Positions 1 to 64,000 of a stretch of DNA of 64,000 bases are shown one piece after another. Under the pieces are notes generated by a model. The model had not been told where the DNA came from and made no database searches. It worked only from the letters and a program-made list of their open reading frames with translations. The stretch lies in the NCBI RefSeq assembly GCF_003688415.1, contig NZ_REFJ01000002.1, positions 372,001 to 436,000 of the forward strand, read 5' to 3'. Within the stretch, counting starts at the first letter, position 1; every line of letters begins with the position of its first letter. A program made the position numbers and the translations under genes. The stretch comes from Umboniibacter marinipuniceus. Lineage in GTDB: Bacteria; Pseudomonadota; Gammaproteobacteria; Pseudomonadales; DSM-25080.

Positions 1-17
1 CAGGCATGCCTGCGCAA

Positions 18-431
18 CTAACCTTCGGCCTTAGTGCGAGTATAGAGGCTGCCCACACATTGCGTACACCCCGTTCGCTCGCCACGAGGCTGGCCGTTAC
101 AGCTCTGAAATTTCAATACATCCGCGTTTGCTCGCCCGGCTTTGATACGTAAATCCTCTCGAGCCTGGGAGTCACTCCTATCAATTAATGTAGCAACCGA
201 TAAGGTAGGCACTTGGGCCCTATCCGTTTCGCAGCTAAGCCCTGAAATAGTGCGCATAAATTGCCAATCTGGATCAATTGATTGTTCCTCGTAGACGAGC
301 TGGACCCCTGCTTGATCTTTAAAGTCAGGATCAATGGAGAAAATGGGGCCCGTGCCATCACTTGTGTAAGCAACTTTACAACCACTTAGTACACCTATTG
401 CGATGACGACGAGTGCGAGATATTTGATCAT
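18..431 (-). CDS. RcsF-like outer-membrane lipoprotein
   Basis: A 137-residue protein with a short signal peptide ending in a lipobox (LSGC, Cys18), so it should be a lipoprotein. The C-terminal half resembles RcsF, the envelope-stress sensor of the Rcs phosphorelay: a helix with a K/R-x-GRANAD-like segment followed by Cys-rich strands. After the lipobox there are four cysteines (one near residue 67, three clustered around 110-123), the number RcsF needs for its two disulfides. RcsF's proline-rich linker is not evident. The ATG is preceded by AAGGA at a rather long spacing. No other Rcs gene is in the window, so the sensing role is inferred from family resemblance only. Confidence 0.6.
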   Translation of the reverse strand: MIKYLALVVIAIGVLSGCKVAYTSDGTGPIFSIDPDFKDQAGVQLVYEEQSIDPDWQFMRTISGLSCETDRAQVPTLSVATLIDRSDSQAREDLRIKAGRANADVLKFQSCNGQPRGERTGCTQCVGSLYTRTKAEG

Positions 432-473
432 ATTTACCGCTTCCTTGCTGAGCTAATCATGATGAATAGCAAC

Positions 474-956
474 TTAGAGTGAGCGCTTAAGCGCATCAAA
501 ACTCCGAATTCCCTGTGGGTCCACTAGTACTGATTCGTTCGGCGCTAGGTAGCCGCGGCCCGAAAACAGAAGCGCTAATGTATGACTATACTTTTTCCCA
601 TCTTTATCAACAGTCAACAGCATACCTCGTGTTGACGATGCAGCCATCAATATAACACTGCGAGTTTCCTCAACCGCCTCGAGACGAAACTCGCCAAATT
701 CATTGGTTATATCATACTGGATAGCCTCTTCATCTCGCAAAGTAACCCTGGCACCCGATACTGGATTGCCCGTTTCATCAATAACCCATCCTACCACTTC
801 TGGACTCTGGGTGTAGGTTACAATGGTGGGCACGCACGCAAAGAGCTGTCCGAAAATAAGAAGGCTTAACAGTAGTTTAAGGATCCTTTGACCACCTAAA
901 GCGCTGGACGCTCCTTTCTGGCGGTTCAATCTGCCGTGTTTTATAACGCACACCAT
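474..956 (-). CDS. Lipoprotein with carboxypeptidase-regulatory-like domain
   Basis: A 160-residue protein when read from the ATG at 956, which has AGGAG seven bases upstream; a longer TTG frame begins at 971. It has a long basic N-region, then a hydrophobic segment and lipobox (LFAC, Cys41), so it is probably a lipoprotein with an unusually long leader. Residues of about 55-100 (VVGWVIDETGNPVSGARV, then NEFGEFRL) form the beta-sandwich typical of carboxypeptidase regulatory-like domains, often found on surface proteins. No enzyme motif is visible. It lies just downstream of a gene ending in a 9-bp repeat array, which would form part of its leader if the two are cotranscribed. Confidence 0.6.
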   Translation of the reverse strand: MVCVIKHGRLNRQKGASSALGGQRILKLLLSLLIFGQLFACVPTIVTYTQSPEVVGWVIDETGNPVSGARVTLRDEEAIQYDITNEFGEFRLEAVEETRSVILMAASSTRGMLLTVDKDGKKYSHTLALLFSGRGYLAPNESVLVDPQGIRSFDALKRSL

Positions 957-1000
957 CCTTATGCTCCTCAAATAAATTTAATATTCGCCATGACCGCCTC

Positions 1001-1058
1001 GAGCTAATCGAGCTAATCGAGCTAATCGAGCTAATCGAGCTAATCGAGCTAATCGAGC
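1001..1058. repeat. 9-bp tandem repeat, six perfect copies
   Basis: The unit GAGCTAATC (GATTAGCTC on the minus strand) is repeated six times without a mismatch at 1001-1054, with a degraded seventh beginning at 1055. The TAG stop codon of the upstream minus-strand gene lies in the first unit it meets. Because nine is a multiple of three, every further unit repeats that in-frame stop. Confidence 0.95.
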
Positions 1059-1552
1059 CTAACAATACCTGAGCTACCCTGCCAATCCCCAACCATCCAG
1101 ATTTGCTCGAAGGGCGTATTTTCTGGAACCTGGATTTCGACTTTGGCTGAGTGAATATCCGTCGCATTCCATGCAGGATTGGCATTGCGAATTACCAGCC
1201 AAACCCGCGGCGAGTCGTAACACTTTTTTGCTTTGCCGGCGAGAATTCGGTTCAACGCGGTGACCAATCTTTCGTGCGTCTCATCCAGTAGATCAATCAC
1301 TGCCAGCTCAGCCCGCGTAGCCGAAGTTAGCTCTCTCCCCAATATCTCCATTGCTTGAGCTTCAGAACCGTATAAATGGGCAATCTCTAGGTCAAGTTTG
1401 TCATCACCAAGATAACAGCTTACATCCGGTCGGCGAGGTTCGTTATGCCAAATATGCCGCACCTCAATACCGAAACGCTGTTCGTACGCACGCATAAATA
1501 ATTTTGCCGCGTCATGCTCTAACGCGATCTTTTCCAACTTCGACTGACACAT
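1049..1552 (-). CDS. Unrecognised protein, possible PD-(D/E)XK-like fold
   Basis: A 167-residue protein with no signal peptide or membrane segment. I do not recognise the family with certainty. Residues of about 34-56 contain RRPDVSCYLGDD followed by LDLEIAHLYG. This recalls the PD...(D/E)xK core of restriction-like nucleases, but the expected lysine is replaced by alanine, so activity cannot be claimed. Tandem start codons TTG-ATG-ATG follow AGGGG; the ATG at 1552 has the best spacing (six bases). The stop codon lies inside the 9-bp repeat array. It is divergent from the propionate regulator and upstream of the lipoprotein pair on the same strand. Confidence 0.55.
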   Translation of the reverse strand: MCQSKLEKIALEHDAAKLFMRAYEQRFGIEVRHIWHNEPRRPDVSCYLGDDKLDLEIAHLYGSEAQAMEILGRELTSATRAELAVIDLLDETHERLVTALNRILAGKAKKCYDSPRVWLVIRNANPAWNATDIHSAKVEIQVPENTPFEQIWMVGDWQGSSGIVRLD

Positions 1553-1635
1553 CATCAACCCCTAGACATCAATCTAGATAGTAGCCTATTCAATGATCTT
1601 TCGAAAGTCACTGTCTTACACGTTGATAACGATGC

Positions 1636-1647
1636 ATTGTCGACAAT
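1636..1647. promoter_or_regulatory. Operator 1, ATTGTCGACAAT palindrome
   Basis: A perfect 12-bp palindrome, 14 bp upstream of the proposed -35 box of the propionate operon. An identical copy lies 52 bp downstream, about five helical turns. It is probably a binding site for the adjacent GntR/FCD regulator; I recall a similar motif proposed for propionate GntR regulators in Shewanella. Confidence 0.75.
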
Positions 1648-1661
1648 ACTAGCAATTTTTA

Positions 1662-1690
1662 TTGAATAATTAGCTTAATGCCGATATATT
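1662..1690 (+). promoter_or_regulatory. Propionate operon promoter
   Basis: TTGAAT at 1662-1667, a 17-bp spacer and TATATT at 1685-1690 make a good sigma-70 promoter. Operator 2 overlaps the -10 box and the probable start of transcription near 1697, a position suited to repression. The leader to the ATG at 1722 would be about 25 nt. Confidence 0.65.
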
Positions 1691-1699
1691 GTCGACAAT
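1688..1699. promoter_or_regulatory. Operator 2, ATTGTCGACAAT palindrome
   Basis: A second perfect copy of the 12-bp palindrome, overlapping the -10 element. A bound regulator here would block RNA polymerase. It also argues against the TTG start codon at 1689, which would lie inside the operator. Confidence 0.75.
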
Positions 1700-1721
1700 T
1701 AATTCAAGAAATGATGCCAAA

Positions 1722-2384
1722 ATGACAACTGAAGCCATTACCAACGCCGATAAAACCTTCGTGCAAATTCGTAGCGACATCATTGCCGGGCGCATTGAAT
1801 CTGGGGCTAAACTTAGCGAGCCAGAATTGTCGACAAAATATGGCGTCAGCCGCGCCGTGATTCGGGAAGCTATAAACCGATTGGCCGCGTGTCATATTGT
1901 AGAGCGAAAGGCCAACGTTGGCGCCCGCGTTGTCGCGCTAAGTCCACAGGGATTAATTCAGCTCTATCAAGTACGTGAAGCATTAGAAGGTATGGCGGCA
2001 CGCCTCGCTGCAGAAAATATGACCAACGAGGAAATTGCTCAACTCCAAGCGCTTCTAGTTAGCCATAAGTCATCGATAGCGGGGAGTGAATCCTACTATC
2101 AAGAGGCAGGTGATGTTGATTTCCACTACCGCATTATTATGGGTTCTAAGAATGATCAGCTTATTAATGTGCTATTTAACGGTCTTTACCACTTAGTACG
2201 CATGTATCGCGTTCAGCTTGGAATGGCTGGACCTCGGGTAACAAAGGCCTTTGATGAACACCTTCATATCGCAAGTGCGATTGCCAATCGTGACGGGGAG
2301 CTCGCTGAGATGCTCATGCGTCGACACATCCACTACTCAAAGAACACCATTGAATCACTATTAACCAACGAACTCGACGACTAG
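1722..2384 (+). CDS. GntR/FCD-family regulator of the propionate operon
   Basis: A 220-residue regulator. Residues of about 10-72 form a winged helix-turn-helix ([20 protein letters not shown]). Residues of about 78-205 form an all-helical FCD ligand domain with probable metal ligands Asp131, His135, His182 and His204. The ATG at 1722 is preferred over the in-frame TTG at 1689, which lies in the operator and -10 region. It is the first gene of the prpB-prpC-acnD-prpF operon and is flanked by palindromic operators, so autorepression relieved by a propionate-pathway metabolite (perhaps 2-methylcitrate) is likely. Enterobacteria use the unrelated sigma-54 activator PrpR. Confidence 0.88.
1826..1837. 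promoter_or_regulatory. Intragenic third operator-like site
   Basis: ATTGTCGACAAA matches the palindrome at 11 of 12 positions, including the whole GTCGAC core. It lies inside the regulator gene, 138 bp downstream of operator 2. It could be a roadblock or looping site, or chance conservation in coding DNA. Confidence 0.4.
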
Positions 2385-2430
2385 TTGGGACCTTCTTTGT
2401 CCTAACTCGAGTCCCATAAAAGAGGTTGCT

Positions 2431-3309
2431 ATGACTCCAGGAAAACGATTTCGCAACGCGCTTGCGGCGAACAATCCCCTCCAAATTGTAGGCACCATTA
2501 ATGCCTACAGCGCGATGATGGCTGAGCAAATAGGTCATCAAGCTATCTATCTCTCCGGTGGCGGCGTTGCCAACGCCTCATACGGACTTCCCGACTTAGG
2601 TATGACTTCGCTTAACGACGTCATTGTTGATGTACAGCGAATCACTTCGGCCTGCCAGTTGCCACTAATGGTCGACATTGATACCGGCTGGGGTGGCGCA
2701 TTTAACATTGCGAAAACCGTCAGAGATATGGAAAAAGCAGGTGCCGCTGCCGTCCACATGGAAGATCAGGTAGCTCAGAAACGTTGTGGACATAGGCCAA
2801 ACAAAGAGATTGTCAGCACAGAGGAGATGGTTGACCGTCTCAAAGCAGCGGTAGACGCTCGAACTGACCCCGACTTCTTTATTATGGCTCGAACTGACTC
2901 GTTCGCACAGGAAGGGCTAGAGGCTGCAATTGAACGTGCTAAAGCCTATGTTTCCGCTGGTGCCGATGGAATCTTCGCCGAAGCCATTAAGACCGAAGCG
3001 CATTACCGTGCCTTTGCCGAGGCGCTTGACGTCCCTATTCTTGCCAACATCACCGAATTTGGACAGACCGAACTTTGGAATGCTGAGGAATTGGGCAACT
3101 GGGGCGCCGCCATGGTCCTCTATCCGCTTAGCGCATTCCGCGCAATGAATAAGGCAGCTGAGAACGTCTACCGCCATATTCTTAAAGATGGTGATCAAAA
3201 AGCCGTTGTCGATACGATGCAAACTCGGATGGAGCTCTATGACTACCTCGGCTATCACGACTACGAAACCAAACTCGATCAACTTTTCGCCGAAGGCAAG
3301 AATAAATAA
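2431..3309 (+). CDS. prpB: 2-Methylisocitrate lyase
   Basis: A 292-residue enzyme of the isocitrate lyase/PEP mutase superfamily. It splits 2-methylisocitrate into pyruvate and succinate, the last step of the methylcitrate cycle. The catalytic loop KRCGH is at residues 117-121 with Cys119 as the general acid, and the Mg-binding VDIDTGWGG segment is at 81-89. Length is normal for PrpB. An AGAGG Shine-Dalgarno sequence precedes the ATG. It is the second gene of the operon, 46 bp after the regulator, and prpC follows within 13 bp. Confidence 0.95.
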
Positions 3310-3322
3310 AAGGGAACTTACT

Positions 3323-4447
3323 ATGGTTGATAAAAAACTAGGCGGTGCAGGCCTTCGAGGTCAAAGTGCTGGAGAAACCTCACTATGTACCGTGGGTAAA
3401 TCTGGCTCAGGACTCACCTACTGCGGCTACGATGTCTCTGATTTAGCTGAGAACGCAACGTTTGAGGAAGTAGCCTATCTCCTGTTCTATGGTGAGTTGC
3501 CTAATCAGGAACAGTTAGATAGCTACCGGGATCAGCTCAAATCAATGCAGGACTTACCAGAGGCGCTAAAGAACGTGTTACGTTTGGTTCCAGCTAGCGC
3601 TCACCCAATGGATGTCATGCGCACGGGTGCTTCATTCCTTGGAAATGTTGAACCGGAGGCTAGCTTCGACGACCAACTTACCGCCGCCAACCGTTTATTG
3701 GCCGCCTTCCCCGCTATCATGTGTTATTGGTATCGTTTTAGTCATGACGGGGTGGAAATTGACTGCACATCTGAAGAGATTGGCCTAGGTGGGCATTTTC
3801 TTAAGCTACTTACGGGCAAGACGCCATCGGACTTACACCGGCGTGTTATGGACGTATCGCTCATTCTTTATGCGGAGCACGAATTCAACGCATCTACCTT
3901 CACTGCCCGCGTTTGTGCGTCAACCCTCTCCGATATGTATTCCTGTATTACTGGCGCGATTGGCTCACTTCGGGGGCCACTCCATGGTGGTGCTAACGAA
4001 GCCGCCATGGACATGATTCAAGGATTTACCTCGCCGGAGGATGCAAAGCTACAGATGGCGGGAATGCTCGAACGAAAAGAAAAGATTATGGGCTTCGGTC
4101 ATGCCGTCTATCGAACCTCAGATCCGCGTAATGGCATAATCAAAGCTTGGTCGGAAAAGCTAGCCAAAGAGTTCGGTGATACCTCGCTTTATGACATCTC
4201 CGTCGCCTGTGAGGAATATATGTGGGACACCAAGAAATTATTCTGTAACGCTGATTTCTTCCACGCCTCGGCTTATCACTTCATGGGCATTCCAACTAAG
4301 TTGTTTACGCCAATTTTCGTCTGCTCTCGAATTACTGGCTGGGCTGCTCACGTCATGGAACAGCGTGAAAACAACCGTATTATCCGCCCGAGTGCGGACT
4401 ACATCGGTCCGGAGCCTCGCGCTGTCTTGCCAATTGCTAGCCGCTAA
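3323..4447 (+). CDS. prpC: 2-Methylcitrate synthase
   Basis: A 374-residue citrate-synthase-family enzyme that condenses propionyl-CoA with oxaloacetate. The catalytic triad is visible as His221 (LHGGANEAA), His260 (GFGHAVYR) and Asp311 (NADFF). Short length and operon context favour methylcitrate rather than citrate synthase. The frame is open back to 3188 inside prpB, but the ATG at 3323 follows AGGGAA and begins the conserved N-terminus (MVDKKLGGAGLRGQ), so that start is used. Confidence 0.95.
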   Translation: MVDKKLGGAGLRGQSAGETSLCTVGKSGSGLTYCGYDVSDLAENATFEEVAYLLFYGELPNQEQLDSYRDQLKSMQDLPEALKNVLRLVPASAHPMDVMRTGASFLGNVEPEASFDDQLTAANRLLAAFPAIMCYWYRFSHDGVEIDCTSEEIGLGGHFLKLLTGKTPSDLHRRVMDVSLILYAEHEFNASTFTARVCASTLSDMYSCITGAIGSLRGPLHGGANEAAMDMIQGFTSPEDAKLQMAGMLERKEKIMGFGHAVYRTSDPRNGIIKAWSEKLAKEFGDTSLYDISVACEEYMWDTKKLFCNADFFHASAYHFMGIPTKLFTPIFVCSRITGWAAHVMEQRENNRIIRPSADYIGPEPRAVLPIASR

Positions 4448-4507
4448 TCATTTTATGACGGCTGTCGCTTTCAACCTGCAACCGTCATTCACTTGGATTG
4501 AGTAACT

Positions 4508-7099
4508 ATGAATACAAATTACCGAAAGCCTCTAGCTGGTAGTACCGTTGACTATTTCGATGTTCGTGCCGCCGTAGAGGATATTAAACCCGGTGCCTAT
4601 GACACCCTACCCTACACCTCACGAGTGCTTGCAGAGAACCTAGTTAGGCGCTGCTCACCCAGCACGCTTACCGCGAGTTTAGAGCAACTTATCTATCGGA
4701 AGCGCGACTTAGATTTCCCTTGGTTTCCTGCTCGTGTAGTGTGCCACGACATTTTGGGCCAGACTGCGCTGGTTGACTTAGCTGGTCTCCGTGACGCCAT
4801 TGCGGCTGAAGGCGGCGATCCCGCAAAGGTAAACCCTGTGGTACCAACGCAGCTGGTGGTAGATCACTCTCTAGCCGTTGAGTTTGGCGGCGATGATCCT
4901 GATGCCTTTGCTAAGAACCGCGCAATTGAAGACCGTCGTAATGAAGATCGTTTTCACTTTATCAATTGGACGAAGACAGCGTTCGAGAACATCGATGTCA
5001 TCCCCCAGGGAAATGGTATTCTCCATCAGATCAACCTTGAGCGTATGTCACCCGTCATCCAGAATCGCGACGGTGTCGCCTTTCCGGATACCTTAGTTGG
5101 TACCGATAGTCATACCCCAATGGTTGATGCGTTAGGCGTCATTGCTATTGGCGTTGGCGGACTTGAAGCCGAGAGCGTTATGCTTGGTCGAGCTTCGTAC
5201 ATGCGCCTGCCAGAAATAGTGGGTGTAGAGCTAGTTGGTCAGCGCGCACCGGGAATCACGGCAACGGACATCGTCTTGGCCCTAACCGAATTCTTGCGAG
5301 AAGCAAAGGTGGTGTCAACGTACCTCGAATTCTTTGGCGCTGCGGTTGACCAGTTAAACCTCGGTGATCGTGCAACTATCTCGAATATGACGCCCGAATT
5401 CGGTGCGACCGCTGCTATGTTCTCTATCGATGATAAAACGATTGATTACCTTAAGCTAACAGGGAGAGAAGACGATCAGATCGAGTTAGTGGAGCAATAT
5501 GCTAAGGCTGTGGGCCTATGGCGCAGCCAACTCGAAAAAGCCGAGTACGAGCGAGTACTTCAATTCGACCTATCGTCCGTTGTACGCAATCTAGCTGGCC
5601 CGTCAAACCCACACAAGCGTTTGCCTACTAGTGCGCTAGGCGAGCGAGGTTTACTGGGCGATTATCACTCCAATAACGGTGAAATGCCGGATGGCGCGGT
5701 GATTATTGCGGCCATTACAAGCTGTACCAATACTAGTAACCCTCGCAATATGATCGCGGCTGGCCTTATTGCGCGTAATGCTAACCGTGCAGGCTTAACC
5801 CGTAAGCCATGGGTTAAAAGTTCACTAGCGCCGGGCTCAAAGGCGGTACAACTCTATCTTGAAGAAGCTGATTTGATGACAGATTTAGAGTCCCTAGGTT
5901 TCGGCGTAGTGGCCTTTGCCTGTACTTCCTGTAACGGCATGAGTGGTGCACTAAGACCAGAGATCGCCGAGGAAATCACTCAACGAGACCTCTACACCAC
6001 AGCGGTACTCTCGGGAAATCGTAATTTTGATGGCCGAATTCATCCTCACGCCGACCAGGCGTTCTTAGCGTCGCCACCGCTTGTGGTGGCCTACGCTATT
6101 GCAGGATCTATTCGCTTCGACATTGAATCAGACCCGCTTGGTTTCGATAGTGATGGAAAGCCAATTACCCTCAAGGATATCTGGCCCAGCGATGAAGAGA
6201 TTGACGCGGTGGTTGCAACTAGCGTTAAGCCGCAGCAATTCCGAGATGTCTACATTCCGATGTTCAACCTTGATAGTACGGAAGAGCGTGCTTCTAGCCC
6301 ACTATATGACTGGCGTGAAAAGAGCACCTACATCCGTAGGCCACCCTATTGGGAAGGAGCTTTTGCCAACGCCTGTGCGCTCACTAATATGCGCCCACTG
6401 GCCGTATTAGGCGATAACATCACCACCGATCACCTATCACCTTCCAACGCTATTATGGCGTCAAGCGCTGCTGGAGAGTATCTCGCTAAAATGGGCCTCC
6501 CCGAGGAGGACTTTAACTCCTACGCAACTCACCGCGGAGATCATCTCACCGCGCAGCGGGCTACCTTCGCTAATCCTAAGTTACTGAACGAAATGGTGAG
6601 CGAAGACGGTAAGGTAGTTCAGGGGTCGTTGGCTCGTGTTGAGCCGGAAGGCAAAGTAACCCGAATGTGGGAGGCCATTGAGACATACATGGAACGTCAG
6701 CAGCCGCTAATTGTTATCGCTGGCGCTGATTATGGTCAAGGCTCCTCGCGCGATTGGGCGGCAAAAGGAGTCCGCTTGGCCGGGGTTGAGGCGATTGTCG
6801 CCGAAGGGTTTGAGCGAATCCATCGAACCAATTTGATTGGCATGGGTGTTCTACCGCTTGAATTTAGCGCAGGAACCTCTCGCCATAGCTATCAAATTGA
6901 TGGCACAGAATGCTTTAGTGTTGAGGGCGAACTCTCACCGGGGGCTAAACTTGAGCTAGTGATCACTCGTAGCGATGGTACACGCTTGTCCGCGCCGGTG
7001 CATTGTCGTCTAGATACTGCTGAAGAAGTCTCCATTTACCAGGCGGGTGGCGTCCTTCAACGTTTCGCCAAAGACTTTTTAGCAAGCGCAACGCACTAG
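4508..7099 (+). CDS. acnD: Fe-S 2-methylcitrate dehydratase AcnD
   Basis: An 863-residue aconitase-family protein that dehydrates 2-methylcitrate toward 2-methylaconitate. The [4Fe-4S] cysteines are Cys406 (TSCTN) and Cys472 and Cys475 (ACTSCNG). The C-terminal swivel domain carries the DYGQGSSRDWAAKG substrate loop. Its place between prpC and prpF identifies it as AcnD rather than housekeeping aconitase. AcnD-PrpF replaces the cofactor-free PrpD route, and no prpD is present. The gap from prpC is 60 bp with only a weak ribosome-binding site, suggesting translation at a lower rate. Confidence 0.94.
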   Translation: MNTNYRKPLAGSTVDYFDVRAAVEDIKPGAYDTLPYTSRVLAENLVRRCSPSTLTASLEQLIYRKRDLDFPWFPARVVCHDILGQTALVDLAGLRDAIAAEGGDPAKVNPVVPTQLVVDHSLAVEFGGDDPDAFAKNRAIEDRRNEDRFHFINWTKTAFENIDVIPQGNGILHQINLERMSPVIQNRDGVAFPDTLVGTDSHTPMVDALGVIAIGVGGLEAESVMLGRASYMRLPEIVGVELVGQRAPGITATDIVLALTEFLREAKVVSTYLEFFGAAVDQLNLGDRATISNMTPEFGATAAMFSIDDKTIDYLKLTGREDDQIELVEQYAKAVGLWRSQLEKAEYERVLQFDLSSVVRNLAGPSNPHKRLPTSALGERGLLGDYHSNNGEMPDGAVIIAAITSCTNTSNPRNMIAAGLIARNANRAGLTRKPWVKSSLAPGSKAVQLYLEEADLMTDLESLGFGVVAFACTSCNGMSGALRPEIAEEITQRDLYTTAVLSGNRNFDGRIHPHADQAFLASPPLVVAYAIAGSIRFDIESDPLGFDSDGKPITLKDIWPSDEEIDAVVATSVKPQQFRDVYIPMFNLDSTEERASSPLYDWREKSTYIRRPPYWEGAFANACALTNMRPLAVLGDNITTDHLSPSNAIMASSAAGEYLAKMGLPEEDFNSYATHRGDHLTAQRATFANPKLLNEMVSEDGKVVQGSLARVEPEGKVTRMWEAIETYMERQQPLIVIAGADYGQGSSRDWAAKGVRLAGVEAIVAEGFERIHRTNLIGMGVLPLEFSAGTSRHSYQIDGTECFSVEGELSPGAKLELVITRSDGTRLSAPVHCRLDTAEEVSIYQAGGVLQRFAKDFLASATH

Positions 7100-7108
7100 G
7101 AGCTGACT

Positions 7109-8284
7109 GTGACATATCAACCTCAACAACGTGTAGCCGCTACTTATATGCGGGGCGGAACGAGCAAAGGAGTGTTCTTCAAGCGAGCGGACTTACCGCT
7201 AGCGACACAACAACCTGGCGCGGAGCGAGACGCGCTGCTGCTCCGAGTAATAGGCAGCCCAGACCCTTACGGTAAACAAACCGACGGTATGGGCGGGGCA
7301 ACGTCGAGTACCAGCAAGGCGGTGATTGTAGACGTTAGTACTCGACCAGACCATGACGTTGACTATCTTTTTGGTCAAGTCGCCATTGATAAAGCGTTTG
7401 TAGATTGGAGCGGTAACTGCGGCAATTTAAGTGCCGCAGTGGGTGCGTTCGCGATTGCCAACGGATTGGTGGCACCCGAGCGAATTCCTGAGTATGGCAC
7501 CGTCGAAGTCCGGATCTGGCAGCAAAACATCAGTAAAACAATTCTCGCTAAGGTACCCATTCATCAAGGCGAAGTTAAGGAACTTGGAGACTTTGAACTC
7601 GATGGCGTTACCTTCCCTGCCGCCGAGATTGAAGTCGCCTTCTTAGACCCTGTAGACGGCGGTGGTGAGATATTTCCAACCGCTAATGCCGCGGATCAGC
7701 TGGAAATTGAAGGTCATGGCTCATACGAGGTCACAATGATCAATGCGGGTATTCCAACGGTCTTTTTCAACGCCACTGAACTCGGATTCACGGGGACTGA
7801 GTCACAGGACGAGATTAACAACAATCCAGCACTACTTAGCAAGCTTGAGCTTTTTCGGGCCCATGCTGCACTTCGGATGGGTTTAATCAACACCTTGGAC
7901 GAAGCGGAGACACGCCAACACACTCCGAAGATAGCTTGGGTGGCGCCGCCCGCCACCTACACTGCCTCAAGTGGCAAAGTAGTTAGCGCTGAGGCTACTG
8001 ACGTAGTCATTCGCGCGATGTCTATGGGGAGGCTACATCACGCCATGATGGGCACTGCTGCGGTGGCCATTGGCGCCGCGGCCGCAATCGACGGCACCGT
8101 GGTTAATACCGCGTCGGGCAGTGTTACAAGGGAATCACTGTGCTTTGGACATCCTTCGGGCACACTGACGGTGGGAGCAAGAGCTGAATGCACTAACGGA
8201 GTTTGGCAGATAGAGCGCGCCGTTATGGGGCGAAGTGCACGCGTACTTATGGAGGGGTTTGTTCGGGTACCCAAGGTCTACTAA
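7109..8284 (+). CDS. prpF: 2-Methylaconitate cis-trans isomerase
   Basis: A 391-residue PrpF-family isomerase that converts the AcnD product trans-2-methylaconitate to the cis isomer for hydration. The N-terminal signature MRGGTSKGVFF at about 14-24 and the GNCGNLSAAVG segment are typical of this diaminopimelate-epimerase-like fold. The start is a GTG with AGGAG (overlapping the acnD stop) about six bases upstream. It is the last gene of the operon; the next gene is convergent. Confidence 0.93.
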   Translation: MTYQPQQRVAATYMRGGTSKGVFFKRADLPLATQQPGAERDALLLRVIGSPDPYGKQTDGMGGATSSTSKAVIVDVSTRPDHDVDYLFGQVAIDKAFVDWSGNCGNLSAAVGAFAIANGLVAPERIPEYGTVEVRIWQQNISKTILAKVPIHQGEVKELGDFELDGVTFPAAEIEVAFLDPVDGGGEIFPTANAADQLEIEGHGSYEVTMINAGIPTVFFNATELGFTGTESQDEINNNPALLSKLELFRAHAALRMGLINTLDEAETRQHTPKIAWVAPPATYTASSGKVVSAEATDVVIRAMSMGRLHHAMMGTAAVAIGAAAAIDGTVVNTASGSVTRESLCFGHPSGTLTVGARAECTNGVWQIERAVMGRSARVLMEGFVRVPKVY

Positions 8285-8403
8285 GGCCAGCTGGTAGCTG
8301 AACGGTTCAACCGCAGCTTCAATGAATAAAGCCCTGCCGAGCCAATGTCGTATTGACTGCACGGCAGCGGCTCAATTCTCCGTTTTCCATCGCAAAGCGC
8401 AGT

Positions 8404-8748
8404 TTAAAATAACCAGACTACAAAGTAGATTAGCGCAATATTAAACGCCATTGCCAAGTAATAGCGCCATTGAAATGACCATTTAGCTGTCTTGTGGTGG
8501 AATTGTACTTTAGCAATAGAAGCCCCCACCCAACCGCCAGCGGCGGCTAGAAGCAGTAGGAAGCTCTCGGGAATACGCTCACCGCCGTTTACTGCAAAAC
8601 GTTTATCCAAATAATAAACAACATAACCTATCAAGCCCATGACCAGAATATAAGCAATAATCATTGGGGAGATTAACTCAATTAAGTGCGCAGCTAATAC
8701 CACACCTATGAATGCCGCACTTAGAACGAGTAGAAACCATCTTTTCAT
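8404..8748 (-). CDS. DUF1294 membrane protein
   Basis: A 114-residue protein with about four hydrophobic segments and the DUF1294 signature: YYLDKRFAVNGGERIPE followed by LLLLAAAGGWVGASIA, then HKTAKWSF. Many relatives carry an N-terminal cold-shock domain; this one lacks it and begins with a membrane helix. Function is unknown. It is convergent with prpF and divergent from the porin gene. Confidence 0.8.
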   Translation of the reverse strand: MKRWFLLVLSAAFIGVVLAAHLIELISPMIIAYILVMGLIGYVVYYLDKRFAVNGGERIPESFLLLLAAAGGWVGASIAKVQFHHKTAKWSFQWRYYLAMAFNIALIYFVVWLF

Positions 8749-8868
8749 CGTATTGTCCCAGTTAGTCGTGATTTGTTAGTAGCCCAGACGAACCGAACCA
8801 AGCTAGGGAATGACCTATCGAGTATTTTAGTTGATCTGCCAGCAAAATTTGTAACTTTTTACGCGCTC

Positions 8869-8896
8869 TTGCTTAATTCTTTGCGTTTGCTAAAGT
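8869..8896 (+). promoter_or_regulatory. Candidate porin promoter
   Basis: TTGCTT at 8869-8874, a 16-bp spacer and TAAAGT at 8891-8896, about 30 bp before the start codon of the OmpK-like gene. This is a moderate sigma-70 match. Confidence 0.35.
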
Positions 8897-8924
8897 GCGC
8901 GCATCTAAAATTAAGGTAAACACT

Positions 8925-9692
8925 ATGAAACTTATTAAATCGCTTGCGGCTTCGGCCGTTGCTTCTTTCGCCTTCTCTTCAGCGGCTAACGCAGACATGA
9001 TCCTTTGGAGTGATGTTAGTGTCACAGGTCTTTCTGGTTCTGGCTACGAAGTTGATGCTGATCGCCAACATACTGCGACCTTCGAGTACGTAGCGGGTAC
9101 TACTTGGGGTGACGTCTTCGTCTTTTACGATGCCACTTCGTATGACTCTAAAACACAAGATAACATTGGTTTCTACGGCGAGATTTCTCCACGAATCAGC
9201 ATGAATAAAGCCTTTGGCGCTGAACTTGGCGGCGACGTTCTAGCTGACGTATTGCTAGCTTTCACCCTTGAGAACGGTCGTGGCGACGTTGAGACTTTCC
9301 TTTCTGGTGTGGGTTTTGATTGGAATGTTCCTGGATTTAACTTCCTCCAGACTAACGTCTATTATCGCTCTGGCATCAACACCGATTCAGACGGTTTCCA
9401 GTTAACGCCAGTTTGGAACATGGACTTTAAAGTTGGTAACTCAAAAATCGTCTTCGACGGTTTCGCTGATTGGGTTTTCAACACTAGCGATGATCAGTAC
9501 GCTACTAACCTACACATCAACCCACAGATCAAATACGACTTGGGTATGGCTCTAAACGGCGAGAGCGGAGCAAACAAGCTTTACGTAGGGGTTGAAGTTG
9601 ACTACTGGAAGAATAAGTACGGTATCGAAGATTCTAAGTTCTTCACCACTAACCAGACTGCAGCTAGCCTGTTAGTTAAGTACCACTTCTAA
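8925..9692 (+). CDS. OmpK/Tsx-like nucleoside-channel outer-membrane protein
   Basis: A 255-residue outer-membrane beta-barrel. A Sec signal peptide ends near Ala-Asn-Ala (residue about 23). The mature part has alternating strands, a WGDVFVFYDAT motif and the GFYGEISPRISM segment characteristic of Tsx/OmpK channels, and ends in Phe (VKYHF) as barrel assembly requires. Tsx proteins admit nucleosides, while OmpK is known as a vibriophage receptor; the substrate here is unproven. The frame is open from a GTG at 8895, but the ATG at 8925 follows AAGG and begins the signal peptide. A strong terminator follows. Confidence 0.7.
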   Translation: MKLIKSLAASAVASFAFSSAANADMILWSDVSVTGLSGSGYEVDADRQHTATFEYVAGTTWGDVFVFYDATSYDSKTQDNIGFYGEISPRISMNKAFGAELGGDVLADVLLAFTLENGRGDVETFLSGVGFDWNVPGFNFLQTNVYYRSGINTDSDGFQLTPVWNMDFKVGNSKIVFDGFADWVFNTSDDQYATNLHINPQIKYDLGMALNGESGANKLYVGVEVDYWKNKYGIEDSKFFTTNQTAASLLVKYHF

Positions 9693-9716
9693 GCCCTAAG
9701 CGTACAGCTCTAATTC

Positions 9717-9746
9717 AAATGGGAAGTGCAATGCACTTCCCATTTT
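9717..9746. terminator. Terminator after the OmpK-like gene
   Basis: A nearly perfect inverted repeat (AAATGGGAAGTGCA and its complement) followed by a T run. It has A/T runs on both flanks, so it may also stop minus-strand transcription leaving gspB. Confidence 0.85.
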
Positions 9747-9821
9747 TCGTTTGGGGTGGTACGAAAACTGCTATGCCTTAGCGCTCAAACGCCATTTTTG
9801 CTCAACGATAGCAAAGTCATT

Positions 9822-9961
9822 GCTAATCCAATGGTAATTCCCTATGACGGCTAAGCAAGCGGCGATTCCCTGTCATCACTGATCCAGTTGTAATTCCTTG
9901 TCACTGCTAAACCAACAGCAATTCTCGGTCTTCGCTAGTCCAGTTGTAATTCCCAGTCCTG
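9822..9961. repeat. Five-copy 28-bp degenerate array including the 3' end of gspB
   Basis: Five units begin at 9822, 9850, 9878, 9906 and 9934, with an exact 28-bp period. The best-conserved core is CCAGTTGTAATTCC (units 3 and 5). The unit at 9934 contains the last gspB codons (DWELQLD) and its stop; the other four lie beyond the stop. Units differ by several substitutions, so the array is old or under selection for length. Confidence 0.85.
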
Positions 9962-10633
9962 AAGCGCCGCTACGCGAAAGGTGACGCCCTGGGCCTTAAA
10001 CACGGTGCCCTGCTCAACCAGTGCTTGAACCTGAGCAATCCCCAAGAAGCTACCAGCTTCCAAGCGTCTGCCGTTGATAAAAGCGAAGCCCTCACCCGAC
10101 TCAGGGTTAAAAACATGGGCACTGTAGTTAATGGCTGCTAGTTCAACCATCAGCTCTAGCGGCAACTCTGTAATAGGTGTGGCTTGGCGCCACAAGGAGT
10201 CATTCATCGCAGACGCTGATTCATTTGGAGAAGCTGGCTGGTCAACCGAGGCATAGAGTGCCTCCGTTTGCTGATTTTGTGGAACAACACCTTGGTTAAC
10301 TTGGCTACCTTGTTGAGTGTTGACTGGCCTACCATTAGCTGTAATAGCTAAGTTTACACTTGCCGTATCGGTGCTACTGGGTGGCGAAGCTAAGTATGTG
10401 CCTTGGGTTGAATCGGCACCACGCCATGTCTGGGTCAATGCCATGCCAGCAAAAACGCCAAGGGCCGCGAGTGTGAAGCCACCAACTAACCAAATGCCGA
10501 TATTGCGACGGGGCTGCCCGGTATTGCCCGATTCGTTCGCATAATCAATTGAGCCCAGCGCTTGGTCAGGGCTTTGTGCGTGATCAGGGCTTTGCGCCTG
10601 TGCGCGCTCAATTGCTTTGAGTAAGGATGACAT
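9935..10633 (-). CDS. gspB: General secretion pathway protein GspB
   Basis: A 232-residue inner-membrane protein. It starts with the typical MSSLLKAIERAQ cytoplasmic segment, has one transmembrane helix at about 46-66, a low-complexity periplasmic linker, and a C-terminal T2SS-B domain (AAINYSAHVFNPESGEG, FINGRRLEAG). With GspA it is known to help place the secretin in the outer membrane through the peptidoglycan. It is the last gene of the operon, one base after gspA. Its final codons form one unit of a 28-bp repeat array. Confidence 0.88.
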   Translation of the reverse strand: MSSLLKAIERAQAQSPDHAQSPDQALGSIDYANESGNTGQPRRNIGIWLVGGFTLAALGVFAGMALTQTWRGADSTQGTYLASPPSSTDTASVNLAITANGRPVNTQQGSQVNQGVVPQNQQTEALYASVDQPASPNESASAMNDSLWRQATPITELPLELMVELAAINYSAHVFNPESGEGFAFINGRRLEAGSFLGIAQVQALVEQGTVFKAQGVTFRVAALQDWELQLD

Positions 10634-10634
10634 A

Positions 10635-12128
10635 TTATTGCTCCGCCTCAGCCTGCAAATAGAAATAGCTTAGCGCATCCATCTCACCCGTTGTAGGGAG
10701 ACCATGCTGCTGTTGGAATAGGATGATTCGTTGTTTCAGCGCGGTATTAAAATCTCCCTCGGTTAAGGGCCGTTCCTGATGATCTACCTTGGCAAACATT
10801 GTAGCTAAGTGCCGGATATCATATTCACTACTATGAACGGTTACTGGTAGTTTGCTGACGCCATCCGCTTGCCAAATCAGTAAATATCGCCCACTGAGTT
10901 CAGCTACGATTGATGTGCGAAGAATAGACTTAGCCCCGTCATCGGAAATTAGCTGGCGTCTTTGTTGATCGCCATCGCCGAGGACCAAAAATTCGCCGGC
11001 GATGGTCTCGGCAATAATAGGAGCCTCGAAAAACGCGAGCGTGGTGGGGGCTAACTCGCCCTCATCACAACGTTGAGGCAGGACTATATACTCGCAGCGG
11101 TTCTCGCCCCGATACACGTCCATAGAGCGCTGCATGAGTTCAACCGCCTCTGACTTCGACACGCCATCACTAGTGGTGAACTGCCAGCCGAACCAACCTG
11201 CTACCAACGCAAGAAGCATTACGCCAAGCGAGGCAACCAGACCTCCTCGGCTCACTTTCGGCGGATCGGGAGCCACATCCCAATCGGCCACATTTGCGGC
11301 CGCTTCTAAGACGTCTTGCTTGTGAACGCGTCTACGGCCTTCGCCATAGGCGATCAACAGCGAGCGCTCTAATAGGCTATTAATTGCACGAGGAACGCCA
11401 CCGCTTAAACGATGCACTAATGAGTTTAATCTTTTAGGGATAATGTCACTTGGCGCTGTAACCCCAACCGTCTGTAATCGACAATACACATACTCACGGC
11501 ACTGTTTTTTATCAAGGGCTCTTAGGTGAGGCCGATAGGTAATGCGCTGTGCCAGCTGACGGAGCTTCGGCTGCTGGATTAATTGCCTTAGCTCAGGTTG
11601 GCCAACAAAGATAATCAACAACAGCTTTTGGGAATCTGTCTCTATATTGGTCAGAAGACGAAGCTGTTCAAGCGCGTTAAAACTGAGGTGCTGTGCTTCA
11701 TCAATAATTAAAACCGTCTTCTTCTGTTGACTGAAATTTTCGATAAGTTGGTCGCGCAAGGCGTTAAAACAGCGACTCTTCAGCGATGAACCGTCACTCT
11801 CTGGTATGGTGACCGCAAACTCGCGACAAATTTCCACCATTAGCTCTTCATCATTAAGTAAGGGATTCAAAATAATTCCATACTCAACGGCGTGCTTCGC
11901 ATCGCTCACTAAGCGGCGTATTATGGTAGTTTTTCCTGTTCCCACCTCGCCGCTAAAGAGCACGAGTCCGCTGCCGCCGGCAATACTCAGTTCCAAGTTC
12001 GCAAGCGCCTCACGATGGAGATGGCTCCAGTATAAGAGCGACGGGTCTGGTGAGATCGAGAATGGGATCTTCGTGAACCCAAAGTACTGGCAAATTATAT
12101 CTTTCAGCTCTGGCTCTTCGTTCATCAT
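10635..12128 (-). CDS. gspA: GspA/ExeA AAA ATPase with peptidoglycan-binding domain
   Basis: A 497-residue ExeA-type ATPase. The Walker A motif GEVGTGKT is at residues 60-67, and the Walker B motif (VLIIDEAQ) and sensor region follow. A transmembrane helix lies near residue 300, and the C-terminal periplasmic part ends in a PG_binding_1-like domain (FQQQHGLPTTGEMDAL). It drives insertion of the secretin through peptidoglycan. The start overlaps the gspN stop as TAATG. Fusion of gspAB to the end of the gspC-N operon differs from Aeromonas, where exeAB is a separate operon. Confidence 0.9.
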   Translation of the reverse strand: MMNEEPELKDIICQYFGFTKIPFSISPDPSLLYWSHLHREALANLELSIAGGSGLVLFSGEVGTGKTTIIRRLVSDAKHAVEYGIILNPLLNDEELMVEICREFAVTIPESDGSSLKSRCFNALRDQLIENFSQQKKTVLIIDEAQHLSFNALEQLRLLTNIETDSQKLLLIIFVGQPELRQLIQQPKLRQLAQRITYRPHLRALDKKQCREYVYCRLQTVGVTAPSDIIPKRLNSLVHRLSGGVPRAINSLLERSLLIAYGEGRRRVHKQDVLEAAANVADWDVAPDPPKVSRGGLVASLGVMLLALVAGWFGWQFTTSDGVSKSEAVELMQRSMDVYRGENRCEYIVLPQRCDEGELAPTTLAFFEAPIIAETIAGEFLVLGDGDQQRRQLISDDGAKSILRTSIVAELSGRYLLIWQADGVSKLPVTVHSSEYDIRHLATMFAKVDHQERPLTEGDFNTALKQRIILFQQQHGLPTTGEMDALSYFYLQAEAEQ

Positions 12129-12868
12129 TAGATTGCACCCGATAGGTTAAGCGCGTAGACACCTGGGCCAGTTCGCCGCCCCATCAAGGCTAAACCATTA
12201 TGAATACGCTCATCATTCACCTGTTGAGCATCCACAACCAAGTTACAGCGATAGCGATTCAGCTTCAGTTCACATTGACCACTAACTTGGTATGGCGATT
12301 CAACGGTGACCGGAGCAACGACAATGGCGCCCTCAGTCGCACTCAAAACACCTGCAAAGCTGCCTAATTCAACAACCAAGTCGCCAATACTAAACGCGAG
12401 TTGGCTAACTAAAACTCTTCCGCTTAAGGATTCTATGCCCGACTCTAGATCCCACACAGCATGTTCCACCGAGACTGTTGTTTCAAAGCGATAATTTGGT
12501 TGCGTGACCACGTAATCGCCCTGAAGTTGATGCACACCAACTGCTTGACCTACTTGGTAGAGTTTCGCCGTGGCGAAGCCGTAGGAATCCTCAACGTGTA
12601 GATCGATATTCGGGCCCAACTCCGACGTAAACCCTCCTGAGAGCTTCCAGCTTAATGAGTCAATGGCCACACCATAGCCGGACTTTGCAATAACACCGTT
12701 AGTTGCCCGTCCCGACCATAATGAACCCTCAACACGCTGAAAGCTACAATCCAGCTTGGTGATGTGGCAGCCGCTTAACACTAGGCTCGCCGGCGTCTGC
12801 AGAACAATAAAGAGGCTTAAGAGCGACAGCACAGCCGTTACTAACAGTGTTACACGGACTTTGCTCAT
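12128..12868 (-). CDS. gspN: Type II secretion protein GspN
   Basis: A 246-residue protein with an N-terminal membrane anchor, then a GspN-type periplasmic domain (CSFQRVEGSLWSGRA, a beta-rich repeat like LptC and AsmA relatives). GspN is present in only some type II systems and its exact role is unknown. Two cysteines near residues 34 and 41 and a further pair near 199 and 208 may form disulfides. It overlaps gspM by four bases (ATGA) and gspA by one. Confidence 0.85.
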   Translation of the reverse strand: MSKVRVTLLVTAVLSLLSLFIVLQTPASLVLSGCHITKLDCSFQRVEGSLWSGRATNGVIAKSGYGVAIDSLSWKLSGGFTSELGPNIDLHVEDSYGFATAKLYQVGQAVGVHQLQGDYVVTQPNYRFETTVSVEHAVWDLESGIESLSGRVLVSQLAFSIGDLVVELGSFAGVLSATEGAIVVAPVTVESPYQVSGQCELKLNRYRCNLVVDAQQVNDERIHNGLALMGRRTGPGVYALNLSGAI

Positions 12869-13323
12869 TGAGTGCTCAGCTGCATACTAATTGCTAACTG
12901 CCCCGCTTGATCAACCGTGAGTGACATGGCCGAAACATTTAGACTGTGCGCTTTGAGCTTAGTTAGCCACTTAGCAAAGTCCTCTTCTGAGGTATTACTG
13001 ATTGCCAGCTGTAGTCCGTTAGCATTGGGGCGCAGGGAGTCATATTCTACCTCAGTCTCCCGGCCAATTTGATTTACTAAGGCGGCTAGATTGCCACTCA
13101 CTTGGTTGCCCTCAGCGCGACCTTTTATCACAGGAACGAGCTGCTGCATTTGCGATAGCTGCGAGCGCAACTGCTGAATCTGACGTTCGCTATTCGCATT
13201 AGCTTTCAGAAGTGTGGAGAGCCCACTAACGATTAGCCAAATGCTGACGGCAACAATCATCACCACTAAGGCTCGTCGATCACGTGAGCTAAGGGTACCC
13301 CAGTAAACTTTCAACCTATCCAT
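12865..13323 (-). CDS. gspM: Type II secretion protein GspM
   Basis: A 152-residue inner-membrane protein. It has a short cytoplasmic start (YWGTLSSRDRRAL, a GspM hallmark), one transmembrane helix at about 18-38, a coiled-coil stretch (SERQIQQLRSQLSQMQQL), and a ferredoxin-like periplasmic domain ending at the C-terminus. It partners GspL in the inner-membrane platform. It starts two bases after the gspL stop. Confidence 0.88.
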   Translation of the reverse strand: MDRLKVYWGTLSSRDRRALVVMIVAVSIWLIVSGLSTLLKANANSERQIQQLRSQLSQMQQLVPVIKGRAEGNQVSGNLAALVNQIGRETEVEYDSLRPNANGLQLAISNTSEEDFAKWLTKLKAHSLNVSAMSLTVDQAGQLAISMQLSTQ

Positions 13324-13325
13324 GA

Positions 13326-14456
13326 CTATTGTTCCACCTTAATTCGCGCCGAAGTGATCCCATTACGTGACTGCGAAGATTGAATTTCAACCTGTAGCCC
13401 TTTAGCCTGTAACGCGCTGCTAAATCGGTCCAGCGCTACAAAATCGTCAGCCTCTAAGACAATATTCAGAGCCCTTGAACCGGCCCGAAGATCAACACGC
13501 TGGAAGCGAATGTCGCTATGGCTGCTGAGAACCTCAGACAATTCAGTTAAGGCGCCATAGACATCGTTTACAGAAAGCGATGATGACTCCGAGGCTAACG
13601 CCTGAAGTTGGCTATAGGCATTTACTATTCGTCCCTGAGGGACCACTTCCCGAAAGAGTGCTACCTGAGCTTCCTGGAGTGCCGCTTTCTCCTGATTAAG
13701 TTTCCAAGCCTGTATTCCGAAAAGTAGAATCTCGGCGGCCACTAACACCGTAACCAGCATCGCAACGCGGCGATACTTCGCCCAGTATTTTCTAACATTG
13801 ATTGCTGGTCCATAACGACGGACCGCGAGATTAGTTCTTAAGCGTGAAAGTAACGACCAATAGGCCATTTCGCTTCGCTCGGTGATATTCCAGTTCTGTT
13901 CTTCGGCATATTCAGTTTCAATCAGTGATTTAGCCGCAGGAAGTGCACCAGTTGAGACCAGCGCTTCGTACGTTGTTGCCGCCAAATTTAGAGTGACGTT
14001 ATTGCGCCGTAATAGCGGCTCAACGCCTGCGACAACAACCCCTTCTTGCAGCGCAAATTCTGACTCACTGTACATAGATAACAACGAGGAATCATGTGAT
14101 TTAAGAACCGCTAACCACTTTTCAAGATAACGAATATTTACGCCGAATAGCTGCTGCCGATTATCTTCTTTATTACCTAGGACGAGATGTAACTCAGTAA
14201 GGTCCGTTGCCAGTTGGTCCTCAGCTAAATAGCCGATACCTTCGATATCAAGTTTTACACCCTGGGGCAGATCAACCCAACATTCAACTGTCTCTGCGCA
14301 GGGCACCAACAGATTAAGCTCCGCTGATTTCCCCTCCCACTCCACTGGCCAATCGTCACGATGACAGATTCCGCTTAGCTCCAATGCACTATCGTGCCAA
14401 TAGAAAAAGTCACCATGTGGACGGAGCCACTTCTCCGTTCCTACTAACCTCATCAC
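13326..14456 (-). CDS. gspL: Type II secretion protein GspL
   Basis: A 376-residue bitopic protein. The actin-like cytoplasmic domain (about residues 1-225) recruits the GspE ATPase. A transmembrane helix follows at about 230-248, then a short coiled coil and a periplasmic ferredoxin-like domain. The sequence is divergent, as is usual for GspL, and position between gspK and gspM supports the call. It overlaps gspK by four bases. Confidence 0.85.
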   Translation of the reverse strand: MMRLVGTEKWLRPHGDFFYWHDSALELSGICHRDDWPVEWEGKSAELNLLVPCAETVECWVDLPQGVKLDIEGIGYLAEDQLATDLTELHLVLGNKEDNRQQLFGVNIRYLEKWLAVLKSHDSSLLSMYSESEFALQEGVVVAGVEPLLRRNNVTLNLAATTYEALVSTGALPAAKSLIETEYAEEQNWNITERSEMAYWSLLSRLRTNLAVRRYGPAINVRKYWAKYRRVAMLVTVLVAAEILLFGIQAWKLNQEKAALQEAQVALFREVVPQGRIVNAYSQLQALASESSSLSVNDVYGALTELSEVLSSHSDIRFQRVDLRAGSRALNIVLEADDFVALDRFSSALQAKGLQVEIQSSQSRNGITSARIKVEQ

Positions 14457-15448
14457 AACACTCCGTAACTGCGTTGAATTACATTAAGTTCAGACTCGCG
14501 CCGCTCTAGTAGCGCGGTATACAAATAAGTGCGTGCACCAAACTGCATATCAGTTTCAAGTTGAATATATCGGCTTCCTACCGCCAAGCCCTCGCTATTG
14601 ATTGACTCATCGCCCACCAAGATAGCATTGGTGGTAGGCGACGCCATAAACGCATTTAAGTCATTAAAAGGGCTTGCTTCGCGCTCTAATAACCAACCAT
14701 CTACCTGTGAAACTTCAAGCGGCGTGAGGTCGTCTGCACTGTTTAGCGTACGTAATAGCTTCGAACTCGCCAAATTTATATTCAGTACGGGCTCCGATGA
14801 GGGTAATGCCACCAACCAGGGACGAAGTTGTTGGTAGAGTACAGGCGTCATATGCCTAACCAACTGTAACTCACTCACACTTTCGAAGAACTGATTAGCC
14901 GTTCGATATGGAACCGGTGATAAGGTGGTGTAATAATTATTCTCTGCACCATCTAAGCCTGAGGTGAACGAATCCGCATCAAGCCAATCCTTGATAGCAA
15001 CACAGATAGCCTCGGCTTCTGACTGGCCTAACTGCAGTTCTTCAAAGGTCTGCAATAATCGGATAAACCTCCGCTGTGCCTCGGTATAGTTCTGTCCCTC
15101 ACCAATATCACCGCCAAGCGAGTTAATATTGAATCTTGCCGTAGCATCATAAAGCGTGGCCTGAAGCGCGCCCCCGTCCAGTAACATCGGGCCCGTTGGT
15201 TGTAGCCATACATCGCCTGCGGCATCCACCTCGGCGTCGTCATCATAAGCCATTAGCTTCTGGGCAAGGGGCACCGTGGAGTCCAATAGAATACGCGCTT
15301 GCTGGCGACTCATACTGGTTTCAACGCTGCTCATAGTTCGAAAGAAGTCACTTTGAATTCTGCTTGCAATCACCGTGACGAGAACCACGACGACGAGGGC
15401 CGAAATCAACGCCGCACCCCTTTGTTTATTTCTAGTTGAGATTAACAA
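14453..15448 (-). CDS. gspK: Minor pseudopilin GspK
   Basis: A 331-residue pseudopilin, large as expected for the tip subunit. The prepilin peptidase site is RG/AALIS (Gly11/Ala12). As in other GspK proteins, the conserved Glu at mature position 5 is absent. The globular domain includes the Ser/Asp-rich region (DWLDADSFTSGLDGAEN) that binds calcium in known GspK structures. It caps the GspI-GspJ-GspK tip complex. It overlaps gspJ by 17 bp. Confidence 0.9.
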   Translation of the reverse strand: MLISTRNKQRGAALISALVVVVLVTVIASRIQSDFFRTMSSVETSMSRQQARILLDSTVPLAQKLMAYDDDAEVDAAGDVWLQPTGPMLLDGGALQATLYDATARFNINSLGGDIGEGQNYTEAQRRFIRLLQTFEELQLGQSEAEAICVAIKDWLDADSFTSGLDGAENNYYTTLSPVPYRTANQFFESVSELQLVRHMTPVLYQQLRPWLVALPSSEPVLNINLASSKLLRTLNSADDLTPLEVSQVDGWLLEREASPFNDLNAFMASPTTNAILVGDESINSEGLAVGSRYIQLETDMQFGARTYLYTALLERRESELNVIQRSYGVL

Positions 15449-16064
15449 GTACCTTAACCTCCCCTAAGTCAGCCGTTAAGATTTTGATTTCTATCGCCTC
15501 AGGGCGAGTCAAATTTAAGCGACCTGCAACATTACTATCCCAAGCGTCATAGGGAACAATACGGCCGTTTTGTGTAACTAAAAAAGTCACTTCGATCTCT
15601 TCGATACCACTGAGTAATTCGCGCTGTGTTGTGGGTTCCGCCAACACACGATCAAGTTGATACCAACTTTCTCGCCATAGCGTCCCGTCATCTAGGCGAT
15701 AGCGAACCCTTTCAAGACTGGTAGCGAGCTGCCTTGGGGAGCGATAGCGACCGCCCCGACTAATTTCCAGCAGAACTTCGCGGTCAATGCCGCCTTCGAT
15801 AGCCGCCCGTTGCTCGCCATAGTTATCGGTGATTGGCCGAGCTCGAAACTCGCTAATATCGTCTTCCAGCGCGCTCATGGTCAGCTGATACGCGACTAAG
15901 CTATCAGCGGCTTCCCCCACTCCCTCGCTACTATTTGCTGCGGCGACAAGGCTCTGATAACCGATCATTGCCATCAACGAGGTAATCACCAGTGCTACCA
16001 GCACCTCTACTAGGGTTAAACCTCGTTGCCTGGGATTGGCCAAAGCTGGTGAGCTATTCGCCAT
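15432..16064 (-). CDS. gspJ: Minor pseudopilin GspJ
   Basis: A 210-residue pseudopilin from the ATG at 16064. The cleavage site is RG/LTLVE (Gly15/Leu16, Glu20), then a hydrophobic helix (VLVALVITSLMAMIG). The frame extends ten codons further upstream, but the ATG at 16064 gives a normal leader and an 11-bp overlap with gspI. It belongs to the tip complex with GspI and GspK. Confidence 0.9.
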   Translation of the reverse strand: MANSSPALANPRQRGLTLVEVLVALVITSLMAMIGYQSLVAAANSSEGVGEAADSLVAYQLTMSALEDDISEFRARPITDNYGEQRAAIEGGIDREVLLEISRGGRYRSPRQLATSLERVRYRLDDGTLWRESWYQLDRVLAEPTTQRELLSGIEEIEVTFLVTQNGRIVPYDAWDSNVAGRLNLTRPEAIEIKILTADLGEVKVLVNLN

Positions 16065-16416
16065 AACGTTGAACCTCAAGCAACGGATGGTCATTGTCGT
16101 CCAGAAAGATACTCAACGTGAGCCGATCAAAACCGTCTAACTCCGTGGACTCTCGAACAACTTCCCAGCGCCAGGCTTGGCGCATCATGGTTAACTGCCC
16201 CTCATCGCTCTGCCATTGTCGCTCAGTATTTCCGCGCAAGCGCTGATTGGCAATAACATAGTTGGCCACCCATTGCGCCTGAACCTTTGTCCGTGCTGCG
16301 ACAACTCCGTCAACCTGTACACTAATCAATCGCAATAATGCCGGTACCGCTACTGCTAGCACTAGCAGCGCAACCAGTACCTCAATAAGTGAGAAGCCAC
16401 CGCTAATCCGCTTCAT
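16054..16416 (-). CDS. gspI: Minor pseudopilin GspI
   Basis: A 120-residue pseudopilin with cleavage site GG/FSLIE (Gly7/Phe8, Glu12) and a hydrophobic helix (VLVALLVLAVAVPAL). Length is normal for GspI, and the YVIANQRLRG-type segment after the helix is typical. It nucleates the tip complex. It overlaps gspH by 14 bp. Confidence 0.9.
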   Translation of the reverse strand: MKRISGGFSLIEVLVALLVLAVAVPALLRLISVQVDGVVAARTKVQAQWVANYVIANQRLRGNTERQWQSDEGQLTMMRQAWRWEVVRESTELDGFDRLTLSIFLDDNDHPLLEVQRYGE

Positions 16417-16918
16417 CGTGCCATACCAAGGTTTGCCCGGTTTCAGACACTATCCGATAGTTCTGCGCACCAGAGACCAACAACGTAAACGGCGTAAACT
16501 CACCGGATGGTTGCACAATCACATCTGCAACGATTGAAGCGAGACGCTCATCGGATGCAAGTTGGATGTTCAAGCCCGCTACCTCCAAGGAGATATCGAG
16601 GTCAGCCCCCAGTGACTGCCTAGCAAGCTGCGCACATTCACTGGCTGTCCACTGTTGCATTCGTTGGTTTAACGCCAACGCTTCAATAATGACGCTGTCT
16701 TCTTGCTCTACCCATCTCAGCCCTAGTACCTGTCCGGACAGTCGTGCTTCATCCGAGCAACTTAATAGCCAATCGAAGATAACCTTACGCTGGACCACTT
16801 CGTTGTTGGTGTTGGGAATAGCCAACGAAGCCGCGGATACCATCACCGCGATGATGACAAGAACAACGAGTACCTCAACCAGGCTAAAACCTTGCTGTTG
16901 ATGGTTAGGCGAAAACAT
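16403..16918 (-). CDS. gspH: Minor pseudopilin GspH
   Basis: A 171-residue pseudopilin with cleavage site QG/FSLVE (Gly10/Phe11, Glu15) and a hydrophobic segment (VLVVLVIIAVMVSAA). It is a GspH/FimT-type minor subunit linking the tip complex to the GspG filament. It lies nine bases after gspG. Confidence 0.88.
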   Translation of the reverse strand: MFSPNHQQQGFSLVEVLVVLVIIAVMVSAASLAIPNTNNEVVQRKVIFDWLLSCSDEARLSGQVLGLRWVEQEDSVIIEALALNQRMQQWTASECAQLARQSLGADLDISLEVAGLNIQLASDERLASIVADVIVQPSGEFTPFTLLVSGAQNYRIVSETGQTLVWHDEAD

Positions 16919-16927
16919 TTAAACGGC

Positions 16928-17362
16928 CTACTCGTCGGCCCAATTACCGATGTCGGCATCAACGTCGTCACCACCTTGAACGCCATCCGCGCCGTAACTA
17001 AAGATATCGAATTTACGTCCGTCTTGACCGGGACGAAGATAGAGATATTCATTTCCCCAAGGATCGACAGGGGCTTCTTCTAGGTACCCCTCCTCGCGCC
17101 AGTTTGCTGGTTCAGGCGCCATAGTAGGCTTCTCGACTAGCGCCATCAGCCCCTGCTCTGAAGTGGGATAGTTATAGTTATCTAAACGATAGAGTGCCAG
17201 CGCACTTTCAATGGCCGCAAAATCTGCTCGCGCCTTACTGACACGCGCTTCATCCGCTCTACCTAAAAGATTAGGCGCTACCACTGACGCCAAAAGCGTT
17301 AGGATCACCAACACCACCATAATCTCAATCAAGCTAAAACCTGAGGACTTTGAATACTTCAT
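16928..17362 (-). CDS. gspG: Major pseudopilin GspG
   Basis: A 144-residue major pseudopilin with site SG/FSLIE (Gly8/Phe9, Glu13). The conserved GspG body is present: ALALYRLDNYNYPTSEQGL, DPWGNEYLY and a Ca-binding C-terminal loop (SYGADGVQGGDDVDADIG). This is the best-conserved pseudopilin and anchors the operon call. It overlaps gspF by four bases. Confidence 0.96.
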   Translation of the reverse strand: MKYSKSSGFSLIEIMVVLVILTLLASVVAPNLLGRADEARVSKARADFAAIESALALYRLDNYNYPTSEQGLMALVEKPTMAPEPANWREEGYLEEAPVDPWGNEYLYLRPGQDGRKFDIFSYGADGVQGGDDVDADIGNWADE

Positions 17363-18576
17363 AACTGCACCATATTATTCATTTCTAACATTGGCATGAG
17401 CACTGACATCACAATTGCTAACACTACGCCACCCATAATTAAAATCATTGCTGGTTCGATTAACGTCATTGCTGCCGCTAATTTACCACTAAGTTCTCTT
17501 TCCTGATGAATCGCCGCTCTATCTAACATTGGGGCGAGGTCACCACTGCGCTCTCCGCTACCAACCATATGAACCAAGAGCAACGGGTATGACTTACTGT
17601 CATTAAGCGCCTTGAACAAACTACTCCCGGCAATCACTTGGTCTGTCACCCGCTGATTTGCGCGCTGCATTGCTACATTTGTCATGACTTCACCAGCAAT
17701 CTTAAGTCCATCCACCAGATTGACGCCGGAACCCACTAATATACTCATTGTGGAGGCAAAGCGAGTTCCTTCAATACTCCGAATTAAGGGGCCAATTACG
17801 GGAAACGTTAATAGTTTGGCGTGGTAATTTGGTTTGATTGAAGGACGGTTGAGCCAACGTTTAACAGCAATCACCAGACCAACAATGACGACTAGGCTAA
17901 TCGCCCCGTAATTCACCAAGTAGTCACTCATCGCGATAACGATTTCAGTTAGCGCAGGTAAGGCCTGATTCGACTTTTGAAACACCGAGACGATTTCTGG
18001 TACCACTGAGGTCATAAGAAACACAACAATACCTAAAGAAACCACCATCAGAACAATTGGATACGCCATAGCGGACTTTAATTTCTGCTGGGTATCCATT
18101 CTATTTTCCAAGTAATCCGCTAGCTGCTCCAAAACCTGCCCTAGCAAGCCCGAGGATTCACCTGCTCTAATAAGCGCTCGGTACAAATCATTGAAGCTTT
18201 TTGGCGCAACCGCCAGGGCGGCAGCTAAGCTATGCCCTTCCAAGAGCTTGGCTCGGATGGATAAGACCAAGGATTTGGTAGCTGCTTTTTCCGATTGCGC
18301 CGCCACGGTAGCTAGCGCTTCATCAAGCGGCATGCCGGCATCAACCAACGTGGAAAGCTGTCGTGTAAAAAGCGAGAGCTCAGAGCCCTTCATAGGATTA
18401 CGCCAAAAGCGCGTTTGGTTTGTCCGCGTTTCCGCCGATTCACTCTCCGACAGTTTCTCGATAAAAATACCCTGCTCTCTTAATTTGAGCCTGGCTCCAC
18501 GAGCGGTGTCCGCTTCGATAACGCCCTTTGCTCGGCTGCCGTTCGGCGACTTACCTATATAACGATAAGCACTCAC
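17359..18576 (-). CDS. gspF: Inner-membrane platform protein GspF
   Basis: A 405-residue PilC/GspF-family protein with two cytoplasmic GspF domains (about 65-190 and 270-390) and three membrane helices (about 165-190, 215-240 and 370-395). The start MSAYRYIGKSPNGS is typical. It is the rotary or scaffold centre of the platform driven by GspE. It overlaps gspE by four bases. Confidence 0.95.
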   Translation of the reverse strand: MSAYRYIGKSPNGSRAKGVIEADTARGARLKLREQGIFIEKLSESESAETRTNQTRFWRNPMKGSELSLFTRQLSTLVDAGMPLDEALATVAAQSEKAATKSLVLSIRAKLLEGHSLAAALAVAPKSFNDLYRALIRAGESSGLLGQVLEQLADYLENRMDTQQKLKSAMAYPIVLMVVSLGIVVFLMTSVVPEIVSVFQKSNQALPALTEIVIAMSDYLVNYGAISLVVIVGLVIAVKRWLNRPSIKPNYHAKLLTFPVIGPLIRSIEGTRFASTMSILVGSGVNLVDGLKIAGEVMTNVAMQRANQRVTDQVIAGSSLFKALNDSKSYPLLLVHMVGSGERSGDLAPMLDRAAIHQERELSGKLAAAMTLIEPAMILIMGGVVLAIVMSVLMPMLEMNNMVQL

Positions 18577-20078
18577 TGCTTGGCGTCCTCAACGACTCGG
18601 GCGACTTCGGCGGGTGTCGACTGTCCGGCAAGGACTAGCTCGCGACCGCGCTGAGAGATAGATACCGAATGCAATCGTGCGGCTTTCTGAAGCTCGATAT
18701 CACCAACTCCATCATGAATGAGTTGTTTCAAGGTTTCGTTCACTTCAACGAGTTCGTAGATAGCTTGACGACCACGATAGCCGGTATGGCTACAGCGCTG
18801 ACAACCCTGCCCCTTGCGTAGCATTAGCTCAGTATCTGGGTTGACACCAAGCCATTGTTTGTCCGTTTCGGTAGCCGGGTATTCGGTCACGCAATCCACA
18901 CAGTTCAAACGCACTAACCGCTGAGCCATCACGGCAATGAGACTTGAGGAAAGTAGAAATGGCTCAACGCCCATGTCAGCGAGTCGGCTTATAGCACCTA
19001 CTGCTGAGTTGGTGTGGAGCGTAGAGAGCACGAGGTGTCCGGTCAAACTTGCTTGAACGGCAATTTCGGCGGTCTCGACGTCGCGAATTTCGCCCACCAT
19101 CACAACGTCTGGATCCTGACGTAGAATGGCGCGTAGACCGGCCGCGAAGGTCATACCAACCTTGGTATTTACCTGAGTTTGACCAATACCGTGGAGCATG
19201 TACTCAACTGGGTCTTCGATGGTCATAATGTTACGCCCTGGCGTATTAATATGGCTGAGCCCTGCGTATAGCGAAGTTGTCTTACCAGATCCGGTAGGAC
19301 CCGTTACCAAAATAATTCCGTGTGGCTGAGCAAGTAATTGCTTAAACCTTGCTTCGTCATCCACGGGCATTTTTAGTTGTTCAAGATCAAGTTGACTGCT
19401 TTGTTTATCTAAAATTCGCAATACCACCCGCTCACCGTAAGCTGAGGGTAGCGTTGACACACGTAAATCAATAGCGTGACCAGCGATTTTGACGGAAATC
19501 CGACCGTCCTGAGGAACCCGTTTTTCGGCGATGTCGAGCTTCGCCATTACCTTCAAACGAGAGACTAACAATGGCGCGAGTACACGTTTTGGTGAGAGGA
19601 CTTCGGTTAACACGCCATCGATTCGAAAGCGGATAACTAATCGTTGTTCGAAGGTTTCTACGTGAATATCTGAAGCTTTTGCGTTAATCGCTTGAGCAAG
19701 GACTGCGTTAATTAGGCGAATAACTGGGGCGTCGTCATCCGACGACATTAGCTCTTCAGCATCTGGCATTGCGTCCACCAACGCACTCAAGTCTTCATCT
19801 TCGCCCATAACGTCAGCGACTTCTTCCGCACTGTTCTCTCCCGCCTGATAGATCTTTGTCAACCGAGCCTGAAACTCGGCTTGATCCAACCGTTCAGCAG
19901 AAAACTTCCCCGCTGTTAAGTGGCTAGTTTCCCTCAGCACAATTTCACTTACCTGATCGTGGAAGATTAGTACCGGTAACGTTCCACTCCAGTCCAATAC
20001 ACACTGATAGTACTCAGCGAAATGGTAGGGGAAAAGCCTTGGTCTTGGTGCTTCAGCGATGAGTTCTTCCTGGGACAT
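18573..20078 (-). CDS. gspE: Type II secretion ATPase GspE
   Basis: A 501-residue ATPase that powers pseudopilus assembly. The Walker A motif GPTGSGKT is at residues 260-267 (Lys266). An Asp box (DPVEYML), a Walker B region (MVGEIRDVETAEIA) and a His box (TGHLVLSTLHTNSA) follow. A zinc-binding tetracysteine is present at Cys393, Cys396, Cys426 and Cys429. Residues 1-100 are the N-domain that binds GspL. It is two bases downstream of gspD. Confidence 0.96.
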   Translation of the reverse strand: MSQEELIAEAPRPRLFPYHFAEYYQCVLDWSGTLPVLIFHDQVSEIVLRETSHLTAGKFSAERLDQAEFQARLTKIYQAGENSAEEVADVMGEDEDLSALVDAMPDAEELMSSDDDAPVIRLINAVLAQAINAKASDIHVETFEQRLVIRFRIDGVLTEVLSPKRVLAPLLVSRLKVMAKLDIAEKRVPQDGRISVKIAGHAIDLRVSTLPSAYGERVVLRILDKQSSQLDLEQLKMPVDDEARFKQLLAQPHGIILVTGPTGSGKTTSLYAGLSHINTPGRNIMTIEDPVEYMLHGIGQTQVNTKVGMTFAAGLRAILRQDPDVVMVGEIRDVETAEIAVQASLTGHLVLSTLHTNSAVGAISRLADMGVEPFLLSSSLIAVMAQRLVRLNCVDCVTEYPATETDKQWLGVNPDTELMLRKGQGCQRCSHTGYRGRQAIYELVEVNETLKQLIHDGVGDIELQKAARLHSVSISQRGRELVLAGQSTPAEVARVVEDAKQ

Positions 20079-20080
20079 GG

Positions 20081-21997
20081 CTACTGTCCCTCTTGCTCAT
20101 ATTCGGGCAGAACCGGTTGCGCCATGTCATCTAGGAACGTTGGATCTGCATTAGGCATCTCCTGCTGACGCTCGCGGATATACTCATACTTGCCTTCCGT
20201 AGTCTGCTGCAGCTGACTACTATCATCAATAACCGTGGCACGAATAAAAACAAGCAGATTTGTCTTCACTAATCGATTACCGTTAGAGCGAAAGAGGCGT
20301 CCAAGCAGAGGTATATCACCTAAAAATGGCACCTTTTGCTCGTACTGCTGAAGGTCATCTTGAATCAGACCTCCTAGGACGACGACGCCACCGTTATCGG
20401 CAATAACTTGGGTGGTAATATCACGTTTATTGGTAATTAGATCGGACGCATCTACCCCCGTATTACCCGACAAACTTGATACCTCTTGCGCGATATCTAA
20501 GACAATGCGGTTATCACCATTAACGCGAGGCGTTACAGTTAATTTGATACCTACGTCTTCACGTTCAATAGTTTGAAATGGAGAGTCTGGGTTACTACTA
20601 CTGCCCTGTGAGGTATAAGAACCGGTTACAAAGGGGACATTCTGACCTACGTTGATAACCGCTTCACGGTTATCCATGGTTAGTACACTTGGTGTTGAGA
20701 GAATATTAGCGCCGTTCTCCTCTTGCAACGCGTTAATTAACACATTGAAGTTGAACGCCCCATTAACGCCTGCAAAACCCAGAGTCTGCCCCTCGACGGC
20801 CGATAGTGCTGCGCCTAGTGCAGGAATATCGGGAGTCCCGCCATTACCTATTGCAGCGGCGGTTACGTTACCAATTGAGGCATCGCTACCTGGTGTAGCG
20901 GAACTACCATAGCCACCGTTATTGGTATCAGCGAAGAGCCACTGAACCCCTAACTCTTTCCCAGCAGTATCTTGGAGCTCAACGATAATAGCTTCAACCA
21001 AGACCTGTGAACGCTCTACATCGAGGCGCTCAATAATATCCTCAAGGGTTGCTAATTCCGTTGGCTCTCCTGTTAAAATTAGCGCGTTAGTCTGCTCGTC
21101 GGCTTCAATTTTCATCTGTCGACCGCTGGACTCTCCAGTGTCTCCAACCACACCTCGAATAGCCGCTGCGACGTCCGAGGCCAACGCATATTCTAAGTAA
21201 ATAACTCGGCTGTTACTCTCAGCCATCACCGCGGTATCAAGTTGAGCCACGAGTTCACGAACGCGTTGCCGGGCCATTGGATCGCCTGTTACGAGTAGAC
21301 GATTCGCCCGCGCATCGGCGGTTACATTCGCTATTTTTACCCCAGCGTTACTTTCATCACCCAATAGCGCTGATTGCACTAGGTCCGCCATGGTTTGGGC
21401 ATTAGCATGGGTTAAGCTAATCACTTCTGAGCTATCTAAAACGCTTCGGTCAAAGGCTTCAATTAAATCGCGAATTCGCGCCGCATTCGCCGCTGAATCC
21501 GTTATCACAATGGAATTACTGGGGTCATAAGCTGCGAGGTGAGCTTCAGGAGGAACCATAGGGCGTAAAACGGGTAATAATTGCGTGGCTGAAACGTTAT
21601 TAACCTTGATGACCTGCGTAACTAAACGTGCCGATTGGGCGTCGGCACTAGAGCTATTTGATAGCTGAATACTCGACATGCGGGTCTCAGCTTTCGGCAA
21701 GATTCGCACTACTCCATTGTTTTCAACTGCTACGAAGTTATGGACCTCAAGAACTGACAGAAACAGCTCATAGAGCGCATCCGAGTCCAGCGGTTGCTCG
21801 GAGACTACCATTACTCGACCATTCACCAATGGATCAACAATAATGGTCTTACCCGTGACATCAGCAACAAAACTGATGACCTCTTTAAGATCGGTGTCTC
21901 TGAAGTTAACCGTTAATTCTTGCTCTTGAGCAACAATCAAGCTGGGAGCTAACAATAATCCCGCTACGCAACCTTGAAATTGGCGTTTAAAACGCAT
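20081..21997 (-). CDS. gspD: Secretin GspD
   Basis: A 638-residue outer-membrane secretin. Signal peptide of about 23 residues, N0 domain (ELTVNFRDTDLKEVISFVAD), N1-N3 repeats, then the secretin core (ILSTPSVLTMDNREAVINVGQNVPF split across two strands, and LGGLIQDD). The C-terminus is short and I see no clear S-domain for a pilotin, which would fit GspAB-dependent assembly. A low-complexity Gly/Ser loop sits at about 360-410, as is common in the secretin gate region. Confidence 0.95.
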   Translation of the reverse strand: MRFKRQFQGCVAGLLLAPSLIVAQEQELTVNFRDTDLKEVISFVADVTGKTIIVDPLVNGRVMVVSEQPLDSDALYELFLSVLEVHNFVAVENNGVVRILPKAETRMSSIQLSNSSSADAQSARLVTQVIKVNNVSATQLLPVLRPMVPPEAHLAAYDPSNSIVITDSAANAARIRDLIEAFDRSVLDSSEVISLTHANAQTMADLVQSALLGDESNAGVKIANVTADARANRLLVTGDPMARQRVRELVAQLDTAVMAESNSRVIYLEYALASDVAAAIRGVVGDTGESSGRQMKIEADEQTNALILTGEPTELATLEDIIERLDVERSQVLVEAIIVELQDTAGKELGVQWLFADTNNGGYGSSATPGSDASIGNVTAAAIGNGGTPDIPALGAALSAVEGQTLGFAGVNGAFNFNVLINALQEENGANILSTPSVLTMDNREAVINVGQNVPFVTGSYTSQGSSSNPDSPFQTIEREDVGIKLTVTPRVNGDNRIVLDIAQEVSSLSGNTGVDASDLITNKRDITTQVIADNGGVVVLGGLIQDDLQQYEQKVPFLGDIPLLGRLFRSNGNRLVKTNLLVFIRATVIDDSSQLQQTTEGKYEYIRERQQEMPNADPTFLDDMAQPVLPEYEQEGQ

Positions 21998-22025
21998 GTA
22001 TCCTCTCCTAATGGAGCTCTAGTTA

Positions 22026-22913
22026 TTATTGTGCAAGCAAAGAGCTCAGTAATTCTTGGGTAAAAGCTACCTGACGCTGGTTTCCATTACGCGAGATGGT
22101 CAGATCTAATCGGTCGGCCGATTCCAGCGCTGTTTCAATAGCCGCCATGGAGGCCATCTCACTCAGTGGTTCCCCATTTATAGCAATAACCATGTCACCA
22201 GTTTGAAGTTCAAACAATTCGAACAAACCGGTATTACGTCCCGGCGCGAGCATGAGACCTGCTAGTGACCGCCCATCGAAGCTAGGTGTTATTTGTACGA
22301 ACTCATCGAGCTTAGCCATGGCTTCTGCCTCATTAAGGCCGGCATTATTAATAGGTTCTGACAATTGACTGAGGCTTGGCTCACTTAGCTTCACGTCAAT
22401 ACCGCTGAACTCTTCATCATCTAGGCTTATCTTTTCGCGCACGCCGTTGTTACTTACAACAACTGTTTTGTCATAGATTTCATCAATTACCACCGTTCCC
22501 GCTACCGGTAGTGTGTCATTAATTTTATAGGCTCGTTGAGTACCATTAACATTTAAGATTGCGCCGCTGAGTTCAGGGTTTGAACTCGCGATCACAGCAC
22601 TCAAAGTAACCTGCAAACTCGACTCACGTAGCGCGTCTAGGTTGGTACGCATTTCGGTTTGAGAATCGTTGTTATCGTCAATTTGTACGTTGCTATTGGC
22701 CTCGTCGTCAAAAATATCTATCTTCGACGCGCTACTCCGCTGGGAGGATGAACTTGGCGTATTAACAATAACGACTGACTGTGTATTAAATTCGTCCGCA
22801 GGTGTTGCTAACAACCAAAACACATTGGCTAGCCGCCAACATAGCCATATCAGCGCTAGCAGGGTTAACAGCAACATGATGTACCGTTTATTTATTATAT
22901 TCGCAGTGTTCAC
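22026..22913 (-). CDS. gspC: Type II secretion protein GspC
   Basis: A 295-residue bitopic protein with one membrane helix (about 13-35), a low-complexity linker, the HR domain (about 97-175: LSAVIASSNPELSGAILN, then YKINDTLPVAGTVVIDEIY) that contacts GspD N0, and a C-terminal PDZ domain (about 195-285). It couples the platform to the secretin. The start is a GTG with AAAGGG upstream. It is the first gene of the operon; the promoter must lie in 22914-23100, where no convincing box was found. Confidence 0.9.
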   Translation of the reverse strand: MNTANIINKRYIMLLLTLLALIWLCWRLANVFWLLATPADEFNTQSVVIVNTPSSSSQRSSASKIDIFDDEANSNVQIDDNNDSQTEMRTNLDALRESSLQVTLSAVIASSNPELSGAILNVNGTQRAYKINDTLPVAGTVVIDEIYDKTVVVSNNGVREKISLDDEEFSGIDVKLSEPSLSQLSEPINNAGLNEAEAMAKLDEFVQITPSFDGRSLAGLMLAPGRNTGLFELFELQTGDMVIAINGEPLSEMASMAAIETALESADRLDLTISRNGNQRQVAFTQELLSSLLAQ

Positions 22914-23349
22914 CGGATCCCTTTGTCAGCAAAGCTTCATCATGCTGTAACTTACACATCAATTGTTACAACTTTGCGAGCTAATAATTGCCGAGTAAGC
23001 TTAAGTACTACTTAGTTTGGGCAAGGTTCATTAATGTTAGTATTAGTGCTTTAGGCGCGAACACCATTGCCATTGACCAAGCCCTGTTATCTTATCCCTT
23101 ATAGTCTTAGCAATGAAAGTTAGATCATTGCCTTTGCAACTTATTCTAATTTATAGGGCTACCCCCTTACATGCAAGTAATTCAGAGGTTTTGAGGCATT
23201 TGAAACGCAGACTTACAAAGCTGTTCACCTATAAGTACAAGTACTTGCAGTCACCTATGAGACCCGATAAACTAGCAACAAAAATGAAAAGCGTTCAATG
23301 TTGAGCGTTTCGTTTTTACAATAAATATAATAATACAATGAGAGCCCCT
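22914..23349. other. Intergenic region between gspC and the tetR-family gene
   Basis: 436 bp without a convincing gene. It must hold the gsp promoter (minus) and the regulator promoter (plus). Visible elements are a 10-bp palindrome CAAGTACTTG at 23238-23247, which could be an operator, and a hairpin at 23289-23318. A 63-codon frame at 23113-23304 has no ribosome-binding site or protein-like composition. Confidence 0.6.
23289..23318 (+). terminator. Hairpin with T run before the tetR-family gene
   Basis: CGTTCAA-TG-TTGAGCG (with one wobble pair) followed by TTTCGTTTTT forms a small terminator-like hairpin about 30 bp upstream of the regulator start. It could end a short plus-strand transcript or act on the regulator leader. 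Confidence 0.4.
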
Positions 23350-23943
23350 ATGACCGAGAACCAAGGTATCGATACGCCTAAGCGTCCGCGAGGACCTAAC
23401 CTGCGCAAGCGTGAGCGAACCCGTAACAAGCTTATCGACGCAGCCGTCACACTATTACTCAGCAAACCTGCCGATGAAATCACAATTCAAGAGATTACTG
23501 TTACGGCCGAAGTGGCACTTGGTACCTTCTATAATTACTTCATTAGCAAAACCGCCATGATGAATGCCGTTGCCGATAAATTAATTGGCGATGCGGTATC
23601 TCGAGTGATTGTTGATATTGATGAAGTAAACGTAAGCGAGCCAAGCGCACGTTTGCGCATTGGCTTTGATTTGTTACGTGATCATATTACGAATGACCCA
23701 AACCTAGGCTTTTTAATGCTCGAAGCCGGTCTACCGCTACACAATTTTATTGCGGGGGTTGAAGTCCTGATAGACCGAACTATCGGCGAGCTTCACTTGG
23801 ACGCCGCGCAGTCTAACTTAGTGAGTGGCGCAGCAGCCAACCTTTTAATTAAGCATTATACAGGCCATTTAAAAGGCTCTTCAGCGGAAATGCTGATCAG
23901 CGTGGTATCAACACTTAGCCGCCGCGTAGCCGTAGCATCCTAA
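23350..23943 (+). CDS. TetR-family transcriptional regulator
   Basis: A 197-residue regulator. The N-terminal helix-turn-helix (about residues 25-70: TIQEITVTAEVALGTFYNYF) is typical of TetR. The C-terminal ligand domain is not diagnostic. A basic, Pro-rich extension precedes the DNA-binding domain. An ATG at 23338 is also in frame, but the one at 23350 has GAGAG five bases upstream. The target is unknown, since neighbours are the divergent gsp operon and a convergent acetyltransferase. A nearby palindrome (CAAGTACTTG) may be its operator. Confidence 0.85.
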   Translation: MTENQGIDTPKRPRGPNLRKRERTRNKLIDAAVTLLLSKPADEITIQEITVTAEVALGTFYNYFISKTAMMNAVADKLIGDAVSRVIVDIDEVNVSEPSARLRIGFDLLRDHITNDPNLGFLMLEAGLPLHNFIAGVEVLIDRTIGELHLDAAQSNLVSGAAANLLIKHYTGHLKGSSAEMLISVVSTLSRRVAVAS

Positions 23944-23960
23944 GTTCACAACGCGCTGCT

Positions 23961-24050
23961 CTAATACCATAGTGCACTATCCTAACACCATAGTGCACTA
24001 GCGCTTTGCTTCAGGCATTAGCGCACTATTTATCAGTGCACTATTTATCA
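23961..24050. repeat. Paired tandem repeats built on GTGCACTA
   Basis: Two 21-bp direct copies (23961-23981 and 23982-24002) each contain TAGTGCACTA, the first as a 12-bp palindrome ATAGTGCACTAT. Two 15-bp direct copies (24021-24035 and 24036-24050) carry GCGCACTATTTATCA and GTGCACTATTTATCA. The block fills the gap between the convergent tetR-family and elaA-like genes. Confidence 0.85.
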
Positions 24051-24070
24051 GATCGCCCCGCAATTTGAAA

Positions 24071-24520
24071 TCACTGAGCTTCAAGTGTCATCTCAATGTG
24101 TGGAATACCATCTTCAAGATACTCATCCGAACTCTGAGCGAAACCAAGTTTTCCATACATACCAGCAAGGTGTGACTGAGCGCCTATTTTGATGGGCTGG
24201 TTACCAAAGAGCGTTCGAGCTTGAAGAATAGATCTATCCATTAATTCATAACTAAAGCCGTTGCCTCTGGCAGCGGGCGCTACCACGACACGACCTATTG
24301 ATATAGCACCAGGGTAGCTAATGCCAGCATCAATTAAGCGTGTGTAAGCAACAACCTCATCGTCATCAACGGCGTAAAAGTGCCAGACATCCGGATCAAT
24401 GCCATCTATGTCAGGAAATGCACAGTCCTGCTCTACAACGAAGACGTCCTGACGTAGTTTCAGAATCTGATACATATGCTTTGCGCTAAGTCCTGCAAAC
24501 GATTGGCAATGCCACTCCAC
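24071..24520 (-). CDS. elaA: ElaA-family GNAT acetyltransferase
   Basis: A 149-residue GNAT protein of the ElaA family: LRQDVFVVEQDCAFPDIDG near the N-terminus, then the acetyl-CoA site (IGRVVVAPAARGNGFSYELM). The family is widespread in proteobacteria with no established substrate. The start is a GTG with AGGAG upstream. It is convergent with the tetR-family gene. Confidence 0.85.
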   Translation of the reverse strand: MEWHCQSFAGLSAKHMYQILKLRQDVFVVEQDCAFPDIDGIDPDVWHFYAVDDDEVVAYTRLIDAGISYPGAISIGRVVVAPAARGNGFSYELMDRSILQARTLFGNQPIKIGAQSHLAGMYGKLGFAQSSDEYLEDGIPHIEMTLEAQ

Positions 24521-24639
24521 TGACCGCTCCTATTCTTTCTGAAGATTTCAACTAGCCACACTGCCTAGTGAAAAATTTAATTGCTGAGTATTTAGTTGAA
24601 AAACTATCCCGTAGGGTTTGCTAACGCTAGAATAGCGCT

Positions 24640-25353
24640 ATGAATCTACTTTTACTATTCCCAAGCGATCTTAGCGGCAACAATATTGCTCGTATTTCAG
24701 ATCATCGCCTGCAACATATTTTATCCGTTCACCGCGCGAACGTGGGTGATTCTATACGAGTAGGAATGGTCAATGGCCTCATAGGTAGTGGCTCCATTGA
24801 AAAGTTAGATGAGCAGTCGGCGGAAATTCACTTTAAGCTGGATACACCTCCCCCGCCTAAAAAGCCCCTGCGTATCATTTTGGCACTGCCGCGCCCGAAG
24901 ATGCTCAAGCGAATTTTACAAACCATTACCACTATGGGAGTTGAAGAGCTCTACCTCATCAATAGCTACCGCGTTGAGAAGAGCTTTTGGCAGACACCAA
25001 TCCTTTCTGAGTTGGGCCTACTTGAACAACTTACGCTAGGCTTAGAGCAAGCACGAGACACCCAACTACCCAAAATTGAACTGAGAAAGCGATTCAAGCC
25101 ATTCGTTGAAGATGAGTTACCCTCACTCATTGAACACAGCTACCCGTTAGTAGCCCATCCGGGCGTAGCAACACCTATCCCCCACGCTCTAAACAAGCCC
25201 TGTACACTCGCTGTAGGACCTGAAGGAGGCTTTATCCCGTATGAAATAGCCAAACTCGAAGAAATCGGTTTTCACTGCGGTCATATGGGAGCAAATATTC
25301 TTCGTGTTGAAACCGCTATCCCGGCACTCATTGCCTCACTCTATAGCTGGTAG
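24640..25353 (+). CDS. rsmE: 16S rRNA m3U1498 methyltransferase
   Basis: A 237-residue SPOUT methyltransferase that methylates U1498 in the 30S decoding centre. It has an N-terminal PUA-like domain (HRLQHILSVHRANVGD) and the trefoil-knot SAM site (AVGPEGGFIPYEI, then LRVETAI). Length is normal. It stands alone, divergent from elaA. Confidence 0.93.
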   Translation: MNLLLLFPSDLSGNNIARISDHRLQHILSVHRANVGDSIRVGMVNGLIGSGSIEKLDEQSAEIHFKLDTPPPPKKPLRIILALPRPKMLKRILQTITTMGVEELYLINSYRVEKSFWQTPILSELGLLEQLTLGLEQARDTQLPKIELRKRFKPFVEDELPSLIEHSYPLVAHPGVATPIPHALNKPCTLAVGPEGGFIPYEIAKLEEIGFHCGHMGANILRVETAIPALIASLYSW

Positions 25354-25441
25354 AATTGGCCGACAATTATTCCACGCTTGGTAATGCCCAGGCCGTGAAT
25401 TCAGCTGATGCTAGCAACCTAAATAGCCAGCCTCGGGCGAG

Positions 25442-25469
25442 CTTCACTGTTCTTACTTCACTGTTCTAA
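25442..25469. repeat. Short 14-bp direct duplication
   Basis: CTTCACTGTTCTTA and CTTCACTGTTCTAA are adjacent copies differing at one base, followed by a weak third copy. They lie just before the pentanucleotide microsatellite. Confidence 0.7.
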
Positions 25470-25520
25470 CCTCATCGTTCCGGCGTCGGTGATCTGCACC
25501 ACGCCTCTTAGTCTCGCTCC

Positions 25521-25618
25521 TCATCTCATCTCATCTCATCTCATCTCATCTCATCTCATCTCATCTCATCTCATCTCATCTCATCTCATCTCATCTCATC
25601 TCATCTCATCTCATCTCA
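25521..25618. repeat. Pentanucleotide microsatellite (TCATC) x 19.6
   Basis: Ninety-eight bases of perfect TCATC repeat lie between rsmE and imuA, ending about 100 bp before the first LexA-like box. No frame crosses it as part of a credible gene. Its length and perfection suggest active slippage. Confidence 0.97.
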
Positions 25619-25718
25619 ACACAGCGGCCAAACTCAAATTCAGCACGTGAAAACTTCCAGCCTAGGTTCAGCTCCTCACGCAATGCGTGCATAAAAAATT
25701 TGCAATCTTAAATTTATA

Positions 25719-25751
25719 CTGTATAAATAAACATACTGTATATAAAAACAG
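25719..25751 (+). promoter_or_regulatory. Tandem LexA boxes before imuA
   Basis: CTGTATATAAAAACAG at 25736-25751 is a perfect CTGT-N8-ACAG SOS box. An imperfect second box, CTGT-N8-ACAT, lies 17 bp upstream at 25719-25734. They are 16 bp from the imuA start codon, so the operon is expected to be DNA-damage inducible. Confidence 0.85.
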
Positions 25752-25767
25752 TTAACGGAGAGTAAGC

Positions 25768-26517
25768 ATGAAAGCAGAACTTAAGGACATTATCGACTCT
25801 AGGCATGACATCTGGTGCGTAAAGAACCAAAGCGCTCCGTTAACACTCAAGGCTGTCGATACTCAATACCGACCACTCAATGATCAGCTAGAACAAGGCG
25901 GCTGGCCCATGTCCGTTGCTACAGAGCTATTATGCTCTCACCACGGCGGTGGTGAATTAAGCTTTCTACTCCCTGCGATTGCTAAACTTAGCCAGACTGA
26001 GAAATGGGTCGCATTCATTGCCCCTCCCTTTACCCCTTATGGCCCCGCACTTGAAGCTGCCGGTGTTGATAGCAGTCGAATCCTTATGATTCATCCACGT
26101 AATAGCAAAGAGTTACTATGGGCCACAGAACAAGCCTTGAAAGCCGGCACCTGTAGTGCGGTAATCTCTTGGTTTGGCAGTCATGACATCGCAACGAAGG
26201 ACCTACGCCGCATCCAACATGCCGCTAAAAGTAGTGACTGTTTGCATATTCAGTACCGTGACAGCCGTTTTGCCGCTCAGCCATCACCGGCGAAACTACG
26301 CCTCAGCCTAACGCCTAATGATGGCCAGCTATCACTTCAAGTATTGAAGCAAACTGGAACATGGGCAGGACAGCAAATTGAGCTACCTATAGACGAAGAG
26401 ATTCGAGATCAGCAATGCAATGTCATTCAACTTGAAGTACCAAAGAGTAATCGTAAAGAACACCTCGCTATGCCAGTTCACACTGACCCTGCTCAGCGTC
26501 AAATTGTATGGCAGTAA
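25768..26517 (+). CDS. imuA: Translesion synthesis accessory protein ImuA
   Basis: A 249-residue ImuA/SulA-like protein with a degenerate RecA-type fold (WPMSVATELLCSHHGGGELSFLLPA, then WVAFIAPPFTPYGPALEAAG). It belongs to the ImuA-ImuB-DnaE2 mutasome that carries out damage-induced error-prone replication. GGAG lies upstream of the ATG. The stop is three bases before imuB, so translation is probably coupled. Confidence 0.92.
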   Translation: MKAELKDIIDSRHDIWCVKNQSAPLTLKAVDTQYRPLNDQLEQGGWPMSVATELLCSHHGGGELSFLLPAIAKLSQTEKWVAFIAPPFTPYGPALEAAGVDSSRILMIHPRNSKELLWATEQALKAGTCSAVISWFGSHDIATKDLRRIQHAAKSSDCLHIQYRDSRFAAQPSPAKLRLSLTPNDGQLSLQVLKQTGTWAGQQIELPIDEEIRDQQCNVIQLEVPKSNRKEHLAMPVHTDPAQRQIVWQ

Positions 26518-26520
26518 ACA

Positions 26521-27939
26521 ATGCTTTGGCTGTGTATTCATCTCCCCTTACTACCTGTAGAGATTTACGCGCATTGCGCCAAAGCACCACTGGCAGTATC
26601 TGAAAACCATCGCATCAAATACTGTAATGCCCTGGCATCAGCTCAGGGCATTAGTCCTGGTCAATCTTTAATTACTGCATGGGCGCTTCTCTCGGAATTA
26701 GAAATTGAAGATCGGGATCATCAGAAGGAATTATTGCGCCTGCAGCTACTAGCTGATTTCTGCCGTGAATTTACCCCACACATCAGTATTCCCTCAAGTG
26801 ACCGGTTGTTACTCGATTTAACGGGCTGCCTAAACGTCCATGGTGGCTGGCCAAAACTGAAGGAAAAGATTAGTAACAGCCATCTACTCGCCACTCACCA
26901 CATGCAGTTTGGCCTGGCCAATACTCCGGAAGCCGCTATATTGCTTAGCCACAATTTAAATTTTGAGAGCGAAGTAGTTATTAGCAATGACAGTATTGAC
27001 CTCGCTAAGATCCAGCACCTTATCAATGAACAGCCTATTGCACAGCTTAACTGTGAGCCAAAGATCATTCAGCGATTGGCTAATTTGGGATTACGAACCC
27101 TAGGTGAGGTTAAGCAACTCCCTTCTCATGCGCTAGGCCACCGACAAAGCCATTTCTTTATGGATTACCTTAGCCGTCTATATGGCCTAAAAGGAGATGT
27201 CCGGCAACCACATGTTACCCCTCCTCAGTTTCACGAGGAGAGCTTCAGCCTACAGTCCGTTAGTAATCTAAGTGAAATACAGCCTGCATTTGAATTGCAG
27301 CTAGAAAAATTACAACGATTTTTACGCCAACATCAACAGCATTGTATCGAGCTGCGTTGGCAGCTACGTAATGAACAGCGCTACTTACATCGCCTTCACG
27401 TTGGTGTAGAAGCCTGTAGGAATAACGTAGCCTCTATGCTGAAACTAACCCAGTTACAAAGTGAAAAGCAGCCAATCAAACGGGCGATCAATCAAGTGGC
27501 GCTTGAATCTATCCATCGGCCGTTAAGCTTAGAGATTGGTGATGATCTATTCCCTGAGTCTTTAGCAAAGCCATTAGATCGAAAACTAGTGGAAAGCCTT
27601 GAAGCAAGACTAGGTAAGGACCGAATCAGCTACCTAAAAAGTCCGGCCAGTCATCGCCCAGATGATCTCGGACAACCTAAGCAGGAGGCGTTGAGCATAG
27701 CTAAGCGGCCAACATGGTTATTCAAATCTCCTAAACTTATTCTCCAACGCGGCAAACAGATGGTTTTTGAAGGCCAGGTATTAAGCTTACTTCAAGGACC
27801 TGAGCGCATTGACACTCAGTGGTGGAGCTCACGCTGCCAGCGAGACTATTACATCGCTAAAAGTGATCGAGGGTTACGTTACTGGGTCTATAAAGACCTT
27901 GCTAACCGCAGATGGTTTGTTCAAGGTATTTTCGCGTAG
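26521..27939 (+). CDS. imuB: ImuB, inactive Y-family polymerase homologue
   Basis: A 472-residue DinB-like protein. The N-terminal palm region (MLWLCIHLPLLPVEIYA) lacks the catalytic acidic residues of true Y-family polymerases, as is known for ImuB. The helix-hairpin-helix region (LANLGLRTLGEVKQLP) and little-finger part are recognisable. Known ImuB proteins bind the beta clamp and bring DnaE2 to the lesion; I see no obvious C-terminal clamp motif. Confidence 0.92.
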   Translation: MLWLCIHLPLLPVEIYAHCAKAPLAVSENHRIKYCNALASAQGISPGQSLITAWALLSELEIEDRDHQKELLRLQLLADFCREFTPHISIPSSDRLLLDLTGCLNVHGGWPKLKEKISNSHLLATHHMQFGLANTPEAAILLSHNLNFESEVVISNDSIDLAKIQHLINEQPIAQLNCEPKIIQRLANLGLRTLGEVKQLPSHALGHRQSHFFMDYLSRLYGLKGDVRQPHVTPPQFHEESFSLQSVSNLSEIQPAFELQLEKLQRFLRQHQQHCIELRWQLRNEQRYLHRLHVGVEACRNNVASMLKLTQLQSEKQPIKRAINQVALESIHRPLSLEIGDDLFPESLAKPLDRKLVESLEARLGKDRISYLKSPASHRPDDLGQPKQEALSIAKRPTWLFKSPKLILQRGKQMVFEGQVLSLLQGPERIDTQWWSSRCQRDYYIAKSDRGLRYWVYKDLANRRWFVQGIFA

Positions 27940-27945
27940 TCAGCC

Positions 27946-30900
27946 ATGCAGTATGCCGAGTTATTTTGCCGTAGTAATTTTAGTTTCTTACACAGTGCAT
28001 CACACCCTGAAGAACTGGTAGATCAAGCCGATGACCTGGGCTACGACGCCATCGCTATCACAGATGAATGCTCACTAGCCGGGGTGGTAAAGGCCCATGT
28101 TGCGGCCGCTAAGCGAGACATAGATTTAGTCATAGGCAGCTATTTCAAAATTGGCGACCATCACAACCCTATAGCCGAGCTTATCCTACTGGCCCCCAAC
28201 CGTGATGCCTATGGACAAATTTCGGCACTGATCACCAAGGCAAGAAGAAGGTCTGAAAAGGGGCATTATCAGTTAACGTTAGAAGACCTCAATAACGGTC
28301 TGAAGTCTTGCTTAGCCATATGGTTTGTCAGCTCTGTTAAGCAGCAATGCTATCGGCTTGCACCGTTACTCATCAAAGCATTCCCTAAAGGCGTCTGGTT
28401 GGGCATCCAATATCACTTAGACGCGCAGTTCATTGCTCATTATAAGCAATGCCTGAGCCTTGCTACTGAATACCACCTCATGATGACCTGTGTTGGTAAT
28501 ATTCGTATGCACCACCGTGATAGACAACCGCTATTAGACGTCTTAACGGCTATTCGCCAGAACACCACTTTGACAGAGCTAGGCCTACATGCCAGCAAAA
28601 ACCGAGAGTGCGCTTTACAGAACCTACAGCAAATTCATCGCCGCTTTCCAGAGGCACTGATTAAGGAATCCATCCACATTGCCCAGCAATGTCACTTTTC
28701 TTTGGATGAACTGCGTTATAACTACCCTGCTGAATTGGTTCCTAGTAATAAAACACCCAGCGAGTGGCTAAGCGAGTTGGTACACGATGGCTGCAAAAAG
28801 CGTTGGCCAGAAGGCGCTAACGACCAAGTAACAAAGCAAATCAAATATGAGCTTAACGTTATTAGGGAGCTCAAATATGAACATTATTTCCTCACAGTTC
28901 ATGACATTGTTCAATTTGCTAGAAGCCAACATATCCTATGCCAAGGGCGTGGTTCGGCCGCTAATTCTGCCGTTTGCTACGCGCTCTTCATTACTGAGGT
29001 GGATCCTGCACAGTCGAATCTACTTTTTGAACGATTTATCTCAAAAGAACGAAATGAACCCCCTGATATCGACGTTGACTTCGAACATCACCGCCGCGAA
29101 GAGGTTATTCAGTATATCTATAAGAAGTACGGTCGCGACCGAGCCGCGTTAGCAGCAACCGTTATCACGTATCGGCCGCGTAGTGCTATCAGAGATGTTG
29201 GTAAAGCTATTGGCCTAGATGCGGTTGTAGTAAATAAGCTAGCAAAGAGTCTAGCGTGGTGGGATCGCTCTGGTGATCTAGAAACCAGACTAGGCGAAGC
29301 AAATTTATCGACCCGCTCTCCCATCACTAAGCACTACGCCTTTCTCATTAAGGAAATTTTGGGCATGCCGCGACATTTATCTCAGCATGTTGGCGGCTTT
29401 ATTGTCACGGATGCGCCAGTCTATTCACTAGTACCCATTGAAAACGCTGCAATGGAGGGCCGAACTATTATTCAATGGGATAAAGATGATATTGAAGCGC
29501 TAGGTCTGCTAAAGATCGACGTACTTGCCCTAGGGATGTTAAGCGCTATCCAAAAGTCTCTCGCGGCCATTAACGTCTATAGCGCTACCCCAGTGACACT
29601 GGCAAGCATTCCTGCTGACTGCCCGAAGACTTATGGCATGCTCAGCAGAGGCGATAGCATTGGTGTCTTCCAGGTTGAGTCTCGCGCTCAAATGAACATG
29701 CTGCCTCGCCTGCAGCCTAACTGCTTTTACGATTTAGTCATTGAAGTAGCCCTGGTACGACCAGGCCCCATTCAAGGCGATATGGTTCACCCCTATCTAC
29801 GAAGACGCCAAGGCTTAGAGCAGGTTGATTACGCCAATGAAGCGGTCCAAGCTGTTCTGGAAAGAACCCTTGGGGTACCAATATTTCAGGAGCAAGTGAT
29901 CAAGCTGGCTATGGTGGCAGCAGGCTTTAGTGGCGGCCAAGCCGATCAACTGCGGCGAGCAATGGCTAACTGGCGGCGTAATGGAGAGCTGGCTCAATTC
30001 AAGGAGCCCGTTATTACAGGAATGTTAGAGCGCGGACATAGTCTTGATTTTGCTGAACGTTTGTTTCGACAAATGGAAGGCTTTGGTGACTATGGTTTTC
30101 CCGAATCTCATGCTGCTAGCTTTGCCCTACTCGTTTATATTTCGGCATGGCTAAAATGTCACTACCCAGCTGCGTTCTATTGTGGTTTGTTAAACAGCCA
30201 ACCGATGGGTTTTTATAGTCCATCACAGCTCCTGCAGGATGCCAAACGCCATGGCGTAGATATCCTACCCATTGATATCAACCATAGTCACTGGGACTAT
30301 CAACTTGAGGTGCTATCGGAAGCTAGTCCCTTACGCGCTTCACAGGGTAGTCCGCAAATAAGCACTGACAGTGCTGCTACGATTACAACTCAATCACCGT
30401 CACTTAGAGTTGGGTTTCGTCAGATAAAGGGCTTCTCGAAGCCTTCCGCGGATGAAATTACCAGTCGCCGGTTGAAGCAGCTGATTAGCGGGGCGAACGA
30501 CGCTAAAAAGCGCTGTAAAATTGCCTCCGATCAACTTGAGAAATTGATTGCTGCCGGAGCCTTTAATCAACTGGATGGCAACAAACATCTTAGCCATTGG
30601 TTAGTTCAAGGGGTCTCTGAAGCAGTTCTCACTCATGACAACATTGAACGGACTAAGGTTAGCCTAGCGGAACCCTCACCATGGGACCAACTAGCAGATG
30701 ACTACCAACATACTGGAATTACCCTGAATCAACACCCGTTATGGCTACTACAGGAAACCAACCCGATTAATCAGTGTACCAACGCACAGGATTGTTTTTC
30801 ACTTCATCAAGGTAGATGGGTGCAGATTGCTGGCATCGTTAGCTGTCGGCAAAGACCTAGCACAGCCTCCGGCCTAGTGTTTTTAACACTCGAAGATCAC

Positions 30901-31125
30901 ACAGGTAATCATAATGTTATTGTCGAAAAAGCGGTACAAGAGCGCTGCCGAAAGGCACTGCTTGCTGGTCAATTACTACATATTAAAGGGGTGATTGAGC
31001 GAGTTGATCCGCCCAAGCTCCAAGCCCACGGTGAGACTTCAACGCTTATTCATATCAAGGCAGGACATATTGAGGACATTAGTCACTTATTGAACTCAGA
31101 GCACCAATCTAGAGATTTTCACTGA
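27946..31125 (+). CDS. dnaE2: Error-prone DNA polymerase III alpha DnaE2
   Basis: A 1059-residue C-family polymerase, normal for DnaE2. It has an N-terminal PHP domain (SNFSFLHSASHPEELV), the polymerase core (GRGSAANSAVCYAL; DIDVDFEHHRREEVIQY; SQHVGGFIVTD) and a C-terminal OB domain (VQIAGIVSCRQRPSTASG). A Ser/Thr-rich insertion occurs at about residues 791-820, just before the conserved LRVGFRQIKG. It is the catalytic subunit of the SOS mutasome, with imuB six bases upstream. Confidence 0.95.
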   Translation: MQYAELFCRSNFSFLHSASHPEELVDQADDLGYDAIAITDECSLAGVVKAHVAAAKRDIDLVIGSYFKIGDHHNPIAELILLAPNRDAYGQISALITKARRRSEKGHYQLTLEDLNNGLKSCLAIWFVSSVKQQCYRLAPLLIKAFPKGVWLGIQYHLDAQFIAHYKQCLSLATEYHLMMTCVGNIRMHHRDRQPLLDVLTAIRQNTTLTELGLHASKNRECALQNLQQIHRRFPEALIKESIHIAQQCHFSLDELRYNYPAELVPSNKTPSEWLSELVHDGCKKRWPEGANDQVTKQIKYELNVIRELKYEHYFLTVHDIVQFARSQHILCQGRGSAANSAVCYALFITEVDPAQSNLLFERFISKERNEPPDIDVDFEHHRREEVIQYIYKKYGRDRAALAATVITYRPRSAIRDVGKAIGLDAVVVNKLAKSLAWWDRSGDLETRLGEANLSTRSPITKHYAFLIKEILGMPRHLSQHVGGFIVTDAPVYSLVPIENAAMEGRTIIQWDKDDIEALGLLKIDVLALGMLSAIQKSLAAINVYSATPVTLASIPADCPKTYGMLSRGDSIGVFQVESRAQMNMLPRLQPNCFYDLVIEVALVRPGPIQGDMVHPYLRRRQGLEQVDYANEAVQAVLERTLGVPIFQEQVIKLAMVAAGFSGGQADQLRRAMANWRRNGELAQFKEPVITGMLERGHSLDFAERLFRQMEGFGDYGFPESHAASFALLVYISAWLKCHYPAAFYCGLLNSQPMGFYSPSQLLQDAKRHGVDILPIDINHSHWDYQLEVLSEASPLRASQGSPQISTDSAATITTQSPSLRVGFRQIKGFSKPSADEITSRRLKQLISGANDAKKRCKIASDQLEKLIAAGAFNQLDGNKHLSHWLVQGVSEAVLTHDNIERTKVSLAEPSPWDQLADDYQHTGITLNQHPLWLLQETNPINQCTNAQDCFSLHQGRWVQIAGIVSCRQRPSTASGLVFLTLEDHTGNHNVIVEKAVQERCRKALLAGQLLHIKGVIERVDPPKLQAHGETSTLIHIKAGHIEDISHLLNSEHQSRDFH

Positions 31126-31221
31126 GTTTCAAGCGTAATATGAGCAGCACTAACCACAGCGGAATTACTATTTGGCGAAGAAGGTTAATCTGGGGCAAAA
31201 GCTTCATCGCTACACTCTGCA

Positions 31222-31255
31222 AGCGTAGCCGTCATCTCAATAATGACGGCACGCT
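31222..31255. terminator. Hairpin between dnaE2 and the aldehyde dehydrogenase gene
   Basis: An eight-pair stem (GCCGTCAT with its complement ATGACGGC at 31228-31250) with an outer AGCG/CGCT extension lies between convergent genes. It lacks a T run, so termination is uncertain. Confidence 0.4.
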
Positions 31256-31267
31256 ATGAGCGAGTAC

Positions 31268-32695
31268 TTAAAGCTGGATTGCCTTCACCTCTATAAATTC
31301 ATGCATCGCTTCACGCCCCCACTCCCTACCATTGCCAGATTGCTTGTAGCCACCAAACGGCGCCAGAAAGTTATACTCCCCGCCATTCACATAAACCTGA
31401 CCAGCACGAAGCTTCCGAGCAATAGCTAAGCCGGCGTCTTTAGACCCCGCCCAAACTGCGGAACTCAGGCCATACGGAGTATCGTTCGCAACGGTGATTG
31501 CTTCCGCCAAATTTTGGTAAGGCAGGATACAGGTTACAGGACCGAATATCTCTTCGCGAGCAATACGCATCTGGTTGTTAACCTGAGAGAAAACCGTTGG
31601 CGAAACGTAATAACCCTGCGAGAAACCTGCTGGCCGCTCAACACCACCGCTTACCAGTTCGGCGCCTTCGTCGATGCCTATCTGAATGTAATTCAACACC
31701 GTATTACGCTGTTGCGCAGAACTCATTGGGCCGAGGAATGCCTCTTCGTCACCCGGTTCGCCAACTTTCAGACCTTCAACATACGCTTTCGCCACTGCAT
31801 TCGCTTCGGCGAGACGATAAGCAGGAACCAACAGGCGCGTTAACGCTGTGCAAGTCTGACCACTGTTGAACATTACGTCACCCATGGCGTACTCAACCGC
31901 CGTCGCAAACTCCTCCGCGCTAAGGTCCTCGGTAATAATCATGGGTGACTTACCACCAAGCTCTTGGCAAACTCGTTTTACTGATGGGGCAGCCAGCTCC
32001 GCAATGCGAACCCCTGCTCGGGTGGAACCCGTGAAAGACACCATATCTACTTCAGGATGGACGCACATTGCCTCACCCACCACTGGTCCCAAACCTGAAA
32101 CAAGGTTAAAGACACCTGCAGGTACGCCGGCCTCGTCCATGATTTCTGCAAGAATGAAGGCATTAAGCGGCGTTACTTCCGACGGCTTCACTACCATGGT
32201 ACATCCTGCGGCCAGCGCTGGAGCTACCTTTCCTACAATCTGGAGTAGCGGGTAATTCCACGGATTGATAAAGGAACAGACACCAATCGCCTCTTTAACG
32301 ATTAGACTATTACCCTCTTCCTGATCTTCATCCATCATTGAGCAGAAGTCAGCGTACATGCGCATTCCCTCGATTGGCTCTTCGCTCTGTACTGCTTTAG
32401 CGTGCGCAATGGGGGATCCAAGCTCTGCAGAAATGACCGCTGCAATCTCATCAACCCGTTGTTCCAGCAGGTCGGAGACTCGGCGAATGATGTCTGCTCG
32501 TTCAGCTGATGGCGTATTCGACCAGCTTTCGAAAGCGGCACGTGCCGCCATGACTGCATCATCTACATCTTGAGCATTTCCCTCTGGTACCGTGGCGATC
32601 TGCGCTTCCGTTGCTGGGTTGATAACAGAAGTGAGCGTACTGGAATGTGAATCAACCCAACCACCATTGATGTAAAACTGACTATAACTCTTCAT
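31268..32695 (-). CDS. Aldehyde dehydrogenase family protein
   Basis: A 475-residue NAD(P)-dependent aldehyde dehydrogenase. Catalytic Cys282 (NSGQTC), Glu245 (QELGG) and Asn147 (PWNYP) are present, with the FTGST coenzyme motif at 221-225. The substrate cannot be told from sequence; family relatives oxidise aliphatic or aromatic aldehydes. It is monocistronic and convergent with dnaE2. Confidence 0.88.
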   Translation of the reverse strand: MKSYSQFYINGGWVDSHSSTLTSVINPATEAQIATVPEGNAQDVDDAVMAARAAFESWSNTPSAERADIIRRVSDLLEQRVDEIAAVISAELGSPIAHAKAVQSEEPIEGMRMYADFCSMMDEDQEEGNSLIVKEAIGVCSFINPWNYPLLQIVGKVAPALAAGCTMVVKPSEVTPLNAFILAEIMDEAGVPAGVFNLVSGLGPVVGEAMCVHPEVDMVSFTGSTRAGVRIAELAAPSVKRVCQELGGKSPMIITEDLSAEEFATAVEYAMGDVMFNSGQTCTALTRLLVPAYRLAEANAVAKAYVEGLKVGEPGDEEAFLGPMSSAQQRNTVLNYIQIGIDEGAELVSGGVERPAGFSQGYYVSPTVFSQVNNQMRIAREEIFGPVTCILPYQNLAEAITVANDTPYGLSSAVWAGSKDAGLAIARKLRAGQVYVNGGEYNFLAPFGGYKQSGNGREWGREAMHEFIEVKAIQL

Positions 32696-32717
32696 AAATC
32701 AACACCTAATAAACTTT

Positions 32718-33128
32718 CTACCAAGCAAAATATGCTGCCATTAATACTAAATATCGCCCGCACTTGGCTACGGCGACTAACAATATGGTTTGCCAAAATG
32801 GGAGCTTAAACCACCCGGCCAAGCCAGGGAAGGCGTCTCCAATTAGAGGGACCCACGAGAATAATAATGTCCACTTACCAAAGCGATTATAAAACGCTGA
32901 GGCCTTAGCCGAACTAGGTTTAGCTTTAAAGCCAAGTTTACCTTCACGAGCAAGGCGCGCTAGCCACCAGGTGAGCAGTGCCCCAAGCGTATTCCCCAGA
33001 GTGCCAACAGCTAGAACAATGACAGGATTAAGCCCCTCGTCAAGCGCCGCAATGAAGACCACTTCTGAAGCAAACGGGAAAATACTCGCTGAAATAAACG
33101 CACTAAAAAAAAGACTGAGTAACAGCAT
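32718..33128 (-). CDS. YqaA-like VTT/DedA membrane protein
   Basis: A 136-residue membrane protein of the VTT (SNARE-associated Golgi) superfamily, closest to YqaA: FPFASEVVFIAALDEG, GNTLGALLTWWLAR, and FSWVPLIGDAFPGLAGWFKL. Relatives are linked to lipid translocation or membrane homeostasis. Its ATG directly follows the U run of the cold-shock gene's terminator. The only Shine-Dalgarno-like bases (AAGGCGG) lie inside the hairpin, so translation may be controlled. Confidence 0.75.
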   Translation of the reverse strand: MLLLSLFFSAFISASIFPFASEVVFIAALDEGLNPVIVLAVGTLGNTLGALLTWWLARLAREGKLGFKAKPSSAKASAFYNRFGKWTLLFSWVPLIGDAFPGLAGWFKLPFWQTILLVAVAKCGRYLVLMAAYFAW

Positions 33129-33156
33129 AAAAAACGGCCGCCTTAGCGACCGTTTC
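33129..33156 (-). terminator. Terminator of the cold-shock gene, abutting the next start codon
   Basis: On the minus strand, AAACGGTCGC pairs with GCGGCCGTTT (one wobble pair) around a four-base loop, followed by six Ts. The ATG of the VTT membrane protein follows immediately. Confidence 0.85.
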
Positions 33157-33202
33157 TTGAACCAACCACGACCGATAGGTCGCGTATCGTACGAATCTAT
33201 AA

Positions 33203-33412
33203 TTAAGCAGGTACTACACTTTCTGCTTGAGGGCCTTTGGCGCCGTTAGTAACCGTCATAGTTACTGGCTGTCCCTCGGTAAGTGTACGACGACCTGTCC
33301 CTTCGATCGAGCTGTAGTGTACGAAAACATCTTTCTCGCCCTCACGCTCGATAAAACCAAATCCCTTTTCATCATTAAACCACTTAACAGTGCCTGTTAG
33401 CTGCTCCGCCAT
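33203..33412 (-). CDS. CspA-family cold-shock protein
   Basis: A 69-residue single cold-shock domain protein with RNP1 (KGFGFIE) and RNP2 (VFVHYSS). It binds single-stranded RNA and DNA and can act as an RNA chaperone or antiterminator. Start [13 protein letters not shown] is canonical. Whether it is cold-induced cannot be told. A terminator follows. Confidence 0.95.
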
Positions 33413-33723
33413 ACTCTTGATATCCTTATTTTTTTTGCCCTAAAACGGGTGTTCTTAAATCCATGGGCACCTACCCAAATCTCTGTAGGTAATTACTACT
33501 TACATTAATAAAAAGACTATCTAAAAAATGGTGCTTAAACAACAATTCGAAACGAAATTATGTGCGAAACAAGAAAAAACACTCCAAATTGTGCAGATAA
33601 TATACAACCCGTAATAGCAAACTGTCATGAAGCTGTAACAAAGCGGTAACGAAGTTGTCACGATCAGTACGGCGGCGCGAATTCCCGTTACAATGTAGTA
33701 ACCAAATAGCGAGGTACACGACT
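33413..33723. other. Divergent control region between csp and the DUF1415 gene
   Basis: 311 bp without a gene. The left part should be the leader of the cold-shock gene. The right part holds four PhoB-type half-sites (33622-33661) and a possible -10 hexamer TACAAT at 33689-33694 reading toward the DUF1415 gene. Confidence 0.6.
33622..33661 (+). promoter_or_regulatory. Tandem PhoB box (four 11-bp-spaced half-sites)
   Basis: CTGTCAT, CTGTAAC, CGGTAAC and TTGTCAC occur in direct orientation with an exact 11-bp period, separated by GAAG, AAAG and GAAG. This is the architecture of a Pho box (7-bp half-sites, 4-bp spacers) repeated twice. It reads toward the DUF1415 gene, 63 bp upstream of its start codon. 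The gap of 27 bp to the TACAAT hexamer is longer than in classical Pho promoters. Confidence 0.65.
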
Positions 33724-34263
33724 GTGAAAACACCACTTGAGGCCACTAAATGCTGGTTAGAAGACGCCGTTATCGGACATAATTTCTGCCCGTTCGCACG
33801 CCGAGAATTTGTCGCCAACAGAATTAAGTTTACCGTTGTCGAAACAAAGGTAGGTCTAGAAGAAGCGCTAGAGCGTTTAGTGGATGAACTGCGTGACTTG
33901 GATAATAGCGACGTAGAAACCACCTTGTTAGTCTTCGCAGCGGACTTCAAACACTTCGATGACTTTATTGATCTAATGGAGTTAGGCGATCAGCTCATTG
34001 ATGCACTTGAGTACCGAGGTACCTATCAGCTTGCTCACTTCCACCCTATGTACCTCTTTGATGGAGAGGAGCCCGACTCGGCTAGTCACTACACTAACCG
34101 CGCACCCTATCCAACATTACATCTTCTTCGCGAAGCAAGCTTAGCTCGCGTTTTGAAGGATAAAACGGAAAGTGACGACATCGTTGCTACGAATATCGCC
34201 ACCTGCGAACGCCTCGGTAACGCGTTGTTACAAAATGCACTTCATCGCTACAGGGATAGCTAA
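33724..34263 (+). CDS. DUF1415 family protein
   Basis: A 179-residue cytosolic protein matching DUF1415: CPFARRE near residue 22, VFAADFKHFDDFIDLMELGD and QLAHFHPMYLFDGEE, then NRAPYPTLHLLREASL. His and Asp/Glu residues in the last motifs hint at a catalytic or metal site, but the family has no assigned function. The GTG at 33724 follows GAGG and gives the conserved N-terminus. The upstream PhoB-type sites suggest phosphate control. Confidence 0.85.
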   Translation: MKTPLEATKCWLEDAVIGHNFCPFARREFVANRIKFTVVETKVGLEEALERLVDELRDLDNSDVETTLLVFAADFKHFDDFIDLMELGDQLIDALEYRGTYQLAHFHPMYLFDGEEPDSASHYTNRAPYPTLHLLREASLARVLKDKTESDDIVATNIATCERLGNALLQNALHRYRDS

Positions 34264-35021
34264 GGTAAGCGCATAGCGCCATCTATTCTAAGTGTTGCGC
34301 CATTCATGAGGCGATTGCCAATTAAAAACGCCACCGCGTCGGCGAATTCAGCCGGAGCACCTAAACGCTTAGGAAACTGGGTAACCGCCAATAACGGCGC
34401 GAGTACTTTTTCGTCGGCCTCCATTAGCATTGGTGTAGCCATAACGCCTGGCGCTACCGTGTTCACACGAATTCCAACGCTTGCTAGGTCTCTCGCTGCA
34501 GGCAACGCTAGCGAGACAATGGCTCCCTTACTCGCTGAATAGGCCGTTTGACCTTTTTGTCCATCAAAAGCCGCTACGCTTGCTGTATTAATCACCACAC
34601 CGCGCTCGCCATCCATCAACGGCTCATAGTTGGTCATTCGAGCAGCGGCCAAACGCATGACATTAACCGTCCCTAACAAATTGATGTCGATAACTCGCTG
34701 AAACGCCTGCAACTCGTATGGACCTTTTCGCCCTACAAGTTTTGCCGCGCCAATAATCCCAGCACAATTTACGACTCCACGTACCTCACCAGCAAAGGCT
34801 TCTGCCATGTCTAGGGCATTGTTGACCGAGCCCTCATCACATACATCACAACTAAAGCCCTTCACGCTGCCTGGAAACCGCTCTGACAACTCTGCTAGTG
34901 CCTGCTCATTAATGTCGAAACCACTAACTTTAGCGCCATCAGCAACTAAGCGCTCCACCGTTGCTAAACCTAGCCCACTGGCCGCGCCCGTGACCACAAA
35001 ATGTTTGCTCTGAATAATCAT
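34260..35021 (-). CDS. SDR dehydrogenase, probably 3-hydroxyacyl-CoA dehydrogenase
   Basis: A 253-residue short-chain dehydrogenase. The cofactor loop is TGAASGLG (11-18) and the catalytic residues are Ser148, Tyr161 and Lys165. Asp37 after the second strand favours NAD. The sequence resembles type-2 (HSD17B10-like) 3-hydroxyacyl-CoA dehydrogenases, and overlap with the thiolase gene (ATGA) supports a beta-oxidation role. The substrate chain is unknown. Confidence 0.83.
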   Translation of the reverse strand: MIIQSKHFVVTGAASGLGLATVERLVADGAKVSGFDINEQALAELSERFPGSVKGFSCDVCDEGSVNNALDMAEAFAGEVRGVVNCAGIIGAAKLVGRKGPYELQAFQRVIDINLLGTVNVMRLAAARMTNYEPLMDGERGVVINTASVAAFDGQKGQTAYSASKGAIVSLALPAARDLASVGIRVNTVAPGVMATPMLMEADEKVLAPLLAVTQFPKRLGAPAEFADAVAFLIGNRLMNGATLRIDGAMRLP

Positions 35022-36190
35022 TCGCCCACCCTCTTGATTAAGGTAGCATTCGCCGTGCCGCCGCTCTCGCAGATGGCTACTAGACCATAGCGAGCTTTAC
35101 GACGTTCAAGTTCGCACAACAGGGTTGAAATGAGCTTAGTACCCGTTGCTCCAAGCGGGTGACCAAGTGCTACCCCGCCGCCATTAACATTAAGTTTGTC
35201 CAGTGAGGCATTAAGTTCACGTAACCACACCAATGGAACCGGTGCAAAAGCTTCATTGACCTCATAAAGGTCAATATCTTGAATGGACATTCCAGCCTTA
35301 GCCAACAGCTTCTTGGTAGCCGGAATAGGGCCGGTTAGCATTTTAATTGGGTCATCTCCAGCAATGGCCATAGTATGCACCACAGCACGAGGCTTAAGCC
35401 CAAAGCGCTTAACTGCCGCTTCTGACATGACCAGCACGGCGGAAGCTCCATCGGTAATTTGCGACGCATTACCCGCTGTGATTGCGCCATTACTAATAGG
35501 TTTGAGATTCGCTAGCCCCTCGGCGCTGCAGCTATCACGAATCCCTTCATCCTGCTGGAGATCAATGCTTTCGGCATCATCAACATAAGGGACAATTTCC
35601 CGATTGAAATAGCCCGCATCACGAGCTTTCATCGCGCGTTGATGAGAGAGTACGGCAAATGCATCAATCTCTTCGCGTGTTAAGCCCCAATGCTCAACAA
35701 TCAACTCCGCGCCAATGGTTTGATGAAACCAATCAACGCCATAGTTGGTATTGATACCCGTCGCGCTGTACGGTTGCCCGTGTCCAGCCGCTTTGCCATC
35801 GGCAACATTTGCACCAATGGACACAAGGGACATTGATTCAACGCCACCTGCGATGACGATATCCTGGGTACCAGACATGACCGCTTGAGCGGCGAAGTGC
35901 AACGCCTGTTGCGACGAGCCACATTGACGATCAACGGTTACCGCTGGAACACTTTCAGGGATACGCTTACTAGCTAAAACAGCGTTGCGCGCTAAGTTAT
36001 TGGCCTGCGCACCAACTTGGGTCACGCAACCAAAGATAACATCATCAATGTCCTCAGCGCTAAACCCATTGCGATCTACTAGGGCGTCAAGCACAAACGC
36101 GCCGAGATCAACAGGATGAACAGATGAGAGTGAGCCGTTGCGCTTCCCGCCTGGGGTACGAATTGCATCGACAATATAAGCTTTTGACAT
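35018..36190 (-). CDS. Acetyl-CoA acyltransferase (thiolase)
   Basis: A 390-residue thiolase with nucleophile Cys90 (DRQCGSS), His344 (LGHPLGATG) and Cys374 (ICESGG). It cleaves 3-ketoacyl-CoA, or condenses acetyl-CoA in reverse. Pairing with the overlapping SDR gene suggests fatty-acid, steroid or branched-chain catabolism; no acyl-CoA dehydrogenase is in the window. Confidence 0.9.
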   Translation of the reverse strand: MSKAYIVDAIRTPGGKRNGSLSSVHPVDLGAFVLDALVDRNGFSAEDIDDVIFGCVTQVGAQANNLARNAVLASKRIPESVPAVTVDRQCGSSQQALHFAAQAVMSGTQDIVIAGGVESMSLVSIGANVADGKAAGHGQPYSATGINTNYGVDWFHQTIGAELIVEHWGLTREEIDAFAVLSHQRAMKARDAGYFNREIVPYVDDAESIDLQQDEGIRDSCSAEGLANLKPISNGAITAGNASQITDGASAVLVMSEAAVKRFGLKPRAVVHTMAIAGDDPIKMLTGPIPATKKLLAKAGMSIQDIDLYEVNEAFAPVPLVWLRELNASLDKLNVNGGGVALGHPLGATGTKLISTLLCELERRKARYGLVAICESGGTANATLIKRVGE

Positions 36191-36315
36191 AAAAAATACC
36201 TTGTTGTTTTTATTTGCGCATATATTAGCTTTACTATTGCAATCCAGTGTAATTCCTAAATGTTCATAGGTAAAGATTCTCAGTCATTTCATTCCACGTT
36301 TGCAGACCAAGCAGC

Positions 36316-36348
36316 CAAAAAAATACCGCTTCAACGAGCGGTATCTTT
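36316..36348 (-). terminator. Terminator after uup
   Basis: On the minus strand, ATACCGCT and AGCGGTAT form a stem with loop CGTTGA, followed by seven Ts. Confidence 0.9.
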
Positions 36349-36378
36349 AACAAAGGAGTTTGAATTAACAGCGCCGAG

Positions 36379-38259
36379 TCAGTCGGCATCTAACTCCATC
36401 CAGCGTTCTAACGCCTCATCAAGTTTGGCCTGAACGGTACTGATAAGCTCGAACTGTGAAGTTTGCTCAGCCACATCCCGCTCATAGAATGCCGGATCCG
36501 CCACTACCGATTCCAGCGCTGCAATCTCGGCTTCAAGCGCTTCAATGATACCGGGTAGCTGCTCCAGTTCGCGTTGGACCTTGTAGCTTAACTTCTTGCT
36601 AGGCTTCGCCTTAGATTTAGCCTCTTCAGCAGGCTTAGCAGCAGCTGATTTTGCTGGTCGTTGCTTCGCCACACTCAAAGTTCCGCCCTGGCGAATCCAA
36701 TCATCATAGCCACCAACGTACTCACGTACCCTGCCGCTTCCGTCAAGGGAAATGGTTGAAGTAATGACATTGTTCATAAAGGCACGATCGTGAGAAACGA
36801 GTAGCAGTGTACCTTCGAAATTTAGCAGAATTTCCTCAAGTAACTCCAAGGTTTCTAAGTCTAAATCATTGGTAGGTTCATCAAGCACTAAAAGGTTTGC
36901 GGGCTTGGAGAAAAGCTTGGCCAAGATAGCCCTATTCTGCTCACCGCCACTTAGCGCTCCTACCGGAATGCGAAGACGCTCCGGTGAGAACAGGAAGTCA
37001 GAGAGGTAACTAATGCCATGACGCTTGTGCCCATTAATCTCAATGAAATCGCGACCCTCACAAACGTTTTCAACCAAGTTCTTGGTAGGGTCTAAACTCT
37101 CTCGAAGTTGGTCGAAGTACGCTACCTCTATCTTAGTCCCTAACTTAACAGAACCCGACGTTGGCTGAATCTTCCCGAGCAACAGCTTTATTAGCGTTGA
37201 TTTACCCGCACCATTGGCACCAATGATGCCAATCTTATCGCCACGCATAATGACGGTACTAAAATTGTCAATAATCGTTCGTTCATCATAACGAAGACTT
37301 ACCTGTTCTAGCTCACTAACGATCTTACCGGAGCGATCTGCACCCTCAACGGAGAAAGTGGCTGAGCCCTGTCGTTCACGGCGTTGCATACGCTCGTCAC
37401 GCATTGCTTTCAGCGCCCTAACGCGCCCTTCGTTACGGGTCCGTCGAGCCTTGATGCCCTGACGAATCCACACCTCTTCTTGAGCCAACTTTTTGTCGAA
37501 CAATTCATTGGCGCGTTCCTCGGCAGCAAGCTCCGCCTCTTTATGATTCAAAAACCCCTGATAACTGCCTTCCCAAGCAATCAGACTACCCCTATCCAAT
37601 TCAATAATATTGTTGGCGATTTGCTGTAGGAATTGACGATCGTGGGTAACGAAAAGCATCGCGCCACGGAAATTTTGCAATTGCTCTTCTAGCCATTTAA
37701 TGGCTTCGATATCTAAGTGGTTAGTGGGTTCGTCAAGAATTAGGATATCGGGTTCCACCACCAGGGCCTGACCCAGCGCTACCCGGCGGCGCCAACCACC
37801 GGACAATTCTTTCATTAAGCTGTCGGCGTTTAATTCCAATTGCGAGAGCACAGTACTCACTCGCGTCTCAACGGACCAACCATCTAGGCTATCAATCTGC
37901 GACTGCACCTTGGCTAATTCGTCAAAGTTGATATCGTCCTGCGAGGTAAGGCGATGAAATTGAGCCAGAAGATCACCGACTGGATGAAGCCCTTCGGCAA
38001 CAACTTCGTAGACAGTTTTGTCATCCGCGTTCGGCAACTCCTGCGACAAGGTGGCAATCTTTGTGCCTGGACGAACCCAATACTCACCAGAATCAATGGT
38101 GTTGGTGCCGTTGATAATCTTAAGCAAACTAGATTTTCCAGCACCGTTGCGCCCCAGCAAGCCAATTTTTTGGCCACGAAATAGCTGAAGATCAACATGA
38201 TCGAGAAGAACGTGAGTACCGTAAGCAAGCGAGGCTTGGTCTAGGCGAAGTAAGGGCAT
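36379..38259 (-). CDS. uup: ABC-F ATPase Uup
   Basis: A 626-residue ABC-F protein with two ATPase domains and no membrane segment. Walker A motifs lie at 36-43 (GRNGAGKS) and 347-354 (GANGAGKS). Signatures LSGGWRRRVALG and LSGGEQNRAILA are present. The C-terminal domain is a coiled coil preceded by a Lys/Ala-rich linker, as in Uup. The family acts at the ribosome; Uup loss affects transposon excision in E. coli. It is downstream of the hydrolase gene on the same strand, followed by a terminator. Confidence 0.93.
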   Translation of the reverse strand: MPLLRLDQASLAYGTHVLLDHVDLQLFRGQKIGLLGRNGAGKSSLLKIINGTNTIDSGEYWVRPGTKIATLSQELPNADDKTVYEVVAEGLHPVGDLLAQFHRLTSQDDINFDELAKVQSQIDSLDGWSVETRVSTVLSQLELNADSLMKELSGGWRRRVALGQALVVEPDILILDEPTNHLDIEAIKWLEEQLQNFRGAMLFVTHDRQFLQQIANNIIELDRGSLIAWEGSYQGFLNHKEAELAAEERANELFDKKLAQEEVWIRQGIKARRTRNEGRVRALKAMRDERMQRRERQGSATFSVEGADRSGKIVSELEQVSLRYDERTIIDNFSTVIMRGDKIGIIGANGAGKSTLIKLLLGKIQPTSGSVKLGTKIEVAYFDQLRESLDPTKNLVENVCEGRDFIEINGHKRHGISYLSDFLFSPERLRIPVGALSGGEQNRAILAKLFSKPANLLVLDEPTNDLDLETLELLEEILLNFEGTLLLVSHDRAFMNNVITSTISLDGSGRVREYVGGYDDWIRQGGTLSVAKQRPAKSAAAKPAEEAKSKAKPSKKLSYKVQRELEQLPGIIEALEAEIAALESVVADPAFYERDVAEQTSQFELISTVQAKLDEALERWMELDAD

Positions 38260-38278
38260 AGTTACCTACAAAACGAAT

Positions 38279-39067
38279 TTAGTTGAGACGCGACGCTAAA
38301 AAGCTGAGGGTACGATTCCAAGAATCAGCTGCGTATTCACTATTATAGTGGTTACTCCAGCCCTGAGTATCTTTAACGTCGAAGCCATGGGCGGCACCTG
38401 CATATGGGACTATGTCAATAAACTGGGCGGAACTCTGAGCCCCAAACAAATCATAGCAAGGTTCGATGGCGGTGATTGTATCAGACTCAGCAAGGAACAC
38501 GAGCAAATCGCTTTGTTTCTGCCAATCTGAGCGCGCTCGGTTGGGAAATTCACAAAATGGGTAATAAGCTACCACTGCGGCGGGTGATCGGCTTTGCGGC
38601 CAATGCCCAGTGAATGTCTCCAACGCAGCCCAGGCGCCATGAGAGAAACCTATCACCGCAAAGCGGCTTAGATCAGCACGGGGATCCTCGGCAACAATAT
38701 CCATGGCTGCCGCCAAGTCATGCAATCTTTCACCCGCCCAAAGTTGACGCCCACTACAGACTTTATCTACTTCAACATCTCGGGCGCCGAAGCTATCTAT
38801 CGCCACCGCAAAGTAGCCTGCGTTACTGAGCCGCGCGAGGCGTTCTTCACGCAACCACTCCTTTTCACCACCACAGCCATGCATAAGAAAGACGACGGGA
38901 ACACCTTCATCAGTTTCTACCTGTGTATGAATGTGCGGTCTCATGGCCTCAATCCAACTAGTGGCATCATATTTAGCGGGAAACAATGCCGCATATAAAT
39001 AGGCCACAGCTAACACCGCAAAACCCAGTAACAACAACACCGAAAAGAGAATTACTCGCTTTGCCAT
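38279..39067 (-). CDS. Alpha/beta hydrolase, dienelactone-hydrolase-like
   Basis: A 262-residue hydrolase with an N-terminal hydrophobic segment (about 4-29) that may be a signal anchor. The nucleophile elbow is GFSHG (Ser142). The acid is probably Asp in FLAESDT and the base His in AGAAHGFD, the dienelactone-hydrolase pattern but with Ser instead of Cys. An oxyanion motif (LMHGCGG) is at 61-67. Substrate unknown. The start overlaps the riboflavin synthase stop as TAATG. Confidence 0.75.
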   Translation of the reverse strand: MAKRVILFSVLLLLGFAVLAVAYLYAALFPAKYDATSWIEAMRPHIHTQVETDEGVPVVFLMHGCGGEKEWLREERLARLSNAGYFAVAIDSFGARDVEVDKVCSGRQLWAGERLHDLAAAMDIVAEDPRADLSRFAVIGFSHGAWAALETFTGHWPQSRSPAAVVAYYPFCEFPNRARSDWQKQSDLLVFLAESDTITAIEPCYDLFGAQSSAQFIDIVPYAGAAHGFDVKDTQGWSNHYNSEYAADSWNRTLSFLASRLN

Positions 39068-39678
39068 TATCCAACCAACTCTCGAGCTGCCAGAACACGC
39101 TCTACCGTGTTAACAATAGCTTGGGTTTGTCGATCGATCTCGATATTGGTGAGCCGGCCGACTTCAAGTGCGCCATGGGTGGTCTTGGTAAGTGTGTCCG
39201 GTATGTACGCCACGCTAAAACGATCATCCTCCACATCAACTAGGGTTAAGCTACAGCCGTCCAACGCAACAAAGCCCTTTACGAACAGATACTTCTTTAG
39301 TGGCTCTGACATGGCGTACCAGACCTTCACCGCATTCTGTTGTTGGTCAACCCTAAGGACTTCTACCGATGCGTCTACGTGGCCAGACACCACATGACCA
39401 CCTAGTTCCTGGCCCATTTTAAAGCTTCGCTCAGTATTGACGCGATCATCAATTTTAAGTGATCCAAGATTAGTTAGCCGCAGCGTCTCCTCAATGGCAT
39501 CAAAGACCACGCCTTTGTCATCCCAAGACACCACACTCAAACAAACGCCATTGACGGCTACCGAAGCACCTTGCTCCAAGCCCTTACGATTGCTGAGCTC
39601 GACAGTAAATCGGTAAACCCGATCAATCACTTCTATATCAACAATTCGGTCATAGCCCGATACAATTCCGCTAAACAC
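39067..39678 (-). CDS. ribE: Riboflavin synthase, alpha subunit
   Basis: A 203-residue enzyme made of two tandem lumazine-binding barrels (about 1-95 and 96-203). It dismutates 6,7-dimethyl-8-ribityllumazine to riboflavin. The N-terminal MFSGIV and the paired motifs GASVAVNGVCLSV and GFVALDGCSLTLV are diagnostic. It is not in a rib operon, and I see no FMN riboswitch upstream, so it may be a stand-alone copy. Confidence 0.93.
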   Translation of the reverse strand: MFSGIVSGYDRIVDIEVIDRVYRFTVELSNRKGLEQGASVAVNGVCLSVVSWDDKGVVFDAIEETLRLTNLGSLKIDDRVNTERSFKMGQELGGHVVSGHVDASVEVLRVDQQQNAVKVWYAMSEPLKKYLFVKGFVALDGCSLTLVDVEDDRFSVAYIPDTLTKTTHGALEVGRLTNIEIDRQTQAIVNTVERVLAARELVG

Positions 39679-39829
39679 TTAACACCACCTAAAACTGGAT
39701 AAATACGAATTTTAGCTTATCGTCATTTAGAGCTAATTTAAATGCCAATGGCGTCATAAACGACCATGTTTAGGTATTTTTCGCAAAACTGACGAATGAC
39801 CAATTATGGACGGCAGGTCACAAATAAAG

Positions 39830-39889
39830 TTGACCGTAGGCGACAAAACCTTAGACTGCGCAAGCAAATAATAGCACCACCCTAGTGGT
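39830..39889 (+). promoter_or_regulatory. Candidate fadL-like promoter with downstream inverted repeat
   Basis: TTGACC at 39830-39835, a 16-bp spacer and TAGACT at 39852-39857. ACCAC-CCTA-GTGGT at 39876-39889 lies in the expected leader just before the Shine-Dalgarno sequence. It could be an operator or an RNA hairpin. Confidence 0.4.
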
Positions 39890-39908
39890 ACAAAGGGAGA
39901 AGATCACT

Positions 39909-41303
39909 ATGAATATGAAGAAAATCTCAGCCGCAATTGCGCTGACAACAATGAGCTCAGGCACGCTTGCCGCTGGTTTCCAATTAGCAGAACACTCTGC
40001 TGCAGGCCTTGGTAGAGCATTCGCTGGTGAAGGCGCAGTGGCCGACAACGCCGCCGTTATCGCTCGTAACCCTGCAGCAATGTCATTATTCAAAACAGTA
40101 TCGCTAAGTGGTGGTATTTCTTATGTTGATCCTAACATCAACATTGAAGGCACAAACACCTACATGACGGCCACTGGTCCACAGACTATTGCTGCCAACG
40201 CAGAAGATGTTGCACCAACCGCTATCATCCCTAATGGCTACATCATTGTGCCATTAAATGATAAGTGGGCTTTTGGTCTTGCACTCAACTCACACTTCGG
40301 TCTGAAGACTGACTACCCAACTGATTTCGCAGCTTCGGAATCTGCTGGCGTTGCAGACATCGCAACCTACAACATCAACCCACAGGTTTCTTACCGCATT
40401 AATGACATGATCACCTTGGGTGCTGGCGTTAGCGTAATCTACGGTCACGCAGAGTTTGGTGTATCGAACTCACAAGCATCACAGGCGAACATCAGTGGTG
40501 GCATCTACCAAAGCACTTACGCAGCAGGTATTGCACAGGGCCTAACGCCTGCACAGGCCGCCGCGCAAGCAGCTGCTGTGGCAGGTGCCGCAACACCAGC
40601 TGTTGGTACTAAGCTTGCTCACGTTGAAGGTGACGGTTGGACTTGGGGTTATAACCTTGGCGCTATGTTTGAACTCAGCGAGAGCACTCGTATTGGTTTG
40701 ACCTATCGTTCAGAGATCGACATGGAATTCGACGGTGATCTGGATGGCTGGTCACCAACTAAGCTTGATCCAAGTGTTGGCGATTTTGACGGTTCATACT
40801 CTTCGCCAGGCTCAGCGCAAACTGACTTACCTAGCATGCTTGAGTTGTCGTTGCACACTTACTTAACTGATACCATCAGCATGCAGGCTAGCTGGCAGCG
40901 TATTGGTTGGAGCAGCTTTGAAACACTAGAAGTTGAGCTGGACAATGGTGATCCAAACCTAGTTCTTGCTAAGAACTACTGGGATGACACTAACCGCTAC
41001 GCCGTTGGTTTTGGCTACGACCTGAATAGCGCGTTGACTTTCCGTGTTGGTTACGCGCTTGACGAAAGCCCAGTAAGTGACACTTACCGCAACCTTTCTA
41101 TCCCTGACGCTGAGCGTACTTGGATCACAGCAGGTATGACTTGGAACATTTCGAACAACTCATCAATGGATGTAGGTTTCGCACGTGTTTCCGGTGATGA
41201 CGCTACGATCAACTACACTAGCTCTACTTCAACCGTATTCAACGGTGAAATCGCTAAGGGCGACGCGAACATCGCGGCCGTTTCTTACAACTACAGCTTC
41301 TAA
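39909..41303 (+). CDS. FadL-family outer-membrane transporter
   Basis: A 464-residue OMPP1/FadL/TodX barrel. The signal peptide ends at Leu-Ala-Ala and the mature protein begins GFQLAEHSAAGLGRAFAGEG, the plug or hatch motif of the family (NPA follows: ARNPAAM). The C-terminal strand ends in Phe. It admits long-chain fatty acids or other hydrophobic compounds. An Ala/Gln-rich surface loop lies near residues 205-235. The ATG at 39909 has GGGAG upstream; the frame is open from 39885. Confidence 0.9.
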   Translation: MNMKKISAAIALTTMSSGTLAAGFQLAEHSAAGLGRAFAGEGAVADNAAVIARNPAAMSLFKTVSLSGGISYVDPNINIEGTNTYMTATGPQTIAANAEDVAPTAIIPNGYIIVPLNDKWAFGLALNSHFGLKTDYPTDFAASESAGVADIATYNINPQVSYRINDMITLGAGVSVIYGHAEFGVSNSQASQANISGGIYQSTYAAGIAQGLTPAQAAAQAAAVAGAATPAVGTKLAHVEGDGWTWGYNLGAMFELSESTRIGLTYRSEIDMEFDGDLDGWSPTKLDPSVGDFDGSYSSPGSAQTDLPSMLELSLHTYLTDTISMQASWQRIGWSSFETLEVELDNGDPNLVLAKNYWDDTNRYAVGFGYDLNSALTFRVGYALDESPVSDTYRNLSIPDAERTWITAGMTWNISNNSSMDVGFARVSGDDATINYTSSTSTVFNGEIAKGDANIAAVSYNYSF

Positions 41304-41325
41304 GCTGAAGTAGCGTTAAATCAAG

Positions 41326-41352
41326 AAGGCGGCCCTCGGGTCGCCTTTTTTA
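41326..41352 (+). terminator. Terminator after the fadL-like gene
   Basis: AAGGCGGCC pairs with GGTCGCCTT (one wobble pair), followed by TTTTTT. Confidence 0.9.
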
Positions 41353-41400
41353 TGTGGGTACCAGTTAGCCAATATCAACGGACTACCGCCCACCTTCACC

Positions 41401-41436
41401 TTCACCCTCACACTTCACCCTCACACTTCACCCTCA
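41401..41436. repeat. 13-bp tandem repeat, 2.8 copies
   Basis: TTCACCCTCACAC is repeated at 41401-41413 and 41414-41426, with a partial third copy to 41436. Related CTTCAC bases lie just before it. Confidence 0.9.
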
Positions 41437-41541
41437 GGTTGCACACATCGCTCTTAACGACTCTCGCTTAGCCTCAAAGCTGGGTAGCATAGAAGATGAC
41501 ACTGAGACCGAAACGTTCAGTCGAATCTATATTCTTTGAGG

Positions 41542-41575
41542 CAAAAAAATGCCCCACTAAGTAGCGAGGCATTTA
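41542..41575 (-). terminator. Terminator after the unknown membrane-protein gene
   Basis: On the minus strand, AAATGCC pairs with GGCATTT across a 13-base loop, followed by a T run. Confidence 0.8.
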
Positions 41576-41602
41576 TCAACACAAACGAGTTAAGGCGAAA
41601 GA

Positions 41603-42466
41603 TTAGCTAGACGCTAACGCTTCCTCTTCTTCCTTAACTTCCTCGTGCCAGTTGAAGATGTTCAATTCAATCATGAAGAAACCTAGCAACCATAGGAAGG
41701 CATCCCAGAAGTCTAAGAAATCTCCGTAGAAGCCCCAGTAGGCAGCACAAGCAAACAAGGTGGCGTAGAGAACGCCCTTAATGATGTAACCAACGCGCAT
41801 GCCGTGATCGGTAAGCTTGTTTGCCAACTGAAGGCGAACATCCACCTCCAAGACAACAACAATAGCAACCCAAGTAGCTGCATTGATTACATCAATACCT
41901 GCTAGCTTGATTGCATCGGCAAAGGTAAGCTCCGGCGCAATAATAGACGTACCATTGATTTGCAGCAGATTACTATTGGCAATCGCCCCACAGGTCTCAG
42001 CCGTTAGCGTGGTGTACTCATCTAAGTCAGTCATAATCGAGAAGTTTTGACCAATCAGTGAGCATGCATTAGCAATTTCGAATGGTGAAGTGTTTAAGAG
42101 GTAAAGGGCTTTAGCAATATAACCCCAACATGAGTAAACAATGAAGCCGTAACAGAGCGCTTTGACTGCGATCAAAATGACTTTGTAGCGTTTGACTCGC
42201 TCGTCACTCATTAAAAAGGTCTCTGCCTCAAAGAGATAAAGCAAAAGTACCCACGCTGCGGTATCAATCGTCGCCGTGAAGGCCTCAATTAACTGCGATG
42301 CACTGCTTAGCTCTCCACCAAATGTGTGGTGGAACGCCGCCCATTCTTCTAGGAAGAAAGCGTAAACGTTATAGGTTAATGCCGCATAGATTAAGTATTT
42401 AAAACACTGGTAGAGCAACCTTCCAGGGCTCATTGTAGACTTCGTTGTCATCATTGGTTCACTCAT
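41603..42466 (-). CDS. Unrecognised multi-pass membrane protein
   Basis: A 287-residue protein from the ATG at 42466; four codons upstream a TTG is also in frame. It appears to have about six hydrophobic segments, arranged as two similar halves: YLIYAALTYNVYAFFLEEW with WVLLLYLFEAETFLM, and later ATWVAIVVVLEVDVRLQ with ATLFACAAYWGFYGDF. Acidic residues sit inside membrane helices (LYLFEAE, VVVLEVD, FFMIELNIF), which might carry ions. The C-terminus is very acidic. I do not recognise the family. It lies just downstream of puuDA, but a terminator separates them. Confidence 0.7.
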   Translation of the reverse strand: MSEPMMTTKSTMSPGRLLYQCFKYLIYAALTYNVYAFFLEEWAAFHHTFGGELSSASQLIEAFTATIDTAAWVLLLYLFEAETFLMSDERVKRYKVILIAVKALCYGFIVYSCWGYIAKALYLLNTSPFEIANACSLIGQNFSIMTDLDEYTTLTAETCGAIANSNLLQINGTSIIAPELTFADAIKLAGIDVINAATWVAIVVVLEVDVRLQLANKLTDHGMRVGYIIKGVLYATLFACAAYWGFYGDFLDFWDAFLWLLGFFMIELNIFNWHEEVKEEEEALASS

Positions 42467-42516
42467 AGTATTTCGCAATTAGATTGCGCCTCTCAAACAG
42501 TTGTTACTTTATTATT

Positions 42517-42555
42517 AAAAATATAAAGCCCAAGCTGTAACATCGCTTGGGCTTC
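42517..42555 (-). terminator. Terminator after puuA
   Basis: AAGCCCAAGC and GCTTGGGCTT form a perfect 10-bp stem, followed on the minus strand by a T-rich stretch. Confidence 0.85.
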
Positions 42556-42559
42556 AAAA

Positions 42560-43897
42560 TTAAACGCTCAACAGCAGGTATTCACGCTCCCATGAACTAA
42601 TAACTTGCTGAAATGCTTCGAATTCAGTCATCTTGACCGAATGATACGCTTTACAGAATGACTTTCCGAACACACCTTTAACTTCTTCACATTCGTCAAG
42701 CAAACGCAGCGCCTCTTCCAAACTACGCGGTAAGCCGATAGGTTCATCGTAGGCATTACCTACGTATGCGTCGGTAGTCTTAAGCTTCTCTTCCATTCCT
42801 AACAGGCCTGCCGTTAAGGTAGCCGCGATTGCTAGATATGGATTTGCATCGGCGCCTGGGAAGCGGTTTTCAATACGACGTGCCTCGGGGCCAGATAGTG
42901 GTACGCGAAGACCTACTGTTCGGTTATCGTAACCCCAGTGCAAACTCGTTGGCGCTGAGATTTCCGGAGCAATTCGGCGATAGCTGTTCACATTCGGTGC
43001 GAAGAACGGCATCAATGCAGGGCTATATTTTTGTAGACCAGCAATATAGTGATGAAACAGCTCGGTTTCTTCGCCATTCTCGTCAGAGAAAACGTTCTGC
43101 CCAGTTTCAACATCTAATAAACTCTGGTGGAAATGCAATGCCGAACCAGGTTCATTCTTCATTGGCTTAGCCATGAAGGTTGCGTAGATGTCGTGGCGCA
43201 TTGCCGCTTCACGCATAATACGCTTAAACATGAACACCTGATCCGCGGCGCGAAGCGCATCACCGTGAAGGAAGTTGATTTCCATCTGTGCGGCGCCACT
43301 CTCGTGAATTAGAGCGTCTACATCAATCCCCTGAGCTTCACAGTAATCGTACATGACCTCAAATACTGGATCGAACTCATTCACTGCGTCAATGCTGTAA
43401 CTTTGACGTGCGGTTTCTGGGCGACCAGAACGACCCACCGGCGGCTTCAGTTCAAAATCAGGGTTACTTTCCTTCGCCACCAGATAGAACTCAACCTCAG
43501 GCGCCACAACCGGGCGAAGTCCGAGCTCTTCATAACGCTTGAGTACGCGACGGAGCACCGAGCGGACGGCCAATGGGTGAAGCTCACCTTCTGGCGTGTA
43601 GGCATCATGGATGACCTGTGCAGTTGGCTCTTGGTCCCACCATGGAACAAGGCAAAGCGTATCAGGATCTGGACGCATGATCATATCGCGATCAGTTGGG
43701 TCAACCAGTTCCCAGTAGTCGTCGCTCCACTCTCCGTGAACGGCTTGAATAAGAATACCTTCCGGTAGTTTCATCTCTTCACGTTCAAACTTTGACGCTG
43801 GCATTACCTTGCCGCGAGCGTTACCCGTAATGTCAGGCATTAAACACTCTACTTCGGTAATACGATTTTCTTCAATCCACTTAGTTATAGATGTCAT
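42560..43897 (-). CDS. puuA: Glutamine-synthetase-family gamma-glutamylputrescine synthetase
   Basis: A 445-residue glutamine synthetase-like ligase. The GS fold is complete: N-terminal beta-grasp domain, metal and ATP motifs EVEFYLV, SGAAQMEINF, GSALHFHQSL and NRFPGADANPYLA. Sequence type and the adjacent puuD gene indicate gamma-glutamylation of putrescine, the first step of the Puu pathway; another polyamine or amine is possible. puuB, puuC and puuE are not in the window. Confidence 0.82.
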   Translation of the reverse strand: MTSITKWIEENRITEVECLMPDITGNARGKVMPASKFEREEMKLPEGILIQAVHGEWSDDYWELVDPTDRDMIMRPDPDTLCLVPWWDQEPTAQVIHDAYTPEGELHPLAVRSVLRRVLKRYEELGLRPVVAPEVEFYLVAKESNPDFELKPPVGRSGRPETARQSYSIDAVNEFDPVFEVMYDYCEAQGIDVDALIHESGAAQMEINFLHGDALRAADQVFMFKRIMREAAMRHDIYATFMAKPMKNEPGSALHFHQSLLDVETGQNVFSDENGEETELFHHYIAGLQKYSPALMPFFAPNVNSYRRIAPEISAPTSLHWGYDNRTVGLRVPLSGPEARRIENRFPGADANPYLAIAATLTAGLLGMEEKLKTTDAYVGNAYDEPIGLPRSLEEALRLLDECEEVKGVFGKSFCKAYHSVKMTEFEAFQQVISSWEREYLLLSV

Positions 43898-43906
43898 TGG
43901 AAACTC

Positions 43907-44665
43907 TCACTTATTGCTTGTCTGGTATGCGCTGACAGCTTGGCTAAAAGCACTAAATATTGCTGTATAAAACGCATTTTCTTTAACTCGGTATTCGGGA
44001 TGGAATTGCAGCGCCAAACAAAACTGATCGTCACTATCTAAACGAATAGCTTCAATTAGTCCGTCGGGCGCTCGTCCCTCGATGAGTAGACCCTGCCCTA
44101 AGTCTTTGATTCCCTGCTCATGAATTGAGTTAACCTGCACAGTTTGACCAAGCCCAAAGCTTGCCAACAAACCGCCTTCAGTTAATTCAAGATCATGAGT
44201 TGGGGCGTATTGCTCTGCAAACGTCAGTGACTTGTCGTCACGATGATCGAGCATACCCGCTTCATTGTGAACGGCCTGGTGAAGTGTACCGCCGTAAACA
44301 ACATTTAACTCTTGAAACCCTCGACAGATACAAAGTACTGGCATCTTTCTAGCAATCGCACCCTTGATAAGCGACATACTCATAGCATCACGAGCGGGAT
44401 CAATGAGCGTCCCGGGCTGAAGTGCTGGGCCATCATAATGATGAGGTTCTAACATGGAGTACGAACCGGTAATCATGACGCCATCTAGGCGATCGAGGAG
44501 TTTTTCGACATCGATTTCGTTAGGTAACGCCGGAATAATCACCGGTAAACCGTTTACGCCATCGACAATAGATTTGACATATTTTTCACCAACTTGGTGA
44601 AGGTGGTGAGGAGCCTCATTACTTCTATCTGAGGTAACACCGATTAGTGGTAAAGCATCACGCAT
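43907..44665 (-). CDS. puuD: Gamma-glutamyl-GABA hydrolase, peptidase C26 family
   Basis: A 252-residue class-I-glutaminase-like hydrolase. Nucleophile Cys114 lies in LCICRGFQE and the catalytic His and Glu in LQFHPEYR. It releases GABA (or the corresponding amino acid) and glutamate. The ATG at 44665 follows AAGGA and begins the conserved MRDALPLIGVTSDR; a GTG eight codons upstream is less likely. puuA follows nine bases downstream, so the two form an operon. Confidence 0.85.
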   Translation of the reverse strand: MRDALPLIGVTSDRSNEAPHHLHQVGEKYVKSIVDGVNGLPVIIPALPNEIDVEKLLDRLDGVMITGSYSMLEPHHYDGPALQPGTLIDPARDAMSMSLIKGAIARKMPVLCICRGFQELNVVYGGTLHQAVHNEAGMLDHRDDKSLTFAEQYAPTHDLELTEGGLLASFGLGQTVQVNSIHEQGIKDLGQGLLIEGRAPDGLIEAIRLDSDDQFCLALQFHPEYRVKENAFYTAIFSAFSQAVSAYQTSNK

Positions 44666-44811
44666 AAAGTCCTTACGCTGGTCCAACACAGAGTGAAGGC
44701 CAACTGAAATTGCTAATTATTATTACTGCGATTTGAAGTTACTACTGCCGTAAATTTTTTTCAACACTTTCCGTTGAATATTTAGCGATTTCTAGTCAAA
44801 TAATTGAAAGA

Positions 44812-45564
44812 CTAGTCAAGTTTATCACTCAAACCTTCGCGATATAGCTTATCTCGCTTTAGCGACCTCACCATGGAGTGTAATGACTTAGATCTAAACT
44901 CACGCCTATATAATACTAAAACTACAATAATCGCTCCACCCAGCATAGCGTAGGGCGAAATGAACCACCCGCAAAATGCTAGTGCAAAGTACCAAGCGCG
45001 CAAGCCAAAATTAAAGGCGTGGCCCGCCCGATCAGCAAGACGAGCTAGGTCATCTGCCATGGCTTCAACCTCCTCCTCGGAATACGCCGGCAGCTCCTCG
45101 GGCATGGGCGCGCTCCCTACTAACACCGAGAAGAAGCTATATTGTCTAACCGCCCAGGTAAATTGGAAGAATGCATGAATAAAGATGAGCAAGACACAAA
45201 CCATCTTGAATTCGCGAGGAACGCCCAAGTAAGCATCGAACGCTTGAATGCTGAGCATTGACACCTGAACCATTCCCTCGCCAAAGAGGACGGTTAACAT
45301 GGCACCAATAACAAGCACCGTAGAGGACGCGAAAAAGATAACGCTGTGTTCAATCCCCCGCAGCACACCCACATCAGCTACGCGGTTATCGCGCTTTAGC
45401 AACCGCTTAATCCAATACAGCCGCTGGGTATGAAGGGCGCGCGACACACTAAAACTCGTTCGCGCTCTGCGCTTTGCAAATCGTGCGTAGCCAACCCAAA
45501 GAAACAGCACTAGCACCGCACAAATTACATCCAACATAACTGCATTCACAGGAGTATCCACCAT
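44812..45564 (-). CDS. DUF599 membrane protein
   Basis: A 250-residue protein of DUF599 with about four membrane helices. Family motifs are visible: FFQFTWAVRQYSFFSVLVGSAP split across two segments, the FNFGLRAWYFALAFCGWF helix and the LYRREFRSKS end. Function is unknown. It is monocistronic, divergent from the transaminase gene. Confidence 0.8.
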   Translation of the reverse strand: MVDTPVNAVMLDVICAVLVLFLWVGYARFAKRRARTSFSVSRALHTQRLYWIKRLLKRDNRVADVGVLRGIEHSVIFFASSTVLVIGAMLTVLFGEGMVQVSMLSIQAFDAYLGVPREFKMVCVLLIFIHAFFQFTWAVRQYSFFSVLVGSAPMPEELPAYSEEEVEAMADDLARLADRAGHAFNFGLRAWYFALAFCGWFISPYAMLGGAIIVVLVLYRREFRSKSLHSMVRSLKRDKLYREGLSDKLD

Positions 45565-45721
45565 TCAAATCAGCAATTCTTAGCTAACTATCATACGCCC
45601 CTAGCATTAACATTCCATGACGAAGGCCAGTAAATATGCACGTTAGCAGCCGTAATATTAGCTTAAGTCAGGAGCTGTTCACGGCGTGTTAAAAAAAAGC
45701 GCAAATCAGGTGTAAAAGATA

Positions 45722-45750
45722 TTGAACACTAAACCAAAAATGATTATGGT
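45722..45750 (+). promoter_or_regulatory. Candidate promoter of the transaminase-mmsA pair
   Basis: TTGAAC at 45722-45727, a 17-bp spacer and TATGGT at 45745-45750, about 90 bp before the start codon. Confidence 0.4.
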
Positions 45751-45841
45751 AGCTGTCAAATAAATCAAACACTTGAATCAACATTATGAACACCCCCCAC
45801 TACTAAAGTGGTTCGTGCTCATTTGTATTTTGGAGAGAGAT

Positions 45842-47158
45842 ATGGCCGTAAATCTAAGCCGCGAGGAAATGGAATCCTTCTGGATGCCGTTCACCGCTAA
45901 CACTACCTTTAAAGCAGATCCTCGCTTACTCACCCATGCCGACGGAATGCACTATACAACGCATGATGATCGTCAAATTCTTGACGGCACAGCTGGCCTT
46001 TGGTGTTGTAACGCGGGACACAATCGCAGCAAGATCACCGAAGCGGTTACTAAGCAGCTCAGCACGCTTGATTTCGCACCAACTTTTCAGATGGGCCACC
46101 CCATAGGGTTTGAACTCGCTAATCGCTTGACCGAAATCAGCCCTAAAGGTTTAGATAGCGTCTTCTTTACTAACTCCGGCTCCGAATCTGTTGAGACGGC
46201 GTTGAAAATCGCTCGCGCCTACTGGCGCATTAAAGGTAAGCCTGGCAAAGCCAAGCTAGTTGGCCGTATCAAAGGGTATCATGGTGTGAACTTTGGCGGC
46301 ATCTCCGTTGGCGGCTTGGTGATGAACCGTAAGCACTTCGGCCAAACACTTGATGTTGACCACCTACCTCACACGCTTCTTGAGAAGAACCGTTTCTCCA
46401 AGGGCCTGCCAGACTACGGTACCGAGCTTGCTGACAACCTAGAAGATCTAGTAGGTCTACACGATGCAGAGAATATTGCAGCGGTAATTGTTGAACCTAT
46501 CTCTGGTTCGGCTGGGGTTATTCTTCCACCTAAAGGCTACCTAAAGCGCTTACGTGAATTGTGTGACAAGCACGACATCCTGTTGATTTTTGATGAGGTC
46601 ATTACCGGTTACGGTCGTGTTGGTGCAGCCTTTGCCGCCGACGAGTTCGATGTAACGCCAGATTTGATTACTACCGCGAAAGGACTTACCAACGGCGTCA
46701 TCCCAATGGGCGCGGTGTTCGTACGTAAAGATATTAACGAAGCATTCTTAGCCGCCGGTAACGGTGCTATTGAGTTATTCCACGGTTACACTTACTCTGC
46801 GCACCCAGTAGCCTGTGCCGCGGCTATCGCCACACTAGACGTCTACAAAGAAGATGATCTATTTGCTCGTGCGAAGTCACTACACCACTACTTTGAAGAC
46901 GCCGTTCATAGCTTGAAGGGCCATAAGAATGTTATCGACATCCGTAATTACGGCCTTGTTGGCGCAGTTGAGCTGCAGCCGCGTGAAGGCAAACCGGGTG
47001 CGCGTGCATACGAAGTTTTCAAAAAGGTTTATGAAACCGGTGCACTAGTTCGTCAAACTGGTGACATCATTGCAATCTCGCCTCCGCTTATCATTGAGAA
47101 AGAGCAGATTGACCGCATTATCAACCTACTTGGCGACGCAATTAACGCCGTCGACTAA
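45842..47158 (+). CDS. Beta-alanine (omega-amino acid)-pyruvate transaminase
   Basis: A 438-residue class-III aminotransferase. The PLP lysine is Lys280 (TTAKGLTNG), with Asp in LIFDEVITGYGR and the substrate-region motif MESFWMPFTANTTFK characteristic of omega-amino-acid:pyruvate transaminases. It converts beta-alanine to malonate semialdehyde with pyruvate as acceptor. The ATG at 45842 follows GGAGAGAG; an upstream extension to 45773 lacks such a site. mmsA follows 40 bp later and would use the product. Confidence 0.88.
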   Translation: MAVNLSREEMESFWMPFTANTTFKADPRLLTHADGMHYTTHDDRQILDGTAGLWCCNAGHNRSKITEAVTKQLSTLDFAPTFQMGHPIGFELANRLTEISPKGLDSVFFTNSGSESVETALKIARAYWRIKGKPGKAKLVGRIKGYHGVNFGGISVGGLVMNRKHFGQTLDVDHLPHTLLEKNRFSKGLPDYGTELADNLEDLVGLHDAENIAAVIVEPISGSAGVILPPKGYLKRLRELCDKHDILLIFDEVITGYGRVGAAFAADEFDVTPDLITTAKGLTNGVIPMGAVFVRKDINEAFLAAGNGAIELFHGYTYSAHPVACAAAIATLDVYKEDDLFARAKSLHHYFEDAVHSLKGHKNVIDIRNYGLVGAVELQPREGKPGARAYEVFKKVYETGALVRQTGDIIAISPPLIIEKEQIDRIINLLGDAINAVD

Positions 47159-47198
47159 CACATACATAAGCGGCTACGGCCGCTGACTTGAGGTATTT

Positions 47199-48689
47199 AT
47201 GTCTACTATTGGTCACTTTATTAACGGCGAACATGTTGCCGACAACAATCAGCCAAAGCCGGTAACCAACCCCGCTACTGGCCAGGTTATTCACGACGTT
47301 GCAATGGCAACCGTTGAAACGGTTGAGACCGCCATCAACAATGCTTACGACGCCTTCCCAGCATGGCGTGACACCACTCCGCTTAACCGCGCGCGGGTGA
47401 TGTTCAAGTTCAAGACGCTTATCGAGCGTGATGCCGACAAGATCGTTGCCTTGATTACTGAGGAACACGGCAAGGTTAAGTCTGATGCAGCGGGTGAACT
47501 AACACGTGGTCTTGAGATCGTTGAGTTCGCTACCGGCATCCCACACCTCCAAAAAGGTGAGCACTCTAGCCAAGTTGGTCGTGGTATCGACAGCTGGAGC
47601 GAAATGCAGCCTTTAGGTGTTGTTGCCGGTATTACTCCGTTCAACTTCCCTGCCATGGTACCTATGTGGATGTTCCCTATCGCAATTGCGTCAGGTAACA
47701 CCTTCGTACTTAAGCCATCGGAAAAGAACCCTTCGGTAGCATTGAAGCTAGCGGAGCTGCTTAAAGAAGCTGGCCTCCCTGATGGCGTATTCAACGTGGT
47801 TAACGGTGATAAGGTTGCCGTTGATACGCTATTGACGCATCAGAAAATTGAAGCCGTTAGCTTCGTTGGCTCAACGCCAATCGCCGAGTACATCTACGCA
47901 ACCGCGAGTGCACACGGCAAACGTGTACAGGCACTAGGTGGCGCTAAGAACCACATGGTTATCATGCCTGACGCAGACGTTGACTCAGCGGCTAACGCAC
48001 TAATGGGCGCAGCCTACGGTTCGGCCGGCGAACGCTGCATGGCAATCTCTGTTGCAGTATGTGTGGGCGATGAAGCGGCTGAAGAGCTTAAGGCTAAATT
48101 GTTGCCGAAGATCGAAGCGATGACCGTTGGTAACGGTGTGAACGATCCAGACATGGGCCCGCTTGTTTCAGCAGACCACTACGCCAAAGTACGCTCTTAC
48201 GTTGACCTAGGTGTTGAAGAAGGCGCGGATCTTGTTGTTGACGGTCGCGATCTTAGCATCGAAGGCTACGAAGACGGTTTCTTCCTAGGCGCATGTTTGT
48301 TCGATAACGTCACTGACGAAATGCGTATTTACAAAGAAGAGATCTTTGGTCCAGTTCTTTGTATCGTTCGTGTTCCTGACTTCGAGACTGCGTGCCGTTT
48401 AATCAACGACCACGAATACGGTAATGGCACCACCATCTTTACTCGCAACGGTGATGCAGCGCGTAAGTTCACACACTACATCCAAGTTGGCATGGTTGGT
48501 GTAAACGTTCCCATCCCAGTACCTATGGCATTCCATAGCTTCGGTGGTTGGAAGCGTTCATTGTTCGGCCCACTGCACATGCACGGTAAGGACGGCGTTC
48601 GCTTCTACACCAAGATGAAGACCATCACTCAGCGTTGGCCTTCTGATATGCCAAGCGTTGCTGAATTCTCAATGCCTACATTGAAGTAA
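47199..48689 (+). CDS. mmsA: CoA-acylating methylmalonate-semialdehyde dehydrogenase
   Basis: A 496-residue aldehyde dehydrogenase of the MmsA class, which forms acyl-CoA. Catalytic Cys280 is in GSAGERCMA, and the family lacks the usual general-base Glu, here replaced in ALGGAKNH. It turns malonate or methylmalonate semialdehyde into acetyl-CoA or propionyl-CoA. Pairing with the transaminase indicates beta-alanine, valine or beta-aminoisobutyrate breakdown. Confidence 0.92.
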   Translation: MSTIGHFINGEHVADNNQPKPVTNPATGQVIHDVAMATVETVETAINNAYDAFPAWRDTTPLNRARVMFKFKTLIERDADKIVALITEEHGKVKSDAAGELTRGLEIVEFATGIPHLQKGEHSSQVGRGIDSWSEMQPLGVVAGITPFNFPAMVPMWMFPIAIASGNTFVLKPSEKNPSVALKLAELLKEAGLPDGVFNVVNGDKVAVDTLLTHQKIEAVSFVGSTPIAEYIYATASAHGKRVQALGGAKNHMVIMPDADVDSAANALMGAAYGSAGERCMAISVAVCVGDEAAEELKAKLLPKIEAMTVGNGVNDPDMGPLVSADHYAKVRSYVDLGVEEGADLVVDGRDLSIEGYEDGFFLGACLFDNVTDEMRIYKEEIFGPVLCIVRVPDFETACRLINDHEYGNGTTIFTRNGDAARKFTHYIQVGMVGVNVPIPVPMAFHSFGGWKRSLFGPLHMHGKDGVRFYTKMKTITQRWPSDMPSVAEFSMPTLK

Positions 48690-48704
48690 TTCAAAACGTT
48701 TAGT

Positions 48705-48741
48705 AACGGGCCGCAATCATCTGATTAGCGGCCCGTTTTGT
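48705..48741 (+). terminator. Terminator after mmsA
   Basis: AACGGGCCGC and GCGGCCCGTT form a 10-bp stem extended by AATCA/TGATT, then TTTTGTTT. Confidence 0.92.
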
Positions 48742-48841
48742 TTCCCCTTCTAATCGTCAGCTTTTCATTTAGCTGCTTGACCCGCCAACCACGAAGTGGC
48801 TATATTCCCCTATCAATCGAGAACCAAGCTGCCCAACAACT

Positions 48842-50974
48842 ATGAAGCTAATCATCGCCGAAAAGCCCAGCCTAGCCCGAGCTATTGCCGATGCCCTGCC
48901 AGGTAAGAGCAGCAAGCAGAAAGGATATATTGAGGTTGGCGACACCACCGTTAGCTGGTGTATTGGACACCTGTTGGAGCAGGCGCCGCCAGACTACTAC
49001 GACGACAGCCTTAAGCGCTGGAGCCGTGAAACGCTTCCGATTATTCCAAACCCATGGGCTTACGTACCCAAGGCAAGTGCACGGGGTCAACTCAGCATCT
49101 TAAGAAAGCTTCTAAAAAAGGCATCTTTGGTGATTCACGCCGGCGACCCGGATCGCGAGGGACAGCTACTTGTGGATGAAGTGCTCCACCATCTGAAGTG
49201 GCGCGGCCCAACACAGCGGCTGCTCGTGGCCGATATGAATCTTAAGGCAGTTCGCAGATCGCTGGCCAAGCTGGAGGATAACAAGGACTTCGCCTCGCTA
49301 AGCACCTCCGCGCTCGCTCGCGCTAGAGCCGACTGGCTTTATGGTATGAACCTAACCAGAGCCTGGACACTCATTGGTCGCAAACAGGGCTTACAGTCAG
49401 TGCTATCTATAGGCCGAGTTCAAACACCCATTCTTGGCTTAATTGTGAAGCGCGATAACGAGATCAAGGAATTTGAATCTCATGAGTACTTTGAGCTCAC
49501 CGCGCGAATCACCGACCGAGTGAATGATCAGGTAGAGGCGCAGTGGATTCATCATCAACACAGCAAACTAAGTGTAGATAGTCATGGCCATGCAATAGAT
49601 AAACTCCAGGTTGATAACTTCGTTAATCAGGCTGCGGCTCAACCGGTACAACTGCTTAAGAACACCTCACAACAGCAGGCAAAAAGCGCGCCACTACCTT
49701 TTAATTTATCTCGGCTTCAAGTCTACGCGGGATCCCGCTTCAAACTCAGCGCGAAGGCGGTACTAGACGCCTGTCAGTCCTTGTATGAAAAGCATCGCTT
49801 GCTTACCTACCCGCGCTCCGACTGTCAGTATCTCCCTGTTGATCAGCACCAGCAGGCACCCGATACCCTAGACGCTATTAAAAGATCCCTTGGCTCACGA
49901 GAATGGTTCGCCAAGTTAGATACCGCCATCAAGAGCAAAGCCTTTAATGACAAAAAAATTAGCGCTCACCATGCCATTATTCCCACTGAGAAACCGGCTA
50001 ACTTTGACCTGCTCACCTCAACAGAGCGAAATATCTACACGGTTGTTGCCGAGCACTACGCCGCTCAATTCCTGGGGGCTTATGAATACACGGACAACGT
50101 GCAGCTGTTCAGCTGCCTAGACGAACACTTCCAAGCTAAAGCTCGGGCCGTTCATAAGTTGGGTTGGCGTGAGGCGCTCCCCGCTAAAGATGATGTAACG
50201 CGTGTACTGGCTGATTGGCAGCCCCAAACACCGCTCTGGGTTAACCGAATCATGAGCGAAGCTAAACGAACGAGGCCTCCCAATCACTACACCGATGCAA
50301 CCCTCATCCAAGCGATGTCTAATATTGCCCGCTTTGTGGAGGACAAAGCCTTAGCAAAGGTGCTTCGTGATACCGACGGAATTGGCACTGAAGCAACGCG
50401 AGCAAGCATGATTGAGACCCTAGAGAAGCGCGGGTATATCATTCGAAGCCAGCGACTATTACTTCCCACCGAGCTTGGTCATTGCTTAGTTAAGAGCCTA
50501 CCTGCGCAAGCCGTTTCTGCCGACTTAACTGCGCAGTGGGAGCGCCAACTCGATGACATCGTCAACGAGAAAGGCGGCTATCAGGCGTTTATGAACACCC
50601 TACTTCGCGGCGTTGATGAATTACTTATCGATAGCGATCATCGCCAGCTGTTGGATTTACCTAAAAAATATCAAGCGCCCAAATGCCCAAAATGTCACCA
50701 CACGCTGCGGCGGGCTAAGAGTAAACGTGGCTGGTTCTGGAGTTGTACCGGAAAAGACTGTGACTATACCGCCACTGATCGCAATGGCATGCCCGGCGGA
50801 CCACGACGCACTGCAGCGAAAAGCCCCGCAAAGAAGACCCAAATCAAGTGCACAGCGTGTGACGGGTTCATGATGCTAAGAAAGAGTAAACGCGGCGAAT
50901 TTCTTGGCTGTGAAAACTATCCTAAGTGTAAGGGCACACAAAAGCTCAAACCTACAAGTTCCGCCGCTCGTTAG
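48842..50974 (+). CDS. topB: DNA topoisomerase III
   Basis: A 710-residue type IA topoisomerase. N-terminal Toprim domain (MKLIIAEKPSLARAIADALPG; HAGDPDREGQLLVDE), catalytic Tyr323 in LLTYPRSDCQYLP, and two C-terminal zinc fingers (CPKCHHTL...CTGKDC and CTACDGFM...CENYPKC). It decatenates replicated DNA. It is monocistronic. Confidence 0.94.
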   Translation: MKLIIAEKPSLARAIADALPGKSSKQKGYIEVGDTTVSWCIGHLLEQAPPDYYDDSLKRWSRETLPIIPNPWAYVPKASARGQLSILRKLLKKASLVIHAGDPDREGQLLVDEVLHHLKWRGPTQRLLVADMNLKAVRRSLAKLEDNKDFASLSTSALARARADWLYGMNLTRAWTLIGRKQGLQSVLSIGRVQTPILGLIVKRDNEIKEFESHEYFELTARITDRVNDQVEAQWIHHQHSKLSVDSHGHAIDKLQVDNFVNQAAAQPVQLLKNTSQQQAKSAPLPFNLSRLQVYAGSRFKLSAKAVLDACQSLYEKHRLLTYPRSDCQYLPVDQHQQAPDTLDAIKRSLGSREWFAKLDTAIKSKAFNDKKISAHHAIIPTEKPANFDLLTSTERNIYTVVAEHYAAQFLGAYEYTDNVQLFSCLDEHFQAKARAVHKLGWREALPAKDDVTRVLADWQPQTPLWVNRIMSEAKRTRPPNHYTDATLIQAMSNIARFVEDKALAKVLRDTDGIGTEATRASMIETLEKRGYIIRSQRLLLPTELGHCLVKSLPAQAVSADLTAQWERQLDDIVNEKGGYQAFMNTLLRGVDELLIDSDHRQLLDLPKKYQAPKCPKCHHTLRRAKSKRGWFWSCTGKDCDYTATDRNGMPGGPRRTAAKSPAKKTQIKCTACDGFMMLRKSKRGEFLGCENYPKCKGTQKLKPTSSAAR

Positions 50975-51111
50975 CTTAACGATGTTACGCCATTAAGTAG
51001 TAGTTCGCAGACGCTAATACCTACTCTTTTAACCTAGTTTTTACTCTCGCTCCCGAATATCCGTTCACTGAGCTTCGCGTTTACAGTGAACCTGCTATTT
51101 GTGCGCTGAGC

Positions 51112-51420
51112 CTAGTGCTTGTTCGCGCAGTCTGGCGTCTCAGGACTAACCCCCTGCTGTTCCCATTCAGCGGGCGTGTAGGTGTAAAGAGCAAGAGCGT
51201 GAACCTGTCCCGCGAGCTCTTCACTCAATACTGAGTAGATAGCTCGATGACGAGCAACCTTCATTTTCCCCTCAAACTCCGTGCTAACCAAGGTGACTTT
51301 GAAATGCATCTCGGCTGCAGCACCCGCACTATGTTTGTCTCCCTCATTTTCCACTTCAAGGTGGTGACAATTAAACGCTGTTTGAAGCTTAGTGATAATG
51401 TTTTGCTGCATTGGGCCCAT
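51112..51420 (-). CDS. bolA: BolA-family regulator
   Basis: A 102-residue BolA protein: NCHHLEVENEGDKH with the FKVTLVS strand, HRAIYSVLSEELAGQVHALAL helix-strand and YTPAEWE end. BolA proteins bind Fe-S clusters with monothiol glutaredoxins and act in stress and morphology. The ATG at 51420 has AAGGA eight bases upstream; a longer open frame to 51540 is not supported. Confidence 0.88.
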   Translation of the reverse strand: MGPMQQNIITKLQTAFNCHHLEVENEGDKHSAGAAAEMHFKVTLVSTEFEGKMKVARHRAIYSVLSEELAGQVHALALYTYTPAEWEQQGVSPETPDCANKH

Positions 51421-51512
51421 AAAAAAAGTCCTTCTACTAATATCGTTCCATTGTACGACAGAATCGGGTGCTGAGTCGTCCCACCGTGGGCTTAGCGAGT
51501 TAATATTTAGTC

Positions 51513-51538
51513 CAAAAAAAAGGGTAGCAATGCTACCC
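51513..51538 (-). terminator. Terminator after oadB
   Basis: GGGTAGCA and TGCTACCC form a perfect stem, followed on the minus strand by eight Ts. Confidence 0.92.
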
Positions 51539-51560
51539 AAGTGTTTCAGCGTATTCTTAA

Positions 51561-52859
51561 TTAGCCGAAGGCTTTGACCACGGCGATCATAACGCCTGCC
51601 GCCACGGCAGACCCGATGACACCAGCAACGTTCGGCCCCATGGCATGCATAAGCAGGAAGTTGTGAGGATTTGACTCCAAACCCACCTTATTCGCCACCC
51701 GCGCAGCCATTGGAACGGCGGAGACCCCTGCCGCACCAATCAGAGGATTAACCTTCTGTTTCGCAAACACGTTCATTAGCTTAGCCATTAGGACACCAGC
51801 GGCGGTACCAATAGCAAAGGCCACAATCCCTAGCGCCAAAATACCCAGCGTCTTCGGATCCAAAAACTTATCGGCAGCGAGTTTAGAACCTACCGAAAGC
51901 CCAAGAAAGATAGTCGTGATGTTGATCAGCGCGTTCTGGGCTGTATCGGATAAGCGATCAACCACACCGCTTTCTTTCATTAAATTACCCAAGCAGAACA
52001 TACCTAAGAGTGGTGCCGCGTCGGGAATAAAGAAGCCAACAAGTATTAGCACAATTACTGGGAAGGCAATTTTCTCTCGCTTCGACACAGTACGAAGCTG
52101 CGTCATCACAATTTGACGTTCTGCTTCGGTTGTCAGTGCCCGCATAATAGGAGGCTGGATTAGAGGTACCAGCGCCATGTAGCTATAGGCCGCCACTGCG
52201 ATAGCACCCAATAGATCTGGCGCTAGCATGCTGGCAACATAAATAGCGGTTGGTCCGTCGGCACCACCGATGATTCCGATTGCGGCCGCTTCGGCAATGC
52301 TGAAGTCCATAATCCCGAAGTAGGTCATCCCCACCGCACCGAGGACGGTAGCAAAAATACCAAACTGCGCAGCGGCACCCAACAACAAGGTCTTTGGATT
52401 CGCGAGTAGCGGCCCAAAGTCCGTCATGGCACCTACACCAAGAAAGATTACCAACGGCGCTACACCAGAAGCGATGGCTACCGAGTAAAAGTTGTAGAGT
52501 GCACCATTGTTGTACCCTGCATCTTGAGCAACGGCCGAAAGCTGAGCGTGAATTGAGTAGGCACTGTTGTCGATGGCATGAAGTACCGCATCAATATGCG
52601 CTACGGGCATTTCGAACAACTCTCTAGCAGCGCCTATAACCATTGGGTCCTGTGCGTAGAGGGCCAATTCCAACGCCGAGCTAGCTAACCCAGCGCCAGG
52701 AATGTTGGCCATAATGCCCCCGAAACCAATTGGGACAAGTAACAGCGGTTCGAACTTCTTTCGTATTGCTAAGAACAATAGCGCCAAGCCAACAAGGATC
52801 ATGATGGCTTGATTCATTTGAATCTGAGCTAATCCCGAGGCTAACCATAAATTTTCCAT
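51561..52859 (-). CDS. oadB: Oxaloacetate decarboxylase beta subunit (Na+ pump)
   Basis: A 432-residue membrane protein with about ten helices. It decarboxylates carboxybiotin and exports sodium. Typical segments are [21 protein letters not shown], with the pump's conserved Asp, [26 protein letters not shown] and [21 protein letters not shown], each given here only in part elsewhere in the family record. It is last in oadG-oadA-oadB. The sodium gradient could drive transport or motility. Confidence 0.92.
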
Positions 52860-52871
52860 GCTAACTCCCGC

Positions 52872-54650
52872 TTAAGCCAGTTCGAGTAGGCTATCGCCAA
52901 CCGCTACTGAATCGCCTTCTTTGACTTGAATAGCTACCACCTGCCCTGCGCTGGTAGCGCGGACTTCCGTCTCCATCTTCATAGCTTCTAACACTAAGAC
53001 GAGGTCACCGGCTGCTACTTGATCACCCGGTTTAACCAGTACCTTAACAATGTTACCAGCTAGCGGAGCGGGTAGCGGCGCGCCCGACGAAGCTTTCATC
53101 GGTGCTGACGAAGAATCTGAATGACGAACATTAAGATCTGAAATGCCAGTGATATCACCGCCATCATTAACCGCCACGGTGTAGCTTTCGCCGTTCAGGG
53201 TAACCGTGTAAACCTCGTCGCCCTGTTCGTCGGTGACCGCAGGCTCTAAGCCCGGCGCAGGTTCAAACGCACTCGCATCACCGCGATGCTTAAGGAACTT
53301 AGCACCAACTTGAGGGAATAAGGCATAGATAAGCGCGTCGTCGACACCCTGATCGCCGTCACGAAGACTAAAGCCTTCATCTTTTGCAAGAGTGTTTACA
53401 TCACTCACCAGTTGATCTAGTTCTGGCGCCAATAGATCGGCAGGACGTACAGTAACCTCTTCGTCTCCGTTCAGGGCACGCTTCATCAGCTCTGCATCTT
53501 TAGCCGCTGGCGTTGCACCGTACTCACCACGGAGTACGCCCTGTGCTTCTTTGGAGAGCACTTTGTAGCGCTCACCCGCAATAACGTTAAGTACTGCTTG
53601 GGTGCCAACGATCTGACTTGTTGGGGTTACTAGCGGCAACATACCTAAGTCAGCACGTACCTTCGGGATCTCGGTGAGCACTTCGTCAAACTTATCCGCT
53701 GCGCCTTGCTCCTTTAGTTGGCTTTCCATATTCGTGAGCATACCGCCAGGCACCTGGGCCACTAGAATGCGGGCATCAACCCCCCTCAACGACCCTTCAA
53801 ACTTAGCGTACTTCTTTCGTACCTCACGGAAGTAAGCGGCAATAGAATCTAGCTGCTGGATATCAAGGCCCGTATCCCATTCAGTGCCCTGCAACATCGC
53901 TACTACTGACTCAGTAGCACTATGCCCGTAGGTCATAGACATTGATGAGATAGAGGTATCTACGTTATCGATACCCGCTTCAATACACTTAAGAATGGTA
54001 GTGGTGGATAAGCCCGTTGTAGCATGAGCATGAAGCTGTAATGGAATATCAACCGCAGACTTAAGCGCCTTAACTAATTCATAACCTTCATAAGGACGCA
54101 GTAGGCCAGCCATGTCCTTGATAACAATGGAGTTTGCTCCCATATCCTCAAGACGACGGGCTAAATCCACCCAAGTCTTGGTGTTATGCACCGGGCTTGT
54201 GGTGTAGCTTAAGGTACCCTGCGCATGCTTGCCCATCTGGTTAACAGCTTTGAGTGCTGTCTCAAGATTGCGAACATCATTCATTGCATCGAATACGCGG
54301 AAGACATCAATACCGTTAATGGCTGCACGCTCAACGAACTTGGTTACCACGTCATCTGCGTAGTGACGGTAACCGAGAATGTTCTGGCCACGGAATAGCA
54401 TCTGCTGTGGCGTATTAGGCATCGCTTTCTTAAGCTCGCGAATACGATCCCACGGATCTTCGCCTAGAAAACGGATACAGGAATCAAAGGTCGCGCCACC
54501 CCAACTTTCAAGGGACCAATAGCCCACTTTATCTAGTTCAGCGGCAATGGGGAGCATATCATCGATACGCATACGCGTTGCGAACAGTGATTGATGGGCA
54601 TCTCTTAGAACAACGTCAGTAATACCAACGGCTTTTTTAACTGTAGTCAT
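52872..54650 (-). CDS. oadA: Oxaloacetate decarboxylase alpha subunit
   Basis: A 592-residue biotin enzyme. Carboxyltransferase TIM barrel ([18 protein letters not shown]; metal-binding HAHATTGLS), a PYC/OADA domain, and a C-terminal biotinyl domain with Lys558 in EAMKMET. A Pro/Ala hinge precedes the biotin domain. It transfers CO2 from oxaloacetate to biotin for OadB. The ATG at 54650 follows AGAGGT; an 18-codon extension is not supported. Confidence 0.94.
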
Positions 54651-54660
54651 AGTTACCTCT

Positions 54661-54921
54661 CTACTCTGCGCTCGCGCGGCCCTTGGCCACACGATGCTGG
54701 GCAATGGCTTGCTTAATAATCGACAAGGTCTTTGAATTAATCTCGGTTGATGGCGCTGGCTTGCGAGCCACTGGCTCAGCCTCTACTTCCGGTAACCATC
54801 GATTGATAAACCACGACATAGCTGTCGTTGCTACCACCAAAACGCTTAAAAAAACGAACACCGACCCCATGCCAAGCATGAGTAGATCAGCGCCCTGTTG
54901 AAGAATGTCATTTGATGACAT
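54661..54921 (-). CDS. oadG: Oxaloacetate decarboxylase gamma subunit
   Basis: An 86-residue protein with one N-terminal membrane helix ([21 protein letters not shown]) and a short polar tail, the OadG pattern. It assembles the alpha and beta subunits and aids biotin turnover. The ATG at 54921 follows GGGGG; a longer frame to 55014 adds only a basic, non-conserved stretch. It is first gene of oadGAB. Confidence 0.88.
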
Positions 54922-55955
54922 AGCACCCCCTGTTGCTATAACAACTGCCCTAAGCTTTGGTGAATATCCGCTTAAAGTAGTTCTGGCATACCTAAAACTA
55001 ATACGTAGACGCACGTAGTGAATTAGCCACTAACCGCATTATATGAAGCAGAATTCAAGAAAGATAATTCATTCGCGGAATAGTACCAATTACAAAAACG
55101 ACACACCCTGCCTAGCTGTAACCCTTGTGACATCTAGTTTCCAGCGAAACCAACCTTGTTAGTTACGAGAAAACAGTGCCTTTGCACTAGCTATACGGCG
55201 CTCCTAAATGTCCTTAGAAGACACTTTACAGTGACTGCCAGCAAAACTTGTTTATTACTTTACTCAACACCTTTGCAAACGACATTACGGTTACTTAGCG
55301 CGAAGGTTTCAATGACCATAGCCTAGACCGCGCAACCCGAATAACCCCTCATCAAAACCATACAGAGATCTTATGGTGCTTTGACCTAGCGCCAAAATGA
55401 GCAAGATTCGCGCTACCCATATATAGAAGCGTCTAACCATTGCAATCCGGCCGCTGACCTATCTAAACAACTAATAAACAAAAAGAGAATATATTGATCG
55501 CTCCCCTAGGGTTACTTGCTGGTGTTTCAACCAAGCAATACGGTCAGGACAGCAGCAATCGCGAACCCGCCACGCTGATCATTGGGTTAAAGCCTATAAC
55601 TCACCCATAAGAGCTATAACTAATCCGCAAAACGAGCTAAATCTCGGTAAATACCTAAGGAAAACAAAAGCACTTTAACCTTCTCAGCCAATTATTGAAC
55701 AACCCTCACAAACTGCTTAATTTTTGTACGCACTACTGACCACTTAGTCACAAAAAAAATACCATTTATCACCTATTTAATGATTTTGAGTGGAATATTC
55801 ACTTGCATTCTATTTTCCAAATCCGTAATCTGAGAGAAGTTTTAGTAATCCAAGGTCCGTATCTTGGTTGGATTTCTGTGATGCGAGTCACAATTTCCAG
55901 CTCCTTAGGACAGAGAATTTTAAATTATCAGAGCAGTCGCTCTAAGGGGAACGAA
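54922..55955. other. 1.03-kb gene-free region between oadG and the pilin gene
   Basis: I find no credible protein or stable RNA. The left end must hold the oadGAB promoter (minus). The right end has a CRP-type site at 55877-55892. The middle is AT-rich, without long frames or clear repeats. This is the longest non-coding stretch of the window. Confidence 0.6.
55877..55892 (+). promoter_or_regulatory. Perfect CRP/Vfr-type site before the pilin-like gene
   Basis: TGTGA-TGCGAG-TCACA has both half-sites perfect. It is centred about 71 bp upstream of the ATG at 55956. A possible -10 (GAGAAT, 55913-55918) would place it near -41.5, a class II activator position. Confidence 0.72.
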
Positions 55956-56477
55956 ATGATTTTACGTAAACTTGCAGCAGCAACAATTGCTTCTTCGGTT
56001 TTGGCTTCGGGTGCAGTCGCACAAGTATATGGTGACAGCGCCACATCCGATGTAACTTTAGAAATCTTAGAAAGAGCCCAAGTTACCATTGATGACATTG
56101 CGTTCACCGACGGTTCAACGAACGGCGCTACTCAAACAGCGAACCTCTGCGTATGGACCTCCACAACTGATTACGCATTAACTTTCGCTAGCGATTCGAA
56201 CTGGGAACTACGTCATACCACCCAATACGCCGGAGCCGCTGTCAAAGATAATTACCGCATTACTTACTCACTTAGTCAATCAGACGCAGGGGTCTTAGCT
56301 GACTCAACCACTTACAACAAAGCGAATTTTGGTAGCTACGAAAGCAGTGTAGAGTGCCTCGACGGCTCTACAACACCAGACTTCGAAGCGCTTACTGCTA
56401 CAATTACTGAGCAAACCGCATCCAAAGTTACTGGTAGCTACAGCGACACCATAACAGTTTCGGTATCAGCGATTTAA
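55956..56477 (+). CDS. Pilin-like secreted protein A (chaperone-usher type)
   Basis: A 173-residue protein with a signal peptide cut near Ala-Val-Ala (about residue 23). The mature part is beta-rich with two cysteines (ANLCVWTS and SVECLDG). It ends in an alternating strand (GSYSDTITVSVSAI), the kind used for donor-strand assembly. It shares this plan with two other proteins here. The ATG at 55956 follows AAGGGGA; an upstream extension to 55803 would run through the CRP site. It is probably a structural pilus subunit of the nearby usher system. Confidence 0.65.
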   Translation: MILRKLAAATIASSVLASGAVAQVYGDSATSDVTLEILERAQVTIDDIAFTDGSTNGATQTANLCVWTSTTDYALTFASDSNWELRHTTQYAGAAVKDNYRITYSLSQSDAGVLADSTTYNKANFGSYESSVECLDGSTTPDFEALTATITEQTASKVTGSYSDTITVSVSAI

Positions 56478-56517
56478 GCAAGTAGTTAGCAGAAGCAGCT
56501 AGCAATTTTCTTAGCGG

Positions 56518-56546
56518 GCCGCCAGCAATGCTGACGGCTTTTTTTC
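56518..56546 (+). terminator. Terminator after pilin-like gene A
   Basis: GCCGCCAGC pairs with GCTGACGGC (one wobble pair), followed by seven Ts. Confidence 0.85.
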
Positions 56547-56629
56547 GAGTTAGCTTCGCTCAAGAAAAGAATATTCGAGCTCGAGACGAAGACATCTTAC
56601 TATTTGTATAAACATTGGGGAACGTAAAC

Positions 56630-57172
56630 ATGAAGTTTCCCACTACCGCCTCGATTTTTGCACTAGCGATTACTGCATCAATCAATTCCTTCGCAGACAC
56701 TGCGACCGGTGATGTCACCGTTACGCTAGACTTACCTACCACCGCTGAACTCCGGCTTGGGGGAAGTCCCACCTCCACTTCTGCCGCCATTGAATTACTT
56801 TGGAACGGAACGGCTACAGGAAACACCACTGATTCGGTTGACGTCTGCATTTTCAGCGGAAGTCTACCCTACACCCTCACGATCACTGGTGACGAGCGGT
56901 TAGAATACGATGGCAGCCAAATTGCCTATGACGTATGGTTTGATGACGAAGATGAGAATCAAAACTTCAATGTGAATGGTGGCGTAGTCGCTATCGATGA
57001 AGCGGATGAGATTTCAGAGACTTCCAGATGCTCTTTAACACCCGACCAAGTGAGTGACGCACTCGTTTTTCGCGTTAGCAATGCGGCAATAGCCGCCGCA
57101 CCGAGCGGCATCTATTCGGATACGGTTAACCTTCTCTTATCTGTTGATTATTCACAGCGTAAATTGAGCTAG
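56630..57172 (+). CDS. Pilin-like secreted protein B (chaperone-usher type)
   Basis: A 180-residue protein with a signal peptide ending near SFA (residue about 21). The mature sequence begins DTATGDVTVTLDLPTTAELR, close to protein A's start, has cysteines in DVCIFSG and SRCSLTP, and ends in a strand (GIYSDTVNLLLSVDYS) followed by a short basic tail. It is probably a minor or alternative subunit. The ATG at 56630 follows GGGGAA. It is convergent with the usher operon. Confidence 0.62.
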   Translation: MKFPTTASIFALAITASINSFADTATGDVTVTLDLPTTAELRLGGSPTSTSAAIELLWNGTATGNTTDSVDVCIFSGSLPYTLTITGDERLEYDGSQIAYDVWFDDEDENQNFNVNGGVVAIDEADEISETSRCSLTPDQVSDALVFRVSNAAIAAAPSGIYSDTVNLLLSVDYSQRKLS

Positions 57173-57178
57173 AAGAGT

Positions 57179-57210
57179 AAAAACACCTCTATGACGAGGT
57201 GTTTTTTTTG
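57179..57210. terminator. Bidirectional terminator between pilin B and usher operons
   Basis: AACACCTC and GAGGTGTT form a stem with loop TATGAC. T runs follow on the plus strand (eight) and, more weakly, on the minus strand. Confidence 0.85.
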
Positions 57211-57356
57211 CCTCACCTAAAACACAATCACGCCAAAACCTAGACAGCTCAATCCGCTTCATCTGAATACTGAACCTAGCTAATCGAAGTAACTCTGCCA
57301 AAAAAGGCAATCAGATCGAAAAAATACGGATCATCGCTGCTAAAAGTAATTTTAGA

Positions 57357-60059
57357 CTACTCACACTGTAAGCTACCCAGTGAGGCGACACCCGCTCTAC
57401 CTCTATACTCTGGCACAGCCACTGTGCACGAATACTCCCGAGTTTGGAATGTCAGCTCACTCGTCCCCTGCTTCATCTCCGCCTGGAACAAGCCATATTC
57501 GTCGGTCACCGAGAAGCCAGGGATACCACCAACTACTGCGTTGGCTACTGGTTCGCCGTTAGGCAAGCTTACCTGACCAAAGACAACGTCAACCATCGCT
57601 ACATCCCAACTTAAATCCACGACGTTACCCGGGTATAGCGTGACCGAACGGACATCGCCCTGAACATCAGCAAAACCATTACCGCGCGCTCTGAGCTCAA
57701 TCTCATAGGTCTCGAAGGGGCGCAAGGTAACAACGGTAGCCGTGCCGGCAATCGCATAGGCCACGGGACGCTTATCTACCAATACATCAAACCAGACGCC
57801 CTCTAATTGGCCATCCAAATTAATCACCACCGCAGACTGACTTTGCTGTTGCCCACCTACCGCCACATTCTCATCCGTAACAATGAACGAGGTTGAAGCG
57901 TTTAGGTTGAAACTATCCGTTTTCTGACCATTTCGATCAATATGCTCCACTTCCGAGCGTATGCGTCCATAGCGGAAGGAATGATCGTAACCGAGGGAAA
58001 CACCGGAAATATCAGGCCGTGCGAAAGCGTTCGCATTCAAACGCAAATCCGAGATAAATCGGTCACCATCCTGCCAATCGGCATTAAGCTCTAAGCTTGG
58101 CTCATCTTCATAATCATCGGTATCGGCAATGTAGTCTTGGCGATAGCCTGGCTCAACGCGGTAACTGAAATTGCCGTCATCAATACGAAGCGTAACCGTA
58201 AACAACGCCAACCAATCATCATTTTCTTTACTCAACTCTACTCGCCCGTATAAGTCCGAGCCGAAAAAGTCGTAGGCGGGCGCAGTGTAACGGAAGGTAT
58301 AGGTCTTCAATTCCTCTTGAGCAAAACGATCATTATATCTTGCCTGCAACGAGAAATAGCCAAAGTCAGTGGAGCGCTGCAGAGAGAGACTTCCCTGTGT
58401 TAACGAATTCCCCAGTAAGGAACGGGTGAGATCTGGGTTGATATCATTGTCATAGTGAGCGTTATCAACATACCGAAGGTTAGCGGCCATGGACCAACGA
58501 TCAACACTAAAGTTGGAGTTTAGATTTACACCGTAGGCGTCATTATCCGAATAGGCGATAGACGTTTGAAGCTCATGGTAGCGACCGATATTAAACAGAT
58601 CGAACTCAGCCATTGTTTCATCTTTGTGGGCAGCCAAACCGCCGCCAATACCTATAGTGTCAGACAAGCGGGTTGAATAACCTCCCCGAGTAATCCAATC
58701 ACCGTCAGGTTGACGCAGCACTTCGTCCGCAATCGCCTCCGTTGCCTCCCCTAATTCGAAGTACCATTCAGACTCATCTTTAGGCGGCAAGCGCGAAGAC
58801 TTAACGTAAAATCGAGTTTCTACGGTAGAACGACCTGATGCGTCAGTAATCTCGATGTCAATATCGTAGCTACCGCCTGGAAGCGCTGTGGTATCAATAA
58901 TCTGATTACCGGCGTCATAATTCTGCGCTGATACCAAACGGCCGTCTTTGTATATAGCTACACGTGAGCGAGATGATAAGAACACGGTTATCTCGTTACC
59001 GGCGGATTGCCGTAAATCGGTACGTGTATCAATACTCGTCCCCATACTGATACCCCTCATGCTGCCGCCATAGCCAAAGCTAAGCAGCGAACTATCAGTA
59101 TTGAAATAACCCGCACGATAACTAAGCCCTTCATAATCCCGCTGAAGCGCAAACTCATCAATATCTAGGTCATCGTCCGAATAATTCAGATCTGTGACCA
59201 AACGATTTTCACGCCAGGCAATTGTATTGGTGCCGGCTAAGGAATATACCGCGGCAGGATCACTCACATCTCCCGACATCGCTAAGTATAGACTCTGCAT
59301 CATCGACCACTGCGCAGAACTAGGCGGTAAGAACTTTTGAACACCTGCTGAACGAACGGCTAGCTGCTCAGGGCTAACAAATACGTCTACACGAAAGCGT
59401 GATTCATCAAAGATCACTGCCGCGACGGTTGGTGTTGGCTGAAGCTCACCACAACCCATGGTCCCGCGGAGCCCGCAGGCGAATACTGAGTTAGGATCTA
59501 ATGCCCCACTCAAGGACTGCATAACGCGGGCTGGCTCCAGAAGGTCTGGTAGGCGCTCCACAATGAGCTCAGGGTTTTGAAATTCAACTCGGTCAGGCGT
59601 ATAGATCAACATGTAAGAGCCAATACGCCTGCCACCGAAAAAGACATCAGCGCGCGTGACTTGTGGCTCTAATAATGATTCAAAACCGGGTGGAACCCAT
59701 GCAGTAACTGCTACTGGTGCATCTTCTAGCGGTTGATTTAGAATTTCTGCGTCATTAAAGCCAAAGCGACGGGAGCGCTCAAGCCAGTTGAAAGCAATGG
59801 GAAGTGGTACCTCTGCTGAACGAAGGCAACTTAAGGGCGATTTGCCGCCGATATCAAGATACCAACCATATAGCGCAGCGATACTATCACGCTGTGCTTC
59901 AACAACATCTTTTTGAAGCGAGCAAAAGAACTGTACACGGACATTTTGATCACTGAAGTACTCACCACCTGGCGCAGTAGCAACATAGTCATTAGCATTC
60001 TGCGCCATAAGACTAACAGCCAGAAAACTGCAGCACGCAAAGATTACGGCGCGATACAC
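57357..60059 (-). CDS. TcfC-like outer-membrane usher
   Basis: A 900-residue usher of the alternative (CS1/CFA/I, TcfC-like) class, not the classical FimD class. A signal peptide is followed by an N-terminal domain, the barrel with its plug-side motif LPGGSYDIDIEITDASGRS, many paired beta strands, and a C-terminal carboxypeptidase-like sandwich (LPNGEPVANAVVGG). The start is GTG with GGGAG upstream. It threads chaperone-bound subunits through the outer membrane. It is last in its operon after the chaperone. Confidence 0.85.
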   Translation of the reverse strand: MYRAVIFACCSFLAVSLMAQNANDYVATAPGGEYFSDQNVRVQFFCSLQKDVVEAQRDSIAALYGWYLDIGGKSPLSCLRSAEVPLPIAFNWLERSRRFGFNDAEILNQPLEDAPVAVTAWVPPGFESLLEPQVTRADVFFGGRRIGSYMLIYTPDRVEFQNPELIVERLPDLLEPARVMQSLSGALDPNSVFACGLRGTMGCGELQPTPTVAAVIFDESRFRVDVFVSPEQLAVRSAGVQKFLPPSSAQWSMMQSLYLAMSGDVSDPAAVYSLAGTNTIAWRENRLVTDLNYSDDDLDIDEFALQRDYEGLSYRAGYFNTDSSLLSFGYGGSMRGISMGTSIDTRTDLRQSAGNEITVFLSSRSRVAIYKDGRLVSAQNYDAGNQIIDTTALPGGSYDIDIEITDASGRSTVETRFYVKSSRLPPKDESEWYFELGEATEAIADEVLRQPDGDWITRGGYSTRLSDTIGIGGGLAAHKDETMAEFDLFNIGRYHELQTSIAYSDNDAYGVNLNSNFSVDRWSMAANLRYVDNAHYDNDINPDLTRSLLGNSLTQGSLSLQRSTDFGYFSLQARYNDRFAQEELKTYTFRYTAPAYDFFGSDLYGRVELSKENDDWLALFTVTLRIDDGNFSYRVEPGYRQDYIADTDDYEDEPSLELNADWQDGDRFISDLRLNANAFARPDISGVSLGYDHSFRYGRIRSEVEHIDRNGQKTDSFNLNASTSFIVTDENVAVGGQQQSQSAVVINLDGQLEGVWFDVLVDKRPVAYAIAGTATVVTLRPFETYEIELRARGNGFADVQGDVRSVTLYPGNVVDLSWDVAMVDVVFGQVSLPNGEPVANAVVGGIPGFSVTDEYGLFQAEMKQGTSELTFQTREYSCTVAVPEYRGRAGVASLGSLQCE

Positions 60060-60133
60060 AAGCTACTCCCGTACTCAGGTTGAAAATCGTCTTTCGATAC
60101 GATTCTTATAGTTATTATCCTAATCCCACCGCG

Positions 60134-60811
60134 TTACCACGTTACGGTACGACTACCCGCGAACGTAGTTAGGCGATAGGAAGCCACAACATCACTACTT
60201 TCTAACTCAACTTCCCAGCTATTACCCGCATAAAGACGAGTAGTAGGTAAATTCGAGCAATTCTCGGTAATGCACTGTTGACCGTCAGCTAATAAAACGT
60301 AGCTATTACCACGGTTTTCGAATTTAAGAACGTTGCCATCGCGAGTAACTACTAGGTCCTCACGAGGATTCTCTGGAAGGACTAACACGAGTAATTGATA
60401 GGCTACCACCACGCGAACTACCGATGCCTCGGTGTCTGCGAGAGGAGGTAGAATTGGCGTAACGTTCACACGGTAGACTTGATCAACCTCTCCCGGTTCC
60501 GCCAACGCCACTAAACGTACAGCGCGCTCACCCTGCGGAGGAAGCACAAACTGCTTTGGCGTTGCAAGCAGAGTCATATCGGCCAGATTAGTCACCGCTT
60601 CACGGGTTTCTTCGTTGGTACCCGGCTGGAGAACGTCTAGTACCTCTACTTGAACGTACATCTGATCATTACCGCGATTGCTCACCCGAATATCCTGTTG
60701 AGGCGCCTGCCCGGCTACGAACTCAACAATAGAGCGATCCACAAACATATTGGCGCTTGCTGCGCTGGAAACGAGTAATGCGAGCAAACCCGATGAAATA
60801 ACCTTAAGCAT
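60134..60811 (-). CDS. Fimbrial periplasmic chaperone
   Basis: A 225-residue periplasmic chaperone with a signal peptide ending at SASA and two Ig-like domains. The first carries the GER-AVRLVAL strand that donates to subunits and the MTLLATPKQFVLPP edge; the second has a Cys pair (QQCITENCS). It resembles CS1-type chaperones. AAAGGA lies upstream of the ATG. It sits between the subunit gene and the usher gene. Confidence 0.83.
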   Translation of the reverse strand: MLKVISSGLLALLVSSAASANMFVDRSIVEFVAGQAPQQDIRVSNRGNDQMYVQVEVLDVLQPGTNEETREAVTNLADMTLLATPKQFVLPPQGERAVRLVALAEPGEVDQVYRVNVTPILPPLADTEASVVRVVVAYQLLVLVLPENPREDLVVTRDGNVLKFENRGNSYVLLADGQQCITENCSNLPTTRLYAGNSWEVELESSDVVASYRLTTFAGSRTVTW

Positions 60812-60831
60812 TTAGATGTTCCTTTATAATT

Positions 60832-61365
60832 TTACTGAGTAGCCACAGTCAGTGAAACAGCGCCTGAAAATAAACCGGCTGGAGAAAGAATAAGATCTTC
60901 GCTCCTAAACGTTACCGAGAATCGAGCATTTGGGGAACCATTACAATCTATACCAACATTCTCTAACTCATAGGGTGCAGATTCAATACCAGACTCTAGC
61001 GGAACATCCACTGGTTGAGCGAGGTCACCGTTAAAACTGAATTCGTAGGGAAGCACAGTATTATCTTCTCCTACAAGTTCAAAAGGCGATCCCTCACCTG
61101 CTGCGCCGGACGCGATTAACACATAATCAGCATTCGTATTCCCAACCACGCAAAACTCCTGAGTAAACACCACATCCTGAGTACGATCATTAATATCTAA
61201 AACAATATCTGTCACGTCCGTAATTAGAATGTTAGGCAAAATACTGATCTGAATTGTGGTATAAGCCGTTGAAGTTTCGCCCCACTCTCCCTGCTCCGCA
61301 GCATAAATGCTCGAAACACTAAACAGAAGTGGTAACAAAAAATAGTTTACATTTAAACGAGGCAC
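60832..61365 (-). CDS. Pilin-like secreted protein C (chaperone-usher type)
   Basis: A 177-residue protein from a GTG at 61365, which has GAGGGAA eight bases upstream; the longer TTG frame to 61398 spoils the signal peptide. The leader ends near IYA. Mature features match the two other subunits: a Cys after about 40 residues (QEFCVVG), a second Cys (GIDCNGS) and a final alternating strand (GLFSGAVSLTVATQ). It is first of the subunit-chaperone-usher genes proper. Confidence 0.62.
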   Translation of the reverse strand: MPRLNVNYFLLPLLFSVSSIYAAEQGEWGETSTAYTTIQISILPNILITDVTDIVLDINDRTQDVVFTQEFCVVGNTNADYVLIASGAAGEGSPFELVGEDNTVLPYEFSFNGDLAQPVDVPLESGIESAPYELENVGIDCNGSPNARFSVTFRSEDLILSPAGLFSGAVSLTVATQ

Positions 61366-61458
61366 AGAATTTCCCTCAACGTATAAAAAAATAGGCAATA
61401 TGTGAAGTGTGCCACAGAAATGGGCTAATGAGTAGTAGATTGGACAACCAATACCAAC

Positions 61459-61965
61459 CTAGATCCCGCTAATGGTTACCCAGGTATTGGCATCCAATTC
61501 ATCTACTAGCAAGTCATTAGCTTTGGCAATTGTCGATGCAGCAGAAGCCTCCAAGCTAAACAGCCTACTCAAGAAAGTAGCCTGCTGAGAAGCACCTGCC
61601 GACGGAAGCTCATCGCTAAAGGTTAGCATCGCCGCCATCAGCGCGAGCTCCGTTTGCCCATTAGCATCTTGCTCAAGAACTTGAGTCCCTGCCTGAGGAA
61701 GAACACCTTCTGTAGAATCATCCTCTACAGTCGCCGCAGCTGAGTTCGCAGACGTTGATAGGGACTGCTTCACCCTTAACTCCTCGCAGGCCGGATAGTC
61801 TCGGTATTTGGCTCGCTTGCAAAGCTCAATCCGCATTGCGCTAGCTTCGTCGCCGATAGCCAAGAGGTTAACCGTGATCTGAATGCTTTTAGAGTCTTGC
61901 AGGTCCGCTTTTGCACTCATGGCACAAAAAAAGCATGCTACTATGACAACAAATATCCATTTCAC
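61459..61965 (-). CDS. Unrecognised secreted protein at the head of the usher operon
   Basis: A 168-residue protein with a signal peptide ending at AKA (residue about 20). Mature residues 1-55 contain ITVNLLAIGD and a Cys pair (IELCKRAKYRDYPACEEL). The rest is Ala/Ser/Thr-rich, with a helix-like AELALMAAMLTF region and no donor strand at the end (NTWVTISGI). Start GTG with GGAGG. It may be a tip protein, a regulator of assembly or an unrelated secreted protein; I cannot decide. Confidence 0.6.
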   Translation of the reverse strand: MKWIFVVIVACFFCAMSAKADLQDSKSIQITVNLLAIGDEASAMRIELCKRAKYRDYPACEELRVKQSLSTSANSAAATVEDDSTEGVLPQAGTQVLEQDANGQTELALMAAMLTFSDELPSAGASQQATFLSRLFSLEASAASTIAKANDLLVDELDANTWVTISGI

Positions 61966-62023
61966 GGCACTACCTCCATATAAATTGAGGATAGTTCATT
62001 TTTAAGATATAACGAGAGTTCGA

Positions 62024-63013
62024 TTGACCACTTATCTAGATAAAGCCACCGAAAACCATTCAGGAATCAAATTTAGCTTGGCACCAATGGAGGGAGTCGT
62101 AGATGCCACGATGCGGCATATATTGACGCGCGTCGCCAACGTAGATCTTTGCGTTACTGAATTCCTCAGAGTGACAACGCAACTCTACCCTCCGAAGGTA
62201 TTCTTTAAGAACTGCCCGGAGCTACTGAGCGGAAGTCACACCCAGAGCGGCGTACCCGTAGTCCTCCAGCTACTTGGCGGGCAACCAACGCCCATGGCAG
62301 ACAACGCAGCACGGGCAGTAGAGCTTGGCGCCATAGGCATTGATCTAAACTTTGGCTGCCCAGCCAAGACGGTGAATAACTCGGACGGCGGTGCCGCACT
62401 GCTGCAATATACAGATCGGCTTTACAACATCGTTAGCGCGGTTCGCGGTGCTGTACCGGAGCACATACCCGTCACAGCAAAGATGAGACTTGGATTCAAT
62501 GACAGATCTCAGATGCACGAGAACGCCAGCGCTATACAATCAGGTGGCGCCGAAAAACTCACCGTGCATGGTCGAACGAAAAAAGACGGCTATAAACCAC
62601 CTGCGGATTGGGAAGCCATCAAAGAGATTGCTGATGGGCTCCGAATCCCCGTAGTGCCAAATGGTGACATCTCAAGTGTTGCTGCCTTTGAAGCCTGCCA
62701 TGCCATAAACGGCGCATCAGAATATATGCTTGGCCGCGGACTGCTTGCTAACCCAGGGTTAATTAGAGAACTTCGAAGCGATAGTGGCGAATTCAGCTGG
62801 GGCGAGCTCCTCCCCTTCATACTTGAATTTCAGTATGCTGAAATGACCATAGGCCTCCGCAAGCACCAGGGCCACCGCCTAAAACAATGGCTGGCCTACC
62901 TGAAAACTCACTATGCCGAAGCGGCTACCTTCTTTGAGCAGATTAAACGACTTAAAGATCCTGAACTGCTTGAAGCAGCCCTCTTAGAAGAGATTGGCCG
63001 TTATCCCGCCTAA
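62024..63013 (+). CDS. dusC: tRNA-dihydrouridine synthase C
   Basis: A 329-residue flavoenzyme that reduces uridine in tRNA (U16 in E. coli). FMN barrel start LAPMEGVVD, catalytic Cys112 in NFGCPAKTVN, and ELVVHGRT-like motif (KLTVHGRTKKDGY) with NGDISS. The start is a TTG with GAGAG upstream; the next in-frame ATG is inside the conserved barrel strand. It diverges from the pilus operon across 58 bp. Confidence 0.9.
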   Translation: MTTYLDKATENHSGIKFSLAPMEGVVDATMRHILTRVANVDLCVTEFLRVTTQLYPPKVFFKNCPELLSGSHTQSGVPVVLQLLGGQPTPMADNAARAVELGAIGIDLNFGCPAKTVNNSDGGAALLQYTDRLYNIVSAVRGAVPEHIPVTAKMRLGFNDRSQMHENASAIQSGGAEKLTVHGRTKKDGYKPPADWEAIKEIADGLRIPVVPNGDISSVAAFEACHAINGASEYMLGRGLLANPGLIRELRSDSGEFSWGELLPFILEFQYAEMTIGLRKHQGHRLKQWLAYLKTHYAEAATFFEQIKRLKDPELLEAALLEEIGRYPA

Positions 63014-63114
63014 CATAAGCACGCTCATAGTCAGTCATCCCTGGCGGTGGCCACACACCCCTATTGAGACTCTCTGGTTATCAGCTCATCCTTAATTGGC
63101 TTTTTTTAAAATAA

Positions 63115-63359
63115 CTGTTATTCGTTAGAGATAACGGTATAAAATTATTAGTTGGCCGTTGTAGTACTACTGGTGCAGCTGGGTCAGCGAAATGTTTCAA
63201 TGGAGAATGGAAAGCAGGTATAAAAGATATAACAGCTCTAGAAACTAAATTCAGTAGAAGATATAGAAGCTAAATTCAGTAGAAGATATAGAAGCTAAAA
63301 TAGCAGCAGCTGCAGAAGGTGAAATACAAGCAACTAAAACAAGGTCTGATTCATCTTGA
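63115..63359 (+). pseudogene. Possible coding remnant with internal frameshift
   Basis: An open stretch of 53 codons without a start (DNGIKLLVGRCSTTGAAGSA, then KCFNGEWKAGIKDITALETK) ends at a TAA at 63271. A second protein-like frame (LNSVEDIEAKIAAAAEGEIQ) runs on to 63359 in another phase. A 25-bp duplication sits at the junction. Composition looks coding but I recognise no family. Confidence 0.3.
63245..63294. repeat. 25-bp tandem duplication
   Basis: Two identical adjacent 25-bp units (starting CTAAATTCAGTAGAAG) at 63245-63269 and 63270-63294. The unit length shifts the reading frame. Confidence 0.95.
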
Positions 63360-63401
63360 AGTGAAAGGCCTGTTGGGCCATCAGAACGCATATTCCAGAT
63401 A

Positions 63402-63435
63402 CAAAAAAGGCCTACCAAATGGTAAGCCTTTTTTG
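63402..63435 (-). terminator. Terminator of the downstream tRNA-Arg gene
   Basis: On the minus strand, AAAAGGCTTACC pairs with GGTAGGCCTTTT, with a T run after it. Confidence 0.9.
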
Positions 63436-63442
63436 TTTGATA

Positions 63443-63519
63443 TGGCGCGCTCGGGAGGATTCGAACCTCCGACCGCCTGGTTCGTAGCCAGGTACTCTAT
63501 CCAGCTGAGCTACGAGCGC
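63443..63519 (-). tRNA. tRNA-Arg (ACG), copy 1
   Basis: A 77-nt cloverleaf with acceptor GCGCTCG/CGAGCGC, D-arm AGCTCAGCTGGATAGAG, anticodon loop CTACGAA within CCTGG/CCAGG, T-arm GGTTCGAATCC and encoded CCA. It reads CGN arginine codons after A34 deamination. It is identical to copy 2. Confidence 0.96.
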
Positions 63520-63539
63520 GTTGTTCTCAAGTGGGGCGA

Positions 63540-63568
63540 ACTATACGGTTTCAAATGGGTTCCGTCAA
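63540..63568 (-). promoter_or_regulatory. Strong sigma-70 promoter of tRNA-Arg copy 1
   Basis: TTGACG (63563-63568), an exact 17-bp spacer and TATAGT (63540-63545), followed by a GC-rich discriminator TCGCCCC. This is typical of stable-RNA promoters under stringent control. Confidence 0.85.
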
Positions 63569-63813
63569 CACTAAGAATGAAAAAAATCATGAAAAAACAA
63601 CAACCTATGAGTAACCCCCTACTTGGTGTTCAAGAAACCACCAACAGTTGTTCAATATGCCATCAATTTACTCAATGAAACCTTTGTTCGAACCGAAAAG
63701 CTGAGAATAGTAATGAATAGCTAATGATGCAAATATGATGGGAGCTGAATGACTCCAAGTAGGCTAGTACTGAAGATAAAAGCTCTCTCACAGCAATATT
63801 TTCAAGCACCAAA

Positions 63814-63850
63814 CAAAAAAGGGCTTACCCGTTAAGGTAAGCCCTTTTTC
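63814..63850 (-). terminator. Terminator of tRNA-Ser/tRNA-Arg copy 2 transcript
   Basis: GGGCTTACC and GGTAAGCCC form a perfect 9-bp stem, with a T run on the minus strand. Confidence 0.92.
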
Positions 63851-63856
63851 TTAAGA

Positions 63857-63933
63857 TGGCGCGCTCGGGAGGATTCGAACCTCCGACCGCCTGGTTCGTA
63901 GCCAGGTACTCTATCCAGCTGAGCTACGAGCGC
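63857..63933 (-). tRNA. tRNA-Arg (ACG), copy 2
   Basis: A 77-nt gene identical to copy 1, with anticodon ACG and encoded CCA. Only 31 bp separate it from the upstream tRNA-Ser, so the two are probably cotranscribed. Confidence 0.96.
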
Positions 63934-63964
63934 GCAATTGCGTTTCATCTTTTAAAATAAAAGA

Positions 63965-64000
63965 TGGCGGAGAGAGAGGGATTCGAACCCTCGATCCAGT
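63965..64000 (-). tRNA. tRNA-Ser (partial, 3' end)
   Basis: The last 36 nt of a tRNA are present: encoded CCA, discriminator G, acceptor strand CTCTCTCC, and T-arm GGGTTCGAATCCC. The discriminator G and remaining variable-arm bases fit serine. Synteny with the E. coli serV-arg cluster suggests anticodon GCU, which lies beyond the window edge. Confidence 0.7.

Follow-up and report, generated by a model that had tools for sequence, protein, structure and literature searches.

A four-half-site PhoB-type array between the divergent csp and DUF1415 genes of Umboniibacter marinipuniceus, likely a recent operator in an unusual position

The csp-DUF1415 intergenic region

In the window, i.e., the whole 64,000-nucleotide stretch of Umboniibacter marinipuniceus DNA that was analysed, a cold-shock protein gene (csp) and a gene of the DUF1415 family are divergently oriented, and the intergenic region that separates them carries four PhoB-like half-sites directed towards DUF1415, flanked by predicted promoter elements for both genes:

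33203..33412, minus strand: csp, cold-shock protein gene (69 aa; PF00313), divergent from DUF1415
33514..33542, minus strand: P2, a second candidate promoter for csp (TTGTTT-17-TAGTCT), which the congener conserves and which lies nearer the Rfam cspA 5' end
33628-33623 (-35, ATGACA) and 33599..33604 (-10, TATATT), minus strand: csp promoter P1 predicted by promoter scoring, spacer 18
33622..33628, plus strand: PhoB half-site 1, CTGTCAT, from sequence and matrix
33633..33639, plus strand: PhoB half-site 2, CTGTAAC, preceded by the spacer GAAG
33644..33650, plus strand: PhoB half-site 3, CGGTAAC, preceded by the spacer AAAG, the weakest of the four
33655..33661, plus strand: PhoB half-site 4, TTGTCAC, preceded by the spacer GAAG
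33689..33694, plus strand: TACAAT, -10 of the DUF1415 promoter, within a block conserved in the congener; predicted transcription start at about 33701
33711..33714, plus strand: DUF1415 ribosome-binding site GAGG, from the sequence
33724..34263, plus strand: DUF1415 gene (GTG start, 179 aa; PF07209, E=1.5e-54), whose product has a CPFA motif with Cys22

Read directly from the sequence, the half-sites lie exactly where the earlier note had placed them and form the array CTGTCAT-gaag-CTGTAAC-aaag-CGGTAAC-gaag-TTGTCAC (33622-33661). As in a pho box, the units are 7 bp long, match CTGTCAT, and follow one another with an exact 11-bp period, half-site 3 being weakened by CGG where CTG is expected; the architecture of two adjacent PhoB dimers, also proposed in that note, fits the sequence. 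In a PhoB matrix scan, which had been suggested as a check, the array scored 34.8 with a half-site matrix made from known E. coli sites, against 3.5 at the next non-overlapping place in the window and 13.3 in the best of 20 shuffled windows, and it is among the best PhoB sites of the genome. With an own-genus matrix, built from the phoB, pstS, and porin sites of the same genus, the match has p ~8e-12 per position, and about 4e-5 to 5e-5 such matches are expected per genome under a simple model that presupposes independent half-sites. An origin of the array by 11-bp tandem duplication would make the match less surprising than this expectation implies, and would leave PhoB still able to bind it.

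PhoB and its sites in the genome and in the order

PhoB is encoded in the genome (TIGR02154, 317.7 bits vs the curated cut-off of 296.2); its DNA-binding domain aligns without gaps to that of E. coli PhoB in 1GXP, a structure of the protein bound to DNA, and its recognition region 'NVYVE-RTVDVHIRRLRKAL' is almost identical to the E. coli one. The three other full-length OmpR-type regulators that were found are PmrA/heavy-metal-like and sortase-system regulators, not PhoB. The motif YTGTMAY-N4-YTGTMAY occurs without mismatch four times in the 2.69 Mb genome, specifically before phoB, a PstS-like gene, a porin gene, and DUF1415; the sites at phoB, pstS, and porin recur with the same spacing in the congener G002, and these known Pho genes share the sequence grammar of the array. 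The 40-bp array is very likely bound by PhoB. A second, weaker quad array of this genome (L050, G000:C1:609671-609710), CTGTCACaaggCTGACAGatagCTGTCACctcaCTGTCAG, is followed by an inverted copy, CTGTGACAGTGAGGTGTCAC, and could represent a palindromic element instead of a binding site for PhoB.

Quad arrays are present in 17 of the 57 genomes of the order, while the reversed control pattern is found in none (0/57). Nine of the genes downstream of such arrays were examined and comprise four of the PstS type, two porins, one PhoD, one GspD-like secretin, and one unassigned. The arrays before pstS, porin, and phoD genes of the order (L036, L041, L044, L045, L047, L054) likewise consist of four half-sites with an 11-bp period; they differ from the DUF1415 array in that they precede known phosphate genes, and a -10-like hexamer located 10 bp past the last half-site in four of five order-level quad arrays (pstS, porin) is absent at DUF1415. 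Longer runs were also observed: in the congener G002, five PhoB-like half-sites with an 11-bp period (L051, G002:C1:52606-52656) precede a gene that resembles a TonB-dependent receptor, and in another genome about six half-sites in a run (L046, G046:C13:297255-297327) precede a GspD-like gene of type II secretion, which suggests phosphate control of secretion in that genome.

The DUF1415 promoter and its spacing from the array

The -10 element TACAAT sits in the block GAATTCCCGTTA(C/T)AATG, which is kept in the congener G002 although its surroundings have diverged; the -35 of the promoter is poor. The earlier note had remarked that the candidate -10 lies farther away than in classical Pho promoters, and the measured distance bears this out, with 27 bp in place of 10 bp. 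The reference set of 11 Pho promoters was made up of those of phoB, pstS, and porin in two species and of five quad arrays; in ten of them, a positive-scoring -10 hexamer follows the last half-site at a gap of exactly 10 bp, the only gap at which the mean -10 score of the set is positive, whereas at DUF1415 the hexamer at this gap is GCGGCG and TACAAT is encountered 17 bp off, at a gap of 27 bp. A hidden -10 at 10 bp was sought from half-site 4 by scoring and from half-sites 2 and 3 by eye, and none was found. The layout of a classical PhoB-activated sigma-70 promoter, in which the -10 is about 10 bp past the last half-site and the box replaces the -35, is thus absent here. Relative to the predicted start, the array extends from about -79 to -40, of which the proximal dimer takes up -57 to -40 and the distal dimer -79 to -62.

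Compared with the pho box of the E. coli type (a pair of 7-bp half-sites repeating every 11 bp, with boxes in tandem at pstS), the half-site sequence, register, tandem layout, gene-ward orientation, and cognate PhoB are all alike; in contrast, the array is 27 bp rather than 10 bp from the -10 and is not conserved, and the promoter retains its own poor -35 region. The one precedent found for its position is the pdtA promoter of P. aeruginosa (pdtA/phdA, PhoB + sigma-VreI), which needs both halves of its pho box, at -40/-45 and -50/-56, for expression and uses an alternative sigma factor (PMC4971064). There, the pho box immediately precedes the -35 and thereby matches the proximal dimer of the array in position. 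The -10/-35 elements of that promoter are of a non-sigma-70 kind, whereas the DUF1415 -10 is sigma-70-like, and DUF1415 has two dimer sites. For E. coli, a strict pho box-to-promoter spacing has been argued (PMC10294691).

Conservation of the site and of the gene order

The order VTT gene - csp - DUF1415 is retained in the congeners G002 (DUF1415 85% identical) and G001 (48%), and the array is absent in both. In G002, a single TTGTCAG is left where half-site 1 stands, and the DUF1415 promoter is present without the array. The csp leader (33413-33559) is about 80-100% identical to that of the congener across nearly 150 bp. No convincing PhoB site was found upstream of other DUF1415 orthologues in the 62 regions scanned; a site at -386 (L032) scored high, but it is distant from the gene and its backwards reading also scores high (15.4 vs 19.9), and it was not counted. 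The array is so far found only in this species, among the congeners and orthologues scanned.

A box conserved upstream of orthologues, as a conserved Pho regulon gene would have, is therefore not observed, and DUF1415 as a conserved Pho target was rejected. The conservation check put forward in the earlier note, which yields no site in close relatives, counts against a claim at the level of the family and not against a species-specific operator. Its proposal that DUF1415 belongs to the phosphate regulon accordingly holds in one part, since a PhoB-type site ranking among the best of the genome is present, and lacks support in the other: with the array missing from the congeners and from the orthologue regions scanned, neither general regulon membership of the gene nor the inclusion of DUF1415 as a family is borne out.

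The DUF1415 protein

DUF6875 is weakly matched by 9 of 24 DUF1415 members (best 5e-5), one of which exceeds the DUF6875 cut-off (27.5 vs 24.5 bits), and hhalign aligns the two families (84%) with the invariant CPF on CPF. The predicted DUF1415 structure (pLDDT 83) has its best PDB match in AglA, with a probability of 0.98 but E=0.05. Compared directly, DUF1415 and YqcI/YcgG gave no significant match. AglA, an arginine hydroxylase that DUF1415 resembles by fold, is an enzyme whose heme has a cysteine as its axial ligand (PMC12866846), and heme binding has been reported for DUF6875 proteins (PMC13307353). From these profile and model comparisons, DUF1415 looks like a remote relative of the thiolate-heme DUF6875/AglA proteins, and the invariant Cys22 of the CPFA motif is a candidate heme-thiolate ligand. 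A heme role is plausible because of the DUF6875/AglA resemblance, the CPF alignment, and the reported heme binding. A literature search on DUF1415 function returned nothing relevant.

Regulatory interpretation

The array is most likely a recently acquired, off-position PhoB operator that acts on DUF1415, csp, or both. In vivo occupancy by PhoB, the start points of transcription, and the sign of regulation are inferred, and we lean towards an operator for two tandem PhoB dimers that would activate DUF1415 from upstream and cover the -35 of P1. This species would have gained the operator recently, in the space separating two divergent promoters that are older and conserved; PhoB~P, bound from about -79 to -40 and just upstream of the poor DUF1415 -35, would activate the gene from this upstream position, as at P. 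aeruginosa pdtA, with no classical -35 replacement, while the same occupancy would mask the -35 of the csp promoter P1. The absence of the array in congeners and of a convincing site in the other orthologue regions scanned, the broken 10-bp rule, the strict spacing argued and the many inert PhoB sites reported for E. coli (PMC10294691), the alternative sigma factor of pdtA, and the G002 promoter that lacks the array argue against this explanation.

On the csp side, the complement of half-site 1, ATGACA, is the predicted -35 of P1, which the outermost half-site overlaps on the other strand, and the best-scoring minus-strand promoter takes the TGTCA element as its -35 in both species (ATGACA-18-TATATT here, CTGACA-16-TACGAT in G002). 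Half-site 1 may thus be of older date, as an element of a csp promoter, and half-sites 2-4 later additions in this lineage. This overlap, together with the position-dependent repression that PhoB can exert (PMC10294691), as in the virulence cascade of V. cholerae (PMC4415409), would also suit csp as the regulated gene and DUF1415 as a bystander: occupancy of half-site 1 would block sigma-70 at the P1 -35 and lower the cold-shock protein under phosphate starvation. We consider this unlikely; one P1-like promoter site is within the shuffle expectation (0.6 +/- 0.8), and the closer, perfectly conserved P2 and the 5' end at 33513 of a match to the Rfam cspA thermoregulator that falls below threshold (36.7 bits, E=9e-8) suggest a possible csp start further downstream than P1. 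The literature search likewise gave no relevant result on the control of csp by PhoB.

Equally improbable is a recently formed, inert site that PhoB binds with no gene being regulated. The lineage restriction and the wrong spacing would be accounted for in this way, and many PhoB sites of E. coli are inert, though reported there as intragenic (PMC10294691), but drift alone is unlikely to have placed four good half-sites in the right register within a short intergenic stretch, immediately before a promoter. A two-sided switch is more doubtful still: here, the PhoB operator would have grown from the csp -35 by 11-bp repeats, and phosphate starvation would turn csp off and DUF1415, taken as an unrecognised small thiolate-heme enzyme, on, the latter through a sigma-70 promoter whose -35 lies entirely downstream of the PhoB dimers. 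Lastly, repeats unrelated to PhoB, either left by an 11-bp tandem duplication through chance or recognised by a different regulator of the OmpR family, agree with the 3.2-copy 11-bp array that Tandem Repeats Finder detects at the site and with a self-similarity that, taken alone (29/42), is no higher than the shuffle maxima. However, the PhoB match is far past chance, the other full-length OmpR-family regulators found are of the kinds described above, and the other such sites of the genome are at Pho genes, all of which makes this reading very improbable.

Under the preferred reading, the off-position PhoB operator may activate DUF1415 from its uncommon place, repress csp, do both, or do neither. 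Strict spacing between the pho box and the promoter core is regarded as a requirement for activation by PhoB, and a high-quality four-half-site operator displaced by 17 bp, with rule-obeying controls in the same genome, offers a clean natural test of this requirement. Moreover, the array is a natural test of how new PhoB sites emerge between divergent genes, and DUF1415, a family of unknown function that is probably related to the newly described thiolate-heme enzymes, gains in phosphate a condition under which it can be tested.
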